From Halorubrum sp. 2020YC2 (lineage in GTDB: Archaea; Halobacteriota; Halobacteria; Halobacteriales; Haloferacaceae): a stretch of DNA of 64,000 nt. The notes below the pieces were generated by a model, which was not told the origin of the DNA, made no database searches, and worked only from the letters and a program-made list of their open reading frames with translations. Below, one piece after another: positions 1 through 64,000 of the stretch (positions are counted from its first letter, which is position 1; each line of letters begins with the position of its first letter). The translations under genes and the position numbers were made by a program. The DNA lies in NCBI RefSeq assembly GCF_018623055.1, contig NZ_CP076019.1, positions 930,001-994,000 of the forward strand, written 5' to 3'.

Positions 1-2
1 AG

Positions 3-683
3 AGCGAGTCGACCGCGACCGCCGCCCGCAACGCCGGCATCGAGCGCGCCGAGTCGGACAAACTGGTGTTCCTCGACGACGACTCCCGACCCCGAGACGG
101 GTACCTCGCTCGGATGTCGGAGGTGTTCGAGACCGAGACCGCGGTCGCCGGCAGGACGGTCCACCCCCGCGACGACGTCTTCGCCGGGACGCTCACGAAC
201 CACTACGACTTCGGCGACGAGCCGCGCTACGTCACGCGGTTTTGGGGGTGTAACATGGGCGTTCACCGGGACGTGTTCGACGAGATAGGCGGGTGGGACG
301 AGGGAATTCCGTGGGGCCACGAGGAGGTCGAACTCGCGGAGCGGGTGCTCTCGGTCTCCCCCATCTACTACGACCCGGAACTGGTGGTCGATCACGCCTA
401 CGCCGACTCGGTGGTCGACTACCTGACGAAGACGTACAAACAGGAGGTGGAGCAGCCGTACCTGTGGAACAAGGAGGGACGTAGCCGGCGAGACCAGTGG
501 CTGACGATCCTCAGCGACGCGGTCACGCCCACGAACTACGTCGGCTTCCCGGTGCGGTCGGCGCTGCTTCACGGCGCCGGCACGCTGGCCGGGGCTGCCG
601 GCCGCGTTCGCGGGATGCGCCGGGGCGACGCCGACCGACCGGAACGGCCGGAGTCGATCTCCGATCCGGCCGTCGACCGGTGA
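3..683 (+). CDS. Family 2 glycosyltransferase, 5' end outside window
   Basis: The reading frame is open from base 3, so the N-terminal part lies upstream of the window; 226 residues are visible. The ARNAGI stretch followed by FLDDDS (visible residues 23-28) is the GT-A nucleotide-sugar/metal-binding DxD region. Further on, GCNMG, GGWDE and GHEEVELAERV match the acceptor-side helices of GT2 enzymes. It probably transfers a sugar from a nucleotide donor to a lipid or glycan at the cytoplasmic face. The sugar nucleotidyltransferase and epimerase genes just downstream, on the same strand, suggest a surface-glycan (N-glycan or exopolysaccharide) block. Donor and acceptor cannot be told from sequence. 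The C-terminal 30 residues are Arg- and Asp-rich and look disordered. Confidence 0.85.
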   Translation, partial: SESTATAARNAGIERAESDKLVFLDDDSRPRDGYLARMSEVFETETAVAGRTVHPRDDVFAGTLTNHYDFGDEPRYVTRFWGCNMGVHRDVFDEIGGWDEGIPWGHEEVELAERVLSVSPIYYDPELVVDHAYADSVVDYLTKTYKQEVEQPYLWNKEGRSRRDQWLTILSDAVTPTNYVGFPVRSALLHGAGTLAGAAGRVRGMRRGDADRPERPESISDPAVDR

Positions 684-849
684 CGGCCGAGGTCGGGCCC
701 AGCCGGCGGGCGCGTTTCCCCCGCCGTCCCCCGGACTCGCGGTGCGCCGACGCGGCAGTCGGAACCCGCGCCCGGCTCTGTCGCGCTGAACGCGGGGGAA
801 CGCTCGTAAGCGGCTCATACTTTAGGTCGTGTTCCGGCCAGAGCGGGGT

Positions 850-1602
850 ATGAAGACAGTCATCCTCGCGGCCGGGAAGGGAACGAGGCTCAAGCCGCTG
901 ACCGACGACAGGCCGAAGGCCCTCGTCGAGGTGGCCGGCCGCCCGCTGCTCGACCACGTCTTCGAGCAGCTGGTCGGCGTCGACATCTCGGAGTTCGTCG
1001 TGGTCGTCGGCCATCGGAAAGAACAGATCGTCGACCGGTACGGGGAGGAGTTCGACGGGATCCCGATCACGTACGCCCACCAGCGCGAGCAGCTCGGCCT
1101 CGCGCACGCGCTCCTTCAGGCCGAACCCCACGTCGACGAGCCGTTCGCGCTGATGCTCGGCGACAACGTCTTCCGCGCGAACATCGGGGACGTCGTCGAG
1201 CGCCAGCGCCGCGGCGACGTGGACGCCGCCTTCCTGGTCGAGGAGGTCCCGATCGAGGAAGCCGGGCGGTACGGCGTCTGCCGGACCTCCGAGGACGGCG
1301 AGATAGTCGAGGTCGTCGAGAAGCCCGACGACCCGCCCTCGAACACCGTGATGACCGGATTCTACACCTTCTCGCCCGCGATCTTCCACGCCTGTCACCT
1401 CGTCCAGCCCTCCGACCGCGGCGAGTACGAACTCCCGGACACGATCGATCTGCTCTTAGAGTCCGGCCGGACTATCGACGCAATCGCGATGGACGGTTGG
1501 CGGATCGACGTGGGGTACCCCGAGGACCGCGACCGCGCCGAACGGCGCCTGCGAGCCGAGGAGGAGCCGGTCGCCGCCGAAGGGGAGCCGACCACCGACT
1601 GA
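850..1602 (+). CDS. Sugar-1-phosphate nucleotidyltransferase
   Basis: A 250-residue NTP_transferase-fold enzyme that should join a sugar-1-phosphate to an NTP, giving an NDP-sugar and PPi. The N terminus carries the signature GKGTRLKPLTDDRPKAL (G-x-GTR-x-x-P-x-T-x-x-x-PK). A mid-protein LGDN is the metal-binding Asp region, and EKPDDPPS follows. The C-terminal left-handed beta-helix of GlmU/AglF-type relatives is absent. The start is the ATG at 850; a TATA-like CATACTTTA about 27 nt upstream fits a leaderless transcript and argues against the in-frame upstream start at 829. It sits between a glycosyltransferase and an epimerase, so it probably supplies their nucleotide sugar. The base and sugar are not predictable. 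Confidence 0.88.
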   Translation: MKTVILAAGKGTRLKPLTDDRPKALVEVAGRPLLDHVFEQLVGVDISEFVVVVGHRKEQIVDRYGEEFDGIPITYAHQREQLGLAHALLQAEPHVDEPFALMLGDNVFRANIGDVVERQRRGDVDAAFLVEEVPIEEAGRYGVCRTSEDGEIVEVVEKPDDPPSNTVMTGFYTFSPAIFHACHLVQPSDRGEYELPDTIDLLLESGRTIDAIAMDGWRIDVGYPEDRDRAERRLRAEEEPVAAEGEPTTD

Positions 1603-1698
1603 TCGGACCGGCGTCGGTCTCACTACTGGTCCCGGGCCCGCCGCGGGGAACTCGTCGAAACCGACACGATAATCCTTCGGCCGGGACGAACTCCGACC

Positions 1699-2610
1699 AT
1701 GCAGGGAAAACGCGTCCTCGTCACGGGCGGCGCCGGGTTCATCGGCTCGAACCTCGCGAACCGCCTCGCGGCAGACAACGACGTTATCGCGGTCGACGAC
1801 ACCTACCTCGGCACGCCCGAGAACCTCGATTCCGACGTGGAGTTCGTCGAGGCCTCCGTCGTCGACGGGGACTTCCCGGTCGACGTCGACGTCGTGTTCC
1901 ACCTCGCCGCGCTCTCCTCGCGCAACATGCACGAGAGCGACCCCCAGCGCGGCTGCCGCGTCAACGTCGAGGGGTTCGTCAACACCGTCGAGCGCGCTCG
2001 GAAGGAAGGCTGTGACACTGTCGTCTACGCCTCGACCTCGTCGATCTACGGCAGCCGCACCGAACCCTCCCCGGTCGACATGGAAGTCGAGGCGCGCACG
2101 GCCTACGAGGCCTCGAAGCTCGCGCGCGAGCGCTACGCCGAGTACTACGCCAACCACTACGACATGGCGATGGCCGGCCTCCGCTTCTTCTCGGTGTATC
2201 AGGGCTTCGGCGGCAACGAGGAACACAAAGGCGAGTACGCGAACACGGTCGCGCAGTTCGCGGACGCCATCGCGAACGGCGAGGCGCCCGAACTGTTCGG
2301 TGACGGCACCCAAACCCGGGACTTCACGCACGTCTCGGACGTGGCCCGAGCCTGCGAACTCGCCGCGGACCACGAGCTGACGGGCGTGTACAACGTCGGC
2401 ACTCAGGAGTCGTACTCGTTCAACGAGATGGTCGAACTGATCAACGACGCGCTCGGCACGGAGATCGACCCCGTCTACATCGAGTGCCCGTTCGACGGGT
2501 ACGTCCACGACACGATGGCGGACTACTCGACGTTCCACGAGGCGACCGGCTGGGAGCCAGAGATTAGCTTCGAAGAGGGCGTCGAAATGGTCTGTGAGCC
2601 GTACGAGTAG
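1699..2610 (+). CDS. NAD-dependent epimerase/dehydratase (extended SDR)
   Basis: A 303-residue extended short-chain dehydrogenase. The Rossmann motif GGAGFIGSN is at residues 9-17 and the catalytic YEASK (Tyr-x-x-x-Lys) is in the middle, with the TSSIYG serine region just before it. It resembles UDP-glucose 4-epimerase and related nucleotide-sugar epimerases/dehydratases (FFSVYQGFGG, DFTHVSDVA, YNVGTQES), all of which act on NDP-sugars in the cytoplasm. A TATA-like GATAATC lies about 27 nt before the ATG, suggesting its own leaderless transcript. Together with the two genes upstream it forms a nucleotide-sugar/glycan set. The gene ends with TAG, which shows that TAG serves as a normal stop here. 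Confidence 0.88.
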   Translation: MQGKRVLVTGGAGFIGSNLANRLAADNDVIAVDDTYLGTPENLDSDVEFVEASVVDGDFPVDVDVVFHLAALSSRNMHESDPQRGCRVNVEGFVNTVERARKEGCDTVVYASTSSIYGSRTEPSPVDMEVEARTAYEASKLARERYAEYYANHYDMAMAGLRFFSVYQGFGGNEEHKGEYANTVAQFADAIANGEAPELFGDGTQTRDFTHVSDVARACELAADHELTGVYNVGTQESYSFNEMVELINDALGTEIDPVYIECPFDGYVHDTMADYSTFHEATGWEPEISFEEGVEMVCEPYE

Positions 2611-2611
2611 C

Positions 2612-2938
2612 TCAGACCCGCCCGTTCGGGACGACCTCGACGATCTCGGCGCGGTCGTCGTACGCGTCATCGATCCGCCGGATGGCAGTTGGGACATCCC
2701 CCACACGCGGCTGATCGAGCTGGTGGAAACACAGGCAGCCACATCGTTTCGACAGCTCGAAGAAGTCATCGTCCGCGGTCAACACGACGTACCCGTTTTC
2801 GCGAGCGTACGCCGCGATATCGGGATCGGTCGCACGCGGATCGAGCGCGTCAGCGATAGTGACCGCTCGGAGGTCGGGCGCTTCGAGACAGGCGTCGATA
2901 TACCGACGTGCGACGTTCTGGTCGCAGAGGAGTCGCAT
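2612..2938 (-). CDS. DUF5615 PIN-like protein, probable toxin
   Basis: A 108-residue protein with the DUF5615/Mut7-C-like PIN-fold pattern. It starts MRLLCDQNV (first acidic residue of the nuclease site), then TDPDIAAYAREN, then VVLTADDDFF (acidic pair typical of PIN-type metal sites). Family knowledge says DUF5615 proteins are encoded next to DUF433 proteins and are treated as type II toxin-antitoxin partners, the PIN-like member being the presumed RNase. Here the DUF433 gene lies directly upstream, with only 2 nt between its stop and this ATG, so they are co-transcribed. RNase activity is inferred, not shown. Confidence 0.8.
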   Translation of the reverse strand: MRLLCDQNVARRYIDACLEAPDLRAVTIADALDPRATDPDIAAYARENGYVVLTADDDFFELSKRCGCLCFHQLDQPRVGDVPTAIRRIDDAYDDRAEIVEVVPNGRV

Positions 2939-2940
2939 CG

Positions 2941-3213
2941 CTACGGCGCGCGACTCACGTCGGTCAGTCGCTCACGATTTGCTTCCGCCTCCGCCGCGAT
3001 CGCTTCCGTCTCGTCGGGATTCGACTCGTAGTACTCGATAGCGGCGTCGATCTCGTCGGCCGTCAGACCGAACTCCTCGGCGACGGCCGCCGTCGACCAA
3101 TCGTGCTCGCGGACCAGCGATCCCACTCGGTGGACGCCGACGCGCGTCCCCTCTACCCGCGGTTTTCCGCCGAGTACGTTCGGCGTCGAAACAACGGATA
3201 TGGTCACGCTCAT
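2941..3213 (-). CDS. DUF433 antitoxin-like protein
   Basis: A 90-residue DUF433 protein. Its GGKPRVEGTRVGVHRV segment is the family hallmark, followed by the helix-turn-helix-like stretch EEFGLTADEIDAAIEYYESNPDE that occurs in every DUF433 member. Proteins of this family are thought to bind DNA and to neutralise the partner toxin, and the next gene is a DUF5615 PIN-like protein 2 nt away. Autoregulation of the pair is likely but unproven. The C-terminal 15 residues are a charged Ala/Glu/Arg tail. Start at ATG 3213; an AT-rich GTTATG box is seen about 25 nt upstream. Confidence 0.82.
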   Translation of the reverse strand: MSVTISVVSTPNVLGGKPRVEGTRVGVHRVGSLVREHDWSTAAVAEEFGLTADEIDAAIEYYESNPDETEAIAAEAEANRERLTDVSRAP

Positions 3214-3547
3214 CGTCGCATCTCTCCGTGAAGCGGCATAACGCTTTGGCGAAGACGCCGCTCAGGCCGAGTGACCCTCTCGGCCACCATTTCAAAACTC
3301 TCTCGCGGCCTCACAGGTCCGCGAACTCTCGATGATCGCCGCCCACCCTCGAGTTGAGCGGCCATCGGTCAGTTGTTTCGCTCAGTCGCACCCGCGCTCG
3401 GTCGCCCGACTGAGCAGCCGATCGATTTCTGTGGCGGTCTCCGGGTACAAAACTGCTGTCTAGTGCCGTCAGCGAGATTCTCTCTCGTGAAGCCGTCGTC
3501 GAGTGTACGCCCGGTCTATTTTTGAATATAGCGGCGATCCACTAAAT
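3214..3547. other. Intergenic region (334 bp) between divergent genes
   Basis: No ORF, RNA gene or clear repeat was recognised. It holds the divergent promoters of the DUF433 gene (minus) and the acidic HEAT-like gene (plus). The last 40 bases (GTCTATTTTTGAATATAG) are markedly A+T-rich and include the likely TATA element of the plus-strand gene. Confidence 0.5.
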
Positions 3548-4108
3548 ATGAGTACCGATCCCGACGTGGTCGCGGAGACGCTCACTACTGCCGACAGCGA
3601 CGAGACGAACCGCGTCATCGACGATCTCAGCGATCTCGACACGGCTACACGGTACCGACTCTACGACGATCTGTTCGACGCGTGCCGCCCCGTTTTCGAC
3701 GACGCGGAGGACGGTTACGTCCGCCAGTCTGCCGTTCGGACGCTTCGCGAGGCGTATCCCGGCGTCGAGCGTCACCCCGACGGCAGCGACGTGCTCGCCG
3801 CCGAGGACGGCTCCCAGGCCGAAATCGCGGAACAGCGCGAACGATACGTTTCGTTCCTGCTCACCGCGCTGGACGACCCAGACGGGAGGGTTCGAATCGC
3901 CGCCGCCGACGCGTTCAATCTGCTCGCCGTCGGTCTCGGGATGGCCGATCTCAGCGATGAGCGGGACCGAATCGTGGACAACTTGGAAGCGCTCGCGGCG
4001 AGCCAACCGGAAGAGCGACGGAAACACACGGAGCAGGCACGCCAGTCGCTCGAACGGCTCGGCGTTTCCGGCCTTCTCTCGGGAGCGCTGTCGGACGACC
4101 ACTCGTAG
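3548..4108 (+). CDS. Acidic alpha-helical (HEAT-like) protein of unknown function
   Basis: A 186-residue, very acidic, cytoplasmic protein that looks all-helical. Two stretches read like HEAT/armadillo-type helices: residues roughly 50-70 (DGYVRQSAVRTLREAYPG) and 110-130 (DPDGRVRIAAADAFNLLA). The ' D-G-x-V-R-x-x-A ' pattern is the HEAT hallmark. No catalytic motif is visible. The ATG at 3548 is preferred over the in-frame upstream start at 3503 because an A+T-rich promoter (TTTTTGAATATAG) lies between the two. It stands alone between two oppositely oriented small gene groups. Function unknown; a scaffold or protein-binding role is the most that the fold suggests. Confidence 0.6.
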   Translation: MSTDPDVVAETLTTADSDETNRVIDDLSDLDTATRYRLYDDLFDACRPVFDDAEDGYVRQSAVRTLREAYPGVERHPDGSDVLAAEDGSQAEIAEQRERYVSFLLTALDDPDGRVRIAAADAFNLLAVGLGMADLSDERDRIVDNLEALAASQPEERRKHTEQARQSLERLGVSGLLSGALSDDHS

Positions 4109-4147
4109 CGGTGTTCACCGCCGGAACGTGGTCGTGGCCGGCCGCCG

Positions 4148-4357
4148 TCAGGAGGCGTCGACCGCGCTGCCGGCGGCGACGAGGAAGCCGATGATCGCGG
4201 TGACCAGCCCCACCATCCCGATGGCGACGGCGCCGATCTGGAAGGCGTCTCCCGACAGTCGCTGTGCCGTGAGGAACAGGAAGACGGTCGTGACGAAGCC
4301 GACGAGCGCTAAGATTCGCCCGAACCGACCGGTGTCGATTCCGGGCTCGCTAGACAC
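4148..4357 (-). CDS. Small two-helix membrane protein
   Basis: A 69-residue protein with two hydrophobic helices (around FGRILALVGFVTTVFLFLTA and IGMVGLVTAIIGFLVAAG) and short polar ends. The likely start is GTG at 4357, whose frame overlaps the stop of the upstream gene by 8 bp. The longer in-frame version starting at 4396 would be embedded in the neighbour. Tight overlap with the other small membrane protein implies one transcript and perhaps a hetero-oligomer. No family recognised. Confidence 0.6.
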   Translation of the reverse strand: MSSEPGIDTGRFGRILALVGFVTTVFLFLTAQRLSGDAFQIGAVAIGMVGLVTAIIGFLVAAGSAVDAS

Positions 4358-4613
4358 GGTTGAGGATCTCCTTGAGGACGCCCTGGTACTCGTCATCGGT
4401 GGCGGAGTTGCCGAGCGAGTGGATCGACTGCGAGATCCACAGCCCCGCGGTGAAGTTGATGAACGCCGCCATCGAGACGGTGCCGACCTGTCCCTCGACG
4501 AACAGCCCCGTGATCACTGCCCCGACGAACCCCACCGCCATGAGGCTGTGCGTGACGAGCGATCGGGTCCCGAAGTCCGCGAGCTGTAGTGACAACCGAG
4601 TGCCAACGGGCAT
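4350..4613 (-). CDS. Small membrane protein
   Basis: An 87-residue protein with two transmembrane segments (SLMAVGFVGAVITGLFV and VSMAAFINFTAGLWI) and a polar C terminus. Start at ATG 4613 (MPVGTRLSL); the longer frame to 4754 runs into the promoter of the divergent gene and reads like non-coding DNA. It is translationally coupled to the following 69-residue membrane protein (8-bp overlap). Function unknown. Confidence 0.6.
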   Translation of the reverse strand: MPVGTRLSLQLADFGTRSLVTHSLMAVGFVGAVITGLFVEGQVGTVSMAAFINFTAGLWISQSIHSLGNSATDDEYQGVLKEILNRV

Positions 4614-4732
4614 AGTAGCATGTACGGGCGGGGCGTTAAAGAGGTAGCGCGTCCGCGATCCCGTTGCTCCGTGCTCGTCCCGCCGGACTCGACCCCACCA
4701 GTTTACCGCCGACGCCGCGTAGTGACTCTCGA

Positions 4733-6001
4733 ATGACGGACGACGATCCGACACACGACGTCGTAGTGTGGGGAGCGACGGGGGTCGCGGGGCGGTTCAC
4801 GGCCGAGTACCTCACGGAGCGGTACGCGCCCGAGGAGCTCTCGCTGGCCGTCGGCAGCCGAAACCGGGCGCGGCTCGACGCGCTCGTCGACGACCTCACC
4901 GAACGGAGCGACGACTGGGACGACGTGCCCGCGGTCGTGGGCGACGCGACGGACCCCGAGAGCCTCCGCGCTATCGCCCGCGACGCGCGGGTCGTCTGTA
5001 CGACGGTCGGTCCGTACACCCGACTCGGGACGCCGCTGGTCGAGGCCTGCGTCGAGACCGGCACGGACTACTGCGACCTCACCGGCGAGGTGAACTGGGT
5101 GCGCGAGACGGTCGACCGCTTCCACGAGGCCGCGGTCGACGCCGACGCGCGGATCGTTCACAGCTGCGGGTTCGACTCCGTGCCGGCCGACATCGGGACG
5201 CTGATCGTCCAGTCGTTCGCGGCGGAGACGTTCGGCGCGCCCTGCGAGACGGTCCGAATCTACCTCGAAGGCGGGAGCGGGAGCGTCAGCGGCGGCACGC
5301 TCGCGAGCTTCGACGAACTGTTCGAGGCGGCCGCGACCGATCCGCTCGCCCGGGAGACGCTCCGGAACCCCTACTCGCTGGCCCCCGCGGGCGAGCGGAG
5401 CGGCGTCGATCCCGGTCAGCAGCGGCGGCCGCGAAGGGATCCGCTTCGAGGGACGTGGACGGCTCCCTCGCCGATGGCGCCGGTGAACGAGCGCGTGGTG
5501 CGGCGGAGCAACGCGCTCCTCGGCTACCCGTGGGGCCGCGAGTTCCGGTGTAGCGAGGTCGTTCCGGCCGGCGAGGGCCTGCGGGGCGCGGCGACGGCGG
5601 GAGTCATCGCCGGCGGTCTCGGCGCGTTCACTGCAGCCATGTCTGTCGGCCCGCTGCGCTCGGCGCTCCGTCGATACGTCTTCCCCGACCCGGGCGAGGG
5701 TCCGACGCGGGAGGAGGCCGAGGAGGGGTATTTCCAGATTCGCGTTCTCGGACGGGGGACGGCCACGGAGGGCCCGTTCACGGTCGAGGCCGAGTTCGGC
5801 GCTGAACGCGATCCCGGGTACGGAGCGACCGCGCGGATGCTCGGGGAGTCCGCGGTGTGCCTGGCGCGCGGCGAGGTCGACTCCCCGTTCGACGGCGGCG
5901 TGTTGACGCCGGCGTCGGGGATCGGGTTTCCCCTCGCGGACCGACTACGCGAGGTCGGATTCACCGCGTCAGTCTGCGAAGCGTCTGACGACGACCACTG
6001 A
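4733..6001 (+). CDS. Saccharopine dehydrogenase-like / trans-acting enoyl reductase family protein
   Basis: A 422-residue protein with an N-terminal NAD(P)-binding Rossmann fold (VWGATGVAGRFTAEYL, residues 13-28). The middle region matches the saccharopine-dehydrogenase-like family to which mycobacterial trans-acting enoyl reductases belong (YCDLTGEVNWVRET, HSCGFDSVPADIG). A hydrophobic helix near residues 300-320 (GVIAGGLGAFTAAMSVG) is also typical, followed by PDPGEGPTREEAEEGYF. In mycobacteria relatives reduce a double bond on polyketide lipid precursors. In haloarchaea the substrate is unknown and a role in lipid or isoprenoid saturation is only a guess. Start ATG 4733. Confidence 0.78.
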   Translation: MTDDDPTHDVVVWGATGVAGRFTAEYLTERYAPEELSLAVGSRNRARLDALVDDLTERSDDWDDVPAVVGDATDPESLRAIARDARVVCTTVGPYTRLGTPLVEACVETGTDYCDLTGEVNWVRETVDRFHEAAVDADARIVHSCGFDSVPADIGTLIVQSFAAETFGAPCETVRIYLEGGSGSVSGGTLASFDELFEAAATDPLARETLRNPYSLAPAGERSGVDPGQQRRPRRDPLRGTWTAPSPMAPVNERVVRRSNALLGYPWGREFRCSEVVPAGEGLRGAATAGVIAGGLGAFTAAMSVGPLRSALRRYVFPDPGEGPTREEAEEGYFQIRVLGRGTATEGPFTVEAEFGAERDPGYGATARMLGESAVCLARGEVDSPFDGGVLTPASGIGFPLADRLREVGFTASVCEASDDDH

Positions 6002-6086
6002 TCCGAGCGTCGGCTCGGTCCCTCCGTCCGCACACCGCCGGGGACACAGAGCCGACAAAGCCGGGCTCCCGCGGCGAGCGAGCCGG

Positions 6087-7007
6087 TCAGGCAGGCTGCG
6101 AATCCAGCTTCTTGTAGTCGATGTAGTCGGCGCCGCGGAGCTCCTCGAGCAGGTTGATTGCCGCGCGGGCGCCCTCGCCGACGGAGGTCGCGATCTGCTG
6201 GTGGCCGCCGGTGACGTCACCCGCCGCGTACACCCGATCGACCGGCGTTGACTGGTCGGGGTCGGTAACGATGTCGTCGCCGTCCACGGGGACGCCGAGC
6301 ATCTCCGCGAGGTCGGTGCCGCCGGCGGTGCCCAACGCGACGAAGAGTCCGTCGACCGTGATCTCGTCGCCGCCCCGCGTGACGACAGCTTCGAGCGTTT
6401 CGCCGCCTGCGAGTCGGTCGAGGTCGTCGGTGACCACCGGAATCTCCGCTTGGGCGACCCGCTCTTTGAGTGCCTCGTCGGCCTCGAACGGCGACCCGTT
6501 GGTGAGGATCCGGACGTCGTCGGTGTAGTCGAGCAGCATCAGCGCCTCCGTCGCGGCGTAGTTGTCGGCGCCGACGACCGCGACGGGGCTGTCGCGGTAG
6601 AAGTACGCGTCACACTCGACGCAGTAGGAGACGCCGTGGCCCTCGTATGCCTCGACGTCCGCGATGGCCGGCCGCTCGTAGTCCGCACCCGTCGCGATGA
6701 CCACGCCGTCGACGACGTACTCGTCGACCGTCGTCTCGACGTAGTACCGCTCGCCGTCAGGTTCGATCCGCACAACCTCCTCCTCGACGATCTCGGCCCC
6801 GTACTTCCGGGCGTGTTCCCGCCCTAGGTCGACGAGCTCTGGGCCTGTAACACCCTCCGGGAATCCGTAGACGTTTTCCATCGTATCCACGTCTCGGGTC
6901 GTTCCGCCGCCGTCGTCGAAGACGAGCGTTCGCTTGTCCGCGCGGGCCGTGTAGATAGCCGCGTTCAGTCCGGTCGGACCGCCGCCGATGATCGCGACAC
7001 CAGCCAT
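6087..7007 (-). CDS. Thioredoxin-reductase-like NAD(P)/FAD oxidoreductase
   Basis: A 306-residue flavoprotein. An N-terminal FAD dinucleotide-binding motif (IIGGGPTGLNAA) is followed by a redox-active CVEC pair at Cys129/Cys132 (the usual TrxR CATC position), the second nucleotide-binding region (AVVGADNYAATEA) and a C-terminal FAD motif ending in YAAGDVTGG. It should pass electrons from NAD(P)H to a disulphide partner; which thioredoxin or substrate is unknown. ATG 7007 is chosen because a TATA box (rc AGTTAATATAG) is centred about 24 nt upstream, while the in-frame ATG at 7019 lies too close to it. The permease gene ends only 44 nt upstream. The two promoters share a motif (see 7009 and 8230). 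Confidence 0.85.
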   Translation of the reverse strand: MAGVAIIGGGPTGLNAAIYTARADKRTLVFDDGGGTTRDVDTMENVYGFPEGVTGPELVDLGREHARKYGAEIVEEEVVRIEPDGERYYVETTVDEYVVDGVVIATGADYERPAIADVEAYEGHGVSYCVECDAYFYRDSPVAVVGADNYAATEALMLLDYTDDVRILTNGSPFEADEALKERVAQAEIPVVTDDLDRLAGGETLEAVVTRGGDEITVDGLFVALGTAGGTDLAEMLGVPVDGDDIVTDPDQSTPVDRVYAAGDVTGGHQQIATSVGEGARAAINLLEELRGADYIDYKKLDSQPA

Positions 7008-7008
7008 T

Positions 7009-7025
7009 GTATTGTACATTACACA
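7009..7025. promoter_or_regulatory. Candidate operator in flavoprotein promoter
   Basis: TGTATTGTACATTACAC lies between the TATA box and the start codon. A closely related sequence, TGTATGGTATACAC, occurs upstream of the neighbouring permease gene (8230-8243). Both read TGTAT-N-GTA, then TACAC after a spacer of 0 or 3. The position, overlapping the expected transcription start, suits a repressor site. The regulator is not identified. Confidence 0.35.
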
Positions 7026-7036
7026 CTATATTAACT
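7026..7036 (-). promoter_or_regulatory. TATA box of the flavoprotein gene
   Basis: Read on the minus strand this is AGTTAATATAG, a good archaeal TATA element centred about 24 nt before ATG 7007. That spacing predicts a leaderless mRNA and decides the start codon. Confidence 0.55.
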
Positions 7037-7051
7037 TATGAGTTCCGACGC

Positions 7052-8062
7052 TCACCCCGAGCCGATCCGTCCAACCGCCTCGCGGAGTGACAGTCCCTCA
7101 CCGACGATGTCGCGCCGATAGTGCATGTAGACCGCGCCCAGCGGCGGCTGGACGACGTACGCGAGCGCGATCGGGAGGACCGCGGCCGAGGGTACCCCGT
7201 CCGCGGCGACGACGATCGCCAGGGCGATAGAGAGGTTGCGCATGCTCGTGGCGTACACGAGCGCGACCCCCCGTGCCGGGTCACGCAGGAGTCGGCCCAG
7301 AGCGGCAGCGATCCCGAGGATAGCCGCGTAAAACACCACGAGCGGGACGACCGTCACCGCCGACGCGACCGGGTCCGCGAGGATCTGCCCGGACCGTAGC
7401 GTCATCGCGACGAACACGATCAGCATCACCCCGAGCGACGACAGCCCGCCGAACACCGGTTTCAGGCGCTTGAACCCCGCGGCGGAGTACCGCCGGAGCA
7501 ACAGCCGTCGAGTGACCGTCCCGGCGGCCATCGGGACGACGACGATCTGCGCGAGCTGCCGGTACAGCGTCGAGGGGTCGAACCCGACGTCGGCGGGCAC
7601 GAGCACCGATAGGTACGCCGGCAGGATCACGATCGCCGCTAACAGGTTGACCGCCATCGCGACCAGCGCCGCCTCGAGGTCGCCGTCGGCGAGTCCGGTC
7701 CACGCAGCGGTCATTCCAGAGGTCGGGATAAGCGCGATGAAGTACAGTCCGACGGCGTACTCGACGGCCCCGCCGAAGAACCACCGCGAGAGGCCGACCG
7801 CGAGCAGCGGGGCCACTCCGAAGTTGATGAGCAGGCTCAGCCCCACTGGACCGGCGTGGTCGCGGACGTTGACGACCTCCCGGAGGTCGATGTTGATCAT
7901 CATCGGGTAGATCATCAGGAATAGAATCGGGACGACCGCGGCCCGGAGGACTCCCTTCGTCTCCGTTCCCGCGACCTGGCCGAAAGCTAACCCCGCAACT
8001 AGCGACGCGACGACAACGTAGATGAGATTCTCCTTGATTCCGGTGAGGAGTGCGTGTATCAT
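7052..8062 (-). CDS. ACR3/bile acid:sodium symporter superfamily permease
   Basis: A 336-residue membrane protein with about ten hydrophobic helices. The layout and motifs fit the BART superfamily (SBF/ACR3): FLMIYPMMINIDLREV in the first third, IPTSGMTAAWTGLADGD in the middle, and ATSMRNLSIALAIVVA near the end. The middle motif is where arsenite exporters of the ACR3 family carry a catalytic Cys; here the Cys is replaced (TSGMT), so arsenite specificity is doubtful. It could export another oxyanion or organic anion. The gene is followed by a thioredoxin-reductase-like gene, and a shared promoter motif suggests joint regulation. Start ATG 8062. Confidence 0.75.
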   Translation of the reverse strand: MIHALLTGIKENLIYVVVASLVAGLAFGQVAGTETKGVLRAAVVPILFLMIYPMMINIDLREVVNVRDHAGPVGLSLLINFGVAPLLAVGLSRWFFGGAVEYAVGLYFIALIPTSGMTAAWTGLADGDLEAALVAMAVNLLAAIVILPAYLSVLVPADVGFDPSTLYRQLAQIVVVPMAAGTVTRRLLLRRYSAAGFKRLKPVFGGLSSLGVMLIVFVAMTLRSGQILADPVASAVTVVPLVVFYAAILGIAAALGRLLRDPARGVALVYATSMRNLSIALAIVVAADGVPSAAVLPIALAYVVQPPLGAVYMHYRRDIVGEGLSLREAVGRIGSG

Positions 8063-8400
8063 CTGTTTGGCGTGAGCTGTTCTCGATGCGGGCTGTTGCC
8101 GTGGCGGTACAATCGCTCTCGTCGGGCGGGCGTTCGGTCTGTCATCTCTCGAGCATCCGGTCAGCCGGCCCTGACGGCTCCGACCGGCTTCGGGACTCTA
8201 TACGCAGTAACGTGCGACGCGAACAAAAATGTATGGTATACACAATTCAATGAACTACATCTGGAGACAAGATCGGCAGTCAACTCGTGATGGATCACTC
8301 CAGAGAGATCGGCAGAGGTGAATTCGACATCGAATGGCCGTTGACCGAAGGGTTCGCAAAAAGGGCTTCGACCCGGAGCGGTCGCGTCTCGAGCGCGCTG
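8063..8400. other. Intergenic region (338 bp)
   Basis: Upstream region of the permease gene. It has an A+T-rich block near 8220-8260 containing the TGTATGGTATACAC motif that recurs in front of the flavoprotein gene, and GTGATGGATCAC (5-bp inverted arms) at about 8287. No convincing ORF: the short frames here have no haloarchaeal codon signature. If the A+T-rich block is the promoter, the permease mRNA would have a leader of about 150 nt, unusual for this group. Confidence 0.45.
8230..8243. promoter_or_regulatory. Second copy of the candidate operator
   Basis: TGTATGGTATACAC, matching the sequence in the flavoprotein promoter at 7009-7025 apart from a 3-nt spacer difference. It contains the palindrome GTATAC. 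It lies about 170 bp upstream of the permease start. Confidence 0.3.
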
Positions 8401-9372
8401 TTACATGTAACCGAGGTCGCGCAGGCGCTCCATCAGGTCCTCCTTGTCCTGGGCGCGGCCGGCGCGCTCGGTCGTGTCATCGAGGTTCTGGAGCCACGCG
8501 GGCTCTTCGGTCGTCTTCTCGGTCGAGACCTCGCTGCCGAGCGAGCGGAACCCGGCGAAGTACTTCGGGGAGATGGGCACGTCCTCCTGAGTGACGCCCT
8601 CGGGCAGGTCGTCGTCGGCCTGCGGGATGTACCCCTCGTCGGGGAACGCCTCGACGGTGTCCGGCACGACGAAGTTCCAGAATGCCTCCCACACGTCGGC
8701 CTCCGCGAACTGGAGGATGGGCTGGATGCGGTCGTGGGGCGGGAACAGGTCGGGGTCGTGACGCGGCGAGAAGAACGTCTCGTCGGCGCGGGCCTCCTGC
8801 TCGTCCCAGCGGACGCCCGAGATGACGCCGTCGATGTCGTGCTCTTCGAGGGCGTCGTTGAGCGCGACCGTCTTCAGCAGGTGGTTCCCGACGTAGGTGT
8901 CGAGCAGGAACGGGAACGAGTCCTCCTCGTACTCCAGTATCTCCCGGATGTGGTGCTGGTTGTGCTCCGAGAGCGCGTCGACGGGGACGTCGTCGCCCGG
9001 CTCTAACCCGTGCTCCTCGACGTACGCGCCCACGTCGTCGTTGCGGGCGTACACCAGGTCGATCTCCCACTCGTCGGCCCAGTGTTCGACAAAGTCGGTG
9101 ATCGAGTCGAAGTGCTGGAAGTGGTCGATGAACACCGCGGTCGGCTTCTCGTAGCCGTACTCCTCGGCCACCTGATTGATGAAGTACAGCGTCAGCGTGG
9201 AGTCTTTCCCGCCCGTCCACATGACGGCCGGGTTGTCGTACTGTTCGAGCCCGCGGCGGGTGACCTCGACCGCCTTCTCGATTTTGTGCTGGATCGACGG
9301 GTAGTCGTCGGGGGTCTCACCCTCGCCGTCGGCGTAATCGACGTCGACGCTCGCCGGGAAGTCGTCGCTCAT
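8401..9372 (-). CDS. PAPS reductase / ATP sulfurylase subunit 2-like (PP-loop) protein
   Basis: A 323-residue member of the adenosine-phosphosulfate reductase/CysD family. The PP-loop WTGGKDST (about residues 48-55) binds ATP or the adenylyl group; downstream ISGVRWDEQEAR and SPRHDP match CysD/CysH substrate loops. The C terminus lacks the ECGLH-type cysteine motif of true reductases, so it may be a sulfurylase-like or another adenylate-processing enzyme. Start ATG 9372; the longer frame to 9588 crosses the divergent promoter. It is divergent from an alkaline-phosphatase-superfamily gene 123 bp away. A link to sulfate activation or to sulfated glycans is possible but inferred. Confidence 0.75.
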   Translation of the reverse strand: MSDDFPASVDVDYADGEGETPDDYPSIQHKIEKAVEVTRRGLEQYDNPAVMWTGGKDSTLTLYFINQVAEEYGYEKPTAVFIDHFQHFDSITDFVEHWADEWEIDLVYARNDDVGAYVEEHGLEPGDDVPVDALSEHNQHHIREILEYEEDSFPFLLDTYVGNHLLKTVALNDALEEHDIDGVISGVRWDEQEARADETFFSPRHDPDLFPPHDRIQPILQFAEADVWEAFWNFVVPDTVEAFPDEGYIPQADDDLPEGVTQEDVPISPKYFAGFRSLGSEVSTEKTTEEPAWLQNLDDTTERAGRAQDKEDLMERLRDLGYM

Positions 9373-9495
9373 ACGCCGGATATGTCCGCGCGGAGGGAGA
9401 TAGGCCTTCTGAATCTTGCCGGCGCGACCGCCGGGCACGAGCGGTGGATTTCGCGGAACACAAGGGATATGTCGGCTCCCCCGGAACGGCCGAAC

Positions 9496-10839
9496 ATGGG
9501 TCTGTTCGACCGGCTCCGCGGCGACGACGACGGCCGCGTCGTCTTCCTCGGGATCGACGGCGTACCGCTCGACCTCGTCGAGGACCACCCCGACGTCTTC
9601 GAGAACCTGACCGACATCGCCGAGACCGGCTCCGGCGGGCGCTTAGAGAGCATCGTGCCGCCGGAGTCGAGCGCGTGCTGGCCGAGCCTCACGACCGGCG
9701 TGAACCCCGGCGAGACGGGCGTGTACGGGTTCCAGGACCGCGAGGTCGACTCCTACGAGACGTACGTCCCGCTCGGGCGCCACGTGAAGGCGACCCGCCT
9801 GTGGGACCGCGTCACCGACGCCGGCCGCGACGCGACCGTGCTCAACGTCCCGGTCACGTTCCCGCCGTCGTCCCGGATCCAGCGGATGGCCTCCGGGTTC
9901 CTCTCGCCCGACCTCGACGGGGCCACGAGCGACGAGTCGCTCCGCGAGACGCTCGGCGGCTTCGACTACCGCATCGACGTCAACGCCAAGCTCGGCCACG
10001 ACGACGACAAGACGGAGTTCATCGAGGACGCGCACGCCACGCTCGACGCCCGGTACGACGCCTTCTCCCATTACCTCGATCAGGACGACTGGGACCTCTT
10101 CTTCGGCGTCTTCATGAGCACCGACCGGGTGAACCACTTCCTCTACGGCGACTACGCCAACGACGGCGAGTACGCCGAGGCGTTCCTGGAGTTCTACCGC
10201 ACCCTCGACGGGTACATCGGTGAGATCCGCGACTCGCTGGCCGACGGCACGACGCTGATCGTCGCCTCCGACCACGGCTTCACGGAGCTGACCCACGAGG
10301 TGAACTGCAACCAGTTCCTCGCGGACGAGGGGTGGCTCTCCTACGAGGACGACGACCACGACTCGCTGGCCGACGTCGACGGCGAGACCCGCGCGTACTC
10401 GCTCATCCCCGGGCGGTTCTACCTCAACCTCGAAGGCCGCGAGCCGGAGGGAGTCGTCCCCGAGTCCGAGTACGAGGAGACGCGCGAGGAGCTCATCTCC
10501 GACCTCGAATCGCTCACCGGTCCCGACGGCCGGCAGGTGTGCAAGCGGATCGTGAAAGGCGAGACCGTCTTCGACGGCGACCACGACGAGATCGCCCCGG
10601 ACCTGGTCGTCATCCCCGCCGACGGTTTCGACCTCAAGTCCGGCTTCGGCGGGAAGGAGGCCGTGTTCACGCAGGGGCCGCGGAACGGGATGCACAAGTT
10701 CGAGAACTCGCTGCTGTACTCCACCGACCCCGACCTCGACCTCGCGGACGCGAACCTCTTCGACGTGACCCCGACGGTCCTCGACCTGATGGACGTCGAC
10801 GTCGACGCGGAGTTCGACGGCGAGAGCCTGCTGAGCTAA
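9496..10839 (+). CDS. Alkaline phosphatase superfamily (type I phosphodiesterase/nucleotide pyrophosphatase) protein
   Basis: A 447-residue enzyme of the alkaline phosphatase fold. FLGIDGVPLDLV (residues 15-26) supplies the first metal Asp; PESSACWPSLTTGVNPG contains the Ser/Thr nucleophile; VASDHGFTEL is the second metal site. The protein has no signal peptide and so acts in the cytoplasm. Members hydrolyse phosphodiesters, phosphomonoesters or sulfate esters; the substrate is unclear. Start ATG 9496. The upstream in-frame extension to 9010 overlaps the divergent gene and is not credible. The divergent PAPS-reductase-like gene suggests a shared nucleotide/sulfate theme. Confidence 0.82.
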   Translation: MGLFDRLRGDDDGRVVFLGIDGVPLDLVEDHPDVFENLTDIAETGSGGRLESIVPPESSACWPSLTTGVNPGETGVYGFQDREVDSYETYVPLGRHVKATRLWDRVTDAGRDATVLNVPVTFPPSSRIQRMASGFLSPDLDGATSDESLRETLGGFDYRIDVNAKLGHDDDKTEFIEDAHATLDARYDAFSHYLDQDDWDLFFGVFMSTDRVNHFLYGDYANDGEYAEAFLEFYRTLDGYIGEIRDSLADGTTLIVASDHGFTELTHEVNCNQFLADEGWLSYEDDDHDSLADVDGETRAYSLIPGRFYLNLEGREPEGVVPESEYEETREELISDLESLTGPDGRQVCKRIVKGETVFDGDHDEIAPDLVVIPADGFDLKSGFGGKEAVFTQGPRNGMHKFENSLLYSTDPDLDLADANLFDVTPTVLDLMDVDVDAEFDGESLLS

Positions 10840-10887
10840 CCGGTGTCGCGAGGGTTCGGCCGCTGTGTCGCTGAGGGCGGCTCGCCC

Positions 10888-11655
10888 TCAGACGCGCTTG
10901 GTCGGCGTCGAACACCGCAGACAGAGGATCCCGGTCCCGGCCCAGTTCACGTGGTTCGACCCGCAGTTCGGGCAGCGGTGATTGTCGTTGTTGTACTCCG
11001 TCGTCCCCCGCGGCGCCGCGAGGTGGCCGTCGTCGACCGCGCGCTCGACAAGCCCCGCGAAGCGCTGCCTCTTGAACCGAGCGCGGTGCGCGAGGAAGTC
11101 GCCCGGGCGGTCGGGGTCGGCGCCGTGGAGGTCCTCCCACTTGATCGCTATCTCGCCGTCGGCCTGCCCGCGCGCGACCTGCTTGATCGTCGCGGCCGCG
11201 GCCTCGAAGAGGGGCGTCGTCGCGAGCGCCTGCGGCGAGTCGACCTCCTCGCCCGCGGCCGCGTACCGCGCCGCCGCGTCGTCGTACGCCTCGTCGGCGC
11301 CGTCGAGACCGCCCGCGACCCGGAAGTCGGCGACGAACTCCGCGAGGCAGGCCACCTGCCCCGATTCGGTGAGGACCGATTCGAGGTCGCGCGTCGCGGC
11401 GATCCCCTCCGCCGCGCGGCGGGTCGCGCGCCCGTCCGCGCCGGCGACGCGGTAGGCGACCGCCGCCGCGAGCAGCTGTTGGAGCCCCTGCCCGACCCAC
11501 CCCTTCTCGTCCGGTTCGAAGGGGTCGATCTCCGGCCGTGGGTCGGCCAGGACGCGTCGCCCGCCGCGGGTGTAGCGGTTCCCCGCGCGCTCGTACTCCC
11601 GGGCCGCCAGCGCGTCGACCGCCGCGTCGTAGTGGCCGCCGTCGTCGGTGTTCAC
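10888..11655 (-). CDS. Haloarchaeal TPR-like protein with C-terminal zinc ribbon
   Basis: A 255-residue protein. The N-terminal 190 residues are Ala-rich helices in pairs of about 34-40 residues (YDAAVDALAAREYERAGNRY, GADEAYDDAAARYAAAGEEV) that look like TPR-type repeats. The C terminus has a treble-clef or rubredoxin-like zinc ribbon: CPNCGSNH then CLRC 15 residues later. This pairing suggests a protein or nucleic-acid adaptor; no enzyme motif is seen. A weak TTAAAG box lies about 25 nt upstream. Its 5' end faces the TnpB element across a 141-bp spacer. Confidence 0.65.
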   Translation of the reverse strand: MNTDDGGHYDAAVDALAAREYERAGNRYTRGGRRVLADPRPEIDPFEPDEKGWVGQGLQQLLAAAVAYRVAGADGRATRRAAEGIAATRDLESVLTESGQVACLAEFVADFRVAGGLDGADEAYDDAAARYAAAGEEVDSPQALATTPLFEAAAATIKQVARGQADGEIAIKWEDLHGADPDRPGDFLAHRARFKRQRFAGLVERAVDDGHLAAPRGTTEYNNDNHRCPNCGSNHVNWAGTGILCLRCSTPTKRV

Positions 11656-11796
11656 AGAGTAACAACGAGGGACCCCACGACTTTAATGGTAGGAGGAACC
11701 CGCCAACTTTCGCAACAAATCACGGGCGATAGCACCCTGAATCCCTGGCACCAGCCGCAGAACATGTAAATAAATAGATTAATATGTGAAACACAG

Positions 11797-13095
11797 GTGG
11801 GGGATGTGATCCGCACCGTCAAAGTCAAGCTTGACGTACCCGACGAGCGGTGCGACGACCTCCATCAGACGAAAGAGCAGTTCCTCTACTGTGCGAACAC
11901 GACCGCAGCCTGGGCGTGGAGATACCCGGACGAACATTGTGTCACGTCGAAACAACAAGCCGAAAACGCGCTTTACGAGCGACTTCGCAACGAAACAGAT
12001 CTGACAGCGAACCTCGTTCAAAAAGGGATTCGACGCGCTATCGAAGCCACAAAAAGCGGTGTTGCTCGACTCAAGAAAGGCGAAACCACCAGTCAACCGC
12101 ATTTTGACGCGTGGAGCGTCGTCTACGACAAACGAAGTGCGACGTTCCACCGCGACCACGTGTCCCTTTCCACGGTGAACGGGCGCGTCGAGTGTGAGTA
12201 CGTACTTCCTGACGATCCGACAGGAACACCGATTGGCGAGTACCTACTGAACGAGGAGTACGAGTTCCGGATGTCCACGCTTCAGTACGACCGCTCGAGC
12301 GAGGCGTTCTACCTCCACGCGCGTATGCGCCGTACCACAGACGAACACGAGCAGTCGACAGCTGTTTCTAACGCCAAGCACAGAACAGTCCTTGGCGTTG
12401 ATCTGAACGTGGACGGCTCGCTCGCCGTGACTTCTACGGGTGCGTTCATCGGGAACGCCGACGAGATGAACCATCGACGCCGCGAATTCGAGAAGACCCG
12501 CGGGTCAATGCAACAGACGGGCACGCGGTCGGCCCACCTGTCGATTCAGTCGATGGACGACCGAGAGCACCGCTGGATGAAAGACGAACTCCATCGTGCT
12601 TCGAACCAGATTCTCGACGAAGCTCGCGACCACGGATGTACGCACATCGCCTTCGAGAATCTGACTGATATCCGGGATCGGGGGGCTCATGCGAAACGGT
12701 TCCACGCATGGGCGTTCCGCCGATTGTACGAGTACGTCGAGTACAAAGCCGAGATGCTCGATATTGAAGTCGAGCAGGTGAGTCCGGCGTACACGAGCCA
12801 GCGGTGTTCGAAGTGCGGCTTTACACACGAGACGAATCGGCGCTCGAAACACCAGTTCGTGTGTCAGAAGTGCGAGTACGAACTGAACGCGGATTATAAC
12901 GCGAGCAAGAACATCGCTCGAAAAATGTTGAAACGACTCCATTCGGGGCAGATGTCTTCGGATGGAGGCGCACCCCGTCAGTGTGCGCTGACGTCAGGGA
13001 CACTGAACCTGAACGGCGAATTTATCGCCTCCGTCGATTCGACGGCAGAAGGGGAGTCCACTGACAAGCCCACGACTTCAGTCGTGGGTAACTGA
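11797..13095 (+). CDS. tnpB: TnpB, RNA-guided endonuclease of an IS1341-type element
   Basis: A 432-residue TnpB of the IS200/IS605 group. RuvC-like catalytic residues are all present: Asp202 (LGVDLN), Glu287 (AFENLT) and Asp366 (NADYNA). A four-Cys zinc finger lies between the last two (C337, C340, C356, C359). Such proteins cut DNA guided by an RNA made from the 3' end of their own gene. No tnpA (Y1 transposase) is next to it, so the element depends on a transposase elsewhere. Start GTG 11797; GTG 11806 is an equally plausible start. Its codon use and A+T content are lower in G+C than the flanks, consistent with transfer. All key residues are intact, so it should be active. Confidence 0.92.
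   Translation: MGDVIRTVKVKLDVPDERCDDLHQTKEQFLYCANTTAAWAWRYPDEHCVTSKQQAENALYERLRNETDLTANLVQKGIRRAIEATKSGVARLKKGETTSQPHFDAWSVVYDKRSATFHRDHVSLSTVNGRVECEYVLPDDPTGTPIGEYLLNEEYEFRMSTLQYDRSSEAFYLHARMRRTTDEHEQSTAVSNAKHRTVLGVDLNVDGSLAVTSTGAFIGNADEMNHRRREFEKTRGSMQQTGTRSAHLSIQSMDDREHRWMKDELHRASNQILDEARDHGCTHIAFENLTDIRDRGAHAKRFHAWAFRRLYEYVEYKAEMLDIEVEQVSPAYTSQRCSKCGFTHETNRRSKHQFVCQKCEYELNADYNASKNIARKMLKRLHSGQMSSDGGAPRQCALTSGTLNLNGEFIASVDSTAEGESTDKPTTSVVGN
12960..13088 (+). ncRNA. Probable omega (guide) RNA region at the 3' end of tnpB
   Basis: In this family the guide RNA is transcribed from the 3' end of tnpB and ends at the element's right border. Here the last codons contain two hairpins: CCGTCGATTCGACGG, and CCCACGACTTCAGTCGTGGG (13069-13088; 8-bp stem, TTCA loop), which ends 4 nt before the stop codon. 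The second hairpin probably marks the right end, with the guide coming from the flanking DNA. The 5' limit given is arbitrary. Confidence 0.45.
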
Positions 13096-13201
13096 CACGC
13101 GCGGTACGAGCGGGAACGAATTACCTCTGACGGGGACATGACCTCGCGCCGGCCGATTCGACTCCCCGACCATACTTACTTCCGGGCGCCGAACCGGTCG
13201 C

Positions 13202-13711
13202 ATGGAGAGACCGGACGGGAGTTCGCGGCCGACGAGCGGGCGCGTCGAGTGGCTCCTCGTCGTCGCGCTGCTCGCGGTCCCGATGGCGGTCGTCCCGGGC
13301 GGCGACGACGCCCCGACGCTGGTGAGCCTCTGGGGGTTCGTGACGCTCGGCGGCGACGGGACCGGGGTCGGCGGCTACCCGGTGTGGGCGTACTTCCTCG
13401 ACCAGCCGCGCCCGTTCGCGACGCTTCCACCGTCGATCCGGGCGTGGCCGCTCGCGCTCGGGTTCCACCTGCTCGCGGCCGGCAGCGCCACGAGCGGGGT
13501 CGGGCTCGGGCGGGAGGACCGCCGCGTCACCGGCGGACTGCTGCTGCTCGCGGCGGCCGCGGCGCTGTGGGTCGCGGCCGGACTGGGGGTGCGCTTCGGC
13601 GTCGGCGCGACCGCCGGCTGGCTGTCGGTGCTCCCGGTGAGCGCCCTCGCGACGGCCCTCGTCGCGCTCGCCGCTTACGGGAGCGACCTCCGGCGCATCG
13701 CGGTCCGCTGA
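13202..13711 (+). CDS. Haloarchaeal membrane protein (TIGR04206-like)
   Basis: A 169-residue protein with four hydrophobic helices (residues about 17-33, 75-95, 103-125 and 135-155). It has a short polar loop, GGYPVWAYFLDQPRPF, with the overall plan of the haloarchaeal TIGR04206 family; this match is from memory of the pattern. TATA-like CATACTTAC lies about 27 nt before ATG 13202. The ZIP transporter gene follows 71 bp downstream in the same direction. Function unknown. Confidence 0.6.
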   Translation: MERPDGSSRPTSGRVEWLLVVALLAVPMAVVPGGDDAPTLVSLWGFVTLGGDGTGVGGYPVWAYFLDQPRPFATLPPSIRAWPLALGFHLLAAGSATSGVGLGREDRRVTGGLLLLAAAAALWVAAGLGVRFGVGATAGWLSVLPVSALATALVALAAYGSDLRRIAVR

Positions 13712-13782
13712 CCGCTCCGGCCGATCCGCGGACCGCGGCCTCCTTCCCACTCTTTATCAACTCGTACGTGGTTGCGAGACGC

Positions 13783-14703
13783 ATGACAACGCTCGGCTCC
13801 GTCCTCGGCGTGACGAGCGTCGCCGGGCTCGCGACCGGTCTCGGGGCGCTCCCCGTGTTCTTCCGGCACCGCGTGACCCACCGCGTCTACGACGCCGCGC
13901 TCGGGCTGGCGGCCGGGCTGATGGTCGCCGCCAGCGTGTTCGGCCTCGTCATCCCCGGCATGGAGGAGGGGACGCTCCGCGCCGTGATGGCCGGAGTCCT
14001 CCTCGGCGGCGGCGCGTTGCTCGGCGGCAACTACCTCGTTCCGCACCTCCACGCGGAGTACCGGGAGTGGTTCCCGGAGGGCGGCGCGACCGCCGACGAC
14101 GCCGCCTCGGTGGAGACCGCGGGCGGGGTCGGAGACGCGGACAGCGTCGGAGGCGCAGGCGACGGGGAGGACGCGAACGGAAACGGAGAGGACGCGAGCG
14201 GAAACGGAGAGGACGCCGGCAACGGCGGCGGAATTCTGTCCGAGCGCGAGTCCTCACTCCGGAAGGCGCTGCTCATCGGCGGCGCGATCACCCTCCACAA
14301 CGCCCCGGAGGGGCTGGCCATCGGCGTCGCCTTCGCGTCCGGGTTAGAGGAGGTGGCGCTGCTTCTCGCGGTCGTGATCGGCCTCCAGAACGTGCCGGAC
14401 GGGTTCGCCTTCGCGGTGCCGATGGCCGAGACGGGGATGTCGAACCGCCGAGTGATCTGGTACACCACGCTCTCGGGGGTCGTCCCGCAGGTCGTCGCCT
14501 CCGTCTTCGGCTACTCGCTCGTCGGACTCGGCACCGGGCTGTTCCCGGTGTCGTCGGGGTTCGCGGCCGGCGCGATGCTCGCCGTCGTCTTCCGAGAGCT
14601 GATCCCCTCCTCGCACGGGCACGGGCACGCCGACGCCGCGACCGGCGCCTTCCTTGTCGGGTTCGTGCTGCTCGTCGTCGTCGACGCCGTCGTCGTGGTG
14701 TGA
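13783..14703 (+). CDS. ZIP family metal transporter
   Basis: A 306-residue membrane protein with eight predicted helices. The metal path is clear: TM4 HNAPEGLAIG and TM5 QNVPDGFAFAVP carry the conserved His-Asn...Glu and Asn-x-x-Asp residues of ZIP proteins. The family takes divalent metals such as zinc or iron into the cytoplasm. Between TM3 and TM4 lies an acidic low-complexity loop (GEDANGN type 7-residue repeats). A His-rich HGHGHAD motif near the C terminus may bind metal. Start ATG 13783 with TTTATC TATA-like box 27 nt upstream, so probably leaderless. Confidence 0.85.
   Translation: MTTLGSVLGVTSVAGLATGLGALPVFFRHRVTHRVYDAALGLAAGLMVAASVFGLVIPGMEEGTLRAVMAGVLLGGGALLGGNYLVPHLHAEYREWFPEGGATADDAASVETAGGVGDADSVGGAGDGEDANGNGEDASGNGEDAGNGGGILSERESSLRKALLIGGAITLHNAPEGLAIGVAFASGLEEVALLLAVVIGLQNVPDGFAFAVPMAETGMSNRRVIWYTTLSGVVPQVVASVFGYSLVGLGTGLFPVSSGFAAGAMLAVVFRELIPSSHGHGHADAATGAFLVGFVLLVVVDAVVVV
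14164..14226 (+). repeat. In-frame 21-bp tandem repeat in the ZIP loop
   Basis: Three 21-bp units, the first two close to identical and the third degenerate, code for the 7-residue repeats GEDANGN, GEDASGN and GEDAGNG in the cytoplasmic loop. It is in frame, so length changes would be tolerated. Confidence 0.7.
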
Positions 14704-14788
14704 GGCCCTCGCCGCGTGACCGAGGGGGCGGGCGCGACGGCCGCACGGCCGCGAAACGCTTTCGACGGAACGGGGCGTCGGCCGGAAC

Positions 14789-14998
14789 ATGTCCACGACC
14801 GTTTCGACGCCCGACGCCGACGAGACCTGCGCGTACTGCGGCTCGCGGATCTTCGACCACGACCCGATCTGCGTGCGCGACTGCGACGACGACTGTGGCT
14901 CGGCCACGTATTTCTGTAACTACGCGTGCCTCTCCGCACACGTCGACGAGAACGGCCTCACCGCGGGCAACGTCTGCGAGTGGTCGCCGGGCGAGTGA
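14789..14998 (+). CDS. Small cysteine-rich zinc-binding protein
   Basis: A 69-residue acidic protein with CAYC near residue 14, then two more Cys-bearing segments (CVRDCDDDC and CNYACLSAH). The spacing of CxxC, Cys-rich core and C-x3-C-x3-H suggests one or two bound zinc ions (a treble-clef or MYM-like finger). Small zinc-finger proteins of this kind are abundant in haloarchaea and mostly uncharacterised. ATG 14789. Confidence 0.7.
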   Translation: MSTTVSTPDADETCAYCGSRIFDHDPICVRDCDDDCGSATYFCNYACLSAHVDENGLTAGNVCEWSPGE

Positions 14999-15025
14999 GG
15001 AGCCCGGACCGCGGTGCGGCGCCCG

Positions 15026-16213
15026 CTACTCGTTGTCCGGGCTGCTCGGGTGATAGTCGGTGTCGTACTGCCCCGGGTTGCCATCGACGCGGTCCGGGTT
15101 GATCCGGCCGCCGAGCAGCATGAAGTCGAGGACGGTACAGTAGAGCATCGCCTCGACGACCGGGACGGCCCGCGGCGGGAGGACGGGGTCGTGGCGACCG
15201 ACGACCTGGACCTCCTTCTCCTCGCCGGTCTCCCAGTCGGCCGAGCGCTGCTTCTTGGGGATCGAGGTCGGGGCGTGCCACGTCGCCTCGCCGTAGACGG
15301 GCTCGCCGGTGGTGATCCCGCCCTGAAGCCCGCCGTGGTCGTTCCCCTCGGGGACGGGGTCGCCCTCGTCGCTCTCGACGTGGTCGAACGACTCGCCGTC
15401 GTCGAACGTCCAGTCCTCGTTGCGGTCGCTGCCCGCCACGTCCGTCGCGTCCGTCCCGAGCCCGTACTCGACGCCGGTCGTCGCCGGGATGGCGAACAAT
15501 GCCTGTCCGAGCCGCGCGGGGAAGCTGTCGAACCGCGGTGCGCCCAGCCCGCGCGGGACGCCGCGGCACTCGAAGTATATCGAGCCGCCGATGGAGTCGC
15601 CCCGCTTCTGGTACTCCTCGATCAGTTCCTGCATCTCGGCGGCCGCCTCGGGGTCGGCGCAGCGCACGTCGTTCTCCTCGCTGTTCGCGAGGAGCTGCTC
15701 GAAGCTCACCGGGTCGGCCTCGACGTCACCGATGCGGTTGACGTGAGCTTTGATCTCCACGTCGTGATCGGACGCGTCGAGGACCTGCTCGGCGACCGCG
15801 CCGGCCGCGACCCAGTTGACGGTCTCCCGGGCGGAGGAGCGCCCGCCGCCGCCCCAGTTGCGCGTGCCGAACTTCGCGGAGTAGGTGTAGTCGCCGTGCG
15901 AGGGGCGCGGCGCGGTGACGTACGGCTCGTACTTCCCCGAGCGCGCGTCCTTGTTCTGGATCACCATACCGATCGGGGTGCCCGTGGTGTAGCCGTCCTG
16001 AACGCCGGAGTTGACGACGACCTCGTCGGGTTCGCCCCGCGAGGTGGTGATCATCGACTGCCCCGGCTTGCGCCGGTCGAGCTGCGCCTGAATGGCCTCT
16101 TCGTCGAGTTCGACGCCCGCGGGGACGCCGGAGACGGTGACGCCCATCGCGTCGCCGTGGCTCTCGCCGTAGGTCGTCAGCTGGAAGAGTCGGCCGAACC
16201 GGTTCCCGTTCAT
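15026..16213 (-). CDS. aroC: Chorismate synthase
   Basis: A 395-residue enzyme that converts EPSP to chorismate, the last step of the shikimate pathway, using reduced FMN. Family signatures are present: GESHGDAMGVTVSGVPAG near the N terminus, RRKPGQS, FGTRNWGGGGRSSARETV (the second signature), and the C-terminal signature region DPVLPPRAVPVVEAM. ATG 16213 (MNGNRFGRLFQLTTYGES) is the normal family start; the longer frame to 16342 is not credible. It is a single-gene unit here. Confidence 0.95.
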   Translation of the reverse strand: MNGNRFGRLFQLTTYGESHGDAMGVTVSGVPAGVELDEEAIQAQLDRRKPGQSMITTSRGEPDEVVVNSGVQDGYTTGTPIGMVIQNKDARSGKYEPYVTAPRPSHGDYTYSAKFGTRNWGGGGRSSARETVNWVAAGAVAEQVLDASDHDVEIKAHVNRIGDVEADPVSFEQLLANSEENDVRCADPEAAAEMQELIEEYQKRGDSIGGSIYFECRGVPRGLGAPRFDSFPARLGQALFAIPATTGVEYGLGTDATDVAGSDRNEDWTFDDGESFDHVESDEGDPVPEGNDHGGLQGGITTGEPVYGEATWHAPTSIPKKQRSADWETGEEKEVQVVGRHDPVLPPRAVPVVEAMLYCTVLDFMLLGGRINPDRVDGNPGQYDTDYHPSSPDNE

Positions 16214-16479
16214 ACCGGTACGTGTGGCCGGGGGCATATAGGGGTTGCAATCCGCGCAACGGGTGGCCGTCGACCGCGGGCGCCCCGGCGCACTCGGTCG
16301 CGTCCGGGACCGGACGGTCTTACGGCTCCGGCCGCTCCCCAAGCGTCACGTCGACGGTCTCCTCGCTACCGTCGTGGACGACGCTCCGGGTCGCACCCCC
16401 GGATTCCGCGACTCGGCGCGGGATCGATACTCGACGCGCGACCGATGGCGGTATGTAACGGGAACTCGTTGGTGCGGCC

Positions 16480-16701
16480 GTGCGCGACCGCATCACCTCC
16501 GACCTCGGCGTGTACGCCCTCTCCGGGCTGTTCTCGCTCGTTGTCTTCGCGTTCGCCCTCTGGCTCCTCTCGCGGACGCTCCCCGGCGGGCTCGCGAGCC
16601 GACAGCTCGGGGGGCTGATCGCCGGCTACCTGCTGTTCGTCGGCGTGTACACCACGGCGTGGTTCATCTACACGGGGATCGACAGCCGCGAAGAGGTCTA
16701 A
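16480..16701 (+). CDS. Small two-helix membrane protein
   Basis: A 73-residue protein with two strongly hydrophobic helices (GVYALSGLFSLVVFAFALWLL and GLIAGYLLFVGVYTTAWFIY). GTG 16480 is the best start (VRDRITSDLG). It stands alone between aroC and the crotonase gene. No family recognised. Confidence 0.6.
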   Translation: MRDRITSDLGVYALSGLFSLVVFAFALWLLSRTLPGGLASRQLGGLIAGYLLFVGVYTTAWFIYTGIDSREEV

Positions 16702-16801
16702 CCGACGCGTCGCGGCCGCTCGGGGACGCAGTCGACGAGCGACCCCTCAGGGAGGCTCCGCCTGCCGAACCGTTTTCACGCCGCCCCGCGACGGGGCGCG
16801 T

Positions 16802-17578
16802 ATGAGTCGGGAGCCCATCTCCTTCGACGTCGACGACCGCGGGGTCGCGACGGTCACCGTCGACCGGCCGGAACAGCTCAACGCGCTCACCGCCGAGACG
16901 CTCGAAGCGATCGAGGACGCGCTCGACGAGGCCGCCGACCGCGACGCGCGCGCCCTCGTGATCGCCGGCGCGGGCGACGAGGCGTTCGTCGCGGGCGCGG
17001 ACATCTCTCACATGGTCGACCTGTCGACGCCCGAGGCGCAGGCGTACGCCGAGCTCGGGCACCGCGTCGCGGACGCCATCGAGGCGTTCCCCGCACCGAC
17101 GGTCGCCGCCGTCGACGGGTACGCCTTCGGCGGCGGCTGCGAGCTCGCCTTGGCCTGCGACCTCCGGGTCGCCGCCGAGAGCGCGGTCCTCGGCCAGACC
17201 GAGATCGATCTGGGGATCATCCCGGGCTGGGGCGGCACCCAGCGGCTCCCGGCGCTCGTCGGGGACGAGGTCGCCCGCCGGCTGATATTCCTCGGGGAGC
17301 GCATTGACGCGGCGGAGGCGGCCGAGGTCGGCTTCGTCGGCGAGGTCGTCTCCGACGCCGAGTTCGACGACCGGATCGACGAGCTGGCGGGCGAGCTAGC
17401 CGCCAAGCCCGCGACCGCGCTGCGGGCCGCGAAGGAGGCGCTGAACGCGGCCGGCGAGGGGTCGGCGTCGACCGGACTCGCGCTGGAGCGCCGGGCGTGG
17501 GCCGGTCTCTTCGGCACGCACGACCAGCGGGAGGGGATGGCGGCGTTCTTAGAGAAGCGCGAGCCGGAGTTCGAGTAG
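16802..17578 (+). CDS. Enoyl-CoA hydratase/isomerase family protein (crotonase)
   Basis: A 258-residue crotonase-fold enzyme. GAGDEAFVAGADIS forms the oxyanion/CoA loop; GGGCELALACD and GQTEIDLGIIPGWGG carry the two Glu residues that add or remove water in true enoyl-CoA hydratases, both present. It should hydrate 2-enoyl-CoA in fatty-acid or related degradation. Length is typical for the family. ATG 16802; repeat element A follows directly downstream. Confidence 0.88.
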   Translation: MSREPISFDVDDRGVATVTVDRPEQLNALTAETLEAIEDALDEAADRDARALVIAGAGDEAFVAGADISHMVDLSTPEAQAYAELGHRVADAIEAFPAPTVAAVDGYAFGGGCELALACDLRVAAESAVLGQTEIDLGIIPGWGGTQRLPALVGDEVARRLIFLGERIDAAEAAEVGFVGEVVSDAEFDDRIDELAGELAAKPATALRAAKEALNAAGEGSASTGLALERRAWAGLFGTHDQREGMAAFLEKREPEFE

Positions 17579-17607
17579 CGGAGTTGCGATCGACTCCGAA
17601 CCGTTGT

Positions 17608-17861
17608 GCGGTGGCGCGTGCCGACGAGCGCCCGAAGGGCGCGAGTCGCACGCGCGAGGGAGTCGGTGGGCCGGAGCGAAGCGAAGGTCCACCGACGAGG
17701 CTGGGGAGGCGTGAGGCTGCGGCTGCGGTGCGGGGGCGGGACTCAAAGGGGCAGTCGGCTCCGGGAAGACGGCCGATGTAAGCACCGCAGCGAACGGAGT
17801 GAGTGAGGAGCGCAGCGAGGCCCTCGACCGGAGCCGACTGGGGCTTTGGCAGTGCTCGCGG
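17608..17861 (+). repeat. Structured intergenic repeat, copy A
   Basis: Element-sense plus strand, between the crotonase and hpt genes. Block order: GCGGTGGCGCGTGC; GAGGGAGTCGG; GGCTGGGGAGGCGTGAGG (17699-17716); GGGACTCAAAGGGGCAG (17738-17754); AAGCACCGCAG; CTGGGGCTTTGG (17838-17849). A 12-bp helix pairs AGTCGGCTCCGG (17753-17764) with CCGGAGCCGACT (17828-17839). A second helix pairs GTCGGTGG with CCACCGAC. One mini-hairpin, GCGCCC-GAA-GGGCGC, is at 17628-17642. This copy lacks the TTATAAA box at its 5' end and the tail is degenerate. Confidence 0.8.
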
Positions 17862-17976
17862 AGGGGCCTCGAATCACGTATCGCCGAGCGGCCGGAAGTT
17901 CGACGGCGAGACACACAGCGTCCGTTCGTCCCTCGTTCCGTGCGACCGCGCTCCACGGAGCCCGGGAATCGCCACG

Positions 17977-17986
17977 CTTTATTAAT
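17977..17986 (+). promoter_or_regulatory. TATA box of hpt
   Basis: CTTTATTAAT centred about 25 nt before the hpt ATG, giving a leaderless transcript. It shows that hpt has its own promoter downstream of repeat copy A. Confidence 0.55.
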
Positions 17987-18005
17987 CCGCCCGAGTACCG
18001 GCGAC

Positions 18006-18575
18006 ATGGACCAGTTGCGGCAGTCGCTCCTCGACGCGCCGATCATCGAGAAAGGCGAGTACCAGTACTTCGTCCACCCGATCAGCGACGGCGTCCCGAT
18101 GCTCGAACCGGAGCTGCTCCGGGAGATAGTCATCCGGATCATCCGGAAGGCGGAGCTGGAGAACGTCGACAAGATCGTCACCCCCGCCGCGATGGGGATC
18201 CACATCTCGACCGCGCTCTCGTTGATGACCGACATCCCCCTCGTGGTCATCCGCAAGCGCCAGTACGGCCTCGACGGCGAGGTCCCGCTGTTCCAGGAGA
18301 CGGGCTACTCCGAGTCGGAGATGTACATCAACGACGTCGAGCAGGGCGACCGCGTGCTCGTCTTAGACGACGTGCTCTCGACGGGCGGCACGATGAAGGC
18401 CATCCTCGACGCGCTCACCGACGAGGTCGGCGCGGAGGTCGTCGACGTCGTCGCCGTGATCAAGAAGGCGGGCCCCAACGAGCTCGACGACACCGACTAC
18501 AACGTGAAGACGCTGATCAACGTCACCGTCGAGGACGGCGAGGTCGTGATCGTCGACGCCCAAGGCGACGAGTAA
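18006..18575 (+). CDS. hpt: Hypoxanthine/guanine phosphoribosyltransferase
   Basis: A 189-residue cytoplasmic PRTase that salvages purine bases with PRPP. The PRPP-binding loop [14 protein letters not shown] is clear, preceded by the flexible-loop region [22 protein letters not shown]. The N-terminal [19 protein letters not shown] is the pattern of the archaeal HGPRTase family, related to bacterial adenine and xanthine PRTases, so base specificity is not certain. It lies between repeat copies A (plus) and B (minus), whose 3' tails both point at it. Confidence 0.85.
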
Positions 18576-18625
18576 CTCGGTATCCGCAGGTCGTTGGGGG
18601 AACTCCGCGAAAGTTCACTCGTGCT

Positions 18626-19047
18626 TTTATAAGTAGCCAACAACGGACCGGCGGTGAACACCTCCAAAGCCCCAGTCGCGAGGCGGGCGCACGCTCGCTG
18701 TCGCCCGAAAATCGGAGATTTTCGGGATGACGAGAGAGCTTCGCTCTCTCGAACCACGCTCCTCGTCACTCACTCCGTTCGTTCCTGCGGTGCTTGCGTC
18801 GTCATCAGAACGCGAAGCGTTCTGACTGGCTCACGAGAGCGAAGCTCTCGTGAACGCCTGCGCCCGCCTCGCGACTGCCCCTTTGAGTCCCGCCCCGCAC
18901 AGCGACTGCCCCTCACACCTCCCCAGCCTCGTCGGCCGGTCTCCGCGTCGCTCCGACCGGCCGACTCCCTCGCACGCGCTCCTCGCGGCCGCCGGGGGCG
19001 GCCACTCGGAGGCGCGCGCCGACCGCACCGCTACGTTCGTTTATAAA
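18626..19047 (-). repeat. Structured intergenic repeat, copy B
   Basis: Minus-strand orientation between hpt and the PfpI gene. The 5' TTTATAAA box is at 19040-19047 and the 3' TTATAA at 18627-18632. The P3 helix has perfect 18-nt arms (18674-18691 with 18859-18876), flanked by the CCAAAGCCCC/GGGGCAG-side blocks. A second helix pairs GTCGGCCGGTC with GACCGGCCGAC, a covaried version of copy A. Four perfect mini-hairpins lie in the P3 loop: 18704-18726, 18732-18750, 18806-18824 and 18832-18852, each with a 3-nt loop. Confidence 0.85.
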
Positions 19048-19085
19048 CCCCGCGCCGTCCCTCGTCGCTGCCGGGCGCGGGCGCC

Positions 19086-19094
19086 TTTTATATA
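19086..19094 (+). promoter_or_regulatory. TATA box of the PfpI-family gene
   Basis: TTTTATATA centred 27 nt before ATG 19118, which predicts a leaderless mRNA and supports that start. Confidence 0.55.
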
Positions 19095-19117
19095 GCGCTC
19101 ACGAATGAGGGGTACGC

Positions 19118-19795
19118 ATGACTGACGCGTTATTCGTCGTGAGCGAGGAAGGCTACTGGGCCGAGGAGTGTATCGAGCCGCTGACGACGCTCGAATCGGA
19201 GGGCGTCGACGTGACGATCGCGACCCCGTCGGGGTCGCCGCCGGTCGTCGACGAGCGCTCGCTGGACCCGGAGGCCGCGGGCGGCGAGGAGCGCGTCGCG
19301 GAGCTCCGCGAGGTCGACGAGGAACACCCCGGACTCAACGACCCCGAGCCGGTCGCGACCGTCGACGCCGCCGACTACGACGCCGTCGTCTTCCCCGGCG
19401 GTCACGGCACCGCGTGGGACGTGAATCAGGACCGCCACGCCCGCCAGCTGCTCCTCGACTCGGTCGCCGGCGAGGAGGGCGTCGCGCTGGTCGTCTGCCA
19501 CGCGGTCGGCATCCTCGCGTTCACGAACGAGGCCGACGGGACGCCGCTCGTCGAGGGGCGCTCTATCACGGGCTTCCCGAACGAGTGGGAAGAAGACATC
19601 GTCGACGAGAACGACCTGATGCCCGACGGGCGGAAGCTCCCGTACTGGGTCGAAGACGAGGTCGTCCTCGCCGGCGCCGACTTCGACGCCGAACTCGACG
19701 CCGACACCAGCGTCACCGTCGACGGCGACCTGATCACCGCGCGCGGCCCGGGCTCCTCCGTGGCCGCGGCCGCGACGCTGCTCGACGAACTGTAA
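19118..19795 (+). CDS. DJ-1/PfpI family (type 1 glutamine amidotransferase-like) protein
   Basis: A 225-residue cytoplasmic protein. The nucleophile elbow VVCHAVGIL holds the family Cys, followed by His; an upstream FPGGHGTAWD is the glycine-rich oxyanion strand and EEGYWAEECIEPL holds the conserved Glu near the N terminus. It matches the Hsp31/YhbO-like group that includes glyoxalase III and protein deglycase activities. Which reaction applies is not decided. ATG 19118 is set by the TATA box. Its last codons are the first unit of a 15-bp tandem repeat. Confidence 0.82.
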   Translation: MTDALFVVSEEGYWAEECIEPLTTLESEGVDVTIATPSGSPPVVDERSLDPEAAGGEERVAELREVDEEHPGLNDPEPVATVDAADYDAVVFPGGHGTAWDVNQDRHARQLLLDSVAGEEGVALVVCHAVGILAFTNEADGTPLVEGRSITGFPNEWEEDIVDENDLMPDGRKLPYWVEDEVVLAGADFDAELDADTSVTVDGDLITARGPGSSVAAAATLLDEL

Positions 19796-19870
19796 CTCGA
19801 CGAATCGCCACTCGACGAATCGCCACTCGACGAATCGCCACTCGACGAATCGCCACTCGACGGGCCGCGA
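19781..19870 (+). repeat. 15-bp tandem repeat after the PfpI gene
   Basis: Four perfect copies of CTCGACGAATCGCCA (19796-19855), flanked by degenerate copies on both sides. The first is CTCGACGAACTGTAA, the last five codons of the gene including its stop. The array therefore seems to have grown from the 3' end of the coding sequence. Confidence 0.85.
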
Positions 19871-19885
19871 CTCGGAGCGGCCCGG

Positions 19886-20197
19886 CTACCGGATCACGAA
19901 CGCCGGCTCCTCGATCCGCTCGCTCTTACACTCCGGACACCGCGACGGTTCGTTGACCGGGTCGTCGAACCCGTCGAACCCGCACTCCCGGCAGGTCGGC
20001 GGCGCGACGAGGAACTCCTCGCCCGCGCTGCCGCCCGCGCCGGCGCTCGGCTCGTCGCCGTCCGCGACCGACCGCGAGACGTGTTCGAGGTGTTCGTACA
20101 CGACGGGCGTCGGCAGCGACAGCGTCGCCGCGAGGTCGCTCGCGGTCCGGGCCTCCTCGCGGAGCGCGTCCGCGATCCGCTGACGGGTCGTCTCCAT
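19886..20197 (-). CDS. HTH regulator with C-terminal zinc ribbon
   Basis: A 103-residue protein. The N-terminal winged-helix-like half (TRQRIADALREEARTASDLAATLSLPTPVVYEHLEHVSRSV) has an ArsR-type helix-turn-helix pattern. The C-terminal half has a zinc ribbon with CRECGFDGF and CPECKSERI. This ArsR-like-HTH-plus-zinc-ribbon layout is common in archaeal predicted transcription regulators. Targets unknown. Start ATG 20197. Confidence 0.75.
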   Translation of the reverse strand: METTRQRIADALREEARTASDLAATLSLPTPVVYEHLEHVSRSVADGDEPSAGAGGSAGEEFLVAPPTCRECGFDGFDDPVNEPSRCPECKSERIEEPAFVIR

Positions 20198-20327
20198 ACG
20201 CGGGCTTCGGCGCCGACGGATAAAACCGTCCGGCCTCGGACGGACGTCGGACCGGCGACGGGGGAAACCGCCTCCCCGGAAGCGGGCGGGCGCAAGAGGT
20301 ATGTCACCGGGGTGAGACGGACACCGT

Positions 20328-21302
20328 ATGAAGGCAGTCGTACTCGCGGGAGGCTACGCGACCAGGCTCTGGCCGATCACCGAACACCGGCCGAAGATGT
20401 TCCTGCCGGTGGGCGAAAACACCGTCATCGACGAGATATTCGAGGACTTGGAGGCCGACGACCGGGTCGACGAGGTGTTCGTCTCGACGAACGAGCGCTT
20501 CGCGGACACGTTCGCGGCGTACCTCGACGACAGCCCCTTCGAGAAGCCGACCCTCTCGGTCGAGGAGACCGTCGCGGAAGACGAGAAGTTCGGCGTCGTG
20601 GGGGCGCTCGAACAGCTCGTCGAACGGGAGGGCGTCGAGGACGACCTGATCGTCGTCGCCGGCGACAACATGATCAGCTTCGATCTGTCCGAGTTCGCGG
20701 ACTTCTTCGAGGAGAAGGGGACGCCGACGCTGGCGGCCTACGACGTCGAGGACCGCGAGCGCGCGAAGTCGTACGGGCTCGTCCAGCTCGACGGCGACGA
20801 GGTGATCGACTTCCAAGAGAAGCCGGACGACCCGGAGTCGACGCTCGTCTCCATCGCCTGCTACGCGTTCCCCGCGGAGACGCTCCCGAAGCTCACGACG
20901 TACCTCGAAGACGGCGAGAACCCCGACGAGCCGGGCTGGTTCCTCCAGTGGCTCCAGCGGCGCGGGCCGGTCCACGCGTTCACCTTCGACGGCGCGTGGT
21001 TCGACATCGGCACCGCCGACAGCTACCTTGACGCGGTCGAGTACGCGCTCGACGGCGGGACGCTCGTCGCGGCCGACGCGACCGTCGAGGGGACCGAGTT
21101 AGGCGACGTCGTTCACGTCATGTCGGGCGCGACGGTGACCGACTCGACGCTCGACCGCGCCGTCGTCTTCGACGACGCGACGATCACCGACTCCGAGGTC
21201 CGCAACTCCGTGATCGACACGGGCGCGACGCTGGAGGGCGCCGACCTCTCCGGCGCGCTGATCGGCTCGCACACCTCGATCACCGAGGGCGACGACTTCT
21301 GA
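20328..21302 (+). CDS. Sugar nucleotidyltransferase (glucose-1-phosphate thymidylyl/uridylyltransferase-like)
   Basis: A 324-residue enzyme. The nucleotidyltransferase domain (1-230) has AGGYATRLWPITEHRPKMFLP, VVAGDNM and WFDIGTADSYL. The C-terminal 90 residues are hexapeptide-like (VEGTELGDVVHVMSGATVTDST) and form a left-handed beta-helix. This plan matches AglF-type enzymes of haloarchaeal N-glycosylation as well as other sugar-phosphate nucleotidyltransferases. Unlike the window's other nucleotidyltransferase (850-1602), it has the beta-helix domain. ATG 20328. Confidence 0.82.
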   Translation: MKAVVLAGGYATRLWPITEHRPKMFLPVGENTVIDEIFEDLEADDRVDEVFVSTNERFADTFAAYLDDSPFEKPTLSVEETVAEDEKFGVVGALEQLVEREGVEDDLIVVAGDNMISFDLSEFADFFEEKGTPTLAAYDVEDRERAKSYGLVQLDGDEVIDFQEKPDDPESTLVSIACYAFPAETLPKLTTYLEDGENPDEPGWFLQWLQRRGPVHAFTFDGAWFDIGTADSYLDAVEYALDGGTLVAADATVEGTELGDVVHVMSGATVTDSTLDRAVVFDDATITDSEVRNSVIDTGATLEGADLSGALIGSHTSITEGDDF

Positions 21303-21360
21303 CGCGGCCGCCGGGGGGCCCGCGGCGCCCTTCATCGGTCACTTCCCGTCGCGCTCGCGG

Positions 21361-21570
21361 TCACTCGCCGCCGGTCCCGGCCTGCGCGTGCGTGTGGTGG
21401 TAGCAGTCGAACGCGGGGTCGCCGCCGTCGGTCGCGGGGTAGAAGCAGACGCGCTGGTAGCGCTCGTTGTCGAGCAGGTTCGCCACGAACCCCCCGGTGT
21501 GCCGAGAGACCGAGTCGTACGGGTCCCCGCAGGCCGGACAGGCGGCCGGCGGGTCGTCGGGGACGTACAT
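21361..21570 (-). CDS. Small zinc-ribbon-like haloarchaeal protein
   Basis: A 69-residue protein. The N-terminal CPACGDPYDS is a zinc-knuckle half. A second possible metal site comes from CFYPATDGGDPAFDCYHHTHAQ (Cys and three His). ATG 21570. It is convergent with the nucleotidyltransferase upstream and separated by 83 bp from the larger DHH gene on the same strand. Function unknown. Confidence 0.65.
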   Translation of the reverse strand: MYVPDDPPAACPACGDPYDSVSRHTGGFVANLLDNERYQRVCFYPATDGGDPAFDCYHHTHAQAGTGGE

Positions 21571-21653
21571 GCGACGTGACGCATAAGTCTACGTCCCCGA
21601 GCCGGAAAACGACCCCGCCGAGGTGGCGCCTCGAAGGCCGACGACCGGCGAGT

Positions 21654-23120
21654 TCAAGACCCGTTCGAGCCGTCTCCGCTCCCGCCCTCGACGCCGAGCG
21701 CGTCGAACAGCTTCCGGCGGACCGCCTCCTCGGTGAGGTGGAGGAGCGTGTCGCGGTTCTCGCCGCTCGCCTCGATACCGGTGAAGATCCCGAGCGGAAT
21801 CGAGAGCGACCCCTGCGTCGAGTGGCCGGCGGCCTCGCCCATCTCAGAGAACGCCTCGTCGAGGACGTTGCCGATGTTCAGCCGGATGTCCTTCGAGCGG
21901 GCCGCGAGGTAGATATTGTCGTCAGCGATGCCCAATACGGCCGTCGTCGTGATCCCCTCCAAGTTGAGCAGGTGTTGGGCGGCCTGCGCGAGCGCCTCGC
22001 GGTCGCGGATGAACCCCGCCGTCGAGAAGAGGTGGCTCCCCTGGACCTCGCGGTTCTGGATCGCCTCCGCGAGCACGTCGAGCGTCTCCGGGCTCATCGA
22101 CGGTGACTCCACCTGTTCGAGCGTGTCGTGGTTCGCGAACGGGTGGAGGTAGGCGGCCGCGGTCAGGTCCGCGGGCGTCGTGTCCCGCTTGAAGTCGAGC
22201 GTCTCGGCGCGGATCCCGTACAGCAGCGCGGTCGCGACCGCCTCCGAGGGCGACTGGTCGAACTCCTGGAGGTACTTCGTGAGGATCGTCGACGTCGAGG
22301 AGACGTTGGTCCGCACGTCGACGAACCGGGCGTCGAACGGCACCTCCGCCTCCAAGTGGTCGAGGTAGACGTCGATCTCGACGTCGAAATCGAAGCCGTC
22401 GTCGGCCGACTTCGCGAGGTCGACGGCCGCGACCGTCCCGTACTCCGAGAGGTCCGGCGCCTCGGAGCGCGCCAGCAGGTCGATCCCGAGCAGGTTGACG
22501 AACGCCCGGTTCTCTTGGTGGCCCACGTCGCCGGAGTAGACGATGTCCGCCTCGACGCCGAACGCCTCGGCTATCGCCTGCAGCGCGGTCGCGGAGGCGA
22601 TCGAGTCCGGCTCGGGGTTGTCGTGGGTTAAGATTGCCATCCGGTCGCCGCCCGCCTCGATTATCTCCGCGAGCTGGCGGGCCATGTACTCCAGTTCGCC
22701 CGTCTCCAGCGACTGGAGCGCGCTGTCCGCGATCACCGTCGAGGGATTGATCACGACGTCGGCGCCGCGCTCCCGCAGCTCGTCCTCGCTGACGGGGTCA
22801 GAGGCCCGGACGACGACGTAGTGGTCGCCGCCGGTCTTCCGCACCGCCGAGACCGCGGCCTTGTTCGCCTCCACGTCGCTCGCGAGGATCAACACGATGT
22901 CGCGGTCGCCCAGCTCGTCGACGACGTCCGGCTCGGCGATGTCCTGAACGCGGGCGTTGAGGTCCTGGTCTCGGAGCGCCTCGACCCGGCTCTCGTCGCG
23001 GTCGAGGATGAGGACGTCCTTGCCGCGCTCGGTCAGCTCCTCCGCGACGGCGTGGCCGACGCTTCCACAGCCGAGGATGGCGTATCGGGTCCGCGCGGAT
23101 CCGGATGCCCCACTACTCAT
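21654..23120 (-). CDS. TrkA-N/RCK domain fused to DHH-family phosphoesterase
   Basis: A 488-residue protein. The N-terminal NAD-binding TrkA-N fold (residues 12-130) has GCGSVGHAVAEEL and LDRDESRVEAL. A DHH-type domain follows, with motif I THDNPEPDSIAS (H-x-N-P-x-x-D), a central Asp in VAAVDLA, and a DHHA1-like C-terminal part (GGMGEAA-type glycine segment, EMGEAAGHSTQGS). The third motif reads DHLE instead of DHH, so a metal ligand is changed. Cyclic-di-AMP or oligonucleotide phosphodiesterase activity is known in the family; NAD or nucleotide control by TrkA-N is plausible but unproven. Start ATG 23120. Confidence 0.82.
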   Translation of the reverse strand: MSSGASGSARTRYAILGCGSVGHAVAEELTERGKDVLILDRDESRVEALRDQDLNARVQDIAEPDVVDELGDRDIVLILASDVEANKAAVSAVRKTGGDHYVVVRASDPVSEDELRERGADVVINPSTVIADSALQSLETGELEYMARQLAEIIEAGGDRMAILTHDNPEPDSIASATALQAIAEAFGVEADIVYSGDVGHQENRAFVNLLGIDLLARSEAPDLSEYGTVAAVDLAKSADDGFDFDVEIDVYLDHLEAEVPFDARFVDVRTNVSSTSTILTKYLQEFDQSPSEAVATALLYGIRAETLDFKRDTTPADLTAAAYLHPFANHDTLEQVESPSMSPETLDVLAEAIQNREVQGSHLFSTAGFIRDREALAQAAQHLLNLEGITTTAVLGIADDNIYLAARSKDIRLNIGNVLDEAFSEMGEAAGHSTQGSLSIPLGIFTGIEASGENRDTLLHLTEEAVRRKLFDALGVEGGSGDGSNGS

Positions 23121-23335
23121 TGGAGGGATTTCCGCGGCACGACACTTAACGAGTGCGCTCTCCCTGTCCTCGAGGCGTCGGCGCCGTTACAGCCTTCCGC
23201 GTGTTCGCTCCCGAGCGGCTCCCCCGGTCTCCGACTCGGATGTCGCCGCATTCGTGCGATTTGTCGGGTGTCCGCGACGCGGCGACGTGGTCGAATGAAA
23301 AGGCCTTTTACCGTGACGCGGATACGAACTTGTGA

Positions 23336-23409
23336 GGGCCGGTAGCTCAGTTAGGGAGAGCGACGGACTCTTAATCCGTCGGTCGCGTGTTCAAATCGCG
23401 CCCGGCCCG
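23336..23409 (+). tRNA. tRNA-Lys (CTT anticodon)
   Basis: Full cloverleaf: acceptor GGGCCGG pairs with CCGGCCC (discriminator G); D-arm GCTC...GAGC; anticodon stem GACGGA/TCCGTC with loop CTCTTAA giving anticodon CTT; T-arm GCGTG TTCAAAT CGCGC. CCA is not encoded. A TATA-like CTTTTACC lies about 29 nt upstream. No intron. Confidence 0.95.
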
Positions 23410-23466
23410 CTTCTCATATAGCCGTTTTGTCTCACACGCCGGCGGGTACCGATGCCTTTCGACGCC

Positions 23467-23625
23467 TCACCCACGAGTCCGGTCTCCGGCGTCGGCGTCC
23501 TCGATCCGTGCCCCGCACTCGGGACAGACCTCGTCGGCGCACGAGACCGCGAGGTCGTACTCCGGACAGAGCCGGCGGTCGCAGGCCGCGTCGCCCATGC
23601 GACGGCGTCTCTCGGTGTCCGACAT
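23467..23625 (-). CDS. Very small CPxCG zinc-finger-type protein
   Basis: A 52-residue protein: MSDTERRRRMGDAACDRR, then CPEY, then CADEVCPECGARIEDAD. The final CPECG and the earlier CP motif fit the CPxCG-related zinc-finger group common in haloarchaea. It runs divergently from the MFS gene at 23710. The surrounding longer frame (to 24981) is only the antisense of the MFS gene. Confidence 0.6.
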   Translation of the reverse strand: MSDTERRRRMGDAACDRRLCPEYDLAVSCADEVCPECGARIEDADAGDRTRG

Positions 23626-23709
23626 AACTCCGACGCCGGGTCTCGGTCGCCCGACGCCGCGGACGTTTCGAATCGTAACCCCTTTTGAGGCGGTGCGCAC
23701 CCATCCGGT

Positions 23710-25008
23710 GTGAGCAACGCGGACGAGGGCAACGGGGCGAACCGCTCGCAGTTCTGGGCGCTCTACCTCACGCGGTTCGCGGAGGGGTTCGGGTTCATCA
23801 CGCTCATCACCCTGTTGCCGACGTACATCAACACGCTCGACCCGCAGGCGACGACGGTGCTCGGCGTCACCATCTCGGCCGGGTTCATCATCGGGATGTA
23901 CACCACCGGCTTCACGCTCGCGCAGACCGTCGCCGTGGTACCGCTCGCGTGGGCGGGCGACCGCTTCGACAAGCGGCTCGTGCTGCTCGGTGTCCTCGGC
24001 GCCGGCGCGGCCGTCTACGCCCTCTTCCCGCTGGCCGACTCGTCGGGGTCGTTCATCCTCGTCCGCGCGCTTCAGGGGCTCGTCGTCACCGGCGCGGGGC
24101 TGATGACGCTCTCGCTCGTCGGGCAGATAGCCGACGCCGGCACGCGGGCAGACAAGATCGGGAAGGCGAACGCCGCCTCCTTCGGGGCCTCGATCCTCGG
24201 GTCGCTCGGCGCGGGCGCCATCTACGACGCCGTCGGGTTCGGCCCGGTGTTCACGCTCATCACGGCGCTGATGGTGGTTGCGTGGCTGGTCACGTGGGGG
24301 ATGCTCGACGCCGACCCGACGCGGATCGAGGGGTTCCCGTTCTCCGATCTGGCGGTGAACCGCAAGATCCTCACCATCTCGACGTTCCGCGCGCAGTACG
24401 CCTTCGCGGTGACGATGGTGCGGACGTGGATCCCGATCTACGCCGGCACGGAGCTGGCCGCCGGGGGACTCGCGGTCGGCGCGACCGCGGTCGCGGTGAC
24501 GGTCACCGCCGAGAAGGCGACGAACATGGTCGGACAGCTGTTCACCGGCCGGCTCTCCGACGCGTACGGCCGGTCGCTGTTCGTCTTCGCCGGCGGCGGC
24601 GCCTACGGCGCGATAGCGGTCCTGATCCCGTTCGCTCCGGCCGTCGGCACGGCCCTCGGCACCGACGTGACGGTCCCGATCCTCGGCCAGTTGCCGCCGG
24701 CGTACCTGCCGCTGGTGGCGCTGTCGGGGCTGCTCGGCGTGGCGGACTCCTTCCGGGAGCCGGCGAGCATGGCGCTGTTCGCCGACGAGGGCACAGACGA
24801 CGGCGGCGTCGCCTCCAGCTTCGGGATCCGCGAACTCGTCTGGCGACCCGGCTCCGTCGCGGGCCCCCTCATCGCCGGCTGGCTGATGGTCGAGGTGAGC
24901 ATGGCGTCCGTCTTCTACGTCGGCGGCGCGTTCGCGATCACCGGCGTCTTGGCGTTCCTCGCGATCCTCTCGCGCGATCACGGACGCGCGGCGCTAACGA
25001 CGTGGTAG
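23710..25008 (+). CDS. Major facilitator superfamily transporter
   Basis: A 432-residue membrane protein with twelve hydrophobic helices. The MFS loop 2-3 signature is recognisable as GDRFDKRLVLL, and the second-half equivalent is GRLSDAYGRSLFV. The substrate is not evident; the pattern is nearest to the drug/metabolite MFS group. Start GTG 23710, near a weak promoter. It is followed by repeat copy C and the convergent aminotransferase gene. Confidence 0.85.
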   Translation: MSNADEGNGANRSQFWALYLTRFAEGFGFITLITLLPTYINTLDPQATTVLGVTISAGFIIGMYTTGFTLAQTVAVVPLAWAGDRFDKRLVLLGVLGAGAAVYALFPLADSSGSFILVRALQGLVVTGAGLMTLSLVGQIADAGTRADKIGKANAASFGASILGSLGAGAIYDAVGFGPVFTLITALMVVAWLVTWGMLDADPTRIEGFPFSDLAVNRKILTISTFRAQYAFAVTMVRTWIPIYAGTELAAGGLAVGATAVAVTVTAEKATNMVGQLFTGRLSDAYGRSLFVFAGGGAYGAIAVLIPFAPAVGTALGTDVTVPILGQLPPAYLPLVALSGLLGVADSFREPASMALFADEGTDDGGVASSFGIRELVWRPGSVAGPLIAGWLMVEVSMASVFYVGGAFAITGVLAFLAILSRDHGRAALTTW

Positions 25009-25180
25009 GGGGCATTTGTGACCCGCGGCTCGCACATCGACCGCGTCCGGATTCAGAGACGTTCTCGTCCGAAGGGGTTGATCGCTGAACGGTGGTTCTT
25101 GCTTGACGACGGGAGTGGGTGTTACAGATCGGCGGCTGCGATGTGGTGTTTAAATGGCCGTGAGCGACAGCGACGAGGGA

Positions 25181-25477
25181 TTATAAATGGAGAGCGCGGT
25201 GGCGCGCCTGCGAGCGGCCGCCACCGGCGGCCGCGAGCCAGCCCGCGAGGGACGCCGCGAACGCCCGGAGGGCGTGAGCGGCGAGGCTGGGGAGGTGTGA
25301 GGTGCGGGGCGGTGCGGGGCACGGGACTCAAAGGGGCAGTCGCGAGGGCGAAGCACGCCGCAGCAAGCACCGCAAGGAGCGAGTGAAACGAGCGACTGAG
25401 GAGCGCAGCAAGGCGCGCGAGCCGTCGCGACTGGGGCTTTGGAAGCCCCCACCGCACAAGCGTGATCAATTATAAAC
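25181..25477 (+). repeat. Structured intergenic repeat, copy C
   Basis: Plus-orientation element between the convergent MFS and aminotransferase genes. TTATAAAT box at 25181-25188; GGCTGGGGAGGTGTGAGG block; GGGACTCAAAGGGGCAG at 25323-25339. The P3 arms are AGTCGCGA (25338-25345) and TCGCGACT (25425-25432), followed by CTGGGGCTTTGGAAG. Mini-hairpins are at 25214-25234 (ACC loop) and ACGCCC-GGA-GGGCGT at 25261-25275. A TTATAAAC box ends the tail, and a second TTATAAG lies 30 bp further. The rest of the 650-bp gap holds nothing recognisable. Confidence 0.8.
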
Positions 25478-25661
25478 AGCGGACAGAAACACCGCGCTTC
25501 GGCTTATAAGTGACCACGCCATCACACTAAGCGACGTACACCCGCCATCGCTCGTCGCTGGATCCGTATCGCCCCTATCCGGGGGAGGATATCTCACCGG
25601 TCGAGAACTCTGACGAAATCGTCCCGGCCAGAGATCGGTTCCGCCTCTGATCAGCCCTCTA

Positions 25662-26834
25662 TCAGGCCTCGTACCCCTGTTCGCTCAGCGCGTCTTCCAG
25701 CGCCGCGAGGACGTACTCGACGTTCTTCGGGCGGGCGGAGTAGCCCATACAGCCGATCCGCCAGATGTCGCCTTCGAGGTCGCCAAGGCCCGAGGCGATT
25801 TCGAGGTCGTACTCCTCCAAGAGGTGGTCGATGACGGCGCCGTCGTCGACGCCGTCGGGGACGCGCACCGCGTTCAGGCTCGGCAGCCAGTACTCGTCGG
25901 GCGCGTTCATTTCGAGGCCCAGTTCCTGTAGGCCCGCCTTCAGGTCGCCGGCGACCCGGCGATGACGCGCCCACCGCTCCTCGATCCCCTCTTCTGCGAC
26001 GAGGCGGAGCGCCTCGCGCAGCGCGTACACGTTCGTGATCGGCGCGGTGTGGTGGTACGACCGGTCGTCGCCCCAGTACCCCTCCAAGAGGGAGAGGTCG
26101 AGGTACCACGACCGAGGCTGCTCGTCGCGGTCTAGCACCTTGTCCATCGCGCGGTCGTTGAGCGTGAGCGGGCTCGCCCCGGGCGGACACGAGAGGCACT
26201 TCTGCGGGCCGGAGTAGGCGACGTCGACGCCCCACTCGTCGACGCGCATCTCGACGCCGCCGAGCGAGGTGACGCAGTCCGCGATCACGTACGCGTCGTG
26301 GGCGTGCGCGATGTCGGTCAGTTCGGGGACGTTCGGCTGGAGGACGCCGGTCGACGTCTCCGCGTGGACGAACCCGAACACGTCCGGCTGGTGCTCCTCG
26401 AACGCGCGCTCAACGTCGACCGGGTCGAGGGGTTCGCCCCACGGGGCCGACACCTCGACGCCGTCGCCGCCCGCGCGCTCGGCCATCGACTTCATCCGGC
26501 CGCCGAAGTAGCCGTTCGTCGGGACGAGCATCGTGTCGCCCGGCTCGACGAGGTTGCCGATCGCGGCCTCCATCGACGCGGAGCCGGTGCCCGACACCGG
26601 GATCGTCCACTTGTTGTCCGTGCGGAACGTGTAGCGCAACAGCTCCTGGACCTCGTCCATGACCTCGACGAACGTGGGGTCGAGATGGCCGACGAGCGGG
26701 GTGCTCATCGCGTTGAGGACGCGCGGGTGGACGTCGCTCGGCCCGGGACCCATCAGCGTTCGGTCCGGCGGCGTCAGCTCTCCGACCTCGGGCGGTCGCT
26801 CGTCGACGCCGAGTTCGGCGTACCGGTTTGACAT
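25662..26834 (-). CDS. Alanine/serine--glyoxylate (pyruvate) aminotransferase family protein
   Basis: A 390-residue class V PLP enzyme. The Lys of SGPQKCLSCPPG is the Schiff-base lysine; HAETSTGVLQPN and DCVTSLGG hold the phosphate- and ring-contacting residues. It should transaminate alanine or serine with glyoxylate or pyruvate; substrate preference is uncertain. ATG 26834 (MSNRYAELG) is the family-like start, and the longer frame into 27581 is an artefact of the antisense of the kinase gene. Convergent with the MFS gene across repeat copy C. Confidence 0.87.
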   Translation of the reverse strand: MSNRYAELGVDERPPEVGELTPPDRTLMGPGPSDVHPRVLNAMSTPLVGHLDPTFVEVMDEVQELLRYTFRTDNKWTIPVSGTGSASMEAAIGNLVEPGDTMLVPTNGYFGGRMKSMAERAGGDGVEVSAPWGEPLDPVDVERAFEEHQPDVFGFVHAETSTGVLQPNVPELTDIAHAHDAYVIADCVTSLGGVEMRVDEWGVDVAYSGPQKCLSCPPGASPLTLNDRAMDKVLDRDEQPRSWYLDLSLLEGYWGDDRSYHHTAPITNVYALREALRLVAEEGIEERWARHRRVAGDLKAGLQELGLEMNAPDEYWLPSLNAVRVPDGVDDGAVIDHLLEEYDLEIASGLGDLEGDIWRIGCMGYSARPKNVEYVLAALEDALSEQGYEA

Positions 26835-27005
26835 ACGTCCGATCCCGACGAGCGAGGGCAAAAACCCGACGGAACCGCGGCGCGTCACCCCGGTCGGCGG
26901 ACCGATCGACGCGAGCGCGACGGGGGCGCGACGCGAGCGCGTCGCCGTGCGTCGCCGCGACAGCGGATCCCGATTACTAAATCCCCGCGGCGCGTACGTG
27001 CTCCC

Positions 27006-28616
27006 ATGTCCGGCCCCGCCCGCGAATCGGCATCGGACCAGAACCTCCAGGCCGTCCTCGACCGGATGGCCGACGGGTTCTTCGCCCTCGACGCGGACTG
27101 GACGGTCGCGTACGCGAACGAGGAGGGGCGCCGGATCCTCCGGTCCGCGATGAGCGACGACGCGGTCGGTCCCGGCGAGTCGGTCGAGGGGCGCAACCTG
27201 TGGGACTCGATCCCCGGGTCCACCGAGACGGAGTTCCACGACCGGTACCACCGCGCCATGTCGACCCAGGAGCCGGTCTCGTTCGACTCCTACTACGAGC
27301 CGCTCGACACCTGGTTCGAGGCGCGGGCGTTCCCCTCCGAGAGCGGGCTCTCCGTCTACCTGCGAGACGTCACCGAGCAGCGCGAACTGGAGCGCCGGCA
27401 GCGGGAGAGCCTCCACGCCATCCAGCGGCTCTACGCGGTCTCCTCGGACCACGAGCGCACGTTCGAGGAGAAGGTGGAGGCAATCTTGACGCTCGGCTGC
27501 GAGTACCTCGACGTGCCCAACGGGTTTCTCACGCGCATCGGGGACGGGACCCAACACGTCGAGGTGTCCCACGCCGAACACCCCCTGTTACAGCCCGGAG
27601 AGACCTGTCCACTCGACGAGGCGTACTGTAAGCGGACCATCGAGCGCGACAGCCTGTTGACGATCGTCAACGCGTCCGAGGAGGGGCGGACCGGCGACCC
27701 CGCGTACGAGACGTTCGGGCTGGAGACGTACATCGGCGGGAGGGTCGAGGTCGACGGCGACCGGTACGGGACGCTGTGTTTCGCCGCCACGACGCCCCGC
27801 GGCGAGCCGTTTACCGACACTCAGCGGACGTTCGTCGAACTGCTGACGCGGTGGGTGAGCTACGAGCTGGAACGGCAGCGCGCGGCCGACCGGCTCGAAC
27901 GCGAGCGCGACCGGCTAGAGGAGTTCGCCAGCGTCGTGAGCCACGACCTCCGGAACCCCCTCACGGCCGCGCGGGGGCGGATGGAGCTCCTCGCGGAGGA
28001 GTGCGACAGCGAGCACGTCGAGCCGGTCGAGCGGTCGCTCTCGCGCATGGAGACGCTCATCGAGGACCTGCTCACGCTGGCGCGCGAGGGGGACGCCGTC
28101 GACGACCCCGAGCCGGTCGACCTCGTCGCGCTCGCCGCCGACGCCTGGGAGACGACCGACAAGGGGGGCGGAACGCTCCGGACGGCCGTCGACGAGCTCG
28201 GGGTCTTGGCGGACGAGGCGCGGCTGCGGCAGCTCTTAGAGAACCTGTTCCGCAACAGCGTGGAACACGGTTCCACGAGCAGCGAGGGACGGAGTCCCTC
28301 GGGCAACCGGGCTCCGCCCGGTGACAGCCGGACGGAGTCCGGCGGCGCCGTCGAGCACGGCGGCGGGGAGGTGACGGTCACCGTCGGCGCGCTCGCGGAC
28401 AGCGACGGGTTCTACGTGGCCGACGACGGACGGGGGATCCCCGAAGACGAGCGCGAGCAGGTGTTCGAGACCGGGTACACCACGACGACCGACGGGACGG
28501 GGTTCGGGCTGAACATCGTTGCGGAGATCGCCGACGCGCACGGCTGGTCGGTTCGGGTCGTCGAGTCCGAAACGGGCGGCGCGCGGTTCGAGGTCAGCGG
28601 CGTCGAACCGGCCTGA
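27006..28616 (+). CDS. Sensor histidine kinase (PAS-GAF-HisKA-HATPase)
   Basis: A 536-residue cytoplasmic sensor kinase without membrane helices. A PAS domain (about 10-125) with LDADWTVAYANE is followed by a GAF domain (about 145-285). HisKA carries the phospho-acceptor His313 in VVSHDLRNPL, and the ATPase domain has the N box LLENLFRNSVEHG and G boxes DDGRGIPEDER and GFGLNI. There is no receiver domain, so it signals to a separate partner. In the ATP-lid region between residues about 425 and 447, three perfect mini-hairpins are inserted in frame (28284-28342), expanding a variable SVEHG...AVEHG segment. Confidence 0.9.
   Translation: MSGPARESASDQNLQAVLDRMADGFFALDADWTVAYANEEGRRILRSAMSDDAVGPGESVEGRNLWDSIPGSTETEFHDRYHRAMSTQEPVSFDSYYEPLDTWFEARAFPSESGLSVYLRDVTEQRELERRQRESLHAIQRLYAVSSDHERTFEEKVEAILTLGCEYLDVPNGFLTRIGDGTQHVEVSHAEHPLLQPGETCPLDEAYCKRTIERDSLLTIVNASEEGRTGDPAYETFGLETYIGGRVEVDGDRYGTLCFAATTPRGEPFTDTQRTFVELLTRWVSYELERQRAADRLERERDRLEEFASVVSHDLRNPLTAARGRMELLAEECDSEHVEPVERSLSRMETLIEDLLTLAREGDAVDDPEPVDLVALAADAWETTDKGGGTLRTAVDELGVLADEARLRQLLENLFRNSVEHGSTSSEGRSPSGNRAPPGDSRTESGGAVEHGGGEVTVTVGALADSDGFYVADDGRGIPEDEREQVFETGYTTTTDGTGFGLNIVAEIADAHGWSVRVVESETGGARFEVSGVEPA
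28284..28342 (+). repeat. Three mini-hairpins inside the histidine kinase gene
   Basis: GAGGGACGGAGTCCCTC (28284-28300), CCGGGCTCCGCCCGG (28307-28321) and CCGGACGGAGTCCGG (28328-28342). All are perfect hairpins with 3-nt loops. The first is identical to the one in repeat copy D at 32055-32071. They lie in frame within a variable linker of the ATPase domain. Confidence 0.85.
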
Positions 28617-28625
28617 ACCGCTCGA

Positions 28626-30575
28626 TTACTCGCCGTCGACGAAGTCTGGCTCCGTCCGCTTCTCCGCGCGCTCGTCGACGAGGTGGTCGACGAAGTCGTC
28701 GAGGTCGACGTCGCCGCGCTGGTTCTCGAAGCGGTCGCGGACCGAGACGGTACCGGCCTCCTGCTCGTCGTCACCGACGATGGCCATGTACGGGAGGCGG
28801 TCGTCGTGGCCCGCGCGGATCTTGCGGCCGACGGTCCAGTCGCGGTCCTCGACCTCAACGCGGAAGTCGGCGTCTTCAAGCTCGTTTTTCACGCGGTGCG
28901 CGTAGCCGAGCGTCTCGTCGGAGACCGGGAGGATCCGGACCTGTTCCGGCGCGAGCCACAGCGGGAAGTTGCCGTCGAAGTGCTCGATGAGCACCATGAA
29001 GAACCGCTCGTAGCTCCCGTACAGCGCCCGGTGGATCATCACGGGCTGGTGGTCCTCGTTGTCCTCGCCCGTGTACGTGAGGTCGAACCGGTCGGGCATG
29101 TTGAAGTCGAGTTGGACCGTCGGGCCGTCCCAGACGCGGCCCAGCGCGTCCTCGAAGCCGAAGTCGATCTTCGGGCCGTAGAAGGCGCCGTCGCCCGGCT
29201 CGACGTCGTAGTCGTAGCCGCCCGAGTCGAGCACGTCGCGGAGTTGCTCCTCGGCGGACTCCCAGATCTCGTCGCCGCCGACGGACTTGTCGGGTCGGGT
29301 CGCGAGGGCGACCTCGACCTCTAGGTCGAGCGTCTCGACGACCTCGAAGATCATCTCGATGACGGACTCGATCTCCTGACGGATCTGGTCCGGACGGACG
29401 AACAGGTGGCCGTCGTCGATGGTGAACGACCAGACGCGGGAGAGCCCCGACAGCTCCCCGCGCTGCTCTTTGCGGTACACCTTCCCGTTCTCGAAGTAGC
29501 GCTGCGGGAGGTCGCGGTACGACCACGACTGCTGGTCGAAGATGGTCGCGTGGCCCGGGCAGTTCATCGGCTTCAGGCCGTACTCCTCGTCGTTGACGTC
29601 GAGGAGGAACATGTCGTCCTTGTAGTTCTCGTAGTGGCCGGACTGCTTCCACAGCTCCGTCCGGAACACGTGGGGGGTCTCGACCTCCTCGTAGCCGTTC
29701 TCGCGGTTGAGCTCGTTGGCGAAGTCCGAGAGCTCCCGCAGCACCGTCTTTCCCGGCGGGTGGTACAGCGGGAGGCCCGGCCCGGTCACCGTCGGGATCG
29801 AAAAGAGGTTCATCTCCTGGCCGATCTTCCGGTGGTCGCGCTCTTGGGCCTGTTCGCGCAGTTCGAGGTACTCCGCTAAGTCGGACTCGCTCGCGAAGGC
29901 GGTGCCGTACACCCGCGTCAGCGAGTCGTTCTCCTCGTCGCCGCGCCAGTAGGCGGCCGACACCTCAAGCAGCGTCGCGGCGCCGACCTCGCCGGTCGAC
30001 TCGACGTGGGGGCCCTGACAGAGGTCCTCCCAGTCGTCTTGGACGTAGAAGGTGACCTCCTCGCCGTCGGCCTCCTCGTCGAGTATCTGCCGTTTGTACT
30101 CGTTGTCGGCGTAGACCTCCTTCGCCTCCTCGCGCGAGCGGACCTCGCGCTCGATGTCGTAGTCGGCCGCGATTATCTCGTCCATCTCGTCTTCGATGGC
30201 GGCCAGATCGTCCTCGTCGACGTCGACGTCGGTCACGTCGTAGTAGAAGCCGTCGTCGGTCGGGGGGCCGATCGTCAGCGTCGCCTCCGGGTGGAGCCGC
30301 TGGAGCGCCTGCGCGAACACGTGGGCGGCGGAGTGGCGCAACACCGTGAGGTACTCGTCCGACTGGTCGGTGACGATCTCGATCCGCGCGCCGTCGTGGA
30401 CCTCGGCGTACTTTTCGACGAGTTCGCCGTCGATCTTCCCCGCGACGGTGTCGCGACCGAGCCCGGGGCCGATCTCGAAGGCGACGTCCTCGACTGTCGA
30501 CCCCGCCGGAACGGTCAGCTCTGATCCGTCCGGCAGGACGACCGTCACCTCGGCCTCCGCATCGGTCTCGCTCAT
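28626..30575 (-). CDS. thrS: Threonyl-tRNA synthetase, bacterial type
   Basis: A 649-residue class II synthetase. Domains in order: TGS (1-65), the bacterial-type editing domain with HSAAH, the catalytic core with MNCPGH (zinc ligand and class II motif), [18 protein letters not shown], then the anticodon-binding domain ending [14 protein letters not shown]. Such bacterial-type ThrRS proteins replace the archaeal type (with its D-aminoacyl deacylase-like editing domain) in several haloarchaea. It charges tRNA-Thr and clears Ser-tRNA-Thr. ATG 30575 is used; the longer frame to 31133 lies opposite cysK. Convergent with the histidine kinase gene, 9 bp apart. Confidence 0.95.
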
Positions 30576-30780
30576 ACAGGGTCGGAGCCGGACGACGGGC
30601 ATAAGTGTGTTCGATCCGCGCCGCGGATTCGCACACTCGGTCGGTCGCCCGCTCCGTTCCGCGACGCTCCCCTCTCCCGCCTTACACCAGACTTCCGGAA
30701 ACGACCGCCGGTTTTCGGGACCTCCGGATCCGGACGGAGCGATGGCAACACACAAATCCCGCGGCAACGTTTGCCGGCCT

Positions 30781-31761
30781 ATGACCACCCATCGGGAGCC
30801 CCTGTCGTCTGTGTTGGAGACGGTCGGGGAGACGCCGCTCGTCGGGGTCCACGACGCGCCGGACGCGGTGCCGGTGTACGCCAAGCTGGAGTCGTTCAAC
30901 CCCGGCGCGAGCGTCAAGGACCGCATCGGGAAGTACATGCTCGAACGCATGCTGGAGTGCGGCGACGTGAGCGAGGGCGGCACCGTGGTCGAGCCGACCG
31001 CGGGCAACACCGGGATCGGACTCGCCGTCGCGGCCAAGCAGCTGGGGCTGAACGCGATCTTCGTCGTCCCCGAGCGCTTCTCGGTGGAGAAACAGCAGCT
31101 CATGCGCGCGCTCGGCGCGGAGGTCGTCAACACCCCGAGCGAGGACGGGATGGGACTCGCGATCGACCGCGCGCATCAGATAGCCGAGGAGCTGGACGAC
31201 GCCGTCGTCCCCCAGCAGTTCTCGAACCCGCTCAACGTCGAGGCGCACTACGAGACGACCGCGCCCGAGATCGACGAGGCGCTCGACGGCGAGGTCGGCG
31301 CGGTCGTCGCCGGCTGCGGCACCGGGGGGACGCTGATGGGCCTCGCGGAGTACTTCCGCGAGCGCGACCCCGACACCTACGTCGCCGCCGTCGAGCCCGC
31401 CGGCTCCGCCTACCGCGAGTTCCTCGGCGAGGACGTCGAGCACGAGGAGTACAAGACCGAGGGGATCGGCACCCACGACATCGACCGGAACGAGCTGTTC
31501 GACCCCGACGTCGTCGACGACATTATCGCCGTCCCCGACCGCGAGGTCCACGAGGAGATGGGTCGACTCGCCGCGGAGGAGGGACAGCTCGTCGCCTCCT
31601 CCGCCGCCGCGAACGCCATCGCGTCGAAGCGAGTCGCCCGCGACATCCGCGACGGCGCGGTCGACGCCCCGCACGAGTCGGTGGCCACCATCTTCTGTGA
31701 CTCCTCCGAGCGCTACCTCTCGAAGGGCGTCTACCGGAGCTTCGAGGAGTGGGAGGGGTGA
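30781..31761 (+). CDS. cysK: Cysteine synthase / O-acetylserine (O-phosphoserine) sulfhydrylase
   Basis: A 326-residue PLP enzyme, fold type II. Lys46 in PGASVKDR is the PLP lysine; TAGNTGIG binds the substrate carboxylate; [10 protein letters not shown] is the PLP-phosphate loop. It makes cysteine from O-acetylserine or O-phosphoserine plus sulfide; which is not fixed by sequence, and a cystathionine beta-synthase-like reading cannot be excluded without the regulatory domain (absent). ATG 30781. Repeat copy D follows. The divergent gene is thrS. Confidence 0.88.
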
Positions 31762-31831
31762 TACGTGTGAGAGCGGCGCCGTGATCGCGAGCGGTGGGAT
31801 AGTTAACTTGGCTCCGGGCGACGGTTATCTC

Positions 31832-32236
31832 TTATAAAAGAGGGCGGTGGCGTCGCCGGCGGCTCTGCCGCCGGCTACAAACGGCGCGTAGCGCCGGCGA
31901 CAGCACGCGCGAGGGACGCGGCGAACGCGGGCGGCGAAGCCGCGAGCCGTGAGCCGCGAGGCTGGGGAGGCGTGAGGTGCTGTGCGGAGCGGTGCGCGGT
32001 GGGACTCAAACGGGCAGTCGCCGGCGGCTGTCACCGGGCGAAGCCCGGTTGCCAGAGGGACGGAGTCCCTCGCTGCCCGTGGCGCGTAGCGCCACGCTGC
32101 CGCGAGGACGAAGCACGGCGCAGCAGGCCGCGCGAGTCCTCGCGGCTGGGGCTTTGGAGGTGTTCACCGCCGAGACGTAGTCAACGATTTATATCCGAGC
32201 GGCTGGGGCTCTGGAGGTCTTCGCCGCTGATCCGCA
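31832..32236 (+). repeat. Structured intergenic repeat, copy D (two tail units)
   Basis: Plus orientation between the convergent cysK and CoA-binding genes. TTATAAA at 31832-31838, GGCTGGGGAGGCGTGAGG, GGGACTCAAACGGGCAG; P3-type arms GCCGCGAGGAC (32099-32109) and GTCCTCGCGGC (32136-32146). Mini-hairpins: 31855-31875, 31883-31895, 31931-31943, 32034-32048, 32055-32071 and 32079-32095. The tail CTGGGGCTTTGG (32146) recurs as CTGGGGCTCTGG at 32203, 57 bp later. The rest of the gap to 32333 is A+T-rich and featureless. Confidence 0.8.
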
Positions 32237-32333
32237 GTTCCTCACTCGGAACCGGTCGAGACGCACGGTTCAGCGATCGACCGTTTCGGACGAACTGCTG
32301 TCTGAAAACGTGAATCTCGACAATCTCGCCGTG

Positions 32334-32756
32334 TTAACTACGTAGACGGCCGTGTTCGACCTTGATACAGCGGTCCTGAACCACGTCGATTCCGCGCCCC
32401 TCCGCCGCCGCGGCCGCCTCGTCGTGGCTGATCCCGAGTTGAAGCCAGACCGCGCCCGCGTCGCCGCGCGCCGCGTGGCGCTCGCGGACGGCGTCGAGTA
32501 TCTCCGGCACCTCCTCGCTCGGGCGGAACACGTCCACGAGGTCGACGTCCTCCTCAACCTCACCGAGCGCGTCGTACGCCGGCTCCCCGAGGACCTCGTC
32601 CGCGAACGGGTTCACCGGGATCACGCGGTACCCCTGATTCTGGAGGTACGCGGGCACGTCGTGGGCGGCCTTCCCGGACGTCGTCGAGCAGCCGACGACC
32701 GCGACGGTCTCCGCGTCGAGCAGGCGGTCGAGTCCCTCGTCGTCGGTGATGGGCAT
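32334..32756 (-). CDS. CoA-binding domain protein (YccU-like)
   Basis: A 140-residue Rossmann-like protein of the CoA_binding (succinyl-CoA synthetase-like) family. AVVGCSTTSGKAAHDVP is the nucleotide/CoA loop, then YRVIPVNPFADEVLGEPAYD, LVDVFRPSEEVPEI and AVWLQLGI follow. Members bind CoA in the cytoplasm and their role is mostly unknown. ATG 32756. Convergent with cysK across repeat copy D. Confidence 0.82.
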   Translation of the reverse strand: MPITDDEGLDRLLDAETVAVVGCSTTSGKAAHDVPAYLQNQGYRVIPVNPFADEVLGEPAYDALGEVEEDVDLVDVFRPSEEVPEILDAVRERHAARGDAGAVWLQLGISHDEAAAAAEGRGIDVVQDRCIKVEHGRLRS

Positions 32757-32839
32757 GACTCGCCCTTCGGCCGCGACCCGATTAAGCGGTTCCCCCGAGC
32801 GGCGGGGAGCGAAAGAGGATGCGAGCGCCGCGTCGCCGG

Positions 32840-33439
32840 TCAGGCGAGCCGGATGTCGGGTTCGCCGTCCTCGGGGACGGTGACGATCCCGTCGAACAGC
32901 TGTTTCAGCGTGTTCATCGCCTGATCGTCGTGGGCCGTCGAGTCGATGCTGTACAGCCCCAGCCCGTCGACGCTCTGGACCCGGCCCGTGAACACGTGGA
33001 GGAAGCGGAACACCGTCTGGAGGTCCGAGTACATCAGCAGCGTCGACAGCGAGTGGACCATCACGCGGTTCCGCTCGATGCCGCGGTCGCCGAACGCCTG
33101 GAGGAACTCCGAGAGCTTGATCCCGATGCCGGTCATGTCCACCGGCGAGGAGGCGTACTTGATCCGGTCGGACTCCCGGACGTCGCCGCCCTGCTGGCGG
33201 GTGACGCAGTCGACGACGGCGACGGGCTTGCCCTCGTAGGGCGTCCGCTTCTCGTAGTCGCGGAGCACCCGGTCGGCGCCGTCCTTCGTGGTGACGACGA
33301 TGGCGCCCTCGTCGCGCTCGGTCCCGGCGGCGAGGATGTCCATCATGATCGACCGCTTCCCGCTGAGCGGCGGGCCGGTCAACAGGATGTTGGTCCCGGG
33401 CTCGACCTCGGCGTCGAAATGCGGCGTCAGCTCATACAT
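32840..33439 (-). CDS. RecA-superfamily ATPase-like protein (KaiC-related)
   Basis: A 199-residue protein. The Walker A is GPPLSGK near residue 22; a hydrophobic Walker B-like strand GLGLYSID precedes the final third, and a middle MVHSLSTLLMYSD matches KaiC/HTR-like haloarchaeal relatives that often pair with signalling genes. No HTH or receiver domain is present. Start ATG 33439; an A+T-rich ATAATATTC lies about 100 nt upstream. Confidence 0.72.
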   Translation of the reverse strand: MYELTPHFDAEVEPGTNILLTGPPLSGKRSIMMDILAAGTERDEGAIVVTTKDGADRVLRDYEKRTPYEGKPVAVVDCVTRQQGGDVRESDRIKYASSPVDMTGIGIKLSEFLQAFGDRGIERNRVMVHSLSTLLMYSDLQTVFRFLHVFTGRVQSVDGLGLYSIDSTAHDDQAMNTLKQLFDGIVTVPEDGEPDIRLA

Positions 33440-33770
33440 GGACGCACCTCGGGGGCGACGTCGTCGGCGCAGGCCACTCGTTCGGCCGCGAGGCCGTACG
33501 ACCAGGACACATCTACTACCGAAACATGCCCGCTCCGAATAATATTCTTTTTGATCGGCCCTCGGAAGGCGATGCCGCGTCTCCGCGCGGTCCCGCGTCG
33601 CTCAGCCGCCGGATCAGGCCTCGGGAGGGGGTCGACCGCCGTCGAAGGGCGCGGACGTGTCACGGCCGCGAATCGACCGACCCTCGGTGACGCGAGACGG
33701 ATCGGCCGACTGCGGGGTGCCGACTCGGAATCGCGGGACTTAACATGCTCTCGAAAGTACGCAGAGGCAC
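33440..33770. other. Intergenic region (331 bp) upstream of tRNA-Arg
   Basis: It holds the promoter of the RecA-like ATPase gene on the minus strand (A+T-rich block AATAATATTC near 33539) and a TATA-like CTTAACATG about 28 nt before the tRNA-Arg gene. No ORF or repeat was recognised. Confidence 0.45.
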
Positions 33771-33845
33771 GGGCGCTTAGCTCAGTTTGGACAGAGTGCT
33801 TGGCTTCGGACCAAGTTGCCACGGGTTCAAATCCTGTAGCGCCCA
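33771..33845 (+). tRNA. tRNA-Arg (TCG anticodon)
   Basis: Acceptor GGGCGCT pairs with AGCGCCC, discriminator A. The anticodon stem CTTGG/CCAAG has loop CTTCGGA with anticodon TCG, reading CGA. T-arm with GGTTCAAATCC. No intron and no encoded CCA. A partial copy of its 3' end lies 64 bp downstream. Confidence 0.95.
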
Positions 33846-33888
33846 TGTTTCTGACGACGAGCCGAGCGAGGTGACCGTCTCTCGGCGG

Positions 33889-33911
33889 TTCACGATCCCG
33901 TAGCGCCCGTG
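33889..33911 (+). other. Degenerate copy of the tRNA-Arg 3' end
   Basis: ATCCCGTAGCGCCCGTG resembles the tRNA 3' end and flank ATCCTGTAGCGCCCATG (15 of 17 identical), with TTCA just before it in both. This is the usual position and look of an integration-site (att) duplication, but no integrase or cargo lies between the copies in this window. Confidence 0.4.
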
Positions 33912-34149
33912 ATTCCGTGGGAAGCGGACGTGCCTACTGAGGCCGGCGAGCGCGGGGTCGAAGGACCGCCTGAGCTCCGGCTCGGTCGGCCCGCTTTCGC
34001 GTCGTTCGGAGGTCCTCGTCGCTCGGTGCTCTCGGCGTACAAGTGTATCGCGTCACGAGGCACTCTCGTTTGTATTAGGAAAACGCTGTTTTAGCCAGCG
34101 GGCGCCGAGCGTCGCCCTTAGCACGGATCGGCGGTGAGATAGACAACAA

Positions 34150-34158
34150 AACTTTATC
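34150..34158 (+). promoter_or_regulatory. TATA box of the HTH regulator gene
   Basis: AACTTTATC centred 27 nt before ATG 34181; this makes the mRNA leaderless and rules out the GTG at 34160 as start. Confidence 0.5.
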
Positions 34159-34180
34159 TGTGGCATCTGAATGTTCGCTG

Positions 34181-34984
34181 ATGGGAGACTCAGCGGGCGG
34201 CGGATCGCCGGACGTCCTCGAGAACAAGCGGAGCGCGACGCGCTACCAGGTGCTCGTGGAGATCGCGGCCCGCCAGCCGGCGGTGAGTCAGGGCGAGATC
34301 GCGGACACGATCGGCGTGACCTCGCAGGCGGTCAGCGACTACGTCCGCGATCTGGTCGAGTCGGGGTACGTCGAGAAGGGGGGTCGCGGCCGGTACGAGG
34401 TGACGAAGGAGGGGGTAGACTGGCTCATCTCCCGAACCGACGACCTGGAGACGTACCTCGAACACGTGAACTCCGACGTGCTCGGGAGCGTCCAGGTCGA
34501 CGCCGCCGTCGCGCTCGACGACGTGGCGGAGGGCAGGGAGGTCGGACTGGTGATGCGGGACGGCGTCCTCCACGCCAACCCCGCCGGCGGGACCGCGACG
34601 GCGGTCACCGTCACGAGCGCGGAGAAAGGCGAGGCCGTCGGCGTGGCCGACTTCGAGGGCGTCGTGGACTACGACACGGGAAGCGTCTCGGTGCTGCCCG
34701 TCCCGACGGTGACCGACGACGACCGCCTGGGGCCGGACGTGCTCTCGGCGCACGTCCCGGACGAGGGGCTCGTCGCGGTCGCGGGGACGGAGGCGTACGC
34801 GCTCGTCTCGCGGAGCGGCGTCACCCCCGACATCAGGTTCGGGACCGCGGAGGGCGTCGCGGAGGCGGGGATGCTCGGTCTCGACGTCCTCCTGGTCGCG
34901 GTGACCGACGAGATTCCGCGCCACACCTCCAAGCTCCGCGACAGGAACGTCCCCCACCGGGTGCTCGATTCGGACGCGTTCTAG
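34181..34984 (+). CDS. HTH transcriptional regulator with long C-terminal sensor-like domain
   Basis: A 267-residue protein. The winged HTH (15-75) reads NKRSATRYQVLVEIAARQPAVSQ and GVTSQAVSDYVRDLVESGYV, with the wing KGGRGRYEVT. The C-terminal 190 residues are a haloarchaeal domain of unknown function (DUF7839-like) with no clear ligand site. It is a MarR-like regulator; the target is not known. It is oriented toward the nuclease-helicase pair 64 bp downstream but is probably a separate transcript. Confidence 0.7.
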   Translation: MGDSAGGGSPDVLENKRSATRYQVLVEIAARQPAVSQGEIADTIGVTSQAVSDYVRDLVESGYVEKGGRGRYEVTKEGVDWLISRTDDLETYLEHVNSDVLGSVQVDAAVALDDVAEGREVGLVMRDGVLHANPAGGTATAVTVTSAEKGEAVGVADFEGVVDYDTGSVSVLPVPTVTDDDRLGPDVLSAHVPDEGLVAVAGTEAYALVSRSGVTPDIRFGTAEGVAEAGMLGLDVLLVAVTDEIPRHTSKLRDRNVPHRVLDSDAF

Positions 34985-35048
34985 CCCCGCGGTCGCCGCG
35001 CGGGCGATCCCCGCTATCTTTTTCCGGCTCGTGCGGCTCCCGGTATTC

Positions 35049-37631
35049 GTGCCTATTCGGAGAGCGAAACGCGCGGAGTCACTCTACGCGGAAGTCGCGG
35101 ACTACGACCTCGTCGTGGCTCCCGACGCCGCGCTCGCGAGCGCGATCAATCGCCGCCTCGACCGCCCTCACTTCGGGACGTTCGCGACGACGCCGCGCCG
35201 CCTCGCGGCCGGCCGGCGCGAGCAGGCGGAGGACCGCCGCGCGTTCCTCAGGCTGGTCGCGGAGACCGACCGCGACTGGAAGTCGATCGCGTACGCCGTC
35301 GGGAACGTGCTCCAGTGTTGGGAACATCGGGGTCGCCTCGACGCGATCTTGGACTACGACGCCTACGTCGACGACGCGACCCGCGAGGTCGTCGACGTCA
35401 TGCGAACCCTCCGAACGACGTCGAAGCGGCTCAGCGAGTACTCGGTCGACGACGACCTATCCGTCGCCGTCGTCGGCTACGATCAGCTGACCGCCCTGGA
35501 GCGCAACGTCCTCCCGGACGCGTTCGACCGCGTCGAGCTGTTCGCCGACGAGGCGTTCGACCGCCCGCCGTTCCACGTCTTCGAGTCGGAGACAGACGTC
35601 GTCGCCGCGCTCCTCGACGCGGTCTCGGCGCGCAACGCCGACCGCGTCGCGGTCGTGCTCGACGGCGGGAGCCGGTACTCCTCGCTCGTCGAGTCCGCGC
35701 TCGAAGCGGCGGACGTCCCCTTCTACGGCGGCCCGGGATTTGCCGACGACCCGCACCACAGGGCGTTCCTCCGGCTCCTCAGGCTCGGCTTCCGCGGCTC
35801 CGAGACGACCGTCGACGACGTCCGCCCGCTGCTCGCGCGGCTGGGCGTCGACGCGCCGGTGGCCGACGGCGACCGTCGCTTGGAGGCGGTCGACGCGCCC
35901 GAGGTGGCGTGGCTGCGGACGTTCCGCGACGACGTCGCGGACATGACGTTCGCGGGGGCGATCGACGCGTACGCGAGCGAGGCGGGCGTCGAACTGGAGC
36001 GCTTCGACGAGGAGCTTCGGGAACTCGGTCTCGCCGGCGAGCCGGTGACGGAGGGCGCGGTCGACCGGCTCGCCTACTACCTCCAGACGTACGAGGTCCC
36101 CGTCGACAGGGACAACGAGGGCGTCCTCCTCGCGGACGCGAAGTCGTCCGCCTACGTGGATCGGCCCGTCGTCTTCCACCTCGGGATGGGCGAGGGGTGG
36201 ACCCACTCGGCCCCGCAGCGCCCGTGGGTGGACACCGAGGCGCAGTTCGACCGCTACGTGCGAGACTTCCAGCGCCTGCTCCAGAGCGGCGACCGCCGGT
36301 ACTACCTCGTCCGGGACGCGGCCGGCGGGGAGCCGGTCACGCCCTGCCTGTACCTCGGGGACCTCCTCGACGAGGAGTTCGAGCGGTTCAGCGACCTCGA
36401 CTCGGTCGAACACCGACGGCGACGGCACTCGGACGGCGGCGGCTTCGACCGCCGACCGCTCGGCGTCGACGCCGAGTCTGTCGAGACGCTCAGTCAGTCC
36501 GCGCTCAACAGCTACGTCAACAGCCCGCGCGACTACCTCTTCGGACGCCTCCTCGACTCTCCCGACCGCGAGCGGTTCGTGGAGGGGAACCTCTTCCACG
36601 ACTTCGCGGAGTTCTGCGTCAACCACCCCGACGTCGTCGCCGAGGCCGACACCGACGACCTCGTCGACGCCATGCTCGGGGAGACCGAGGCGTTCTTCGA
36701 CGCCGCGGACGAGACGCTCCGCCGCCGGAAGTACCGCATCGGGCTGGAACTGATCGCGGAGTACCTCGACGAGAACGCGCCGGAGTCGGACGAGTTCCTC
36801 ACGCCGGCGTCGGGGTGGGGGACGAACTTCTTCGCGGAGCGCTTCGACGAGCCGGTCGACTCCCCGCTCACCGAGCGCTGGTTCGAGGACGACGCCCTCG
36901 GCGTCAAGGGGAAGATAGACCTCGTGCGCTCACCCGCCCAGCTCCTCGATTACAAGAGCGGGCGCAGGAAGCGGCCCTCGCAGGTCGTCGCGGGCGCGGC
37001 GACCGATCCGCCGGCGGACGCGCCGAACTTTCAGACGGCGCTGTACCTGACCTACTACCGGACGCTCCGGCCCGACGAGCGGCTGGAGTTCACGTTCTTC
37101 CACTTCCTCGAGCCGATGGACGACGTGATCGCTGGCGACGCCGACCTCGACGACGCGCTCGCGACCGTCACCTACCACCCCTCCTCGTTCGACGAGTACG
37201 TCGGCTCCCGAGAGGCGTACGAGACGCTGCTCGACGGCTACAACGACTGCCGGGAGACGTTCGACGACCTCGGCTACGCGGCCTACGAGGAGGTCGTGAC
37301 CGACCTGTCGTTCCCCGAGACGACGGACCGAGACGAGCTACGCGCCTCCGCGTTCGCCGAGCGGTTCGCGGCCGCCGTCGACGCGAGAACGGCCGACGGC
37401 GTCGACGCCGAGAAGGGCGCGGATCAGGCGATCCGGGCGCTCAACGGCGTCCGCAGGCGGGCGTTCTTCCGGGAGGACTTGGACGCGTTCGAGTCGTTCG
37501 TCGACGAGCGCCTCGAAGAGGTGAACCGCCGGCGGGCGGGCGAGGAGCGCTTCCCGGTCGACGGGCTCGGCGGCGAGCCGAACTACCGGCGGGTGGACAA
37601 CCGCGACCTGCTGTTGAGGGGGGACCGATGA
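35049..37631 (+). CDS. AddB-like nuclease (PD-(D/E)XK) subunit
   Basis: An 860-residue protein from GTG 35049 (PIRRAKRAESLYAEVADYD), the preferred start over GTG 35031. The N-terminal two-thirds resemble an inactive UvrD-like helicase fold. The C-terminal nuclease domain has LSQSALNSYVNSPRDYLFG, GNLFHDF, GVKGKIDLVRS and LLDYKSGRRKRPSQ (the D...DYKSG catalytic core). The Cys that usually anchors an Fe-S cluster (CPRxY) is Ser (SPRDY) here. It overlaps the next gene by ATGA, so the two subunits are made together. Together they probably resect double-strand breaks. Confidence 0.75.
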   Translation: MPIRRAKRAESLYAEVADYDLVVAPDAALASAINRRLDRPHFGTFATTPRRLAAGRREQAEDRRAFLRLVAETDRDWKSIAYAVGNVLQCWEHRGRLDAILDYDAYVDDATREVVDVMRTLRTTSKRLSEYSVDDDLSVAVVGYDQLTALERNVLPDAFDRVELFADEAFDRPPFHVFESETDVVAALLDAVSARNADRVAVVLDGGSRYSSLVESALEAADVPFYGGPGFADDPHHRAFLRLLRLGFRGSETTVDDVRPLLARLGVDAPVADGDRRLEAVDAPEVAWLRTFRDDVADMTFAGAIDAYASEAGVELERFDEELRELGLAGEPVTEGAVDRLAYYLQTYEVPVDRDNEGVLLADAKSSAYVDRPVVFHLGMGEGWTHSAPQRPWVDTEAQFDRYVRDFQRLLQSGDRRYYLVRDAAGGEPVTPCLYLGDLLDEEFERFSDLDSVEHRRRRHSDGGGFDRRPLGVDAESVETLSQSALNSYVNSPRDYLFGRLLDSPDRERFVEGNLFHDFAEFCVNHPDVVAEADTDDLVDAMLGETEAFFDAADETLRRRKYRIGLELIAEYLDENAPESDEFLTPASGWGTNFFAERFDEPVDSPLTERWFEDDALGVKGKIDLVRSPAQLLDYKSGRRKRPSQVVAGAATDPPADAPNFQTALYLTYYRTLRPDERLEFTFFHFLEPMDDVIAGDADLDDALATVTYHPSSFDEYVGSREAYETLLDGYNDCRETFDDLGYAAYEEVVTDLSFPETTDRDELRASAFAERFAAAVDARTADGVDAEKGADQAIRALNGVRRRAFFREDLDAFESFVDERLEEVNRRRAGEERFPVDGLGGEPNYRRVDNRDLLLRGDR

Positions 37632-40513
37632 CCGACCCGACGCCGAACGACCGACAGCGGGAGCTGATCGAGAACACCGAGGGGACGTACCTCGTCGACG
37701 CCGGCCCGGGGACGGGGAAGACGTTTGCCGTCGCCCGCCGGTACGGACGGATCGTCGACCGCCCCGAGGTGGAGCCGGAGGACGTGCTGCTCGCGACGTT
37801 CACGCGCAGCGCCGCGACGGAGATGAGAGAGCGGATCGTCGACCGCAGCGCGTACGGGCTGCGGGAGCTGGCCGACGCGCCGATCCGGACGTTCCACTCG
37901 CACTGTCACGACGTGCTGCGGGAGCACGGCCACGCCGCCCCGACGCACCTCGGCCTCGACGAGCGGATCACGGGCTCGACGCGGCTCGTCGACGACGAGC
38001 TGATCGAGGCCGAGCGGTTCCGGGAGTTCTTCGGCGCGTTCCGGGACGACCACCCGGAGCACGCCGCGTTCTATCGGGTCCTCCCCGAGCCGGGCGAGCT
38101 GCTCGGCCTGATTCGAGAGCTCGCCTCGAAGGGGATTTTCCCCACGACCGACGGCTGGTACCGGGACGGGGAAGCGCACCTCGACGGCGACTTCGAGGCG
38201 TTCGAGGAGCTGTTCGACGCCGCGAACCGCCCCCGCAACGACGGCCGGAAGCAGTCTGAACTGCGCGAGGACCTGAGCGGCTTCGGGCGGGACAAGGCGT
38301 ACCCGCCGGACGCGCCCTCGAAGTCGGAGCTACGCGGCGGCCGCGGGACGAAGCGGCTCGACGACGACGTGGCGCGGGAGGCGTTCCGCGAGGACCGGTC
38401 GGATCTCAAGGCGTTCGTCCACGACGCGTACGTCGAGTACCTCCGGTTCGCGCTGCGCCGCAACTACCTCACCTTCGGCTTCCTCCAGCTGTTCGCGTTC
38501 GTGCTCCTCCGCGAGAACCCGCGGGTCCGCGAGGCGGCGCAGTTCGAGTACGTCATGGTCGACGAGTTCCAGGACACGAGCGAGATCCAGTTCAAGCTCG
38601 CGCTGCTCCTCTCGGGGGCGGACAACTTCTGTGCCGTCGGGGACTGGAAGCAGAGCATCTACTCGTTCCAGTACGCGGACGTGCGCAACATCCTCGAGTT
38701 CGAGGAGCGGCTGGAGCGGTTCACCGCGGACCTCAACGACGACGCCGAGCGGGTCGAACTCGACGGGAGCGACCTCACGCGGATCGAGCTGCGGGAGAAC
38801 TACCGGTCGACGGCGTCGGTCATCGACCTCTCCGAGCGGGCCATCGCGGCGCCGGCGACCGGCGGGGAGGACGTCGACGCCCCGCTCGACGACGTCGTCG
38901 AGCTCTCCGCGAACGCGGCCTTCGACAACACGGTCGTCGAGGGGATCCGGCACGAGGACGAACACGAGGCCGTCCTCTCGAAGGTGCAAGACATCGTCGG
39001 TGACGACGACTACGCGGTCGAGGGCGAGGACGGCGAGCCGCGCCCGCCCGAGTACGGGGACGTCGCGGTGTTCACGCGGACGCGGGACTACGGCCGCGAG
39101 CTCCTCGACGTCGCCGCCGAGTGCGACTTCCCGTTGGCCTACGACGGCGGGGTCGAGCTGTTCCGGACGGACCCGGCGAAGCTGCTGCTCGCGTGGCTCC
39201 GGATCTTGGAGTCGGACGCCGACCGCGGCTGGGCGGTCGTCCTCGAACGGGCCGGGTACGCGTTCGACGAGATCGACCGCGTCTTGGAGACGGGGTCGTA
39301 CCCCGACGACCCGGCCGCGTTCCGGGACGCGCTCCGCGAGTTGGAGTCGGTCGGCGCGGTCGCGCGCCGCGTCCTCGACCGCTACGGGTTCGCGGGCGAC
39401 ACCGCGGACGTGCTCCTCCACACGGTCCAGTCGGTCCACGACTCGACGACCGCCACCCGCGGCGACGTGATCCGGTTCATCGAGCGCGGTATCGAGACCG
39501 GGAGCACGGTCGACGTGAGCGCGAGCGCGGGCGACGACGCGGTGACGGTCCAGACGATTCACACGGCGAAGGGGCTGGAGTATCCCATCGTCGTCATGGC
39601 GAACATGAACGACGGGAGCTTCCCGCCCCGGGCCGGCGGCTCGGATGTCATCGAGTACCGAGACCCGGTCGGGCTCCGACGGCGGAAGCGCTACGCCGAG
39701 GCGCGGGAGTACCCCCACGTGTACGACGACTGGCGTCACGACGTCATCCGGCGCTGCCTGCCGCGGGGGTACGACGAGGAGCGCCGGCTGCTCTACGTCG
39801 CGGTCTCGCGGGCGGAGAGCCACGTCGTGTTCGCGGCCGGCGAGGAGCCGAACGCGTTCCTCGACGCGCTGCCGGTCGCCGTCGAAGAAGTCGAGCCGGA
39901 CGTCGAGCCGTTCGAGCGCGACGAGCCGGCCGACGCGGAGTCACCGTTCGCGGTGACGGAGCCGGACGGGCCCATCGGTCACACCCCGCACTCGCTGATG
40001 GACGACTCGGTGTTCGACGAGACCGGCGAGCGGACCGAGACCGGTCCCGAGACGGAGCCGGAGACGCGGGGGATGGACTTCGGCTCGCGCGTTCACGACT
40101 TCGCGGAGGCGTACGCGCTCGGCGACGACGTGACGCCCTCGAACGACCACGAGCGGCGGGTCGTCGAACTGCTCGACGGCCTGTCGGGCGAGCTACACGT
40201 CGAGGAGCCGGTGACGCTCCCGATCGACGTCGACGGCCGCCGCGTCACTGTCTCGGGGATCGCGGACCTCGTCCGCGAGACGGCCGACCGGGTCGAGGTG
40301 ATAGACTACAAGACCGACTCGACGCGGCGCGCGCAGTCGGAGTACGAAAAGCAGCTCAGCGTCTACTACCACGTCCTCGACGAGTGGTTCGACGGCAAAG
40401 AAGTCGAGACGAGCCTGTTCTACACGAGCGACGGGACGCGCGAACGGGTCGAGCCGCTCTCGATCGACGAACTGCGGGAGCTCGTCCGCGACGCCGAGGC
40501 GCGGAGCGACTGA
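37628..40513 (+). CDS. UvrD/AddA-like helicase with C-terminal PD-(D/E)XK nuclease
   Basis: A 961-residue SF1 helicase-nuclease. Motif I is AGPGTGKTFAVA, motif Ia is ATFTRSAATEMRER, motif II is VDEFQDTSEIQ, motif III is GDWKQSIYSF, motif V is TIHTAKGLEYPIV and motif VI is VAVSRAESH. The C-terminal nuclease has SRVHDFAE, then VEVIDYKTDS with a following QLSVYYHVL (catalytic D and K/Q). It starts at ATG 37628 inside the stop of the previous gene (ATGA). The pair is the haloarchaeal analogue of AddAB/RecBCD-type break-processing enzymes. Confidence 0.88.
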   Translation: MTDPTPNDRQRELIENTEGTYLVDAGPGTGKTFAVARRYGRIVDRPEVEPEDVLLATFTRSAATEMRERIVDRSAYGLRELADAPIRTFHSHCHDVLREHGHAAPTHLGLDERITGSTRLVDDELIEAERFREFFGAFRDDHPEHAAFYRVLPEPGELLGLIRELASKGIFPTTDGWYRDGEAHLDGDFEAFEELFDAANRPRNDGRKQSELREDLSGFGRDKAYPPDAPSKSELRGGRGTKRLDDDVAREAFREDRSDLKAFVHDAYVEYLRFALRRNYLTFGFLQLFAFVLLRENPRVREAAQFEYVMVDEFQDTSEIQFKLALLLSGADNFCAVGDWKQSIYSFQYADVRNILEFEERLERFTADLNDDAERVELDGSDLTRIELRENYRSTASVIDLSERAIAAPATGGEDVDAPLDDVVELSANAAFDNTVVEGIRHEDEHEAVLSKVQDIVGDDDYAVEGEDGEPRPPEYGDVAVFTRTRDYGRELLDVAAECDFPLAYDGGVELFRTDPAKLLLAWLRILESDADRGWAVVLERAGYAFDEIDRVLETGSYPDDPAAFRDALRELESVGAVARRVLDRYGFAGDTADVLLHTVQSVHDSTTATRGDVIRFIERGIETGSTVDVSASAGDDAVTVQTIHTAKGLEYPIVVMANMNDGSFPPRAGGSDVIEYRDPVGLRRRKRYAEAREYPHVYDDWRHDVIRRCLPRGYDEERRLLYVAVSRAESHVVFAAGEEPNAFLDALPVAVEEVEPDVEPFERDEPADAESPFAVTEPDGPIGHTPHSLMDDSVFDETGERTETGPETEPETRGMDFGSRVHDFAEAYALGDDVTPSNDHERRVVELLDGLSGELHVEEPVTLPIDVDGRRVTVSGIADLVRETADRVEVIDYKTDSTRRAQSEYEKQLSVYYHVLDEWFDGKEVETSLFYTSDGTRERVEPLSIDELRELVRDAEARSD

Positions 40514-40527
40514 CGCCCCCGTTCCGT

Positions 40528-41292
40528 TCAGCGCCTGAAGGAGCTGACGTGTCGGTGGTTCGGGTCCGCGCGCATGTCCACGTGGCCGCAGCTGACGCAC
40601 CGCCAGACGTACGCCCCGAGCTTCGCGGCCGCGTCGCCGCCGTCCACCGACTCGCTCCAGTCCTGTCCGCATCGAGCACACTCGTCGGGCCGGTACTTGC
40701 TCTCGACCGACCTCCCGGCGTCGTCGTCGGTGACCTCCGGGACGGCGATCGACTCCGCGACGGCGCGGACGTCCGCGTCGCTCATCCGGGGTCGGATCCC
40801 GTTCAGGTACTCCTGTAGCCGCTCAGCCCGGCTCAGGAGCCGCTCGTACCGCTCCTTGTCGTCCGGGTCCTCGTCGGCCCGCCACTCGTACGTCGATATC
40901 AGGGCCGTGGTGCGGTAGTACCGGTCGAGCAACAGGTGATAGTTCGCCCGGTACGACAGCGTCTCGACGCACTCAGTGAGGTCCGCCTCGAACACCGGCC
41001 GTTCGAGGACGCGGTCGTACGCCGACCGCGAGCCGTCGTCGGACCGCGTTCGGATCCCGATCACCCGGCAGTGGGACGCCTCCGATCCGACCCGTTCGAG
41101 GACCGGCTCCGGCCCCTCCTCCCCGAAGGCGTCGTCCAGCACGAGGACCGCGACCCCGGCGTCGAACGACTCGACGAACTGCGCGGTCGTCAGCGCGCGC
41201 CGTGCGTCGTAGTCGTCGAGCCAGAGCCCGTAGAGGTCGCCCCGCGTCCTGTTCGTCTCGCAGACGACCACCGTCGACACCGGAAGCTCCAC
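40528..41292 (-). CDS. HalX response regulator with C-terminal zinc ribbon
   Basis: A 254-residue protein. Residues 1-115 form a receiver-like domain with VLVLDDAFGEEG (Asp in the phospho-acceptor position, but few of the other receiver residues). Residues 115-175 are a HalX helical domain (SYRANYHLLLDRYYRTTALISTY then ERYERLLSRAERLQEYL). A zinc ribbon follows (CARCGQDWSES and WRCVSCGHVDM). The zinc ribbon is an unusual addition to HalX proteins. It runs next to, and in the same direction as, the multi-PAS gene 48 bp upstream, a likely input partner. Confidence 0.75.
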   Translation of the reverse strand: MELPVSTVVVCETNRTRGDLYGLWLDDYDARRALTTAQFVESFDAGVAVLVLDDAFGEEGPEPVLERVGSEASHCRVIGIRTRSDDGSRSAYDRVLERPVFEADLTECVETLSYRANYHLLLDRYYRTTALISTYEWRADEDPDDKERYERLLSRAERLQEYLNGIRPRMSDADVRAVAESIAVPEVTDDDAGRSVESKYRPDECARCGQDWSESVDGGDAAAKLGAYVWRCVSCGHVDMRADPNHRHVSSFRR

Positions 41293-41340
41293 GGGGATCA
41301 GCCTCCGACCCGAGCGGGACCGACTCGCGGTCCCCTCATC

Positions 41341-43440
41341 TCATTCGTCCCGTCCGGCGTTCGCGGACGAATCGCGCATCGATTCGGAGAGGCGTCGCGG
41401 CTCGACCGAGAAGGAGTGAACGGTCGCGAGGTCGTCGACGAGCGAGACGGCGGTCTCCACGGACCGCTCCGCCCGGCGGATCTCCGCCTCCGGCTCGTCG
41501 TCGGTCGCGGCGTTCAGGCGTTCCTTCGCCTCTCGGAGCGGGACGCCGAGGTCCTCGGCGAGCACCTCGCCGAACTCCGTCAGGTGCCGCTCGATCTCCT
41601 GTTCGTGCTCCTTCGACTCGGTCACGTCCTGAACGAAGCTGACGGCGTGGGTCGCCTCGCCGTCGCCGTCGACGACCGGGGCGACCGCCACCCGCCCCCA
41701 GAAGGGCGTCCCGTCTCCCCGGTGGAGGACGAGGGTCTCCGAGCCGCGCTCGCCCGCCTCGACCGCCGACGCTATCTCCCGGACGCGGTCCGGGTCGGCG
41801 TCGTCGCCGCCGAGCACCGACAGGCTCTCGCCGGCCACCGAGTCGCCGTCGTGGCCGGTGATCGCTTCGAACGCGTCGTTCACGTAGGCGATCGGACTCC
41901 CCGGCTCGGTCGTCTCGTGGATCGCGATGCCGACCGGCGCCGTCTCGACGGCGCGGTTCTTCAGCCGGAGCTCCCGCTCCCGGCGCTTCCGCACCGTGAT
42001 GTCGCTCGCGATCCCGACGACGCGTGTCAGTTCGCCGTCCTCGTAAACGCCGGACGACCGGTCGTGGACCCACCGGACCTCCCCGTCCGGGCGGACCACC
42101 CGGTACGTCTCCTCGTACCCGTCCGGGTCCTCGCGCTGCGCTTCCAGAGCCGCCTTGACGCGCTCGCGGTCGTCGGGATGTATCGCCTCGACGAACGACG
42201 TGGGATCCTCCCCGAGCGTTTCCGGGGGACGTCCCCATATCTCCTCGTAGGCGTCGCTGACGAAGTCCATCGACTCCTTGTCGGGCGTGGACATCCAGAT
42301 GACCTCGCCGGCGCTCGCCCGAATCTGGTCGAGCATCGCCGCTCGCTCCTCGCGCTCCGTCACGTCGAGCGCGAGCCCGACCACCCGGGCGACGGTCCCC
42401 GTCTCGTCCAGCGCCGGCTGAAGCCACGCCTCGAAGGTCGAGTCGGAGACGTCGACGAAGGCGTGGGCGGACTCGCCGTCGAGGGCGGCCTCGACCTTCC
42501 GGCGTATCTCGGGGTGGCCGGCGAACGCCTCCCCGATCGCGTCCCCGGGCGCGATCGGGCGCCCGAGCCGCCGCGAGAGGGTCTCGCCGCGGACCGTCGA
42601 TATCTCCCCGTCGGCCTCGACCTCGAACAGCGTCAGCGGCGCGTTGTCCGCGATGGTCTCGACGGCCTGCCGGAGTCGCACCAGCCGTTCCCTGCGCTCG
42701 CGTCGCTCGATCAGGTCGCGGCCGATACCGACGATTTCCCGCGATCCGTCGGGTTCAGTCACGAGGGCTCCCGTGTACTCTACCGGAACGGTCTCGCCGT
42801 CCTTCGCGACCAATTCCGCCTCGACGACGGCGCTACCGGTCTCCAACACCGTTTCGATCGCGTCGGCTACCCTGCCCATGTCGGCGCCGGCGAAGAGCTC
42901 CAGCGCGTGCATCCCCTCTAACTCCCCGTCGTCGTAGCCGGTGACCTCGCGGAAGCGGTCGTTCCATCGCGTGAGCGCGCCGTCCGCGTCGAGAGCCTAA
43001 AACGAGTCGTCGATCGCGTCGAGGAGCGGCTCCGTCGACTCCGAGACGAGCGACGACTCGACGGGGGCCGTCGCGACCGCGTCCATCCGACGGGCGAGGA
43101 GCGTCGTCTCGTCGACGCCCTCCCGGCGAACGAACACGTCCGCCGCGCCGGCCGCGAGCGCGTCGTCGACGCCGGCGGCGTCCGGCACGACCGCGAGCGA
43201 GGGCGCCTCGGGGAGCGCCTCCCGGACCGCGACGAGCGGTTCGACGCCGGACTCGGGAGGGAGTTCGCAGACGACCAGCCGCACGTCGGTCAGGTCCGTG
43301 GCGGCGACGGCGGCCGCCTCGTCGAAGGACGCGACGCGTTCGGGCCCCGCGACGGCCGTTAACTCCGCGGCCGCCCGCCGGACCCAGTCCGCGTCGGATC
43401 CGACGTGAACCACTTCGTCCCGCTCTCTCCGTCGGTTCAT
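41341..43440 (-). pseudogene. Multi-PAS sensor protein interrupted by an in-frame TAG
   Basis: Two frames, 42997-43440 (147 codons) and 41341-42912 (523 codons), are the same frame and join across one TAG at 42997-42999: DDSF, stop, ALDADGALTRWNDRFREVTGYD, a standard PAS start where Tyr (TAC) is usual at the stop position. Restored, it would have about 700 residues: receiver-like N terminus (LVVCELPPESG), three to four PAS/PAC units (FRGVTGYD, SDAYEEIWGR, NDAFEAITG) and a final helical segment. That segment resembles HisKA but has Glu in place of His (EDLGVPLREAKERL) and lacks an ATPase domain, so it is not a canonical kinase. Either fragments are made or the gene is dead. Confidence 0.8.
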
Positions 43441-43653
43441 ACTGGATCGAACCGAGTAACGCGTAAAAGCGTACGCCGCAAATTATCAAAAATAAGTCCG
43501 CTCCGACGCGGCGGGGGACGGAACCGACCTCGCTCCGACGAAGTGGATTTTTGCCGACGCGAGACCGACGACGCGTATGGCCGCCGCCACCGCGCCGCCC
43601 GCACCGCTCGGAGCCGACGACCGTGCCCGCTCGACGACGCCGAAGAAGGCCCC

Positions 43654-45021
43654 ATGAGCGGCGACGGGGACGGCGCCGGCGGCGCGGAGGAGTCCGGGGC
43701 GCTGGACGCGTTCCGCCGGTTCTTCGCGTTAGAGCGGGACGTGTTCGTCCTATCGGTCGCGATGTTCGCGTACAGCTTAGGCTTCCAGATGACGAACCGC
43801 TTTCTCCCGGAGTACATGGTCGCGCTCGGGGCATCGGGGTTCGTCGTCGGCCTGTTCGGCACGTTCGGCAACGTCATCTCCGCGCTGTACCCGTACCCCG
43901 GCGGCGCCGTCTCGGACCGGATCGGGTCGCGGTACGCGCTCACCGTCTTCGGCCTGCTGTCGACGCTCGGCTTCCTCGTCTGGCTGGTCGCGCCCGGAAT
44001 TGGCGCGATAACCGTCGCCGGGGTCACCGTTGAGCCGTGGGTCTGGATCTTCGTCGGTCTCGTCCTCGCGCAGGCGTGGAAGTCGTTCGGGCTCGGCGCG
44101 ACGTTCGCGGTGGTCAAGCAGGCGACCGACCCCTCGCGGCTGGCGGCGGGGTTCGCCAGCACGGAGACGTTCCGGCGGACGGCGTTCCTCGTCGGGCCGG
44201 TGTTGGCCGCCGTGCTCATCGGGCTGCGCGCCGAGTTCACCGTAAGCTTCCAGTTCGTCCTCGCGGTCGCGGTGGGCTTCGGCGTCCTCGGGACCCTCGT
44301 CCAGCACGTCCGCTACGACGCGAGCGGGGACTCCCTCGGGGACTCGTTCGCGGGGCTCGATCGGATCCGGCGGGACCTCCGCGAGATGCCCGAGCCGCTC
44401 CGGCCGCTGCTCGTCGGCGACACGCTCGTCCGGTTCGCGAACGGGATGGTGTACGTGTTCTTCGTCCTCGTCGTCACCCAGTTCTTCGAGGTCGGCCTCG
44501 ACACCACCGTCGCGCTCGCCGGGTTCTCGTACGACGTGAGCCTCTCGCCGCAGGCCTTTTTCGGCTACCTCCTCGGCGTCGAGATGCTCGTCGCGCTGCT
44601 GATCATGGTCCCCGCGTCGAAGCTCGCGGAGCGGGTCGGACTGAAGCCGGTCGTCGCCGTCGGGTTCGCCGTCTACGCCGTCTTCCCCGTCGTCTTGATC
44701 TACGCGCCGGCGCTGGCCGGCCCCGTGCTGCCGCTGTCGGCGGTGATGATCGCCGTCTTCGCGTTCTCCGGCCTCCGGTTCGCCGGGTTACCGTCGCACA
44801 AGGCGCTGATCGTCGGCCCGGCCGAGAGCGGCTCGGGCGGCCGCGTCACCGGGACGTACTACCTGCTCCGGAACGCGGTCGTGATCCCGAGCGCGGCGGT
44901 CGGCGGCTACCTGTGGGACTTCGTCAGCCCGGAGGTCGCGTTCACCGTCGCGGCGGTCATCGGCGTCGCCGGCACGGGCTACTTCCTCGCGTTCGGGCAG
45001 GAGTTCGAGGCGTACGCCTGA
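43654..45021 (+). CDS. Major facilitator superfamily transporter
   Basis: A 455-residue membrane protein with twelve helices. Conserved MFS loops: GGAVSDRIGSRYALTVF (loop 2-3) and SKLAERVGLKPVVAVG (loop 8-9). An acidic Gly-rich N terminus of 25 residues. Substrate unknown. ATG 43654; the longer frame to 43405 crosses the promoter. The next gene is convergent and separated by only 14 bp. Confidence 0.85.
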   Translation: MSGDGDGAGGAEESGALDAFRRFFALERDVFVLSVAMFAYSLGFQMTNRFLPEYMVALGASGFVVGLFGTFGNVISALYPYPGGAVSDRIGSRYALTVFGLLSTLGFLVWLVAPGIGAITVAGVTVEPWVWIFVGLVLAQAWKSFGLGATFAVVKQATDPSRLAAGFASTETFRRTAFLVGPVLAAVLIGLRAEFTVSFQFVLAVAVGFGVLGTLVQHVRYDASGDSLGDSFAGLDRIRRDLREMPEPLRPLLVGDTLVRFANGMVYVFFVLVVTQFFEVGLDTTVALAGFSYDVSLSPQAFFGYLLGVEMLVALLIMVPASKLAERVGLKPVVAVGFAVYAVFPVVLIYAPALAGPVLPLSAVMIAVFAFSGLRFAGLPSHKALIVGPAESGSGGRVTGTYYLLRNAVVIPSAAVGGYLWDFVSPEVAFTVAAVIGVAGTGYFLAFGQEFEAYA

Positions 45022-45035
45022 CCCGTTTTCCGGCC

Positions 45036-46145
45036 TCAGTCCGCCGGCTCCGAACGCTCGCCGTCCCCGCCTCCGGCTCGCTGCCGCTCCGGGAGCGGCC
45101 CGTCGTACCCCTCGGGGACGTACGGGCACAGCGGGTCGCTGCCGGTCGGGTCGCCCGTGACCGCGCACGCCCGCGACCGACTCCCCCCGCAGACGTGCCG
45201 GTACTCGCAGGCGCCGCACTTCCCCGAGAACCCGTCGGGGTCGCGGAGCGACTCGAAGAGGTCGGAGTTCCGGTAGACGTCGACGACGGACCGCTCGCGG
45301 ACGTCGCCGGCCGACTCGGGGAGGAAGCCGGACGGGTACACCTCGCCCGTGTGGCTGACGAACGCGAAGCCGCGCCCGGCCGTGACCCCGCCCCGCCGCC
45401 GGGCGGCGCCGTCGGTCTCGCCCGCCTCCGCCCGCTGGATTCCGACGCGGCGGTAGAACGGCGCCTCGGTAGTCTTGACGCCGAACCGCTCTTCCTCGGA
45501 CACCTCGTGGAGCCACGCCATGGCGTCCTCGGCGCGCTCGGGGGAGACGGGGTCGAGGACGCGGCCGCGACCCACCGGGACGAGGAAGAAGACGCTCCAG
45601 AGGACGGCGCCGAGGTCGCGGACGCGGTCGCGGATCGCGGGGAGGTCGTCGACGGTGTCGGCGCAGACGGTGGTGTTGACCTGAAGCGGGATTCCCGCGC
45701 CGCGGGCGGCGCGAGCGGCCGCGACCGTGTCTGCGAAGCTCTCCTCGCCGCGGAACGCGTCGTGGCGCTCGCGGGTCGAGCCGTCGAGGCTGAGCGCCAT
45801 CCGCGCGACCCCGGCGTCCCCGAGGTCGCGGACGCGCTCCGGCGTGAGGGACCGGGTCCCGCTCGGCGTGATCGTCATCCGGAGCCCGCGGTCGTCGCCG
45901 TGCGCGACCAGCTCCGTGAGGTCGTCGCGCGCGAGTGGGTCGCCCCCGGAGAGGACGACCAGCTGGCCGTCACCGAACGCGGCGGCGTCTTCGAGCAGTC
46001 GCTTCCCCTCCGCGGTCGTCAGCTCGTCGGGGTGTCGCCGCGGCTTCGCGTCGGCCCGGCAGTGCCGACACGCGAGCCCGCAGGCCTGCGTGACCTCCCA
46101 GACGAGGACCAGCGGCCGCCGGTCGGTGTCGAGGTCGTCGAACAT
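45036..46145 (-). CDS. Radical SAM/SPASM protein (TIGR04053/AhbD-like)
   Basis: A 369-residue enzyme. The [4Fe-4S]/SAM motif CxxxCxxC is C22-x3-C26-x2-C29 (CGLACRHC) and SGGDPL is the SAM-contacting loop. A C-terminal SPASM-type cluster region follows, with CGACEYRHVCGGSRSRAC and later DPLCPYV. The closest groups I recognise are the heme-biosynthesis enzymes AhbC/AhbD and TIGR04053, which modify porphyrins or peptides. No partner peptide gene is visible. Start ATG 46145. It is divergent from the EamA gene 128 bp away. Confidence 0.82.
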   Translation of the reverse strand: MFDDLDTDRRPLVLVWEVTQACGLACRHCRADAKPRRHPDELTTAEGKRLLEDAAAFGDGQLVVLSGGDPLARDDLTELVAHGDDRGLRMTITPSGTRSLTPERVRDLGDAGVARMALSLDGSTRERHDAFRGEESFADTVAAARAARGAGIPLQVNTTVCADTVDDLPAIRDRVRDLGAVLWSVFFLVPVGRGRVLDPVSPERAEDAMAWLHEVSEEERFGVKTTEAPFYRRVGIQRAEAGETDGAARRRGGVTAGRGFAFVSHTGEVYPSGFLPESAGDVRERSVVDVYRNSDLFESLRDPDGFSGKCGACEYRHVCGGSRSRACAVTGDPTGSDPLCPYVPEGYDGPLPERQRAGGGDGERSEPAD

Positions 46146-46273
46146 CGCGTACGCCCGGCTACGCTCCCGATCCGTTTGGGGTCGTTCCCGAACGTGTTCC
46201 CCCCGAGGGAGCGGCGGGCGGGTGCCGGGGCGGTTCGACGGGTATTTCGCCGGCGGCGGCGACCTCCCCGTGA

Positions 46274-47164
46274 ATGAGTCGCTACCGGACGGCCGGCCGC
46301 TTCCTGTTGCTGTGTGCCGTCTGGGGAACGGCGTTCATGGCGACGGACGTCGGCCTCGCGGACCTCCCCGCGGTCCCGTTCGCAGCCGTGCGATTCGACG
46401 TCGCCGCCGTGCTGCTGTTCGCCGCCGTCCTCGCCTCCGGCGTGGACGTCCGCCCCCGGACCCGCGACGACTACGTTTACGTGCTCGTCGGTGGAGCCCT
46501 CACCATCGGCGCCCACCACGCGTTCCTCTTCGCCGGCCAGCGGTACGTTACTGGGGGCGTCGCCGCCGTGCTGTTGGGGCTCGTCCCCGTGGTGACGCCC
46601 GCGCTCACGGGGCTCGTCTCCACCGACGAGGAGTTCACCGCCGCGACCGCGCTCGGCGTCGCGCTCGGGTTCGTCGGCGTCGTCGTCATCGCGGATCCCG
46701 ACCCCGCGAACCTCGCGGACAGCGTCCTCGGCGTCGCGCTCGTGTTCGCGTCCGCGCTCGCGTTCGCCGTCGCCGCAGTCGTCACGCACAGCCGATCGCC
46801 GTCGATGCCGTTCCTCTCCACACAAGCGTGGATGATGGCTGTCGGCGCGGCGGTACTCCACGCCGCCGTGCTCGCGCTCCCCGGGCAGTCGTTCGCGACC
46901 GCCGCGTGGACCCCGTCCGCGCTCGGCGCCGTCGCGTACCTCTCTGCGGTCGCCGGCGTCGGCGGCTTCCTGCTGTACTTCACGCTCCTCGACGACCTCG
47001 GCCCTATCGAAATGAGCTTCATCGAGTACGTGATTCCCGTGTTCGCGGCGCTGGCGGGCTGGATCGTACTCGGACAGGAAGTGACTCCGGCGACCGTCGT
47101 CGGGTTCGCGTTCATTCTGGCGGGGTTCGTCGCCGCGAAGTGGCGGGCGCTGCGCGGGACGTAG
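46274..47164 (+). CDS. EamA/DMT family transporter
   Basis: A 296-residue membrane protein with ten predicted helices in two EamA halves (FRTAGRFLLLCAVWGTAFMAT-type first half; SFIEYVIPVFAALAGWIVLGQE in the second). The repeated EamA signature with Gly-rich TM ends is clear. Probably exports metabolites or amino acids; the substrate is not predictable. ATG 46274. Confidence 0.82.
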   Translation: MSRYRTAGRFLLLCAVWGTAFMATDVGLADLPAVPFAAVRFDVAAVLLFAAVLASGVDVRPRTRDDYVYVLVGGALTIGAHHAFLFAGQRYVTGGVAAVLLGLVPVVTPALTGLVSTDEEFTAATALGVALGFVGVVVIADPDPANLADSVLGVALVFASALAFAVAAVVTHSRSPSMPFLSTQAWMMAVGAAVLHAAVLALPGQSFATAAWTPSALGAVAYLSAVAGVGGFLLYFTLLDDLGPIEMSFIEYVIPVFAALAGWIVLGQEVTPATVVGFAFILAGFVAAKWRALRGT

Positions 47165-47276
47165 CGGCACCCGGATGCGACCGACGCGTTCGACGCCGTT
47201 CCGAATCCTGCGCGTGACGCGTCGGAACCGGTGGGCGAGGCGACAACAGGTCTCAGTAATTCAAAACGCTCGGTAG

Positions 47277-47642
47277 TTACGTCGCGGTCGCGTCGTTCGC
47301 GCCCGCGTCGCCCTCGCCGGCCCGCTCGTCCGAAACCGTCTCCTCGCCGTCGGCCGGCCAGATGGCCGTCACGGCCGCGTCGGTCGCGTCCGTCTCGACC
47401 TCCGCGTGCGCGAACCCGCGGTCCTCCAGCCGGGGGAAGAGGAACTGCGGGGTCCGGTCGTTGTACTGGACCAACACGTCCTCGTCGCCGAGCGTCTCGA
47501 CGCGTTCGAGCGTCTCGCGCAGCGGCTTCGGCGGCCCGAGGTTCCGGACGTCGAGGGAGACGGTCTTCCCCCCGGTCGGGGCGTCCGTCCGCTCTGTCAC
47601 CGCCCGTTCGACCGCCGCCGGATCGCCGGGTACGGAGCTCAT
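47277..47642 (-). CDS. DUF2249 domain protein
   Basis: A 121-residue protein. The core VSLDVRNLGPPKPLRETLERVETL, VLVQYNDRTPQFLFPRLEDRGF is the DUF2249 pattern (TusA/SirA-like fold with a Cys-free active site), of unknown role and often next to nitrogen-oxide or redox genes. ATG 47642 is used; the longer frame overlaps the regulator gene. It is divergent from the Bat-type HTH gene, with a palindromic operator between them. Confidence 0.72.
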   Translation of the reverse strand: MSSVPGDPAAVERAVTERTDAPTGGKTVSLDVRNLGPPKPLRETLERVETLGDEDVLVQYNDRTPQFLFPRLEDRGFAHAEVETDATDAAVTAIWPADGEETVSDERAGEGDAGANDATAT

Positions 47643-47681
47643 GTTTCGACGAACGGACCCGATCCCCGGGTCGTTTCGTGC

Positions 47682-47691
47682 GAACATGTTC
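47682..47691. promoter_or_regulatory. Palindromic operator in the divergent DUF2249/HTH promoter
   Basis: GAACATGTTC is a perfect 10-bp palindrome, with CGAACATGTTCCG around it. It resembles the semi-palindromic CGAAC-N4-GTTCG type recognised by haloarchaeal NarO-like regulators of denitrification (from memory of that work). It is placed between the two start codons, 40 bp from one and 51 bp from the other, so it can control both. Confidence 0.45.
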
Positions 47692-47742
47692 CGACGAGCG
47701 CGGAGCCGAAGGTACTTCCACGCCGGGCGCCGAATCGGCGGT

Positions 47743-48426
47743 ATGGCACAGGCACGCCTCCGCGTAGACATCCCGGACGGCCCGTGGGTCGGTGACGTCT
47801 CGCGGGAGTTCCCGGACGCGCGGTTCCAGGTACTGACCGCGACGCCGGACGACGGCGCAGGGTTCGCGCTGGTCCGGATCACCGCGGACGACACCGACCC
47901 GATCCTCGACGCGGTCGAGGACCACGACACGATCACGCACACCTCGGTAATGGCCGAGGACGACGGGATGGTGACCGTTCAGGTCGAGGCGCTCGTCCCG
48001 CTCCTCCAGATGGTCGCGCGCAAGGCGGGGGTCCCCATCGAGATGCCGGTCGAGATCCGCGACGGCGTCGCCCGCGTCGACGTCACCGGCGACCACGAGC
48101 GCGTCGCGGAGTTCGGTGACGCGCTGCGCGACGTGGGCGCCGACTTCGAGGTCGAGTACGTCCAACAGCGCGTCAACCCCGGCGGGTCGCTCACGGAGCG
48201 CCAGCGCGAGGTCCTCTTCGAGGCGGTCGACCGCGGCTACTACGACGTGCCCCGAGAGACAACGCTCACCGAGGTGGCCGACCACGTCGGCATCGCGAAG
48301 TCGACCTGTAGCGAGGTGCTGCAACGCGTCGAGCGCACCATCGTCCGGGAGTTCGTCGACGACCTCCCGCGCCGCCCGGTCGACTTCGAGTCGCCAGAGG
48401 ACGACGGCATCGAGCGGATTCAGTAG
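47743..48426 (+). CDS. Bat/NarO-like HTH regulator
   Basis: A 227-residue regulator. The C-terminal HTH_10 domain has TERQREVLFEAVDRGYYDVPRET, EVADHVGIAKSTCSEVLQRVER, the bacterio-opsin-activator type wing-less HTH. The N-terminal 150 residues form a sensor-like domain. No Cys cluster is present in it (NarO has one), so if it senses redox it does so differently. ATG 47743. It probably regulates the divergent DUF2249 gene and perhaps itself. Confidence 0.8.
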   Translation: MAQARLRVDIPDGPWVGDVSREFPDARFQVLTATPDDGAGFALVRITADDTDPILDAVEDHDTITHTSVMAEDDGMVTVQVEALVPLLQMVARKAGVPIEMPVEIRDGVARVDVTGDHERVAEFGDALRDVGADFEVEYVQQRVNPGGSLTERQREVLFEAVDRGYYDVPRETTLTEVADHVGIAKSTCSEVLQRVERTIVREFVDDLPRRPVDFESPEDDGIERIQ

Positions 48427-48514
48427 CGGCGACCGAAGGAGTCCCGAGCGGTCGCCGCACGCGACCGACCCTGACGGTCCACGTCGGCGCCGGCACGGAC
48501 ACCTCGACCGACTA

Positions 48515-48775
48515 CTACCTCGGGCGGGGCACGCCCGCCCTCGACGACGACGGCGAGGTGGTGGCCGTGTACGACCGCTCCGGCCCCTCGTGCTCGACCG
48601 CGTACGCCTCGTCGTCGAACGCGGGGACCTCGGCCGACAGCTCGTAGTAGAGCGGCTTCGGGTCGTGGTCGTTGACTACCGTGAGCGACTCGCCAGGCTC
48701 CAGGTCGTCGAACGCGTCGTGGATCCGGCCGTGCCGCTCGTTCGGGGGAATCTCCCTGACGTCGAGTTCGGACAT
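48515..48775 (-). CDS. Second DUF2249 domain protein
   Basis: An 86-residue protein. MSELDVREIPPNERHGRIHDAFDDL and SLTVVNDHDPKPLYYEL are the DUF2249 signature. The last 25 residues (RSYTATTSPSSSRAGVPRPR) are Ser/Arg/Pro-rich and unlike the family end, which may reflect a late frameshift or simply read-through into non-conserved sequence. It lies next to the HTH gene and is the second DUF2249 protein within 1.5 kb. Confidence 0.7.
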   Translation of the reverse strand: MSELDVREIPPNERHGRIHDAFDDLEPGESLTVVNDHDPKPLYYELSAEVPAFDDEAYAVEHEGPERSYTATTSPSSSRAGVPRPR

Positions 48776-48886
48776 CGTACCTCCCCGTCGACGCTACAGC
48801 CGGATGTCGGGCGACACGAACACGTTCGGGACGACGGCGAACGGACGCCGTCGGCGGGACGACATCCGGTGCCTCACTCCCGTTCC

Positions 48887-49252
48887 TCAGGAGAGCCACA
48901 GCAGCCGCAGGTTGCTCGCGGTGAGGTAGGTCCCCGTCGCCGTGAGCAGTACCGGCGGGAAGTAGTACAGCAGGCCGTCCCCCTCGCGAGCGCCCTCGAC
49001 GCTGATCCAGAGCATGACGAGGTAGACGGCGATCTTCAGCGCCACGAGGCCGGAGAGCCCGAACGACTCCAGCGCGATCCGCACGACCGGATTCGCCTCC
49101 GCTATCGTCGGGACGTACCGGAGGAAGGCGATAGTGGAGACGACGTCCCCGACCCCGTACGTCGCGGTCGCCGCGATCCACAGCCAGTAGAACTCGTTCG
49201 GCCGGCTCCGGTAGGCGGGGCGGCGGCGGGACCGGTCGCTGGATCTGGCCAC
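48887..49252 (-). CDS. DUF5658-like small membrane protein
   Basis: A 121-residue protein with three to four hydrophobic helices (YWLWIAATATYGVGDVVSTIAFL; GLSGLVALKIAVYLVMLWISV; YFPPVLLTATGTYLTASNL). The TM1 to loop segment EANPVV is the pattern of DUF5658 haloarchaeal membrane proteins. GTG 49252 is used as start because the longer frame (to 49675) reads into the DUF5830-like gene. Divergent from it. Confidence 0.65.
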   Translation of the reverse strand: MARSSDRSRRRPAYRSRPNEFYWLWIAATATYGVGDVVSTIAFLRYVPTIAEANPVVRIALESFGLSGLVALKIAVYLVMLWISVEGAREGDGLLYYFPPVLLTATGTYLTASNLRLLWLS

Positions 49253-49375
49253 GGCGGAACGTGTCGGCCGACGGACGTGAGTCTGCCGGTTCGCGGCGCC
49301 CCGGGGACAAGCCTCTCCATCCGATCCCGGCCGCCATCCAGCCGACTTAAGAGGGGTCGCGCCGTCTCGCCGGGC

Positions 49376-49768
49376 GTGACGGAGCCGTCGACCCGCGAGG
49401 AGAAGCTGGAGCTCGGCGTGGAGCTGCTGGCCCACCTCGAACGCGAGGAGCTGGACCTCGCGGCCGCGGTCGACCGGATCGAGACGCTCACCACCAGCCC
49501 GGCGCTCACCCGCGACATCCTCGACGCCGCCGAGAAACGCGGAGTCATCGACCGCGAGGGCGCCCGGCTCCGGGTCCGCCGCAACGGGACCTACGTCGAG
49601 TACGACAGTCAGGTCGTCGCCCGCGAGGGCGAGTTCGAGTGCCGGCGGTGCGGGACCTCCATCTCGACGGGCCATTTCGTCCAGTTAGACGCCGGCGAAC
49701 TCGGCCCCTTCGGCTCCTCCTGCGTGCGGAAGGTGACCGGGCGGGAATCGCCCTCGGAGTCGGAGTGA
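49376..49768 (+). CDS. Haloarchaeal DUF5830-like protein with zinc-ribbon C terminus
   Basis: A 130-residue acidic protein. The N-terminal half is helical (REEKLELGVELLAHLEREELDLAAAVDRIETL). The C terminus has CRRCGTSIS, GHFVQL and SSCVRKVTG, a zinc-ribbon-like pair (C-x2-C...C) consistent with DUF5830. Start GTG 49376. It is 93 bp upstream of menD and may be its first co-transcribed gene, although menD has its own TATA box. Function unknown. Confidence 0.65.
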   Translation: MTEPSTREEKLELGVELLAHLEREELDLAAAVDRIETLTTSPALTRDILDAAEKRGVIDREGARLRVRRNGTYVEYDSQVVAREGEFECRRCGTSISTGHFVQLDAGELGPFGSSCVRKVTGRESPSESE

Positions 49769-49861
49769 GGAGGTCGACCCGCGCGGCGGCGAGCGCGTTC
49801 GCCCGCCCGACCGTCGACCGAACCCGCCGGAGTATTTACGACGGAGACCGAAGCGGCGGTA

Positions 49862-51790
49862 ATGACCGCGCCGAACCGGAACGTCCTGTGGGCGACCGCG
49901 CTCGTCGACGAGCTCGTCGCCGCGGGCGTCGACGCCGTCGTCGCCTCGCCCGGCAGCCGCTCGACGCCGCTGACCGTCGCCGCCGCGGGCCACGACGAGC
50001 TCCGCGTGTTCTCGCAGCTCGACGAGCGCTCCGCCGCGTACTTCGCGCTCGGCCGCGCCCGCAGGACCGGCCGCGTGACGCCGCTGATCTGTACCTCCGG
50101 CACCGCCGCCGCCAACTATCACCCGGCCGTGATGGAGGCGAGCGAGGCCCGCGTCCCGCTGCTCGCGCTCACCGCGGACCGGCCGCCGGAGCTCCGCGAC
50201 TCCGGCGCGAACCAGACCGCCGACCAGGAGAAGCTGTACGGCGACGCCGTGCGCTTTTATAAAGATCTCCCGGAGCCGGCGGCGGACGACCGGGCGCTCC
50301 GGTCGCTGCGCACCACCGTCGCCCGCGCCGTCGCGACCGCCGAGGGCGCCGACCAGGGACCGGTCCACCTCAACGTCCCATTTAAGAAGCCGCTGGAGCC
50401 GACGCCGGTCCCCGGCGACGTGCCCGACGACCTGCCCGAGGCGGCCGAGCGCGGCCGCGACGGTCCCTACGTCGACGTGACGCCCGGCGCGCCCGAGCCG
50501 GGCGACGACGAGCTTCGGACGCTCGCGGCCGAGCTGGGCGACGCGGACCGCGGCCTGATCGTCGCCGGCCCGACCGACCCGCCGGGACTCGACCCCGAGG
50601 CCGTCACGGCGCTCGCGCACGCGACGGGGTTCCCCGTCCTGGCCGACCCGCTCTCCGGACTGCGGTACGGCGGGCACACGCGCGTCGCGCCCGTGATCGG
50701 GGGATACGACGCGTACCTCTCGGCCGGCCTCGCTGGCGGCGAGGGCGACGCGGGCGGCGAAGAGGACGCGAGCGGCGGAGAGGCCGCGAGCGGCCTCGAG
50801 GGCGACGGCGGGTGGACCGACCCCGACCTCGTCCTCCGACTCGGCGCTTCCCCGACATCGAAGCGGCTCCGGAAGTACCTCGCCGGGACGGGCGCCGACC
50901 AGTACCAGGTCGACCCCGCCGGGCGCTGGCGGGAGGCGGAGTTCGCCGCGACCGACCTCGTCGTCGCGGAGCCGAGCCGGCTCTGCGCCCGCCTCTCGCG
51001 GCTCGTCGGGGGCGGGAGCGGAGACCCCGACTGGCGCGCTCAATGGGAGGCGGCGGACCGGGCCGCGGAGGCGATCCACGCCAGAGACCCCGAGGCGGCG
51101 GCGACGGACGAGGCCGCCGCGGGGTTCCACGAGGGCGACGCGCTCCGCGCGGTCGCGGACGCGCTCCCCGGCCCGGCGACGCTTTTCGTCTCCAACTCGA
51201 TGCCCGTCCGAGACCTCGACCGGTTCGTCGGGCCGACGACCGCGAACATCACCGCGCTCGGCAACCGGGGCGTCTCCGGCATCGACGGCGTCGTGTCCGG
51301 CGCGCTCGGCGCGGGCGCCGGCACGACCGACGACATCACGCTCGTCGTCGGCGACCTCGCCCTGTATCACGACTCGAACGGCCTGCTCGCGGTCGAGCGC
51401 TGCGACGTCGACGCGACGGTCGTGGCGGTCAACAACGACGGCGGCGGCATCTTCCACAAGCTCCCGATAGAGTCGTTCGAGCCGCCGTTCACCGAGTCGT
51501 TCAAGACGCCGCACGGGCTGGACTTCGAGCCGCTCTCGGCGCTTCACGGGCTGGAATACGCCCGCGTCGACGCGCGTCCCGACGCGCTCGCTGACCGCGG
51601 CGAGACCCCGGCGGAGCGCGCGGCCGCGGCCGCGGACGAGGTCGCCGACGCGGTCTCACGGGCGCACGAGGAAGCGGGGTCGCACCTGATCGAGGTCGAG
51701 ACCGACGCCGAGGCGAGCCACCGCACGCGCGAGCGGCTGACGGTCGCGGTCGAGCGCGCGGTCCACGGCGACGCGGCGGACTCGACGTGA
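49862..51790 (+). CDS. menD: 2-succinyl-5-enolpyruvyl-6-hydroxy-3-cyclohexene-1-carboxylate synthase
   Basis: A 642-residue ThDP-dependent enzyme of menaquinone synthesis that joins 2-oxoglutarate-derived succinic semialdehyde to isochorismate. SPGSRSTPLTVA (residues 23-34), TSGTAAANYHPAVMEASEA, ADRPPELRDSGANQT, and the ThDP/Mg region GDLALYHDSNGLL...VNNDGGGIFHKLP match the family. An acidic Gly/Ala insertion of about 30 residues (GGEGDAGGEEDASGGEAASG) interrupts the central region. TATA-like GTATTTAC is about 25 nt upstream. No other men genes are in the window. ATG 49862. Confidence 0.93.
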   Translation: MTAPNRNVLWATALVDELVAAGVDAVVASPGSRSTPLTVAAAGHDELRVFSQLDERSAAYFALGRARRTGRVTPLICTSGTAAANYHPAVMEASEARVPLLALTADRPPELRDSGANQTADQEKLYGDAVRFYKDLPEPAADDRALRSLRTTVARAVATAEGADQGPVHLNVPFKKPLEPTPVPGDVPDDLPEAAERGRDGPYVDVTPGAPEPGDDELRTLAAELGDADRGLIVAGPTDPPGLDPEAVTALAHATGFPVLADPLSGLRYGGHTRVAPVIGGYDAYLSAGLAGGEGDAGGEEDASGGEAASGLEGDGGWTDPDLVLRLGASPTSKRLRKYLAGTGADQYQVDPAGRWREAEFAATDLVVAEPSRLCARLSRLVGGGSGDPDWRAQWEAADRAAEAIHARDPEAAATDEAAAGFHEGDALRAVADALPGPATLFVSNSMPVRDLDRFVGPTTANITALGNRGVSGIDGVVSGALGAGAGTTDDITLVVGDLALYHDSNGLLAVERCDVDATVVAVNNDGGGIFHKLPIESFEPPFTESFKTPHGLDFEPLSALHGLEYARVDARPDALADRGETPAERAAAAADEVADAVSRAHEEAGSHLIEVETDAEASHRTRERLTVAVERAVHGDAADST

Positions 51791-51860
51791 TCGGGGCGAA
51801 CTCGACGTGATCGGGGCGGACCCGACGTGATCAGGGCGAGGTCGACGTGATCAGGGCGGG
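51781..51860 (+). repeat. 20-bp tandem repeat carrying both genes' stop codons
   Basis: Four 20-bp units beginning CTCGACGTGATCGGGGCG (unit ends vary by one or two bases). menD stops at the TGA in unit 1 (51788-51790), and the minus-strand membrane protein stops at the TCA (TGA) in unit 4 (51851-51853). The array is therefore built from the coding end of menD, and the two gene ends have been fused to it. Confidence 0.85.
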
Positions 51861-52300
51861 GTCGGATTCGAGCCGCCGCGGCGGTCGGCGCCGAGCGCGA
51901 CGCCCGCGTACGCGACGACCGCGAACTGGACGCCGACGCCGAGGCTCGCGCCGACGACGAAGGCGGCGGCGGTGACGGGACCTCGGTCCGGGCCGAGGTA
52001 CCAGAGGACCGCGCCCGACCCGACGAGGAACGCGACGGTCGCGCTCGCGCCCGTCGCCAGCGCCGTCGACGTCGCGGAGACGTCGGCGTCGCGCAGGCCC
52101 GACGCGAGCGCGACGCCGAACAGCAGGCCGTACACCAGCACGAACCCCGCGAACTGGGCGCTCATGAGGTAGACGGAGAGCTGCTCGCCGGAGGGAAGCG
52201 AGACCGGGGACTCCAGTATGATCGGCGCGAGCCGCCTGATTCCGCTGACCGCGAGCGCGACGCCCGCGGCGACGACCGGGGGGAGGGCTGCCGTGCGCAT
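51851..52300 (-). CDS. Four-helix membrane protein of unknown function
   Basis: A 149-residue membrane protein with four hydrophobic helices (VVAAGVALAVSGI; YLMSAQFAGFVLVYGLLFGVALA; ALATGASATVAFLVGSGAVLWYL; AAAFVVGASLGVGVQFAVVAYAGVALG). ATG 52300. Its stop codon lies in the last unit of the 20-bp tandem repeat. Convergent with menD. No family recognised. Confidence 0.65.
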   Translation of the reverse strand: MRTAALPPVVAAGVALAVSGIRRLAPIILESPVSLPSGEQLSVYLMSAQFAGFVLVYGLLFGVALASGLRDADVSATSTALATGASATVAFLVGSGAVLWYLGPDRGPVTAAAFVVGASLGVGVQFAVVAYAGVALGADRRGGSNPTPP

Positions 52301-52375
52301 GCCCGGAGTCCGAGTCCGGGTTCACTAATAAATCTCGGTCCGAGACACCGCGGGCGTCGCGGTCCGTCGCCGCCC

Positions 52376-52741
52376 TCAGGCCACGTCGACGTTCGTCGCC
52401 GCGCGCGTGTCACAGTCCGTCGCCGCGACCTCGCCGACGACTCGGAAGGTCCCCGAAGGCGGACTCCGCCACGCTCCCTCGTAGGCGACCGCCTCGCCCG
52501 GGTCGAGGGTCTCGCTGCCGAGCGCCTGCGTGAACATCCGGCCGGCGCCGTACCGCCAGACGGGGTCGGGCCGCTCCCCCTCGGACCCGGTCTCGTTCCC
52601 GTCCGCCGGATAGGCGGTGAACTCCGCGCGCTGGCCCGTCCGGAAGTCGAGCGTGACGGGGTCCGGTCCCGGGTTCTCGATCCGCAGGGAGAGCGTCACT
52701 CCGTCGTCGGTCTCGGTCGCCGCGAGCGCCGCGTCGAGCAT
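52376..52741 (-). CDS. BsuPI-related (intracellular proteinase inhibitor) domain protein
   Basis: A 121-residue beta-rich protein. The pattern SLRIENPGPDPVTLDFRTGQRAEF and later LGSETLDPGEAVAYEGAWRSPPSGTFRVVGE matches BsuPI-like domains, related to an inhibitor of intracellular subtilisin and to beta-sandwich adhesive domains. No signal peptide. The role in haloarchaea is not known. ATG 52741. Confidence 0.75.
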   Translation of the reverse strand: MLDAALAATETDDGVTLSLRIENPGPDPVTLDFRTGQRAEFTAYPADGNETGSEGERPDPVWRYGAGRMFTQALGSETLDPGEAVAYEGAWRSPPSGTFRVVGEVAATDCDTRAATNVDVA

Positions 52742-52854
52742 GCCCCCGTCTGCGGCGGCCTCGGGTAAAGTTCCTCGGCGGGCGGGTCGCGGTCCGCCCC
52801 GCGTCCCGGGCGTCCGACGACGCCTATAAGCCCCGGCTTCCCCTACGGCTCGGC

Positions 52855-53681
52855 GTGCAGGTCGTCGGCTACGAGACGGACGTCGCGAGCGGCCCCCGGA
52901 CGCGAACGGCGACTCGGAACGGGGTCCGGTCCCCGAGGCGGACGGGCCGGTCGGCGGCGGACTCTACGTCGCGAGCGACGGCGACGTCGACTACGTGGAG
53001 GTCGACCCGGGCACCGAACTCGCCTTCGGACTCGGGGAACGGCGCTGCGCGGGGACGGTCCACGAGGGCGACCACGTCGCCTGCGACGCGACCGACGCGC
53101 CGTACTGCGACGGACACTCGCGCGTCTGGGTGTGCGCCCGGTGTACCGGGACGTGCCTGAAAGACGAGATGGACTGTCACGAGACCCACGCGATGTACCT
53201 CGCCGCGTTCGCGCCCGACGTGCTGAAGGTCGGCGTCACCAAGGAGTGGCGGCTCGGGACCCGCCTCCGCGAGCAGGGCGCGGACCGCGCGGCGCACATT
53301 CGGACATTCTCGAACGGTCGGATCGCTCGCGAGGTGGAGTCGGAGCTGGCCGCCGGCGACGACCTCGTCGACCGCGTCCGCGTCCCGACGAAGCTCGACG
53401 GGTTCGGGCGCGCGGTCGACGAGGCCGCGTGGGAGGCCCTGCTGGACCGGTTCGACCCGATCGAGCGGTTCGACTTCGACTACGGGCTCGGCCTCGACGA
53501 CCGCCCCGTCTCCGAGACGATGGCCGCGGGGACCGTCCGCGGCTGGAAGGGGCGGGCGCTCGTGCTCGACCGCGGCGGGTCGACGTACGCGGTCGACGCC
53601 CGCGACCTGGTCGGCCACGAGCTGACCGACGCCGTGCCGGAGCGGGAGCTACAGTCGAGCCTCGGCGCCTTCGGCGGGTGA
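52855..53681 (+). pseudogene. DUF2797 family protein with a 1-base frameshift near the start
   Basis: The first codons, GTG 52855 (QVVGYETDVASG), are in one frame. From 52896 the coding character (PDANGDSERG to GGLYVASDGDVDYVEVDPG) continues in another frame to 53681. The C run at 52893-52897 (five C) would restore one frame if it had six. The frame from 52995 gives 228 residues with zinc-binding CHE/CDATDAPYCDGHSRVWVCARC and the DUF2797 core. If there is no frameshift, translation could start at GTG 52995 and lose about 45 residues. A sequencing error in the C run is possible. Overlaps the next gene by GTGA. Confidence 0.75.
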
Positions 53682-54337
53682 CGGGGAGCGTCTCGGCGGT
53701 CCTCTTCGGCGACCCGTTCGCGGTCATGAACACGGTCGGGCTGGTCGCGTTCGCGCTGGTCGGCGCGAGCAAGGCGGTCCGCGAGGAGTTCGACCTCTTC
53801 GGCGTCGCCGTCGTCGGGCTGGCGATGGCGTTCGCCGGCGGCGTCACCCGCGACCTCCTCGTCGCGCGCGTCCCGCTCGTCTTACGCTCGCCGGTCGAGA
53901 TACTCCTCGGACTGCTCGGCGTCGCGCTCGCCGTCGCGCTGAGCGCGTGGCTCGCCTCCCCGGACGAGCACCCGGTGACGCTCGTCGCGGACGCCGTCGG
54001 CCTCGCCGCGTTCGCGACCACCGGCGCCATCGTCGCGACGGACGCCGGGGTGTCCGCGTTCGGCGTCGTCGCCGTCGCGACGATCAACGCCGTCGGCGGC
54101 GGCGCGCTCGCCGACATCCTGCTCGACCGCGCTCCCTTCATCCTCTTCGAGGACTTCTACGCGTCCTGCGCGGTGTTGGGCGGCGTCGCGTACTGGGTCG
54201 CCGGGGCGCTCGGCGCGCCCTCGGGGCTCGCGGCCGCGACGTGCGCGGCGGTGACGGTCGGCCTCCGGCTCGTGGCCGTCGCGCGCGGGTGGCGGCTCCC
54301 GACCGCGAAGCGGCTGGGCGACCGCTTCGGTGAGTGA
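53678..54337 (+). CDS. TRIC/UPF0126 family cation-channel-like membrane protein
   Basis: A 219-residue membrane protein with about seven hydrophobic helices in two similar halves. FAGGVTRDLLVARVP and GGGALADILLDRAPF are the family signature loops (G-x-x-R-D-L/I). In bacteria and archaea the members are trimeric cation channels; the ion is not certain. GTG 53678 overlaps the DUF2797 stop by 4 bp (GTGA), indicating coupled expression. Confidence 0.85.
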   Translation: MTGSVSAVLFGDPFAVMNTVGLVAFALVGASKAVREEFDLFGVAVVGLAMAFAGGVTRDLLVARVPLVLRSPVEILLGLLGVALAVALSAWLASPDEHPVTLVADAVGLAAFATTGAIVATDAGVSAFGVVAVATINAVGGGALADILLDRAPFILFEDFYASCAVLGGVAYWVAGALGAPSGLAAATCAAVTVGLRLVAVARGWRLPTAKRLGDRFGE

Positions 54338-54374
54338 CCGGTCCCGTGATAGACTGCGCCGGAGACCGACCCGC

Positions 54375-55421
54375 TCAGCGACCGAACCCTTCGACGGCGA
54401 CGAGGCGGCGGACGCCGAGATACGCGGCCGCCGCGATGACGGCGTACTCGACCACGAGGACGCCCGTCGTCGCGTCCGCGCTGTCGATGGCGAGGCGGGC
54501 GACCGCGTTGGCGGGGCCGCCGGCCATCGCCGTCGCGCCGCCGAACAGGACGAGGACCGCGACCGGGTAGAGCAGCTGCGCCGCCCGGCGGTCCGGCGCG
54601 ACCGACGAGATGCCGACCGCGACCGCGACGACGAGCGTCGTCAGCGCGGTCATCAGCGCGAGGATCGGCCCGACGTTCGCGACCGAGGTCCCGTTCGCCT
54701 CCAAGAGGAGCAGCCACAGCAGCGCCTGTCCGGGGGCGATGCCGATCGCCGCGGCCGCCTTCCCATCGACGATCTCGGGGAGCGTGACGGGCGCGACCCG
54801 GAGCAGCTCCATGGTCCCTCGGTCCAGCTCCTCCGTGATCGAGTCGACGACGAGCGACCCCGAGATGAACACCGGGAGGAAGACCAAGACCGGGATCAAC
54901 ACGGTGTAGGTGAACGAGAAGTACGGGCTGGTCTCCCCCCGGTCGGGGAGCGGCAGCGGCGACTCCTCGAGGTACGAGGCCCGCCGCTCGCGCTCGTTCA
55001 GCTCGTAGGTGCGCAACAGCTCGCGCAGCTGCACCACGATCACCGTCGTCTCCACGGTGGAATCGGGGGCGGTGACGGCGGTCGATACCCGCCCCGACTC
55101 CGTGCGAGTCGCGACCACCGCCGCGTCGGCCGCGTTCCGCTCGAAGGCACTCCGCGCCGCGTCCGCGTCGGCGTACGGCGTGACGGAGGCGCCGGGGACC
55201 TCGCTCGCGGCGCGCTGTAGGTCCTCGACCGCGTCGCCCGCGGCCGCGACCTCGATCTCCGCCCCGTCGAGCGCGCCCGGGTCGTACATCGAGACGAGCC
55301 CGACGACGAGGAACGACGAGAACGCGGCGATGAAAAGCTGGATCCCGATCGCCAGCAGGATCGTCTTCTCGGCGCGCAGCCCCGCCAGCTCCCGCCCGGC
55401 GATCGTCAGGCGGCTATCCAA
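54375..55421 (-). CDS. ABC-2 type permease
   Basis: A 348-residue membrane protein. An N-terminal helix (ILLAIGIQLFIAAFSSFLVV) is followed by a large extracellular region (40-165) with acidic stretches, then five helices ending with the EVDRGTMELLRVAPVTLPEIV-type loop characteristic of ABC-2/NatB permeases. The start is TTG 55421 (MDSRLTIAGREL), an infrequent start; it overlaps the stop of the previous gene (55414) by 8 bp, and an upstream in-frame stop excludes longer versions. Third gene of a three-gene ABC operon. Confidence 0.8.
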   Translation of the reverse strand: MDSRLTIAGRELAGLRAEKTILLAIGIQLFIAAFSSFLVVGLVSMYDPGALDGAEIEVAAAGDAVEDLQRAASEVPGASVTPYADADAARSAFERNAADAAVVATRTESGRVSTAVTAPDSTVETTVIVVQLRELLRTYELNERERRASYLEESPLPLPDRGETSPYFSFTYTVLIPVLVFLPVFISGSLVVDSITEELDRGTMELLRVAPVTLPEIVDGKAAAAIGIAPGQALLWLLLLEANGTSVANVGPILALMTALTTLVVAVAVGISSVAPDRRAAQLLYPVAVLVLFGGATAMAGGPANAVARLAIDSADATTGVLVVEYAVIAAAAYLGVRRLVAVEGFGR

Positions 55422-57438
55422 GGCTCACCACCCCGACGTTGTACGCGGCGTGCCCCAGCGTCGCCAGGATCAGCGCCAGCGCGTAGGCGGTCCGCCCGCG
55501 GCTCGCGCCGACGCTCGCGACGGTCGTCGTCGCGACGTGGAGGACGAGCGGCGCGAAGAACAGCGCCGCCAGCGCGATCGGGGGGAACCCAGAGAGCCCG
55601 GCCACGTCTCCGAAGGCGGCGCGGCCGATGAAAAGCTCCGTGAGTCCGACCGCCTGAACGACCGCGGTGGCCTTCTCCGCGAGGAAGAACCCGGTCCCCG
55701 AGGCGAGGCCGACCGCGAGCGCGAGGCGGAGCGTCCCGTCGCGGTCTCCGCCCGTCCGCTCGAAGACGCCGCGCTCGAAGCCGGCGTAGAGACCGACGCT
55801 CTTCGCGACCTCCTCGATGAACGCGATGGTCACGAGCAGCACCGGGATCGATACCGTGACCGGCAGCGCGAAAAGCACCGCGACGGCCAGTAGCTCCGCG
55901 ACGAACACGAAGGGGATCGTACAGGCGGTGAGGAACGCGACCGAGCCGAGCGCGCGGAGGCGGCCGCGGTCGAGGATTCCGCCCCCGACCGGCACCGCGG
56001 AGAGCCGCACCGCGAGCGCGTCGAGGAACTTCCGGGTCACGGGCTTTTGCGAGAACATGTCCTCCTCGCGGTAGACGCCGAGTCCGAGCCCGAACAGCAG
56101 CGCCGCGCCGACCGCCATCGGCGCCGTCGAGAAGAGCACCTCGCCGGCCGAGACCGCCTCGCCCTGGAGGTCGAAGACGACGAGCGTCAGCGGCGAGACG
56201 AGCGCGACGGGCGTCACGTTCGTGAAGATGGCCGGGACGAACGCGTAGGTGGTCAGCAGGACGCTCACGCCCACCGTGACGAAGGTGAGCTCCTTGAACG
56301 AGCGCGCGAACATCGCGCCGACGAAGGTGGCCCCGAGGAACGCCGCCGCGACCGGCGCCACGGCGATCACCGAGAGCGCCCCGCCGCCGACCGCGAGCGC
56401 GATGAGCGTCGTGACGACCGCGGCGGCCGCGGCGTACGGCAGCGTCTTCCCGGCGACGATCTCCGCCGGCGACAGCGGCGTGACGAGCAGCGGCTCCCCC
56501 CGGCGGTTCGTCCGCTCGTTGAGGACCGAGGAGCCGTACGCCTGGATCAGGAAGTTCATCGGGACGAGGAAGGCGAACGCCAACAGCAGCGAGGTGAACG
56601 GGAACGGGGGCGTGATCGACCCCGGCGAGCCGACCGTGTCCGCGCCGAAGGCGCCGCCGCCGATCGACGGCACCGCGAGGCCGCCGTCGTCGTCGCTCGA
56701 CCCGTCGGCATCGACGGACCCGGTCTCGCCGCCCGCGTCGCCGTCCGTCGCGTCGTCGCCGTTGCCAGCTGTCGACTCGCCGTCGCCCGCGTCGCTGCCG
56801 CTCCCGTCGCTATCTCCCCCGCCACTCCCCCCGTCCGAACCGCCCGTCGAGTCGCCGTTGCTCCCGCCGAGCGTCGCCGCGTCGTCGAATCCGGTCGTCC
56901 GCCCGACGTACCGGAGCGTGACGGCGACCGGAAACGCCGCGGTTCGGTTCGGCTCGGCGCGCATCAGCCGCTCGTTGTGCGCCTCGACCGCCTCGCGGAC
57001 CGACGCGGCCGCCGCCTCGCCCTTCCGCGTGTCCGTCGCACGGACGACGACCTCCTCGACGTCCGCGGCGTCGATCGAGTCGCCGCCGGAGCCCGGACGG
57101 ACCACCGTCACCACGACCGCGTCCGCGGTGTCACCCAGCGACGCCGTCCCGGCCGGGACGGGCCGGAGCGACGCCGCCTCGTCGATCGCGTCCGCGTACG
57201 GCGACCCGGGGTCGACGCCGACCCGATACACGTCGCGGTCGACGTCGAGCCCGGCGACGCCGGTTGCCACGCCGACGCCGACGACGCCGCCGGCGACGAG
57301 GAGGAGCGCGACTCCGGCCGCCAGCGTCCGGCGGTCGACGCCGCCGGACGCGCGGGCTGATTCCCACCTCGCGACCCGGAGGACGCGGCGGACGGCGACG
57401 GCGAGCCGGCGGCCGACGCGACGCAGCCGGTCGATCAC
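55414..57438 (-). CDS. ABC-2 type permease fused to a PrsW-like intramembrane metalloprotease
   Basis: A 674-residue membrane protein. Residues 1-420 form the ABC-2 permease: one N-terminal helix, an extracellular Gly/Ser/Asp-rich linker (residues about 205-275), then further helices with NERTNRRGEPLLVTPLSPAEIV. Residues about 430-674 have the PrsW/CAAX-protease motifs EEVAK (542-546), FFLAE (Glu588), LHVAT (His634) and GHAAYN (His663, Asn667), in membrane helices. This is a fusion of transporter and intramembrane protease. GTG 57438 overlaps the ATPase stop by 4 bp. The protease target and the transported substrate are unknown. Confidence 0.78.
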   Translation of the reverse strand: MIDRLRRVGRRLAVAVRRVLRVARWESARASGGVDRRTLAAGVALLLVAGGVVGVGVATGVAGLDVDRDVYRVGVDPGSPYADAIDEAASLRPVPAGTASLGDTADAVVVTVVRPGSGGDSIDAADVEEVVVRATDTRKGEAAAASVREAVEAHNERLMRAEPNRTAAFPVAVTLRYVGRTTGFDDAATLGGSNGDSTGGSDGGSGGGDSDGSGSDAGDGESTAGNGDDATDGDAGGETGSVDADGSSDDDGGLAVPSIGGGAFGADTVGSPGSITPPFPFTSLLLAFAFLVPMNFLIQAYGSSVLNERTNRRGEPLLVTPLSPAEIVAGKTLPYAAAAAVVTTLIALAVGGGALSVIAVAPVAAAFLGATFVGAMFARSFKELTFVTVGVSVLLTTYAFVPAIFTNVTPVALVSPLTLVVFDLQGEAVSAGEVLFSTAPMAVGAALLFGLGLGVYREEDMFSQKPVTRKFLDALAVRLSAVPVGGGILDRGRLRALGSVAFLTACTIPFVFVAELLAVAVLFALPVTVSIPVLLVTIAFIEEVAKSVGLYAGFERGVFERTGGDRDGTLRLALAVGLASGTGFFLAEKATAVVQAVGLTELFIGRAAFGDVAGLSGFPPIALAALFFAPLVLHVATTTVASVGASRGRTAYALALILATLGHAAYNVGVVSLG

Positions 57439-58448
57439 TCGGTCGCCTCCGTCGCCGTCGTCTTCGTCGTCCCGGTTTCCGATTCGTCGCCGCCGGCGTC
57501 GCTCTCGGCTTCGGTTTCATCACCGCCGAGGTCGCCGGTGTACCGCCCGGGCATCGGTCGGCCGACGATGTCGAGGAACACGTCCTCGAGGCTCGGCTCG
57601 CGGCTCCGGATGTCGACGACCTCGCCGCCGGCGTCGGCGGCGGCCCCGCGGACCGCGTCGACCGCGTCCATGCTCGGGACCGCCGTCCGGTACCGGTCGC
57701 CCACCTCCTCGGTCGTCGCGTCGAGGTCCGCGAGCGCGGGCGTCGCGGTCGGCTCGACGTCGGTGAACACGCGGTAGGTCGTCTCGCCGTGTCGCTCGCG
57801 GATCCCGTCGACGCTCCCGCGGGCGACGATCCGGCCCTCGTTCATCACCACGACGCGGTCGCAGACGGACTCGACGTGGTAGAGGTTGTGCGCGGAGAAG
57901 ACGACCGTCTTCCCGGTCTCGCGGAGCTCGCGGGTGAACGCCAGCACGGAGTTCGTCGTCACGGGGTCGAGCCCGGAGGCCGGCTCGTCGTACACCAGCA
58001 CGTCCGGGTCGTTGACGAGCGAGCGCGCGATGGCGACCTTGCGTTTCATCCCCTTCGAGACGTCTCCGAGGCGGCGCTCGCGGTGGTCCAGTTCGAGGCG
58101 GTCGAGCGCGGCCTCGATCCGCTCGTCCGCGGCCTCCCGGGGTACGTCGTAGAGGTCGGCGAAGAAGCGGAGGTACGACCGCGCGGTCATCTCCTCGTAC
58201 AGCGGCGACTCCTCCGGCAGGAACCCGAGGTGGCGGCGCATCTCGGGGTCGGAAGCGTCGAACCCGGCGACGGTCACCTCACCGTCGGTCGGCTCCACGA
58301 GGCCGGCGATAACCTTGAGCGTCGTCGTCTTCCCGGCCCCGTTCGGGCCGACGATCCCGAACACCTCCCCGTCGTCGACGGAGAAGTCGCTGTCGACCAC
58401 GGCCGCGAAGTCGCCGTAGGTCTTCCGTAGCCCCGACACCTCGATCAT
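57435..58448 (-). CDS. ABC transporter ATP-binding protein (NatA-type)
   Basis: A 337-residue ATPase: Walker A GPNGAGKTTTLK (residues 34-45), Q-loop region GFLPEES, signature LGDVSKGMKRKVAIA (LSGGQ-type variant), Walker B VLVYDEPASGLDP, and H-loop FSAHN. It carries an extra C-terminal acidic tail. NatA-type ATPases drive Na+ or drug export together with ABC-2 permeases. It is the first gene of the operon, and the fused permease-protease follows with a 4-bp overlap. Confidence 0.9.
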   Translation of the reverse strand: MIEVSGLRKTYGDFAAVVDSDFSVDDGEVFGIVGPNGAGKTTTLKVIAGLVEPTDGEVTVAGFDASDPEMRRHLGFLPEESPLYEEMTARSYLRFFADLYDVPREAADERIEAALDRLELDHRERRLGDVSKGMKRKVAIARSLVNDPDVLVYDEPASGLDPVTTNSVLAFTRELRETGKTVVFSAHNLYHVESVCDRVVVMNEGRIVARGSVDGIRERHGETTYRVFTDVEPTATPALADLDATTEEVGDRYRTAVPSMDAVDAVRGAAADAGGEVVDIRSREPSLEDVFLDIVGRPMPGRYTGDLGGDETEAESDAGGDESETGTTKTTATEATE

Positions 58449-58586
58449 GCGTGCGGCTTCGTCGTCGGCCGGGTTAAACCCACGCCCGCGGTTATCGGCG
58501 GCGAGAACGGTCCCCGTCGCTTCCGGCCATCTCGTCGGGTCGTCCCGCCGGTAGCCTTAGGACGGCGCTTCGAGAACACCGTCCGT

Positions 58587-59594
58587 ATGAGCGATCGACG
58601 GGGAGCGGCGGGCGGGCGCGACGACGCGCCGGACGACGCCGGCGGTGCCGCCGCGACGGACCGTCCCGACGAGGGGACCGAGGGCGTCGCGACCGAACCG
58701 TCGGCCGAGCGCGTCGCGGACGCCGCCTCCGAGGGGTCCGCCGGCGACGCCGCGCTCGACCCGGCCGTCGCGGCGACCACCCGCGAGGAGCTACGCACCA
58801 CGTTCGACTACTAGGTCGAGCGGCTCCGCGAGATCGACAACAAGGCGATCGAGATCCTGAAGGCGAACCTGCTGCTCATCGGAATCGTCGTCACGGGCGG
58901 GTCGATCGTCGTCCAGACGACCGTCGACCTCGCGGCGTTCCTCAACCCCTTCACCGTGGTCGGCGGGCTCCTCCTGCTCGCGTCGACCGGCCTCGCCGCG
59001 GTCACCTACACCGCCTCCGACCTCCGCGGGGGTCTCGACCTCAGGGCCGTCGACAGGGTGATCGCCGCCGAGCGCGGCGACAGACCGCGGGCCGCGGACG
59101 CGGACTCGGTCGGCACCGACTCGGGCGACGCCGCCGAGTTCGACGAGCGACTGCTCCGGAGCTACGCCGAGTGGATCGACTACAACGCCCGCGTCACCGC
59201 GGTCAACGACCTCTTGGCGACGGTGACAGTGCTTTTGATCTTCGTCGCCTTCGTCTACGTGACCGCCGGCGTCGTCGTGGGCGCGGCGGGGCTCACGGCC
59301 GCCGAATCGTGGGTCTCTTTCGCGGTTCTCACGGCCTTCTCGGCCGCGTTCGCGTGGATAGCCGCCCACATGGACCACCTCGGTCCCGAGACAACCCACC
59401 CGGCGGCGTCGTTCCCCGGGATACCGATCTCGAAGGGGGGCGACAGGCGGCAGGCGTGGTCGTCGCTGCGGGCGATGCTCGGTCGGGCACCCCCGGAGGC
59501 GGAGGAGTTCGGCGTCGAGACGGCCGAGACGGAGACCGAACGGGGGGACCGCCGAGACGCCGGGGACCCGGACCGAGCGGCGCCGGAGTCGTGA
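58587..59594 (+). pseudogene. Membrane protein gene interrupted by an in-frame TAG
   Basis: One continuous frame of 336 codons, broken only by TAG at 58812-58814: LRTTFDY, stop, VERLREIDNKAIEILKANLLLIG. Gln (CAG) would be the natural residue, a C-to-T change. The protein would have an acidic N terminus of about 75 residues, two helices (LLLIGIVVTGGSIVVQT; VVGGLLLLASTGLAAVTYTA), a long acidic loop and two more helices. The family is unknown; the pattern is a haloarchaeal membrane protein of four helices. If the TAG is not read through, re-initiation could use an internal start further down. Confidence 0.8.
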
Positions 59595-59681
59595 GAGCGG
59601 ACCCGGGTCGGTCCGCGAGCGCCCCGAACGGGGTGCTATGCGGCCCGCGAAAGCCGAGAGAAAACCGCGACGTTCGGCGCG

Positions 59682-59800
59682 TTACTCCTCTTCTTCCTCT
59701 TCCTCGACCGGTCCCCGTCCTCGTTCCCAGACGGCGTCCGCGGAGGTGTCGTTGGGCGCTGTGTGCGAGACGTCTTTCATGGTGTCGCGATCGCTTGCCA
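59682..59800 (-). CDS. 39-residue acidic protein
   Basis: MASDRDTMKDVSHTAPNDTS followed by ADAVWERGRGPV and a run of seven Glu. ATG 59800; the longer frame to 59870 lacks coding character. The promoter-like AT-rich region TTAATACGG and TTATATGC lies upstream. A lone short ORF, so reality is moderately supported by the acidic composition only. Confidence 0.45.
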
Positions 59801-59990
59801 TATTGACTCCCGATACCGCTGACCTCCGTATTAACCCTTCGTGGAAAGAGATAATGAGTCCTGATAGCATATAAGGTATTAATATTTGTCGACGCGAGTC
59901 GCTCCGGATCGGTGGACGGAACGCGAATTACAACCGGAATTCACGCCCGAAACCGGACGATCGTGCGGATATGTGTGGTCGACCGCAGCG

Positions 59991-60452
59991 ATGAGGGGCG
60001 CCGGCTCCGGAGGACGCGACGTGTTCGGAGATTCCGACCGCGACGACCGAACCGGGGTGGTCAGGGAGGGGGCGACGCTCGCGGTCGGCCGCGACGTCGA
60101 CGGGCGGCCGGAAGCGACCGCGAAGGCGCTCCGGGACACCCGGCGGTGGCCCAAGTGGAGTCCGTCCGTCCGCGGCGCCGAGAGCACGGAGCGGTACGTC
60201 GAGAGCGGAACCACCGGGCGGGTCCGGGTCGCGGGCGCGTGGGTCCCGTTCCGGGTGACGGCCGCGACGCGGCTCCGGTGGGACTGGGCGGTCGCCGGCG
60301 TCCCCGCGACCGGGCACCGCGTCGAGCGCTACTCGGGAGAGGGGGGTCGGTGTCGGGCGGTGATCGAGGTCCCGCTGCTCGCGGCCCCGTACGTCCCCGT
60401 CTGTCGGCGCGCGCTCGACCGGTTCGCGGCGCTGGTCGAAGGCGGGGAGTGA
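59991..60452 (+). CDS. SRPBCC/START-like lipid- or polyketide-binding protein
   Basis: A 153-residue protein. VGRDVDGRPEATAKALRDTRRWPKWSPSVRG is the SRPBCC start (the first helix-grip strand), then VRVAGAWVPFRV, TRLRWDWAVAGVPATGHRVERY and the long C-terminal helix APYVPVCRRALDRFAALVEG. Its ligand or target is unknown. ATG 59991 is used; a possible TTG start at 59886 in the same frame would add 35 residues of low quality. Confidence 0.7.
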   Translation: MRGAGSGGRDVFGDSDRDDRTGVVREGATLAVGRDVDGRPEATAKALRDTRRWPKWSPSVRGAESTERYVESGTTGRVRVAGAWVPFRVTAATRLRWDWAVAGVPATGHRVERYSGEGGRCRAVIEVPLLAAPYVPVCRRALDRFAALVEGGE

Positions 60453-60495
60453 CCGCGCGCGGCGCGGGGCGACGGACGCGCTCGGTCGGCCGCGC

Positions 60496-60978
60496 TTAGT
60501 TCTCGCACCCCTCTTCGAACGGGTCGATGACCTCGCCGCCGGGCTCCGCCTCGTCGCGGGTGAAGCCCGGTCCTTGCGTCGCCAACTCGAAGACGAGGCC
60601 GTCGGGGTCGGTGAAGTAGACGCTCTTGAAGTAGGTGCGGTCCTTCACCTCGGAGACGCGGACGTCGTGGCTCAACAGGTGGTCTCGCCACTCGTGGAGG
60701 GTCTCCTCGTCCGCGACGCCGAACGCGAAGTGGTGGCTCGCGCCCGGGCCGGGCGTCCCCTGCGAGTCCGGGTACTCGAAGTAGGTGACGGTGGTCCCCG
60801 GCTCGCCCTGGGGCGTGGGCGAGAAGTAGTAGTGCGGCGTCCCGGGGTCGTCGTAGTTCTGGGTGCGCTTGACCGTGTGCCAGCCGAGGACGTCCTCGTA
60901 GAACGCCGTGGTCTCCTCGATATCGGTACAGATGTTCGTGACGTGGTGGAGCCCGGTCGTCGGCGGCGCGTCGCTCAT
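60496..60978 (-). CDS. VOC family (glyoxalase/ring-cleaving dioxygenase-like) protein
   Basis: A 160-residue protein in the vicinal-oxygen-chelate fold. LHHVTNICTDIEETTAFYEDVLGW at the start, SHHFAFGVAD in the middle, and VYFTDPDGLVFELAT near the end supply the usual metal ligands (His, His, Glu). Family members isomerise, cleave rings or bind metals; the haloarchaeal role is not known. ATG 60978. Confidence 0.82.
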   Translation of the reverse strand: MSDAPPTTGLHHVTNICTDIEETTAFYEDVLGWHTVKRTQNYDDPGTPHYYFSPTPQGEPGTTVTYFEYPDSQGTPGPGASHHFAFGVADEETLHEWRDHLLSHDVRVSEVKDRTYFKSVYFTDPDGLVFELATQGPGFTRDEAEPGGEVIDPFEEGCEN

Positions 60979-61046
60979 GTGCCCGGCGTCGCCGCCGAGA
61001 CGGTTAGCCGTTCCGGCGGTCCGGGGGCGGTCCCGTCAGCGTCGCC

Positions 61047-61496
61047 TCAGAACAGGCCGATACCGACCGCGTACGGCCACGTCGTGCCGCCGACCGCGAG
61101 CAGCGCGAGCGCGGCGCCGGCGCCGTAGAGGTTCTTCAGGAAGCTCGTCATCTCGTTCTGCTTCTCCTCGGGGTCGTCCGTTGACCAGAAGTCGTGCATC
61201 GTCACGGCGGAGACGAGCAGGAAGACGGCGAGCGCACCCGCGGAGACGACGGGGAACGCGCCCGCCGCGACGCCGAGGCCGCCGAGGACGAGGAGAGCGC
61301 CGGAGGCGATCACCGAGAACTGCGGCGCCGGCAGGCCCTTGAACTCGGCGTAGCCGGCCATCGTTTCGAGGTCGGTGAAGTGGTTGAGCCCCATGAACGC
61401 GAGCGTCGCGCCGAAGACGATCCGGCCGAGCAGGAAGAGTTCGCCCGCGAGGGGGGTGTCGAACTGGAGCGGTAGCGTCGCGAGTTCAGCTAACAT
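61047..61496 (-). CDS. DoxX family membrane protein
   Basis: A 149-residue protein with four hydrophobic helices (LFLLGRIVFGATLAFMGLNHF; VIASGALLVLGGLGVAAGAFP; AGALAVFLLVSAVTM; FLKNLYGAGAALALLAVGG). The GRIVFGATLAFMGLNHFTD pattern belongs to DoxX, implicated in quinone/redox chemistry and in stress. ATG 61496. Divergent from an HxlR-type regulator with a shared operator, so it is likely that regulator's target. Confidence 0.82.
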   Translation of the reverse strand: MLAELATLPLQFDTPLAGELFLLGRIVFGATLAFMGLNHFTDLETMAGYAEFKGLPAPQFSVIASGALLVLGGLGVAAGAFPVVSAGALAVFLLVSAVTMHDFWSTDDPEEKQNEMTSFLKNLYGAGAALALLAVGGTTWPYAVGIGLF

Positions 61497-61497
61497 C

Positions 61498-61563
61498 GTG
61501 TAACCTGCTATACGGACGTAACCTATTTATCGATTCCCGGACAATACGGTTAGTAGGTAACAC
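61498..61563. promoter_or_regulatory. Inverted-repeat operator between DoxX and HxlR genes
   Basis: GTGTAACCTGCTA (61498-61510) and TAGTAGGTAACAC (61551-61563) are imperfect inverted repeats (11 of 13), one next to each start codon. A third GTAACC lies at 61518-61523. TATA-like ACCTATTTAT at 61521-61530 serves DoxX (minus) and ACAATACGG at 61541-61549 could serve the regulator. This suits autoregulation and DoxX control by HxlR. Confidence 0.5.
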
Positions 61564-61565
61564 CG

Positions 61566-62021
61566 ATGTCATCACAGGACCTTTCGGCGGCGGAGTCTGC
61601 TGAGGCGGCGGATACGGCGACTGACGCGACGGAAGTGGCAGAAGCGGTCGACGCGGCGGAAGGGACGGACTCGACGGCGGAGAGCGGACCGGTCGACGCG
61701 GCGACCACGCCGGAGACCCCCTGCCCGGTCGTCGACTCGCTCGAACAGATCGGCTCGCGGTGGCGGCTGGTCGTCCTCCACGAGCTGTTGAACGGCGAGG
61801 CGCGCTTCAACGAGCTGAAACGGGAGACCGACGCGAACGCCCGCACCCTCTCGCGCGTGCTCGACGACCTCCAAGAGACCGACTTCGTGGACCGGCGGCT
61901 CGAAGAAGACTCGCCGGTGGCGACGTACTACAGTTTAACTGCCAAGGGCGAGTCGCTCGCGCCCGTCTTCGAGGAGATAGACGACTGGGCTCACGAGTGG
62001 CTCGCGGAATGTGACGCGTAA
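61566..62021 (+). CDS. HxlR family winged-helix regulator
   Basis: A 151-residue regulator. The first 55 residues are an Ala/Asp/Thr-rich acidic tail. From residue 58, CPVVDSLEQIGSRWRLVVLHELLNGEARFNELKRETDANARTLSRVLDDL is the HxlR signature (helix-turn-helix with a Cys at the start, a candidate redox switch). Then DFVDRRLEEDSPVATYYSLTAKG ends the wing. ATG 61566. It probably represses DoxX and itself through the inverted repeats between the genes. Confidence 0.88.
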   Translation: MSSQDLSAAESAEAADTATDATEVAEAVDAAEGTDSTAESGPVDAATTPETPCPVVDSLEQIGSRWRLVVLHELLNGEARFNELKRETDANARTLSRVLDDLQETDFVDRRLEEDSPVATYYSLTAKGESLAPVFEEIDDWAHEWLAECDA

Positions 62022-62046
62022 TAGCTGGCCATCAGTATAGCTGGTC

Positions 62047-62497
62047 GTTTATAAGTGAACCTCTACCTCGTGGCTATCTTTTGATAACTCGTTGCTGGCG
62101 GATTTGCGTTGGGCACCTCTGAAGCCCCGGTCGCTCACTTATAAATAGCTGACAGCGGATCGGCGGCGAACACTTCCAAAACCCCAGTCGCTCCCTTTTA
62201 AATCGTTGCTGGCGGATCACCGGAGACCTCCTCCAAAGCCCCAGCCGCGAGGACAGCGCACACTCGTTGCGCTCCTCGCTCGTTCGCTTCGCTCCCTCGC
62301 TGCGGTGCTTACGTCGTCTGCGCTGTCCTCGCGGCTGCCCCTTTGAGTCCCGCCCCGCCCAGCACAGCACCGCAGCCTCTCACCTCCCCAGCCTCGTCGG
62401 CCGGCCTCCGCTTCGCTCCGGCCGCCCGACTCCCTCGCGCGTGCTGCTCGGCCGCAGGGCGGCCTCGCAGGCACGCGCCACCGCCTCATTTATAAAT
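62047..62497 (-). repeat. Structured intergenic repeat, copy E (three tail units)
   Basis: Minus orientation between convergent genes. TTTATAAA box at 62489-62496. The P3 helix has perfect 18-nt arms (62243-62260 with 62319-62336). Tail units begin at 62233, 62176 and 62119 on the plus-strand coordinate (rc CTGGGGCTTTGG, CTGGGGTTTTGG, CCGGGGCTTCAG), exactly 57 bp apart. Each is followed by an A+T-rich box (TTTAAAAG, TTATAAG). This is the copy with the longest tail. Confidence 0.88.
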
Positions 62498-62564
62498 GAG
62501 TGGCGCAGACTCGCTCATTGGTTTAAAAGTTGTATCGCAGTATCGTGCGGCCGCCGTACCGCCT

Positions 62565-63434
62565 TCAGGCATATCGTCGCGCCAACGCGTACAGGTCCGG
62601 GAGAACGTACGCCACCCCGCCCACCGCGAGAGCGGTCACGAGCGGGACCCCCCACGGGCTGTACTCGTCGAGCCGTATCGACCACCTGAGCAGCCCAGCG
62701 GCGTCCACGAGCGGCGGCACGAGGTACACGCTCGCCCCGACCGCAGCGGCCGCCGGTGCGTGAACCGCCGAGATTCGATAGCCGTACGCGCTGCCGGCGA
62801 TGAGGGCGAGACCGAGGGCCATCACGAAGAGGCCGTGGATGAATCCGGGGAGCCCGCCGAGCGGGCCCGGCCCGTAGAGCCTGAACTCGTACACGCGTTC
62901 GTTCTCGAACACGTAGTACAGCCCTCCCCGCTCGGGGGCCTCCGCTACCTCGACCCCGGTATCTCCCGGAGCCACGTCGAACCCCGAGGGAACCGGTTTC
63001 GTGATCGAGACGCTGCTGCCTTCGGACTCCGCTGCCACCGTGAAGAAGCGCTGTCCCCGGTCGGGGAGCTCCTCGTACTCGAAGGCGAACCCCTCGCAGT
63101 CGGTGAACGCGACGCTGACGCCCCCGGAGTCGGCGTCGTCGGTCGGGAGGAAGCACGCCAGTTCGCCGCCGTCGCTGACGAAGTTCCACGTCCTCGACCG
63201 GAACGCGGACGGGAGATCGTCGACGGCGACCTCACCGCCCTCGGCGCCCGCGTCGACGACGTCCCGTGCCGACTCGGAGAGGTCCGCGTATTGATGGACC
63301 TCGCCGTCCGTCTCGTCCACCACGTACGTTACCGGGCCTGAGTCCGTGGCGCCCGCGGCGCCGCCGAAGACGAGACCGACTCCGACGACGAACAGACAGA
63401 GGGCCGCGAGGAGTTCCGGGGACGGGCGGGCCAT
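62565..63434 (-). CDS. Membrane protein with large extracellular domain
   Basis: A 289-residue protein. An N-terminal signal or anchor helix (LLAALCLFVVGVGLVFGGAAGA) is followed by about 155 acidic beta-rich residues outside the cell with two Cys, then four helices (FIHGLFVMALGLALIAGSAY; APAAAAVGASVYLVPPLVDAAGLL; VPLVTALAVGGVAYVLPDLYAL). The family is not recognised. ATG 63434. It is convergent with the HxlR gene across repeat copy E. Confidence 0.65.
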   Translation of the reverse strand: MARPSPELLAALCLFVVGVGLVFGGAAGATDSGPVTYVVDETDGEVHQYADLSESARDVVDAGAEGGEVAVDDLPSAFRSRTWNFVSDGGELACFLPTDDADSGGVSVAFTDCEGFAFEYEELPDRGQRFFTVAAESEGSSVSITKPVPSGFDVAPGDTGVEVAEAPERGGLYYVFENERVYEFRLYGPGPLGGLPGFIHGLFVMALGLALIAGSAYGYRISAVHAPAAAAVGASVYLVPPLVDAAGLLRWSIRLDEYSPWGVPLVTALAVGGVAYVLPDLYALARRYA

Positions 63435-63562
63435 TACCCGTCCCGATTCTCCGACGGTGTATATGTCTTGTGCGACCGCGACTCGTCGAACGCGCCCTCG
63501 GCGCGGTCGAACGGCCTCTCGCCGCCGAAACGCACACCATTCTCCGGCCCGTACGGACGTGC

Positions 63563-64000
63563 GTGTACGCCGGACTGAAGAACACCCCCTGCTGTCTGTG
63601 CGGCCGGGACGACACTCACACCCGGATCGCGGTGCCGCCGCGGGCGCTCCGGCTGATGGAGAACGGCGGGCCCATCGCGTGGCGCGACGTGGTCGGCACG
63701 GTGACGCTCCGGTTCTGCGCCGACGACTGGGAGCTCGTCAGCGACCTCGCGGTCGAGATGGACGCGCATCCCCTCTCGCGGTGTAACGCCGCACACGTCT
63801 CCTTGGACCTCCGCGAGGACCACGAGGCGCTGCTGTCCGCGACGAAGGCCGAGACCGACCAGACGGAACTGGAGGCGCGGCTCGAATCCGAGGCCGAGGC
63901 GACCCTCGACGCGGTCGACGACCCCTACACCGAGGGGCGCGACGTGGTGGAGGCGATAGTCGTCCTGCGCGCGCTGGAGGAACTCGGCGTGCGGGAGCGA
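63563..64000 (+). CDS. Haloarchaeal cysteine-rich protein, 3' end outside window
   Basis: The frame from GTG 63563 is open to the window end (146 codons), so the gene is incomplete. VYAGLKNTPCCLCGRDD has a Cys-Cys-x2-Cys knuckle; after it come a helical acidic stretch (SATKAETDQTELEARLESEAEATL) and another Cys in HPLSRCNAAH. In-frame GTG 63470 could add 31 residues and is 12 nt after a TATA-like TATATG, so the start is uncertain. Function unknown. Confidence 0.55.
   Translation, partial: MYAGLKNTPCCLCGRDDTHTRIAVPPRALRLMENGGPIAWRDVVGTVTLRFCADDWELVSDLAVEMDAHPLSRCNAAHVSLDLREDHEALLSATKAETDQTELEARLESEAEATLDAVDDPYTEGRDVVEAIVVLRALEELGVRER

What the first reader, a model, noticed from the sequence alone, without database searches (positions are those of the whole stretch)
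17738..17861. Compensatory P3 helix with a symmetric GGG/GGG internal loop in the repeats
In copy A CAAAG-GGG-CAGTCGGCTCCGG pairs with CCGGAGCCGACTG-GGG-CTTTG. In copies B and E the arms are 18 nt, perfect and different in sequence (B begins AGTCGCGAGGCG, E begins AGCCGCGAGGAC). In C the arms are AGTCGCGA/TCGCGACT. Helix sequence changes while pairing is kept, yet the flanking CAAAG/CTTTG and GGG/GGG loop stay fixed in A, B, C and E. D has a shifted version (GCCGCGAGGAC/GTCCTCGCGGC). A second, independent helix (GTCGG.../...CCGAC) also covaries between copies A and B. This is the strongest evidence for selection on structure rather than sequence.
Basis: seen in the sequence. Interest (0 to 1): 0.8.

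Follow-up and report, generated by a model that had tools for sequence, protein, structure and literature searches.

The report
Foldable mosaic repeat of salt-loving archaea
The covarying hairpin belongs to a roughly 250-450 bp non-coding repeat that sits between genes in about 140 copies in this haloarchaeal genome and in related forms across the order; its stems keep changing sequence while one strand keeps the same fold, so it looks like an undescribed, structured, probably mobile element.

Summary
The window is from a 3.06 Mb haloarchaeal (Halorubrum-like) genome with about 140 copies of the repeat. It is found in 49 of 52 genomes of the genus; a core with GAAAG/CTTTC or CAAAG/CTTTG occurs in 241 of 392 genomes of the order. 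In 239 distinct copies the first 13 P3 pairs are 92% Watson-Crick, G.U 111 against A.C 29. In an order-wide alignment 30 of 36 pairs show double changes; slid controls collapse. Features that palindrome repair would erase are conserved: the GGG/GGG loop and tandem G.A steps. The sense strand folds better than the antisense in 178 of 186 units. So one strand is selected as a fold; RNA or single-stranded DNA is not shown. Copies at orthologous sites are no more alike than paralogs: whole helices are swapped. Two copies 96% identical over 402 nt lie in unrelated flanks in a relative, so it moves or moved. No reverse transcriptase was found, and no Y1 transposase in one 69-copy genome. Closest in kind: Haloquadratum PATEs and pneumococcal BOX. 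Not in Rfam.

The parts
17606..17852 (+). Copy A, whole element without 3' tail (P1 + P2 + linker + P3)
17614..17655 (+). P1 hairpin of copy A (GCGCGTGC...GCACGCGC with an inner hairpin and a GA/GA tandem mismatch step)
   Evidence: fold; copies listed
17662..17696 (+). P2 hairpin of copy A (GTCGGTGGGCC...GGTCCACCGAC)
17697..17743 (+). conserved linker GAGGCTGGGGAGGCGTGAGG...GCGGGACT
17744..17848 (+). P3 of copy A: CAAAG/CTTTG, GGG/GGG internal loop, variable stem, conserved apex with tandem G.A steps
18665..19031 (-). Copy B (P3 with inserted small hairpins at 18665-18891, 5' module up to about 19031)
25196..25441 (+). Copy C
31844..32213 (+). Copy D, with hairpin inserts, damaged basal helix and one degenerate 3' tail repeat (57 bp further on)
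62177..62485 (-). Copy E plus its tail repeat at 62177-62190

Best explanation
The hairpin is the conserved core (P3) of a non-coding, modular, intergenic repeat that has spread through haloarchaeal chromosomes as a non-autonomous mobile element. What is copied and kept is defined by the fold of one strand: P1, P2 and P3, with a GGG/GGG loop and tandem G.A steps. Shown: copy number, order-wide distribution, fold, covariation, strand preference, intergenic position, persistence at orthologous sites with turnover of the sequence, near-identical copies in unrelated flanks, loop inversions and core deletions. Inferred: (1) a trans-acting protein, not identified, recognises the folded strand (ssDNA or RNA) and moves or protects it; (2) the arms diverge because ectopic conversion between copies exchanges whole helix modules and because G.U intermediates are tolerated, while misfolded versions are lost; (3) most copies are now inherited vertically with rare new insertions. 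Which nucleic acid is recognised is open.
For: About 140 copies in G000 and 4-185 in other genomes of the genus that have any, 0 for the reversed pattern in G000. Core in 241/392 genomes of the order and 63/95 genera. Covariation: 30/36 pairs with double changes, 525 double-change cells against 157 in shuffles and 100 or fewer in slid controls. P3 register taken from the ends only: WC 2853, GU 111, AC 29, other 114; control in tails, C>T 0.18 against G>A 0.14. Basal pair 2 over 52 genomes: A-T 1409, G-C 407, G.T 30, A.C 14. GGG/GGG kept in 279/285; tandem G.A columns 74-82 of 85. Sense folds better than antisense in 178/186. Mobility: 96.3% identity over 402 nt with unrelated flanks, differences concentrated in the P3 apex and largely compensated. 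Empty, filled and solo-tail states at orthologous sites. Intergenic in 76/78, downstream gene convergent in 49/77. Core deletions and collapsed copies.
Against: No autonomous partner was found: Y1 transposase is absent from G119, which has 69 copies, and no RVT_1 was found in 13 genomes. Genomes without copies do have Y1 transposase. No clean target-site duplication or sharp 3' boundary was established. In G000 the best pair of the 78 copies compared is only 93% identical, so activity there is old. Copies are nearly absent from plasmids and phages, unusual for an active mobile element. P2 shows no G.U preference (7 against 10), and my P1 register was too loose to use. Copies are related, so counts are not independent; most loci were collected through the GGGACTCAAAGGGG motif, so conservation of that motif is partly by construction.
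Confidence: 0.62

Rival explanations
1. A host-serving structured RNA (trans-acting ncRNA or 3'-UTR element) present in many copies; the fold binds a protein and affects RNA stability or termination.
For: Strong single-strand constraint and G.U preference. TATA-like box about 17 nt upstream of the 5' module in 44 of 71 copies. Long persistence at orthologous sites. Position often downstream of convergent genes.
Against: 0 to 185 copies in species of one genus; copy-to-copy duplication into unrelated flanks. The archaeal start expected about 25 nt after the TATA-like box would fall inside P1 and cut its 5' arm. P3-only relatives share no such box. Apex inverted or deleted in some copies. No expression data.
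Confidence: 0.22
2. Arms stay complementary only through DNA processes (palindrome birth, template-switch correction, inversion), with no selection on the fold.
For: Inverted apex copies and one copy with GGC/GCC in place of GGG/GGG show such events occur. P2 lacks G.U excess.
Against: GGG/GGG and several tandem G.A steps, not complementary, are kept across the order. G.U is about 4 times A.C in P3. Sense strand folds better than antisense in 178/186.
Confidence: 0.04
3. Degenerate ends or guide-RNA region of IS200/IS605 (TnpA/TnpB) elements, that is, PATEs in the strict sense.
For: PATEs in Haloquadratum are transposase-free, about 180 copies, with near-terminal palindromes, variable ends and core deletions (PMC3119063); similar traits are seen here.
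Against: The P3 model finds nothing at two loci with an IS200-type transposase. A genome with 69 copies has no Y1 transposase. No copy with an ORF inside among 261.
Confidence: 0.12

Closest known systems
PATEs of Haloquadratum walsbyi (PMC3119063)
   Same: haloarchaeal, non-coding, about 180 copies, palindromes, heterogeneous ends, core deletions, no transposase gene
   Different: defined by near-terminal palindromes like those of IS605 elements; no order-wide core with GGG/GGG loop and tandem G.A steps is described in the passages read, and no match to IS605-type loci was found here
BOX repeats of Streptococcus pneumoniae (PMC3049150)
   Same: intergenic, modular with optional inner modules, predicted stable fold, many copies, slow current movement, more often between convergent genes
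   Different: streptococcal, with boxA/B/C modules; here the stems themselves vary and covary, and the family spans an archaeal order
REP/BIME with RAYT transposase (own knowledge)
   Same: multi-copy intergenic hairpins with a strand sense
   Different: REPs are 20-40 nt with a GTAG-type foot and a Y1 transposase; here over 110 nt core, multi-hairpin, and Y1 is absent in one high-copy genome

Membership tests
PATE (palindrome-associated transposable element) | too short to code for a transposase | tested here: met
   261 of 270 distinct 5' modules have P3 within 500 nt, and none of the other 9 showed an ORF-bearing version
PATE (palindrome-associated transposable element) | palindromes near both ends related to IS605 ends | tested here: inconclusive
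   P1 and P3 lie towards the ends, but model R1 has no hit at two Y1-transposase loci; not an exhaustive test
PATE (palindrome-associated transposable element) | no terminal inverted repeats and no target duplication | tested here: inconclusive
   no inverted ends or duplication seen by eye in the near-identical pairs, but the 3' boundary is not sharp
BOX repeat | boxA-boxB-boxC modules | not tested
   no direct sequence comparison made; only the type of organisation is alike
REP / RAYT system | Y1 (RAYT-like) transposase in the same genome | tested here: not met
   Y1_Tnp absent in G119 (69 copies), present in genomes with none
SINE-type retroelement | reverse transcriptase available | tested here: not met
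   RVT_1 in 0 of 13 genomes, some control genomes positive
SRP-derived or other Rfam family | match to a curated covariance model | tested here: not met
   the genome's own SRP RNA lies elsewhere

The most novel reading that the evidence does not exclude
An order-wide class of multi-copy structured RNA in haloarchaea, with a new architecture (helices punctuated by tandem G.A steps and a GGG/GGG loop), that has a cellular function and diversifies by swapping whole helix modules between dozens to hundreds of loci.
Probability: 0.2. Interest if true: 0.87.

Novelty: new variant of a known kind. Interest (0 to 1): 0.62.

Why it matters
One undescribed foldable element occupies about 140 intergenic places in this genome and has relatives throughout the order. 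It offers a natural experiment with thousands of copies for separating compensatory evolution, gene conversion and palindrome repair. It should also be masked or annotated in haloarchaeal genomes and transcriptomes. If it is transcribed it would be one of the most numerous RNA families of the group; if it moves as a single strand, it points to an unidentified mobilisation system in archaea.

Tried and rejected
SRP/Alu-like origin: suggested by GCGGTGGCGCGTGCC, rejected because there is no Rfam match and the genome's own 7S RNA lies elsewhere and shows no obvious likeness. Bulge-helix-bulge intron: the loop is a symmetric 3x3 loop, not the BHB shape (own knowledge, read off the sequence). Retrotransposition: no RVT_1. 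REP/RAYT: Y1 not required. Virus or plasmid origin: phages none, 31 viral 15-mer matches with no convincing model hit, three plasmid records. Promoter of a discrete RNA: the TATA-like box is real but its spacing does not fit a transcript that contains all of P1. P1 strand test: my automatic register was unreliable and is not used. First attempt at the P3 register was off by one, corrected. Literature: no paper found that prints the core sequence.

Full report
WHAT IS THERE. The window is bases 930001-994000 of a single 3,063,515-base contig. The records found by exact match to the repeat are nearly all Halorubrum, and one genome of the same genus, G129, carries a contig of 247,617 bases, the length of a Halorubrum salinarum plasmid, so the genome is Halorubrum-like. 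Copy A of the finding is correctly described. CAAAG-GGG-CAG... and ...CTG-GGG-CTTTG are at 17744-17848. Around it is a longer element, on the sense strand: GCGGTGGCGCGTGCC - P1 - GCACGCGCGAGG - P2 - GAGGCTGGGGAGGYGTGAGG - linker - GGGACTCAAAGGGGCAG - P3 - CTGGGGCTTTGG - tail. In this genome the tail often consists of decaying copies of the 3' end with a TATA-like box at +30, +85 and +140.

COPY NUMBER AND SPREAD. GGGACTCAAAGGGGCAG with at most one mismatch occurs 140 times in the genome, 0 times when reversed. It occurs in 49 of 52 genomes of the genus, 4 to 185 times (counting the genus rows; the other rows are 0). The core GGGACTSAAAGGGGC occurs in 241 of 392 genomes and 63 of 95 genera of the order, again with almost no reversed matches. 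Outside the genus the base of P3 is GAAAG/CTTTC instead of CAAAG/CTTTG, and P1/P2 may be missing or replaced by other 5' sequences. Plasmids: three records with partial matches. Phage records: none. Viral contigs: 31 15-mer matches, one of which scores weakly with the model (E = 0.03).

THE FOLD. From the ends alone, without fitting, the first 13 P3 pairs in 239 distinct copies are WC 2853, GU 111, AC 29, other 114. Without pair 3 (counting from 0), which dominates, GU:AC is 66:26. A control in the tails gives C>T 0.18 and G>A 0.14, too small a bias to explain this. In an alignment of 85 copies from several families of the order, 91.4% of cells pair and 30 of 36 pairs have double changes. The covariation score is 0.471 against 0.151 in shuffles and 0.09 or less in slid versions. 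The apex is a run of two covarying Watson-Crick pairs alternating with tandem G.A steps (GA/AG in 74-82 of 85); by eye P1 and P2 have similar steps. The GGG/GGG loop is kept in 279 of 285 copies; the 3' GGG, which was not used to collect copies, in 283. The sense strand folds better than the antisense in 178 of 186 units with RNA parameters and 175 of 186 with DNA parameters. P2 shows no G.U excess (7 against 10). These data establish selection on a folded single strand for P3; they do not say RNA or DNA.

HOW IT EVOLVES. At two sites flanking one gene (window 18006-18575) most close relatives carry an element, while other species have none or only a solo tail. Copies at the same site in different species are 57-77% identical to the copy in the window, about the same range as paralogs in the genome (medians 66 and 70%, best 77-79%). 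Whole P1, P2 and P3 types recur across sites, so helices appear to be exchanged as modules. Basal pair 2 exists as A-T (1409), G-C (407), G.T (30) and A.C (14) in the genus, and some genomes have almost only G-C (for example G119, 55 against 3; G149, 68 against 2, summed by hand). Linkage within subfamilies contributes to this. In G105 two copies are 96.3% identical over 402 nt in unrelated flanks, and most of their internal differences sit in P3 and largely keep pairing. DNA-level events also occur: inverted apex (4 copies), one GGC/GCC copy, collapsed P3 copies and core deletions between G runs.

CONTEXT AND PARTNERS. 76 of 78 copies are intergenic by a simple GC3 gene finder; the downstream gene is convergent in 49 of 77. 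A TATA-like box lies about 17 nt before the 5' module in 44 of 71 copies, but a start about 25 nt further on would fall within P1. RVT_1 is absent from 13 genomes; Y1_Tnp is absent from one high-copy genome and present in genomes with no copies. No version with an internal ORF was seen.

WHAT IT IS MOST LIKELY. A non-autonomous mobile repeat whose fold on one strand is the conserved thing, similar in kind to Haloquadratum PATEs and pneumococcal BOX, but with its own order-wide core and an unknown mobilising system. Membership in PATE is not established, because the link to IS605 ends was not found. A cellular RNA function remains possible. Limits: copies are related, loci were mostly collected by motif, the pairing counts therefore overstate independence, and there are no expression data.

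Noticed in passing
window 19793-19862: A 15-bp tandem repeat (CTCGACGAATCGCCA, about four to five copies) directly after the stop of the ORF at 19118-19795.
   Followed up: no
3' tails of many copies, e.g. L060, L022, L048, L009, L013: Nearly identical head-to-tail 51-57 bp repeats of the element's 3' end, many with a TATA-like box, which become degenerate downstream; how they arise is unexplained.
   Followed up: partly
L260 and L269, and own-genome copies L005, L021, L069: A shared exchangeable module (GGAAGTCGCAGCCCGCGCAG...GAGCAGGAACGTCTTCC) sits in the linker in the genus of the window but inside P3 in another family.
   Followed up: no
P3 inserts, e.g. window 18680-18870, L049, L031: Small exchangeable hairpins with three-base loops that appear as GAA in some copies and TTC in others, as if flipped.
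   Followed up: no
L251: A copy interrupted inside GGGACTCA by what looks like an inserted element.
   Followed up: no

Follow-up and report, generated by a model that had tools for sequence, protein, structure and literature searches.

An order-wide family of structured non-coding elements is present in the haloarchaea, and it is undescribed in the open papers searched. Its copies lie between genes, are mostly intact, share a covarying fold that is more stable in the sense strand, and have been gained and lost between species. We put at roughly 60% the probability that these are non-coding, non-autonomous repeats with a conserved fold in one strand, which are mobile and act as RNA. The family numbers ∼140 copies in one genome and occurs in about half of the sampled haloarchaeal genomes. 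Transcription of the copies would place the family with the most numerous structured RNA families known from an archaeon, and in hosts that can be cultured; otherwise, the family would be an archaeal counterpart of the BOX and REP repeats, one whose covariation, exchange of cassettes, and inversion of hairpins can be traced site by site across 53 species.

Copies, architecture, and genomic placement

The window is a stretch of 64,000 bp (G000:C1:930001-994000) from a Halorubrum genome of 3.06 Mb. It contains five copies of the element, listed here with two parts of copy E.

17608..17861, + strand: copy A; P1 from 17613, P2, GAGGCTGGGGAGG, core 17738-17754, P3, closing CTGGGGCTTTGG at 17838-17849
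18626..19047, - strand: copy B; TATA-like box at ∼19048-19038, P1 from 19020, P2, core 18891-18875, P3 with extra hairpin cassettes, CTGGGGCTTTGG ending at ∼18664, tail TATA at 18632-18626
25111..25545, + strand: copy C, of the long-ended type; left end CGGGAGTGGGTGTTACAGATCGG (25110-25132), TTTAAAT and TTATAAA boxes, P1 from 25202, core 25323-25339, P3 to ∼25442, right region to ∼25545
31832..32236, + strand: copy D; TATA-like box, P1 and P2 with cassettes, core 32001-32017 (one mismatch), P3 with cassettes, two tail units (32145, 32202)
62047..62497, - strand: copy E; TATA-like box at 62497-62490, P1 from 62479, core 62351-62335, P3, CTGGGGCTTTGG to 62233, three 57-bp tail units
62233..62351, - strand: P3 of copy E; CUCAAAG / GGG / CAG...stem / GACGUAAGCACCGCAG hairpin GAGGAGCGCAACGAG / stem...CUG / GGG / CUUUGG
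62119..62245, - strand: tail array of copy E; period 57 bp (CTGGGGCTTTGG ... TATTTATAARYGAGCG)

The coordinates, strands, and block order of the five copies, as set out in an earlier note on this DNA, were all confirmed, as were the TTATAAA-type box in four of them (B, C, D, and E; it is absent from A) and the lack of a protein frame common to the five. Convergent genes flank copies C, D, and E, and A and B are in tandem, downstream of a gene. The list of blocks was in the right order and omitted the P3 hairpin closed by CTCAAAG/CTTTGG and the 57-bp tail repeats. In the element sense, the full order is a TATA-like box; P1, opening with GCGGTGGCGCGTGCC; P2; GAGGCTGGGGAGGYGTGAGG; the core GGGACTCAAAGGGGCAG; P3, a long hairpin with AAGCACCGCAG and GAGCGCAGCGAG inside; CTGGGGCTTTGG; and the tail. 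P3, exemplified by that of copy E, is the unit conserved across the order. The tail consists of one to six units of 57 bp (in some cases, 54 or 51 bp), each of which repeats CTGGGGCTTTGG, usually with a TATTTATAA box. These TATA-bearing units may grow and shrink in number through tandem duplication. Near-exact tandem units were seen at L022 (G000:C1:524297; 57 bp), L009 (54 bp), and L013 (51 bp), which suggests recent local duplication.

The repeats described as a family of five are real, and their extent is far greater, at ∼140 or more copies in the genome. The 17-mer core GGGACTCAAAGGGGCAG occurs 140 times with at most one mismatch, while the reversed control does not occur at all. An apparent strand bias of these matches along the chromosome was discounted as a product of incomplete sampling of the matches. 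One hundred copies from this genome were extracted with their surrounding stretches for placement analysis, and none overlapped a predicted gene (0/37 for copies in other genera). Chance resemblance or coding constraint, the danger that the earlier note had named, was rejected because the reversed core has no matches and the copies are intergenic. Placement, based on a simple codon-usage gene finder that misplaces a few neighbors (for example, the gene left of copy D), was convergent for 38 copies, tandem for 47 (28 and 19), divergent for 14, and unresolved for one. Copies are thus depleted between divergent genes (14/99 copies versus 16/54 gene pairs in the window), and convergent gene pairs are their commonest location (38/99). 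Nearly all of the 100 extracted copies are intact, with a median pairwise identity among copies of 77%. Scans with the P1 motif and with the tail motif each found almost the same sites as the core, and fragments are therefore rare.

A TATA-like box heads 53 of 86 copies, compared with 3 and 0 in control windows. It begins ∼19 nt ahead of P1, and the normal archaeal box-to-start spacing would place the start of transcription ∼10 nt inside P1; for this reason, we do not call the box the promoter of an RNA. Boxes of a similar kind are also present in the 57-bp tail units. The claim of a conserved archaeal promoter driving an RNA is consequently unsupported in the form given, even though the box itself is real.

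A conserved fold in the sense strand

P1, P2, core/P3, and the tail are helices with strong covariation. On 43 canonical copies, from this genome and other Halorubrum genomes, the structure gave 95% paired cells, and 23 pairs had changed on both sides. The doubly changed cells numbered 178, compared with 48.4 (standard deviation, 5.2) after shuffling (0/500) and with 4 to 37 in controls in which the structure was slid along the alignment, and the covariation score was 0.304 versus 0.104 in shuffles. By both kinds of control, the elements show covariation such as a structured non-coding RNA family would have, and the compensatory helices proposed from the five copies were borne out. Pairing between the core and the closing motif, as CUCAAAG/CUUUGG or CUCGAAG/CUUCGG, leaves a GGG/GGG internal loop. 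P2 occurs in two registers, and its score is lower because the alignment mixes them.

Unguided folding of copy E gave a z score of -6.0, with a minimum free energy structure that recovered P1, P2, P3a, and P3b; its antisense strand folds more weakly by 29 kcal/mol. The sense strand was the more stable one in 86 of 86 copies, by a mean of 25 kcal/mol. Among the outer 13 pairs of P3 in 199 distinct copies, G·U numbered ∼101 and A·C ∼22, counts to which no P value is attached since related copies are non-independent; in P1, the counts were 18 and 0. Because the two kinds would be equal under strand-symmetric mutation, the sense-strand fold seems to be under selection. Tandem G·A pairs adjoin the inner helix of P1 in 42 of the 43 copies. 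These data are best explained by selection acting on the fold of the sense strand, in the simplest case as RNA, and RNA-level action of the fold is likely.

Extra hairpin cassettes are inserted into P1, P2, and P3. The same cassettes are found elsewhere in haloarchaea, including inside transposase-like genes; judged by the translated flanks, the cassette-bearing genes at L302 and L304 look like those of an IS6-type transposase. Within the window, a run of hairpin cassettes at 28251-28330 is 81% complementary to the cassettes of copy D (32025-32104) and lies inside an open reading frame (27006-28616) that looks like a histidine kinase gene. A separate array of about five tandem 15-bp units of CGCCACTCGACGAAT occupies 19776-19880, straight after the gene at 19118-19795.

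Relatives, gain and loss, and probable mobility

A search of haloarchaeal genomes with a covariance model, which the earlier note had proposed, matched 53/53 Halorubrum genomes and 78/118 genomes of the order, with E values outside Halorubrum down to 4e-28. The multicopy nature of the family had been recognized, and its order-wide relatives had been overlooked. No sampled genome outside Halorubrum contains the exact core of that genus; the core there is GGACTGAAAGGGGC, present in 122/235 genomes at up to ∼70 per genome (at most 1 for the control). A genus-specific family was rejected on the basis of the covariance model matches and this variant core. Copies outside Halorubrum close with GGGGGCTTTC, and their closing helix covaries between GAAAG/CUUUC and GGAAG/CUUCC. 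Holders include Halorussus, Halobaculum, Salinigranum, and plasmids of Haloarcula and Natrinema. Many copies in other genera consist of P3 only, and some are arranged as head-to-head pairs; the P3-only copies of Halorussus and Natrinema lie close behind a gene on the same strand. One family, f17 (L333, L335, L338, L340, and L345), keeps the P3 frame and fills it with another inner module, GCGACCCCTATCC...GGATATGTCGC, which gives the impression that the inner modules of P3 can be exchanged.

Orthologous loci with and without the element, another comparison that had been proposed, were both found. The copy B site, which separates a phosphoribosyltransferase-like gene (18006-18575) from the gene that follows it, is occupied in most of the Halorubrum species compared. 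In the 14 species with readable P3 stems at this site, the stem sequences differ and nearly all are well paired, and the closing helix covaries between CTCAAAG/CTTTGG and CTCGAAG/CTTCGG. At the same site, P3 has been precisely lost in G235. Syntenic comparison showed site C to be empty in G280, G004, and G260 and site D to be empty in G280 and G004; site A is empty in G250, and a site near window position 47174 is occupied in G260 and empty in the genome of the window. Since occupied and empty sites differ between species, copies have been gained and lost, site by site. Divergence between the species is too great for the junctions to be clean enough for reading a target duplication. At the copy B site, the closely related species G281 (L230) and G004 (L236) carry the inner arm of P3 in opposite orientations, within an outer stem that has not changed.

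A longer left end, CGGGAGTGAGTATCGCAGATCGG...TTTAAATA...TTATAAATG, is mirrored on the right in ∼30 of the 282 copies from all loci. Within the genome of the window, the left end CGGGAGTG... is present at 6 sites, and most copies lack it and with it the terminal inverted repeats (TIRs) of a MITE. One copy (at L107) extends fully to GGCTCTGTTGAAA-type terminal repeats and has imperfect 8-bp flanks, AATGAGTT/AATTAGGT, identical at 6 of 8 positions. Target-site duplication of the MITE kind was not found in ordinary copies, whose head and tail boxes resemble each other no more within one copy than across copies, and the TATA boxes were rejected as target-site duplications because they are not copy specific. 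TIR-like GGCTCTGTTGAAAYCCT ends occur at 13 sites in the genome of the window, and no transposase was seen in the single pair of such ends examined for open reading frames. Three stretches with GGCTCTGTTGAAATCCT-type inverted ends (G000:C1:1974168-1976633, 1848035-1848464, and 2590119-2591334; L289 to L301) are possibly cargo-bearing non-autonomous transposons; the first holds membrane-protein-like genes and no evident transposase.

Two copies in the genome of the window, the only near-identical pair, are 98% identical over 547 bp with diverged outer ends. They look like products of gene conversion, and plain fresh transposition is doubted because of the diverged ends. The long-ended copies are likely to be mobile non-autonomously, and we infer the same of the remaining ones. 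The mobile element envisaged at the outset is supported by gain and loss and by TIRs in a minority of copies; a target duplication is missing from most.

Interpretation and comparison with known repeats

The choice originally posed, between an RNA gene and a mobile element, need not be made, since elements that move and are also selected for a sense-strand fold would suit the data. The family is probably RNA acting and non-autonomously mobile. Each copy specifies the P1 and P2 hairpins and then the long P3 in one strand, with P3 closed by CUCAAAG/CUUUGG in Halorubrum or UGAAAG/CUUUC in other genera and interrupted by the GGG/GGG internal loop. Spread would be rare, via transposition of long-ended copies with TIRs; copies would be homogenized by gene conversion and otherwise inherited. 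A host protein would most likely bind the folded RNA, acting in the host or securing the element's own copying. Counterpoints are that the box spacing does not suit an RNA whose transcription begins at the base of P1, that the only near-identical pair looks converted and not freshly transposed, that copy-specific target duplications were not found, that no autonomous partner element was found, and that template switching at palindromes can also yield compensatory changes. More tentatively, the mobile repeats may carry an undescribed functional archaeal RNA class, with a fixed outer frame (core, GGG/GGG loop, and closing helix) and swappable inner modules, in tens to >100 copies per genome across many of the haloarchaea, acting in trans via a dedicated RNA-binding protein or spreading like SINEs.

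The hairpins could instead serve as single-stranded DNA, in transposase recognition or replication, with no functional RNA. Among hairpins with arms of ≥6 bp, 3-nt loops were found in 170/203, compared with 28/144 in control DNA, and 114 of the 170 triloops are GNA or its complement, TNC; GNA triloops form very stable DNA mini-hairpins. The inverted head-to-head copies of other genera and the TIRs of long-ended copies also favor such a DNA-level foldback. The excess of G·U over A·C and the diverse paired stems at one site in 14 species imply selection after insertion, which argues against it, although a strand-specific role of single-stranded DNA would also give part of this signal; on balance, we regard the foldback as unlikely. 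Neutral relics, that is, palindromes that have no selected function and stay perfect through template switching and gene conversion, would account for the inversion or precise deletion of P3 inner arms in some species, for cassettes that come and go, and for the pair homogenized over 547 bp. Template switching, however, would not prefer G·U to A·C, few copies are fragmentary despite ∼140 copies at a median identity of 77%, and single-stranded motifs (the core, GAGGCTGGGGAGG, and AAGCACCGCAG) are conserved order-wide, so that this origin is very improbable. A role as cis-acting 3' elements (terminators, insulators, or mRNA stabilizers between genes) would suit the depletion between divergent genes, the frequent convergent placement, and the P3-only copies behind same-strand genes. 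We consider this role improbable: orientation is mixed, promoter avoidance alone accounts for the divergent depletion, and the conserved block contains no U-run terminator.

The earlier note knew of no named haloarchaeal family with such a plan, and we likewise found none: there was no match among 4227 Rfam families and no description in the open papers on haloarchaeal repeats and small RNAs, subscription papers and preprints lying outside the search. Viral or phage carriage was set aside because no phage record matches the element; viral contigs gave 14 short exact matches. By analogy, the family may work like BOX- or REP-type repeats. BOX elements of Streptococcus pneumoniae are modular, with stem-loops and an internal module of variable number, and they resemble the present family in having about a hundred intergenic copies, stable stem-loops, and a variably repeated module. 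The comparison covers the architecture of BOX elements with their boxA, boxB, and boxC modules; BOX elements belong to another domain of life, whereas the family described here is order-wide and its repeated 57-bp module forms a tail apart from the main fold. REP/BIME, ERIC, and Correia-type repeats are likewise high-copy intergenic palindromes without coding capacity, but the haloarchaeal fold is larger and multihelical, with conserved single-stranded motifs and covariation across genera. REP repeats have a RAYT-type partner, and none was identified for the haloarchaeal element. Rickettsia palindromic elements are lodged inside protein-coding genes, and only the hairpin cassettes, which are also found inside such genes, are like them, not the whole element.

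MITEs are known in haloarchaea, for example in Haloquadratum walsbyi (PMC3119063). They are similarly short and non-coding, and the present family shares TIRs in a minority of copies and variable occupancy; it differs in that most copies have no TIR or target duplication and in its conserved fold and order-wide spread. The class I intergenic repeats of HF2, a Halorubrum virus, are 56 to 58 bp long and bear an AT box (PMC8707807), resembling the 57-bp tail unit in length; they were rejected as relatives because their beta and gamma motifs (TCTTTAAGTC and CGTCTNNTAGAG) differ from the tail-unit consensus. Halococcus 5S rRNA carries a 108-nt expansion segment, reported to have probably moved horizontally (PMC7812874). 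The segment is close to P3 in size and might conceivably be related to it.
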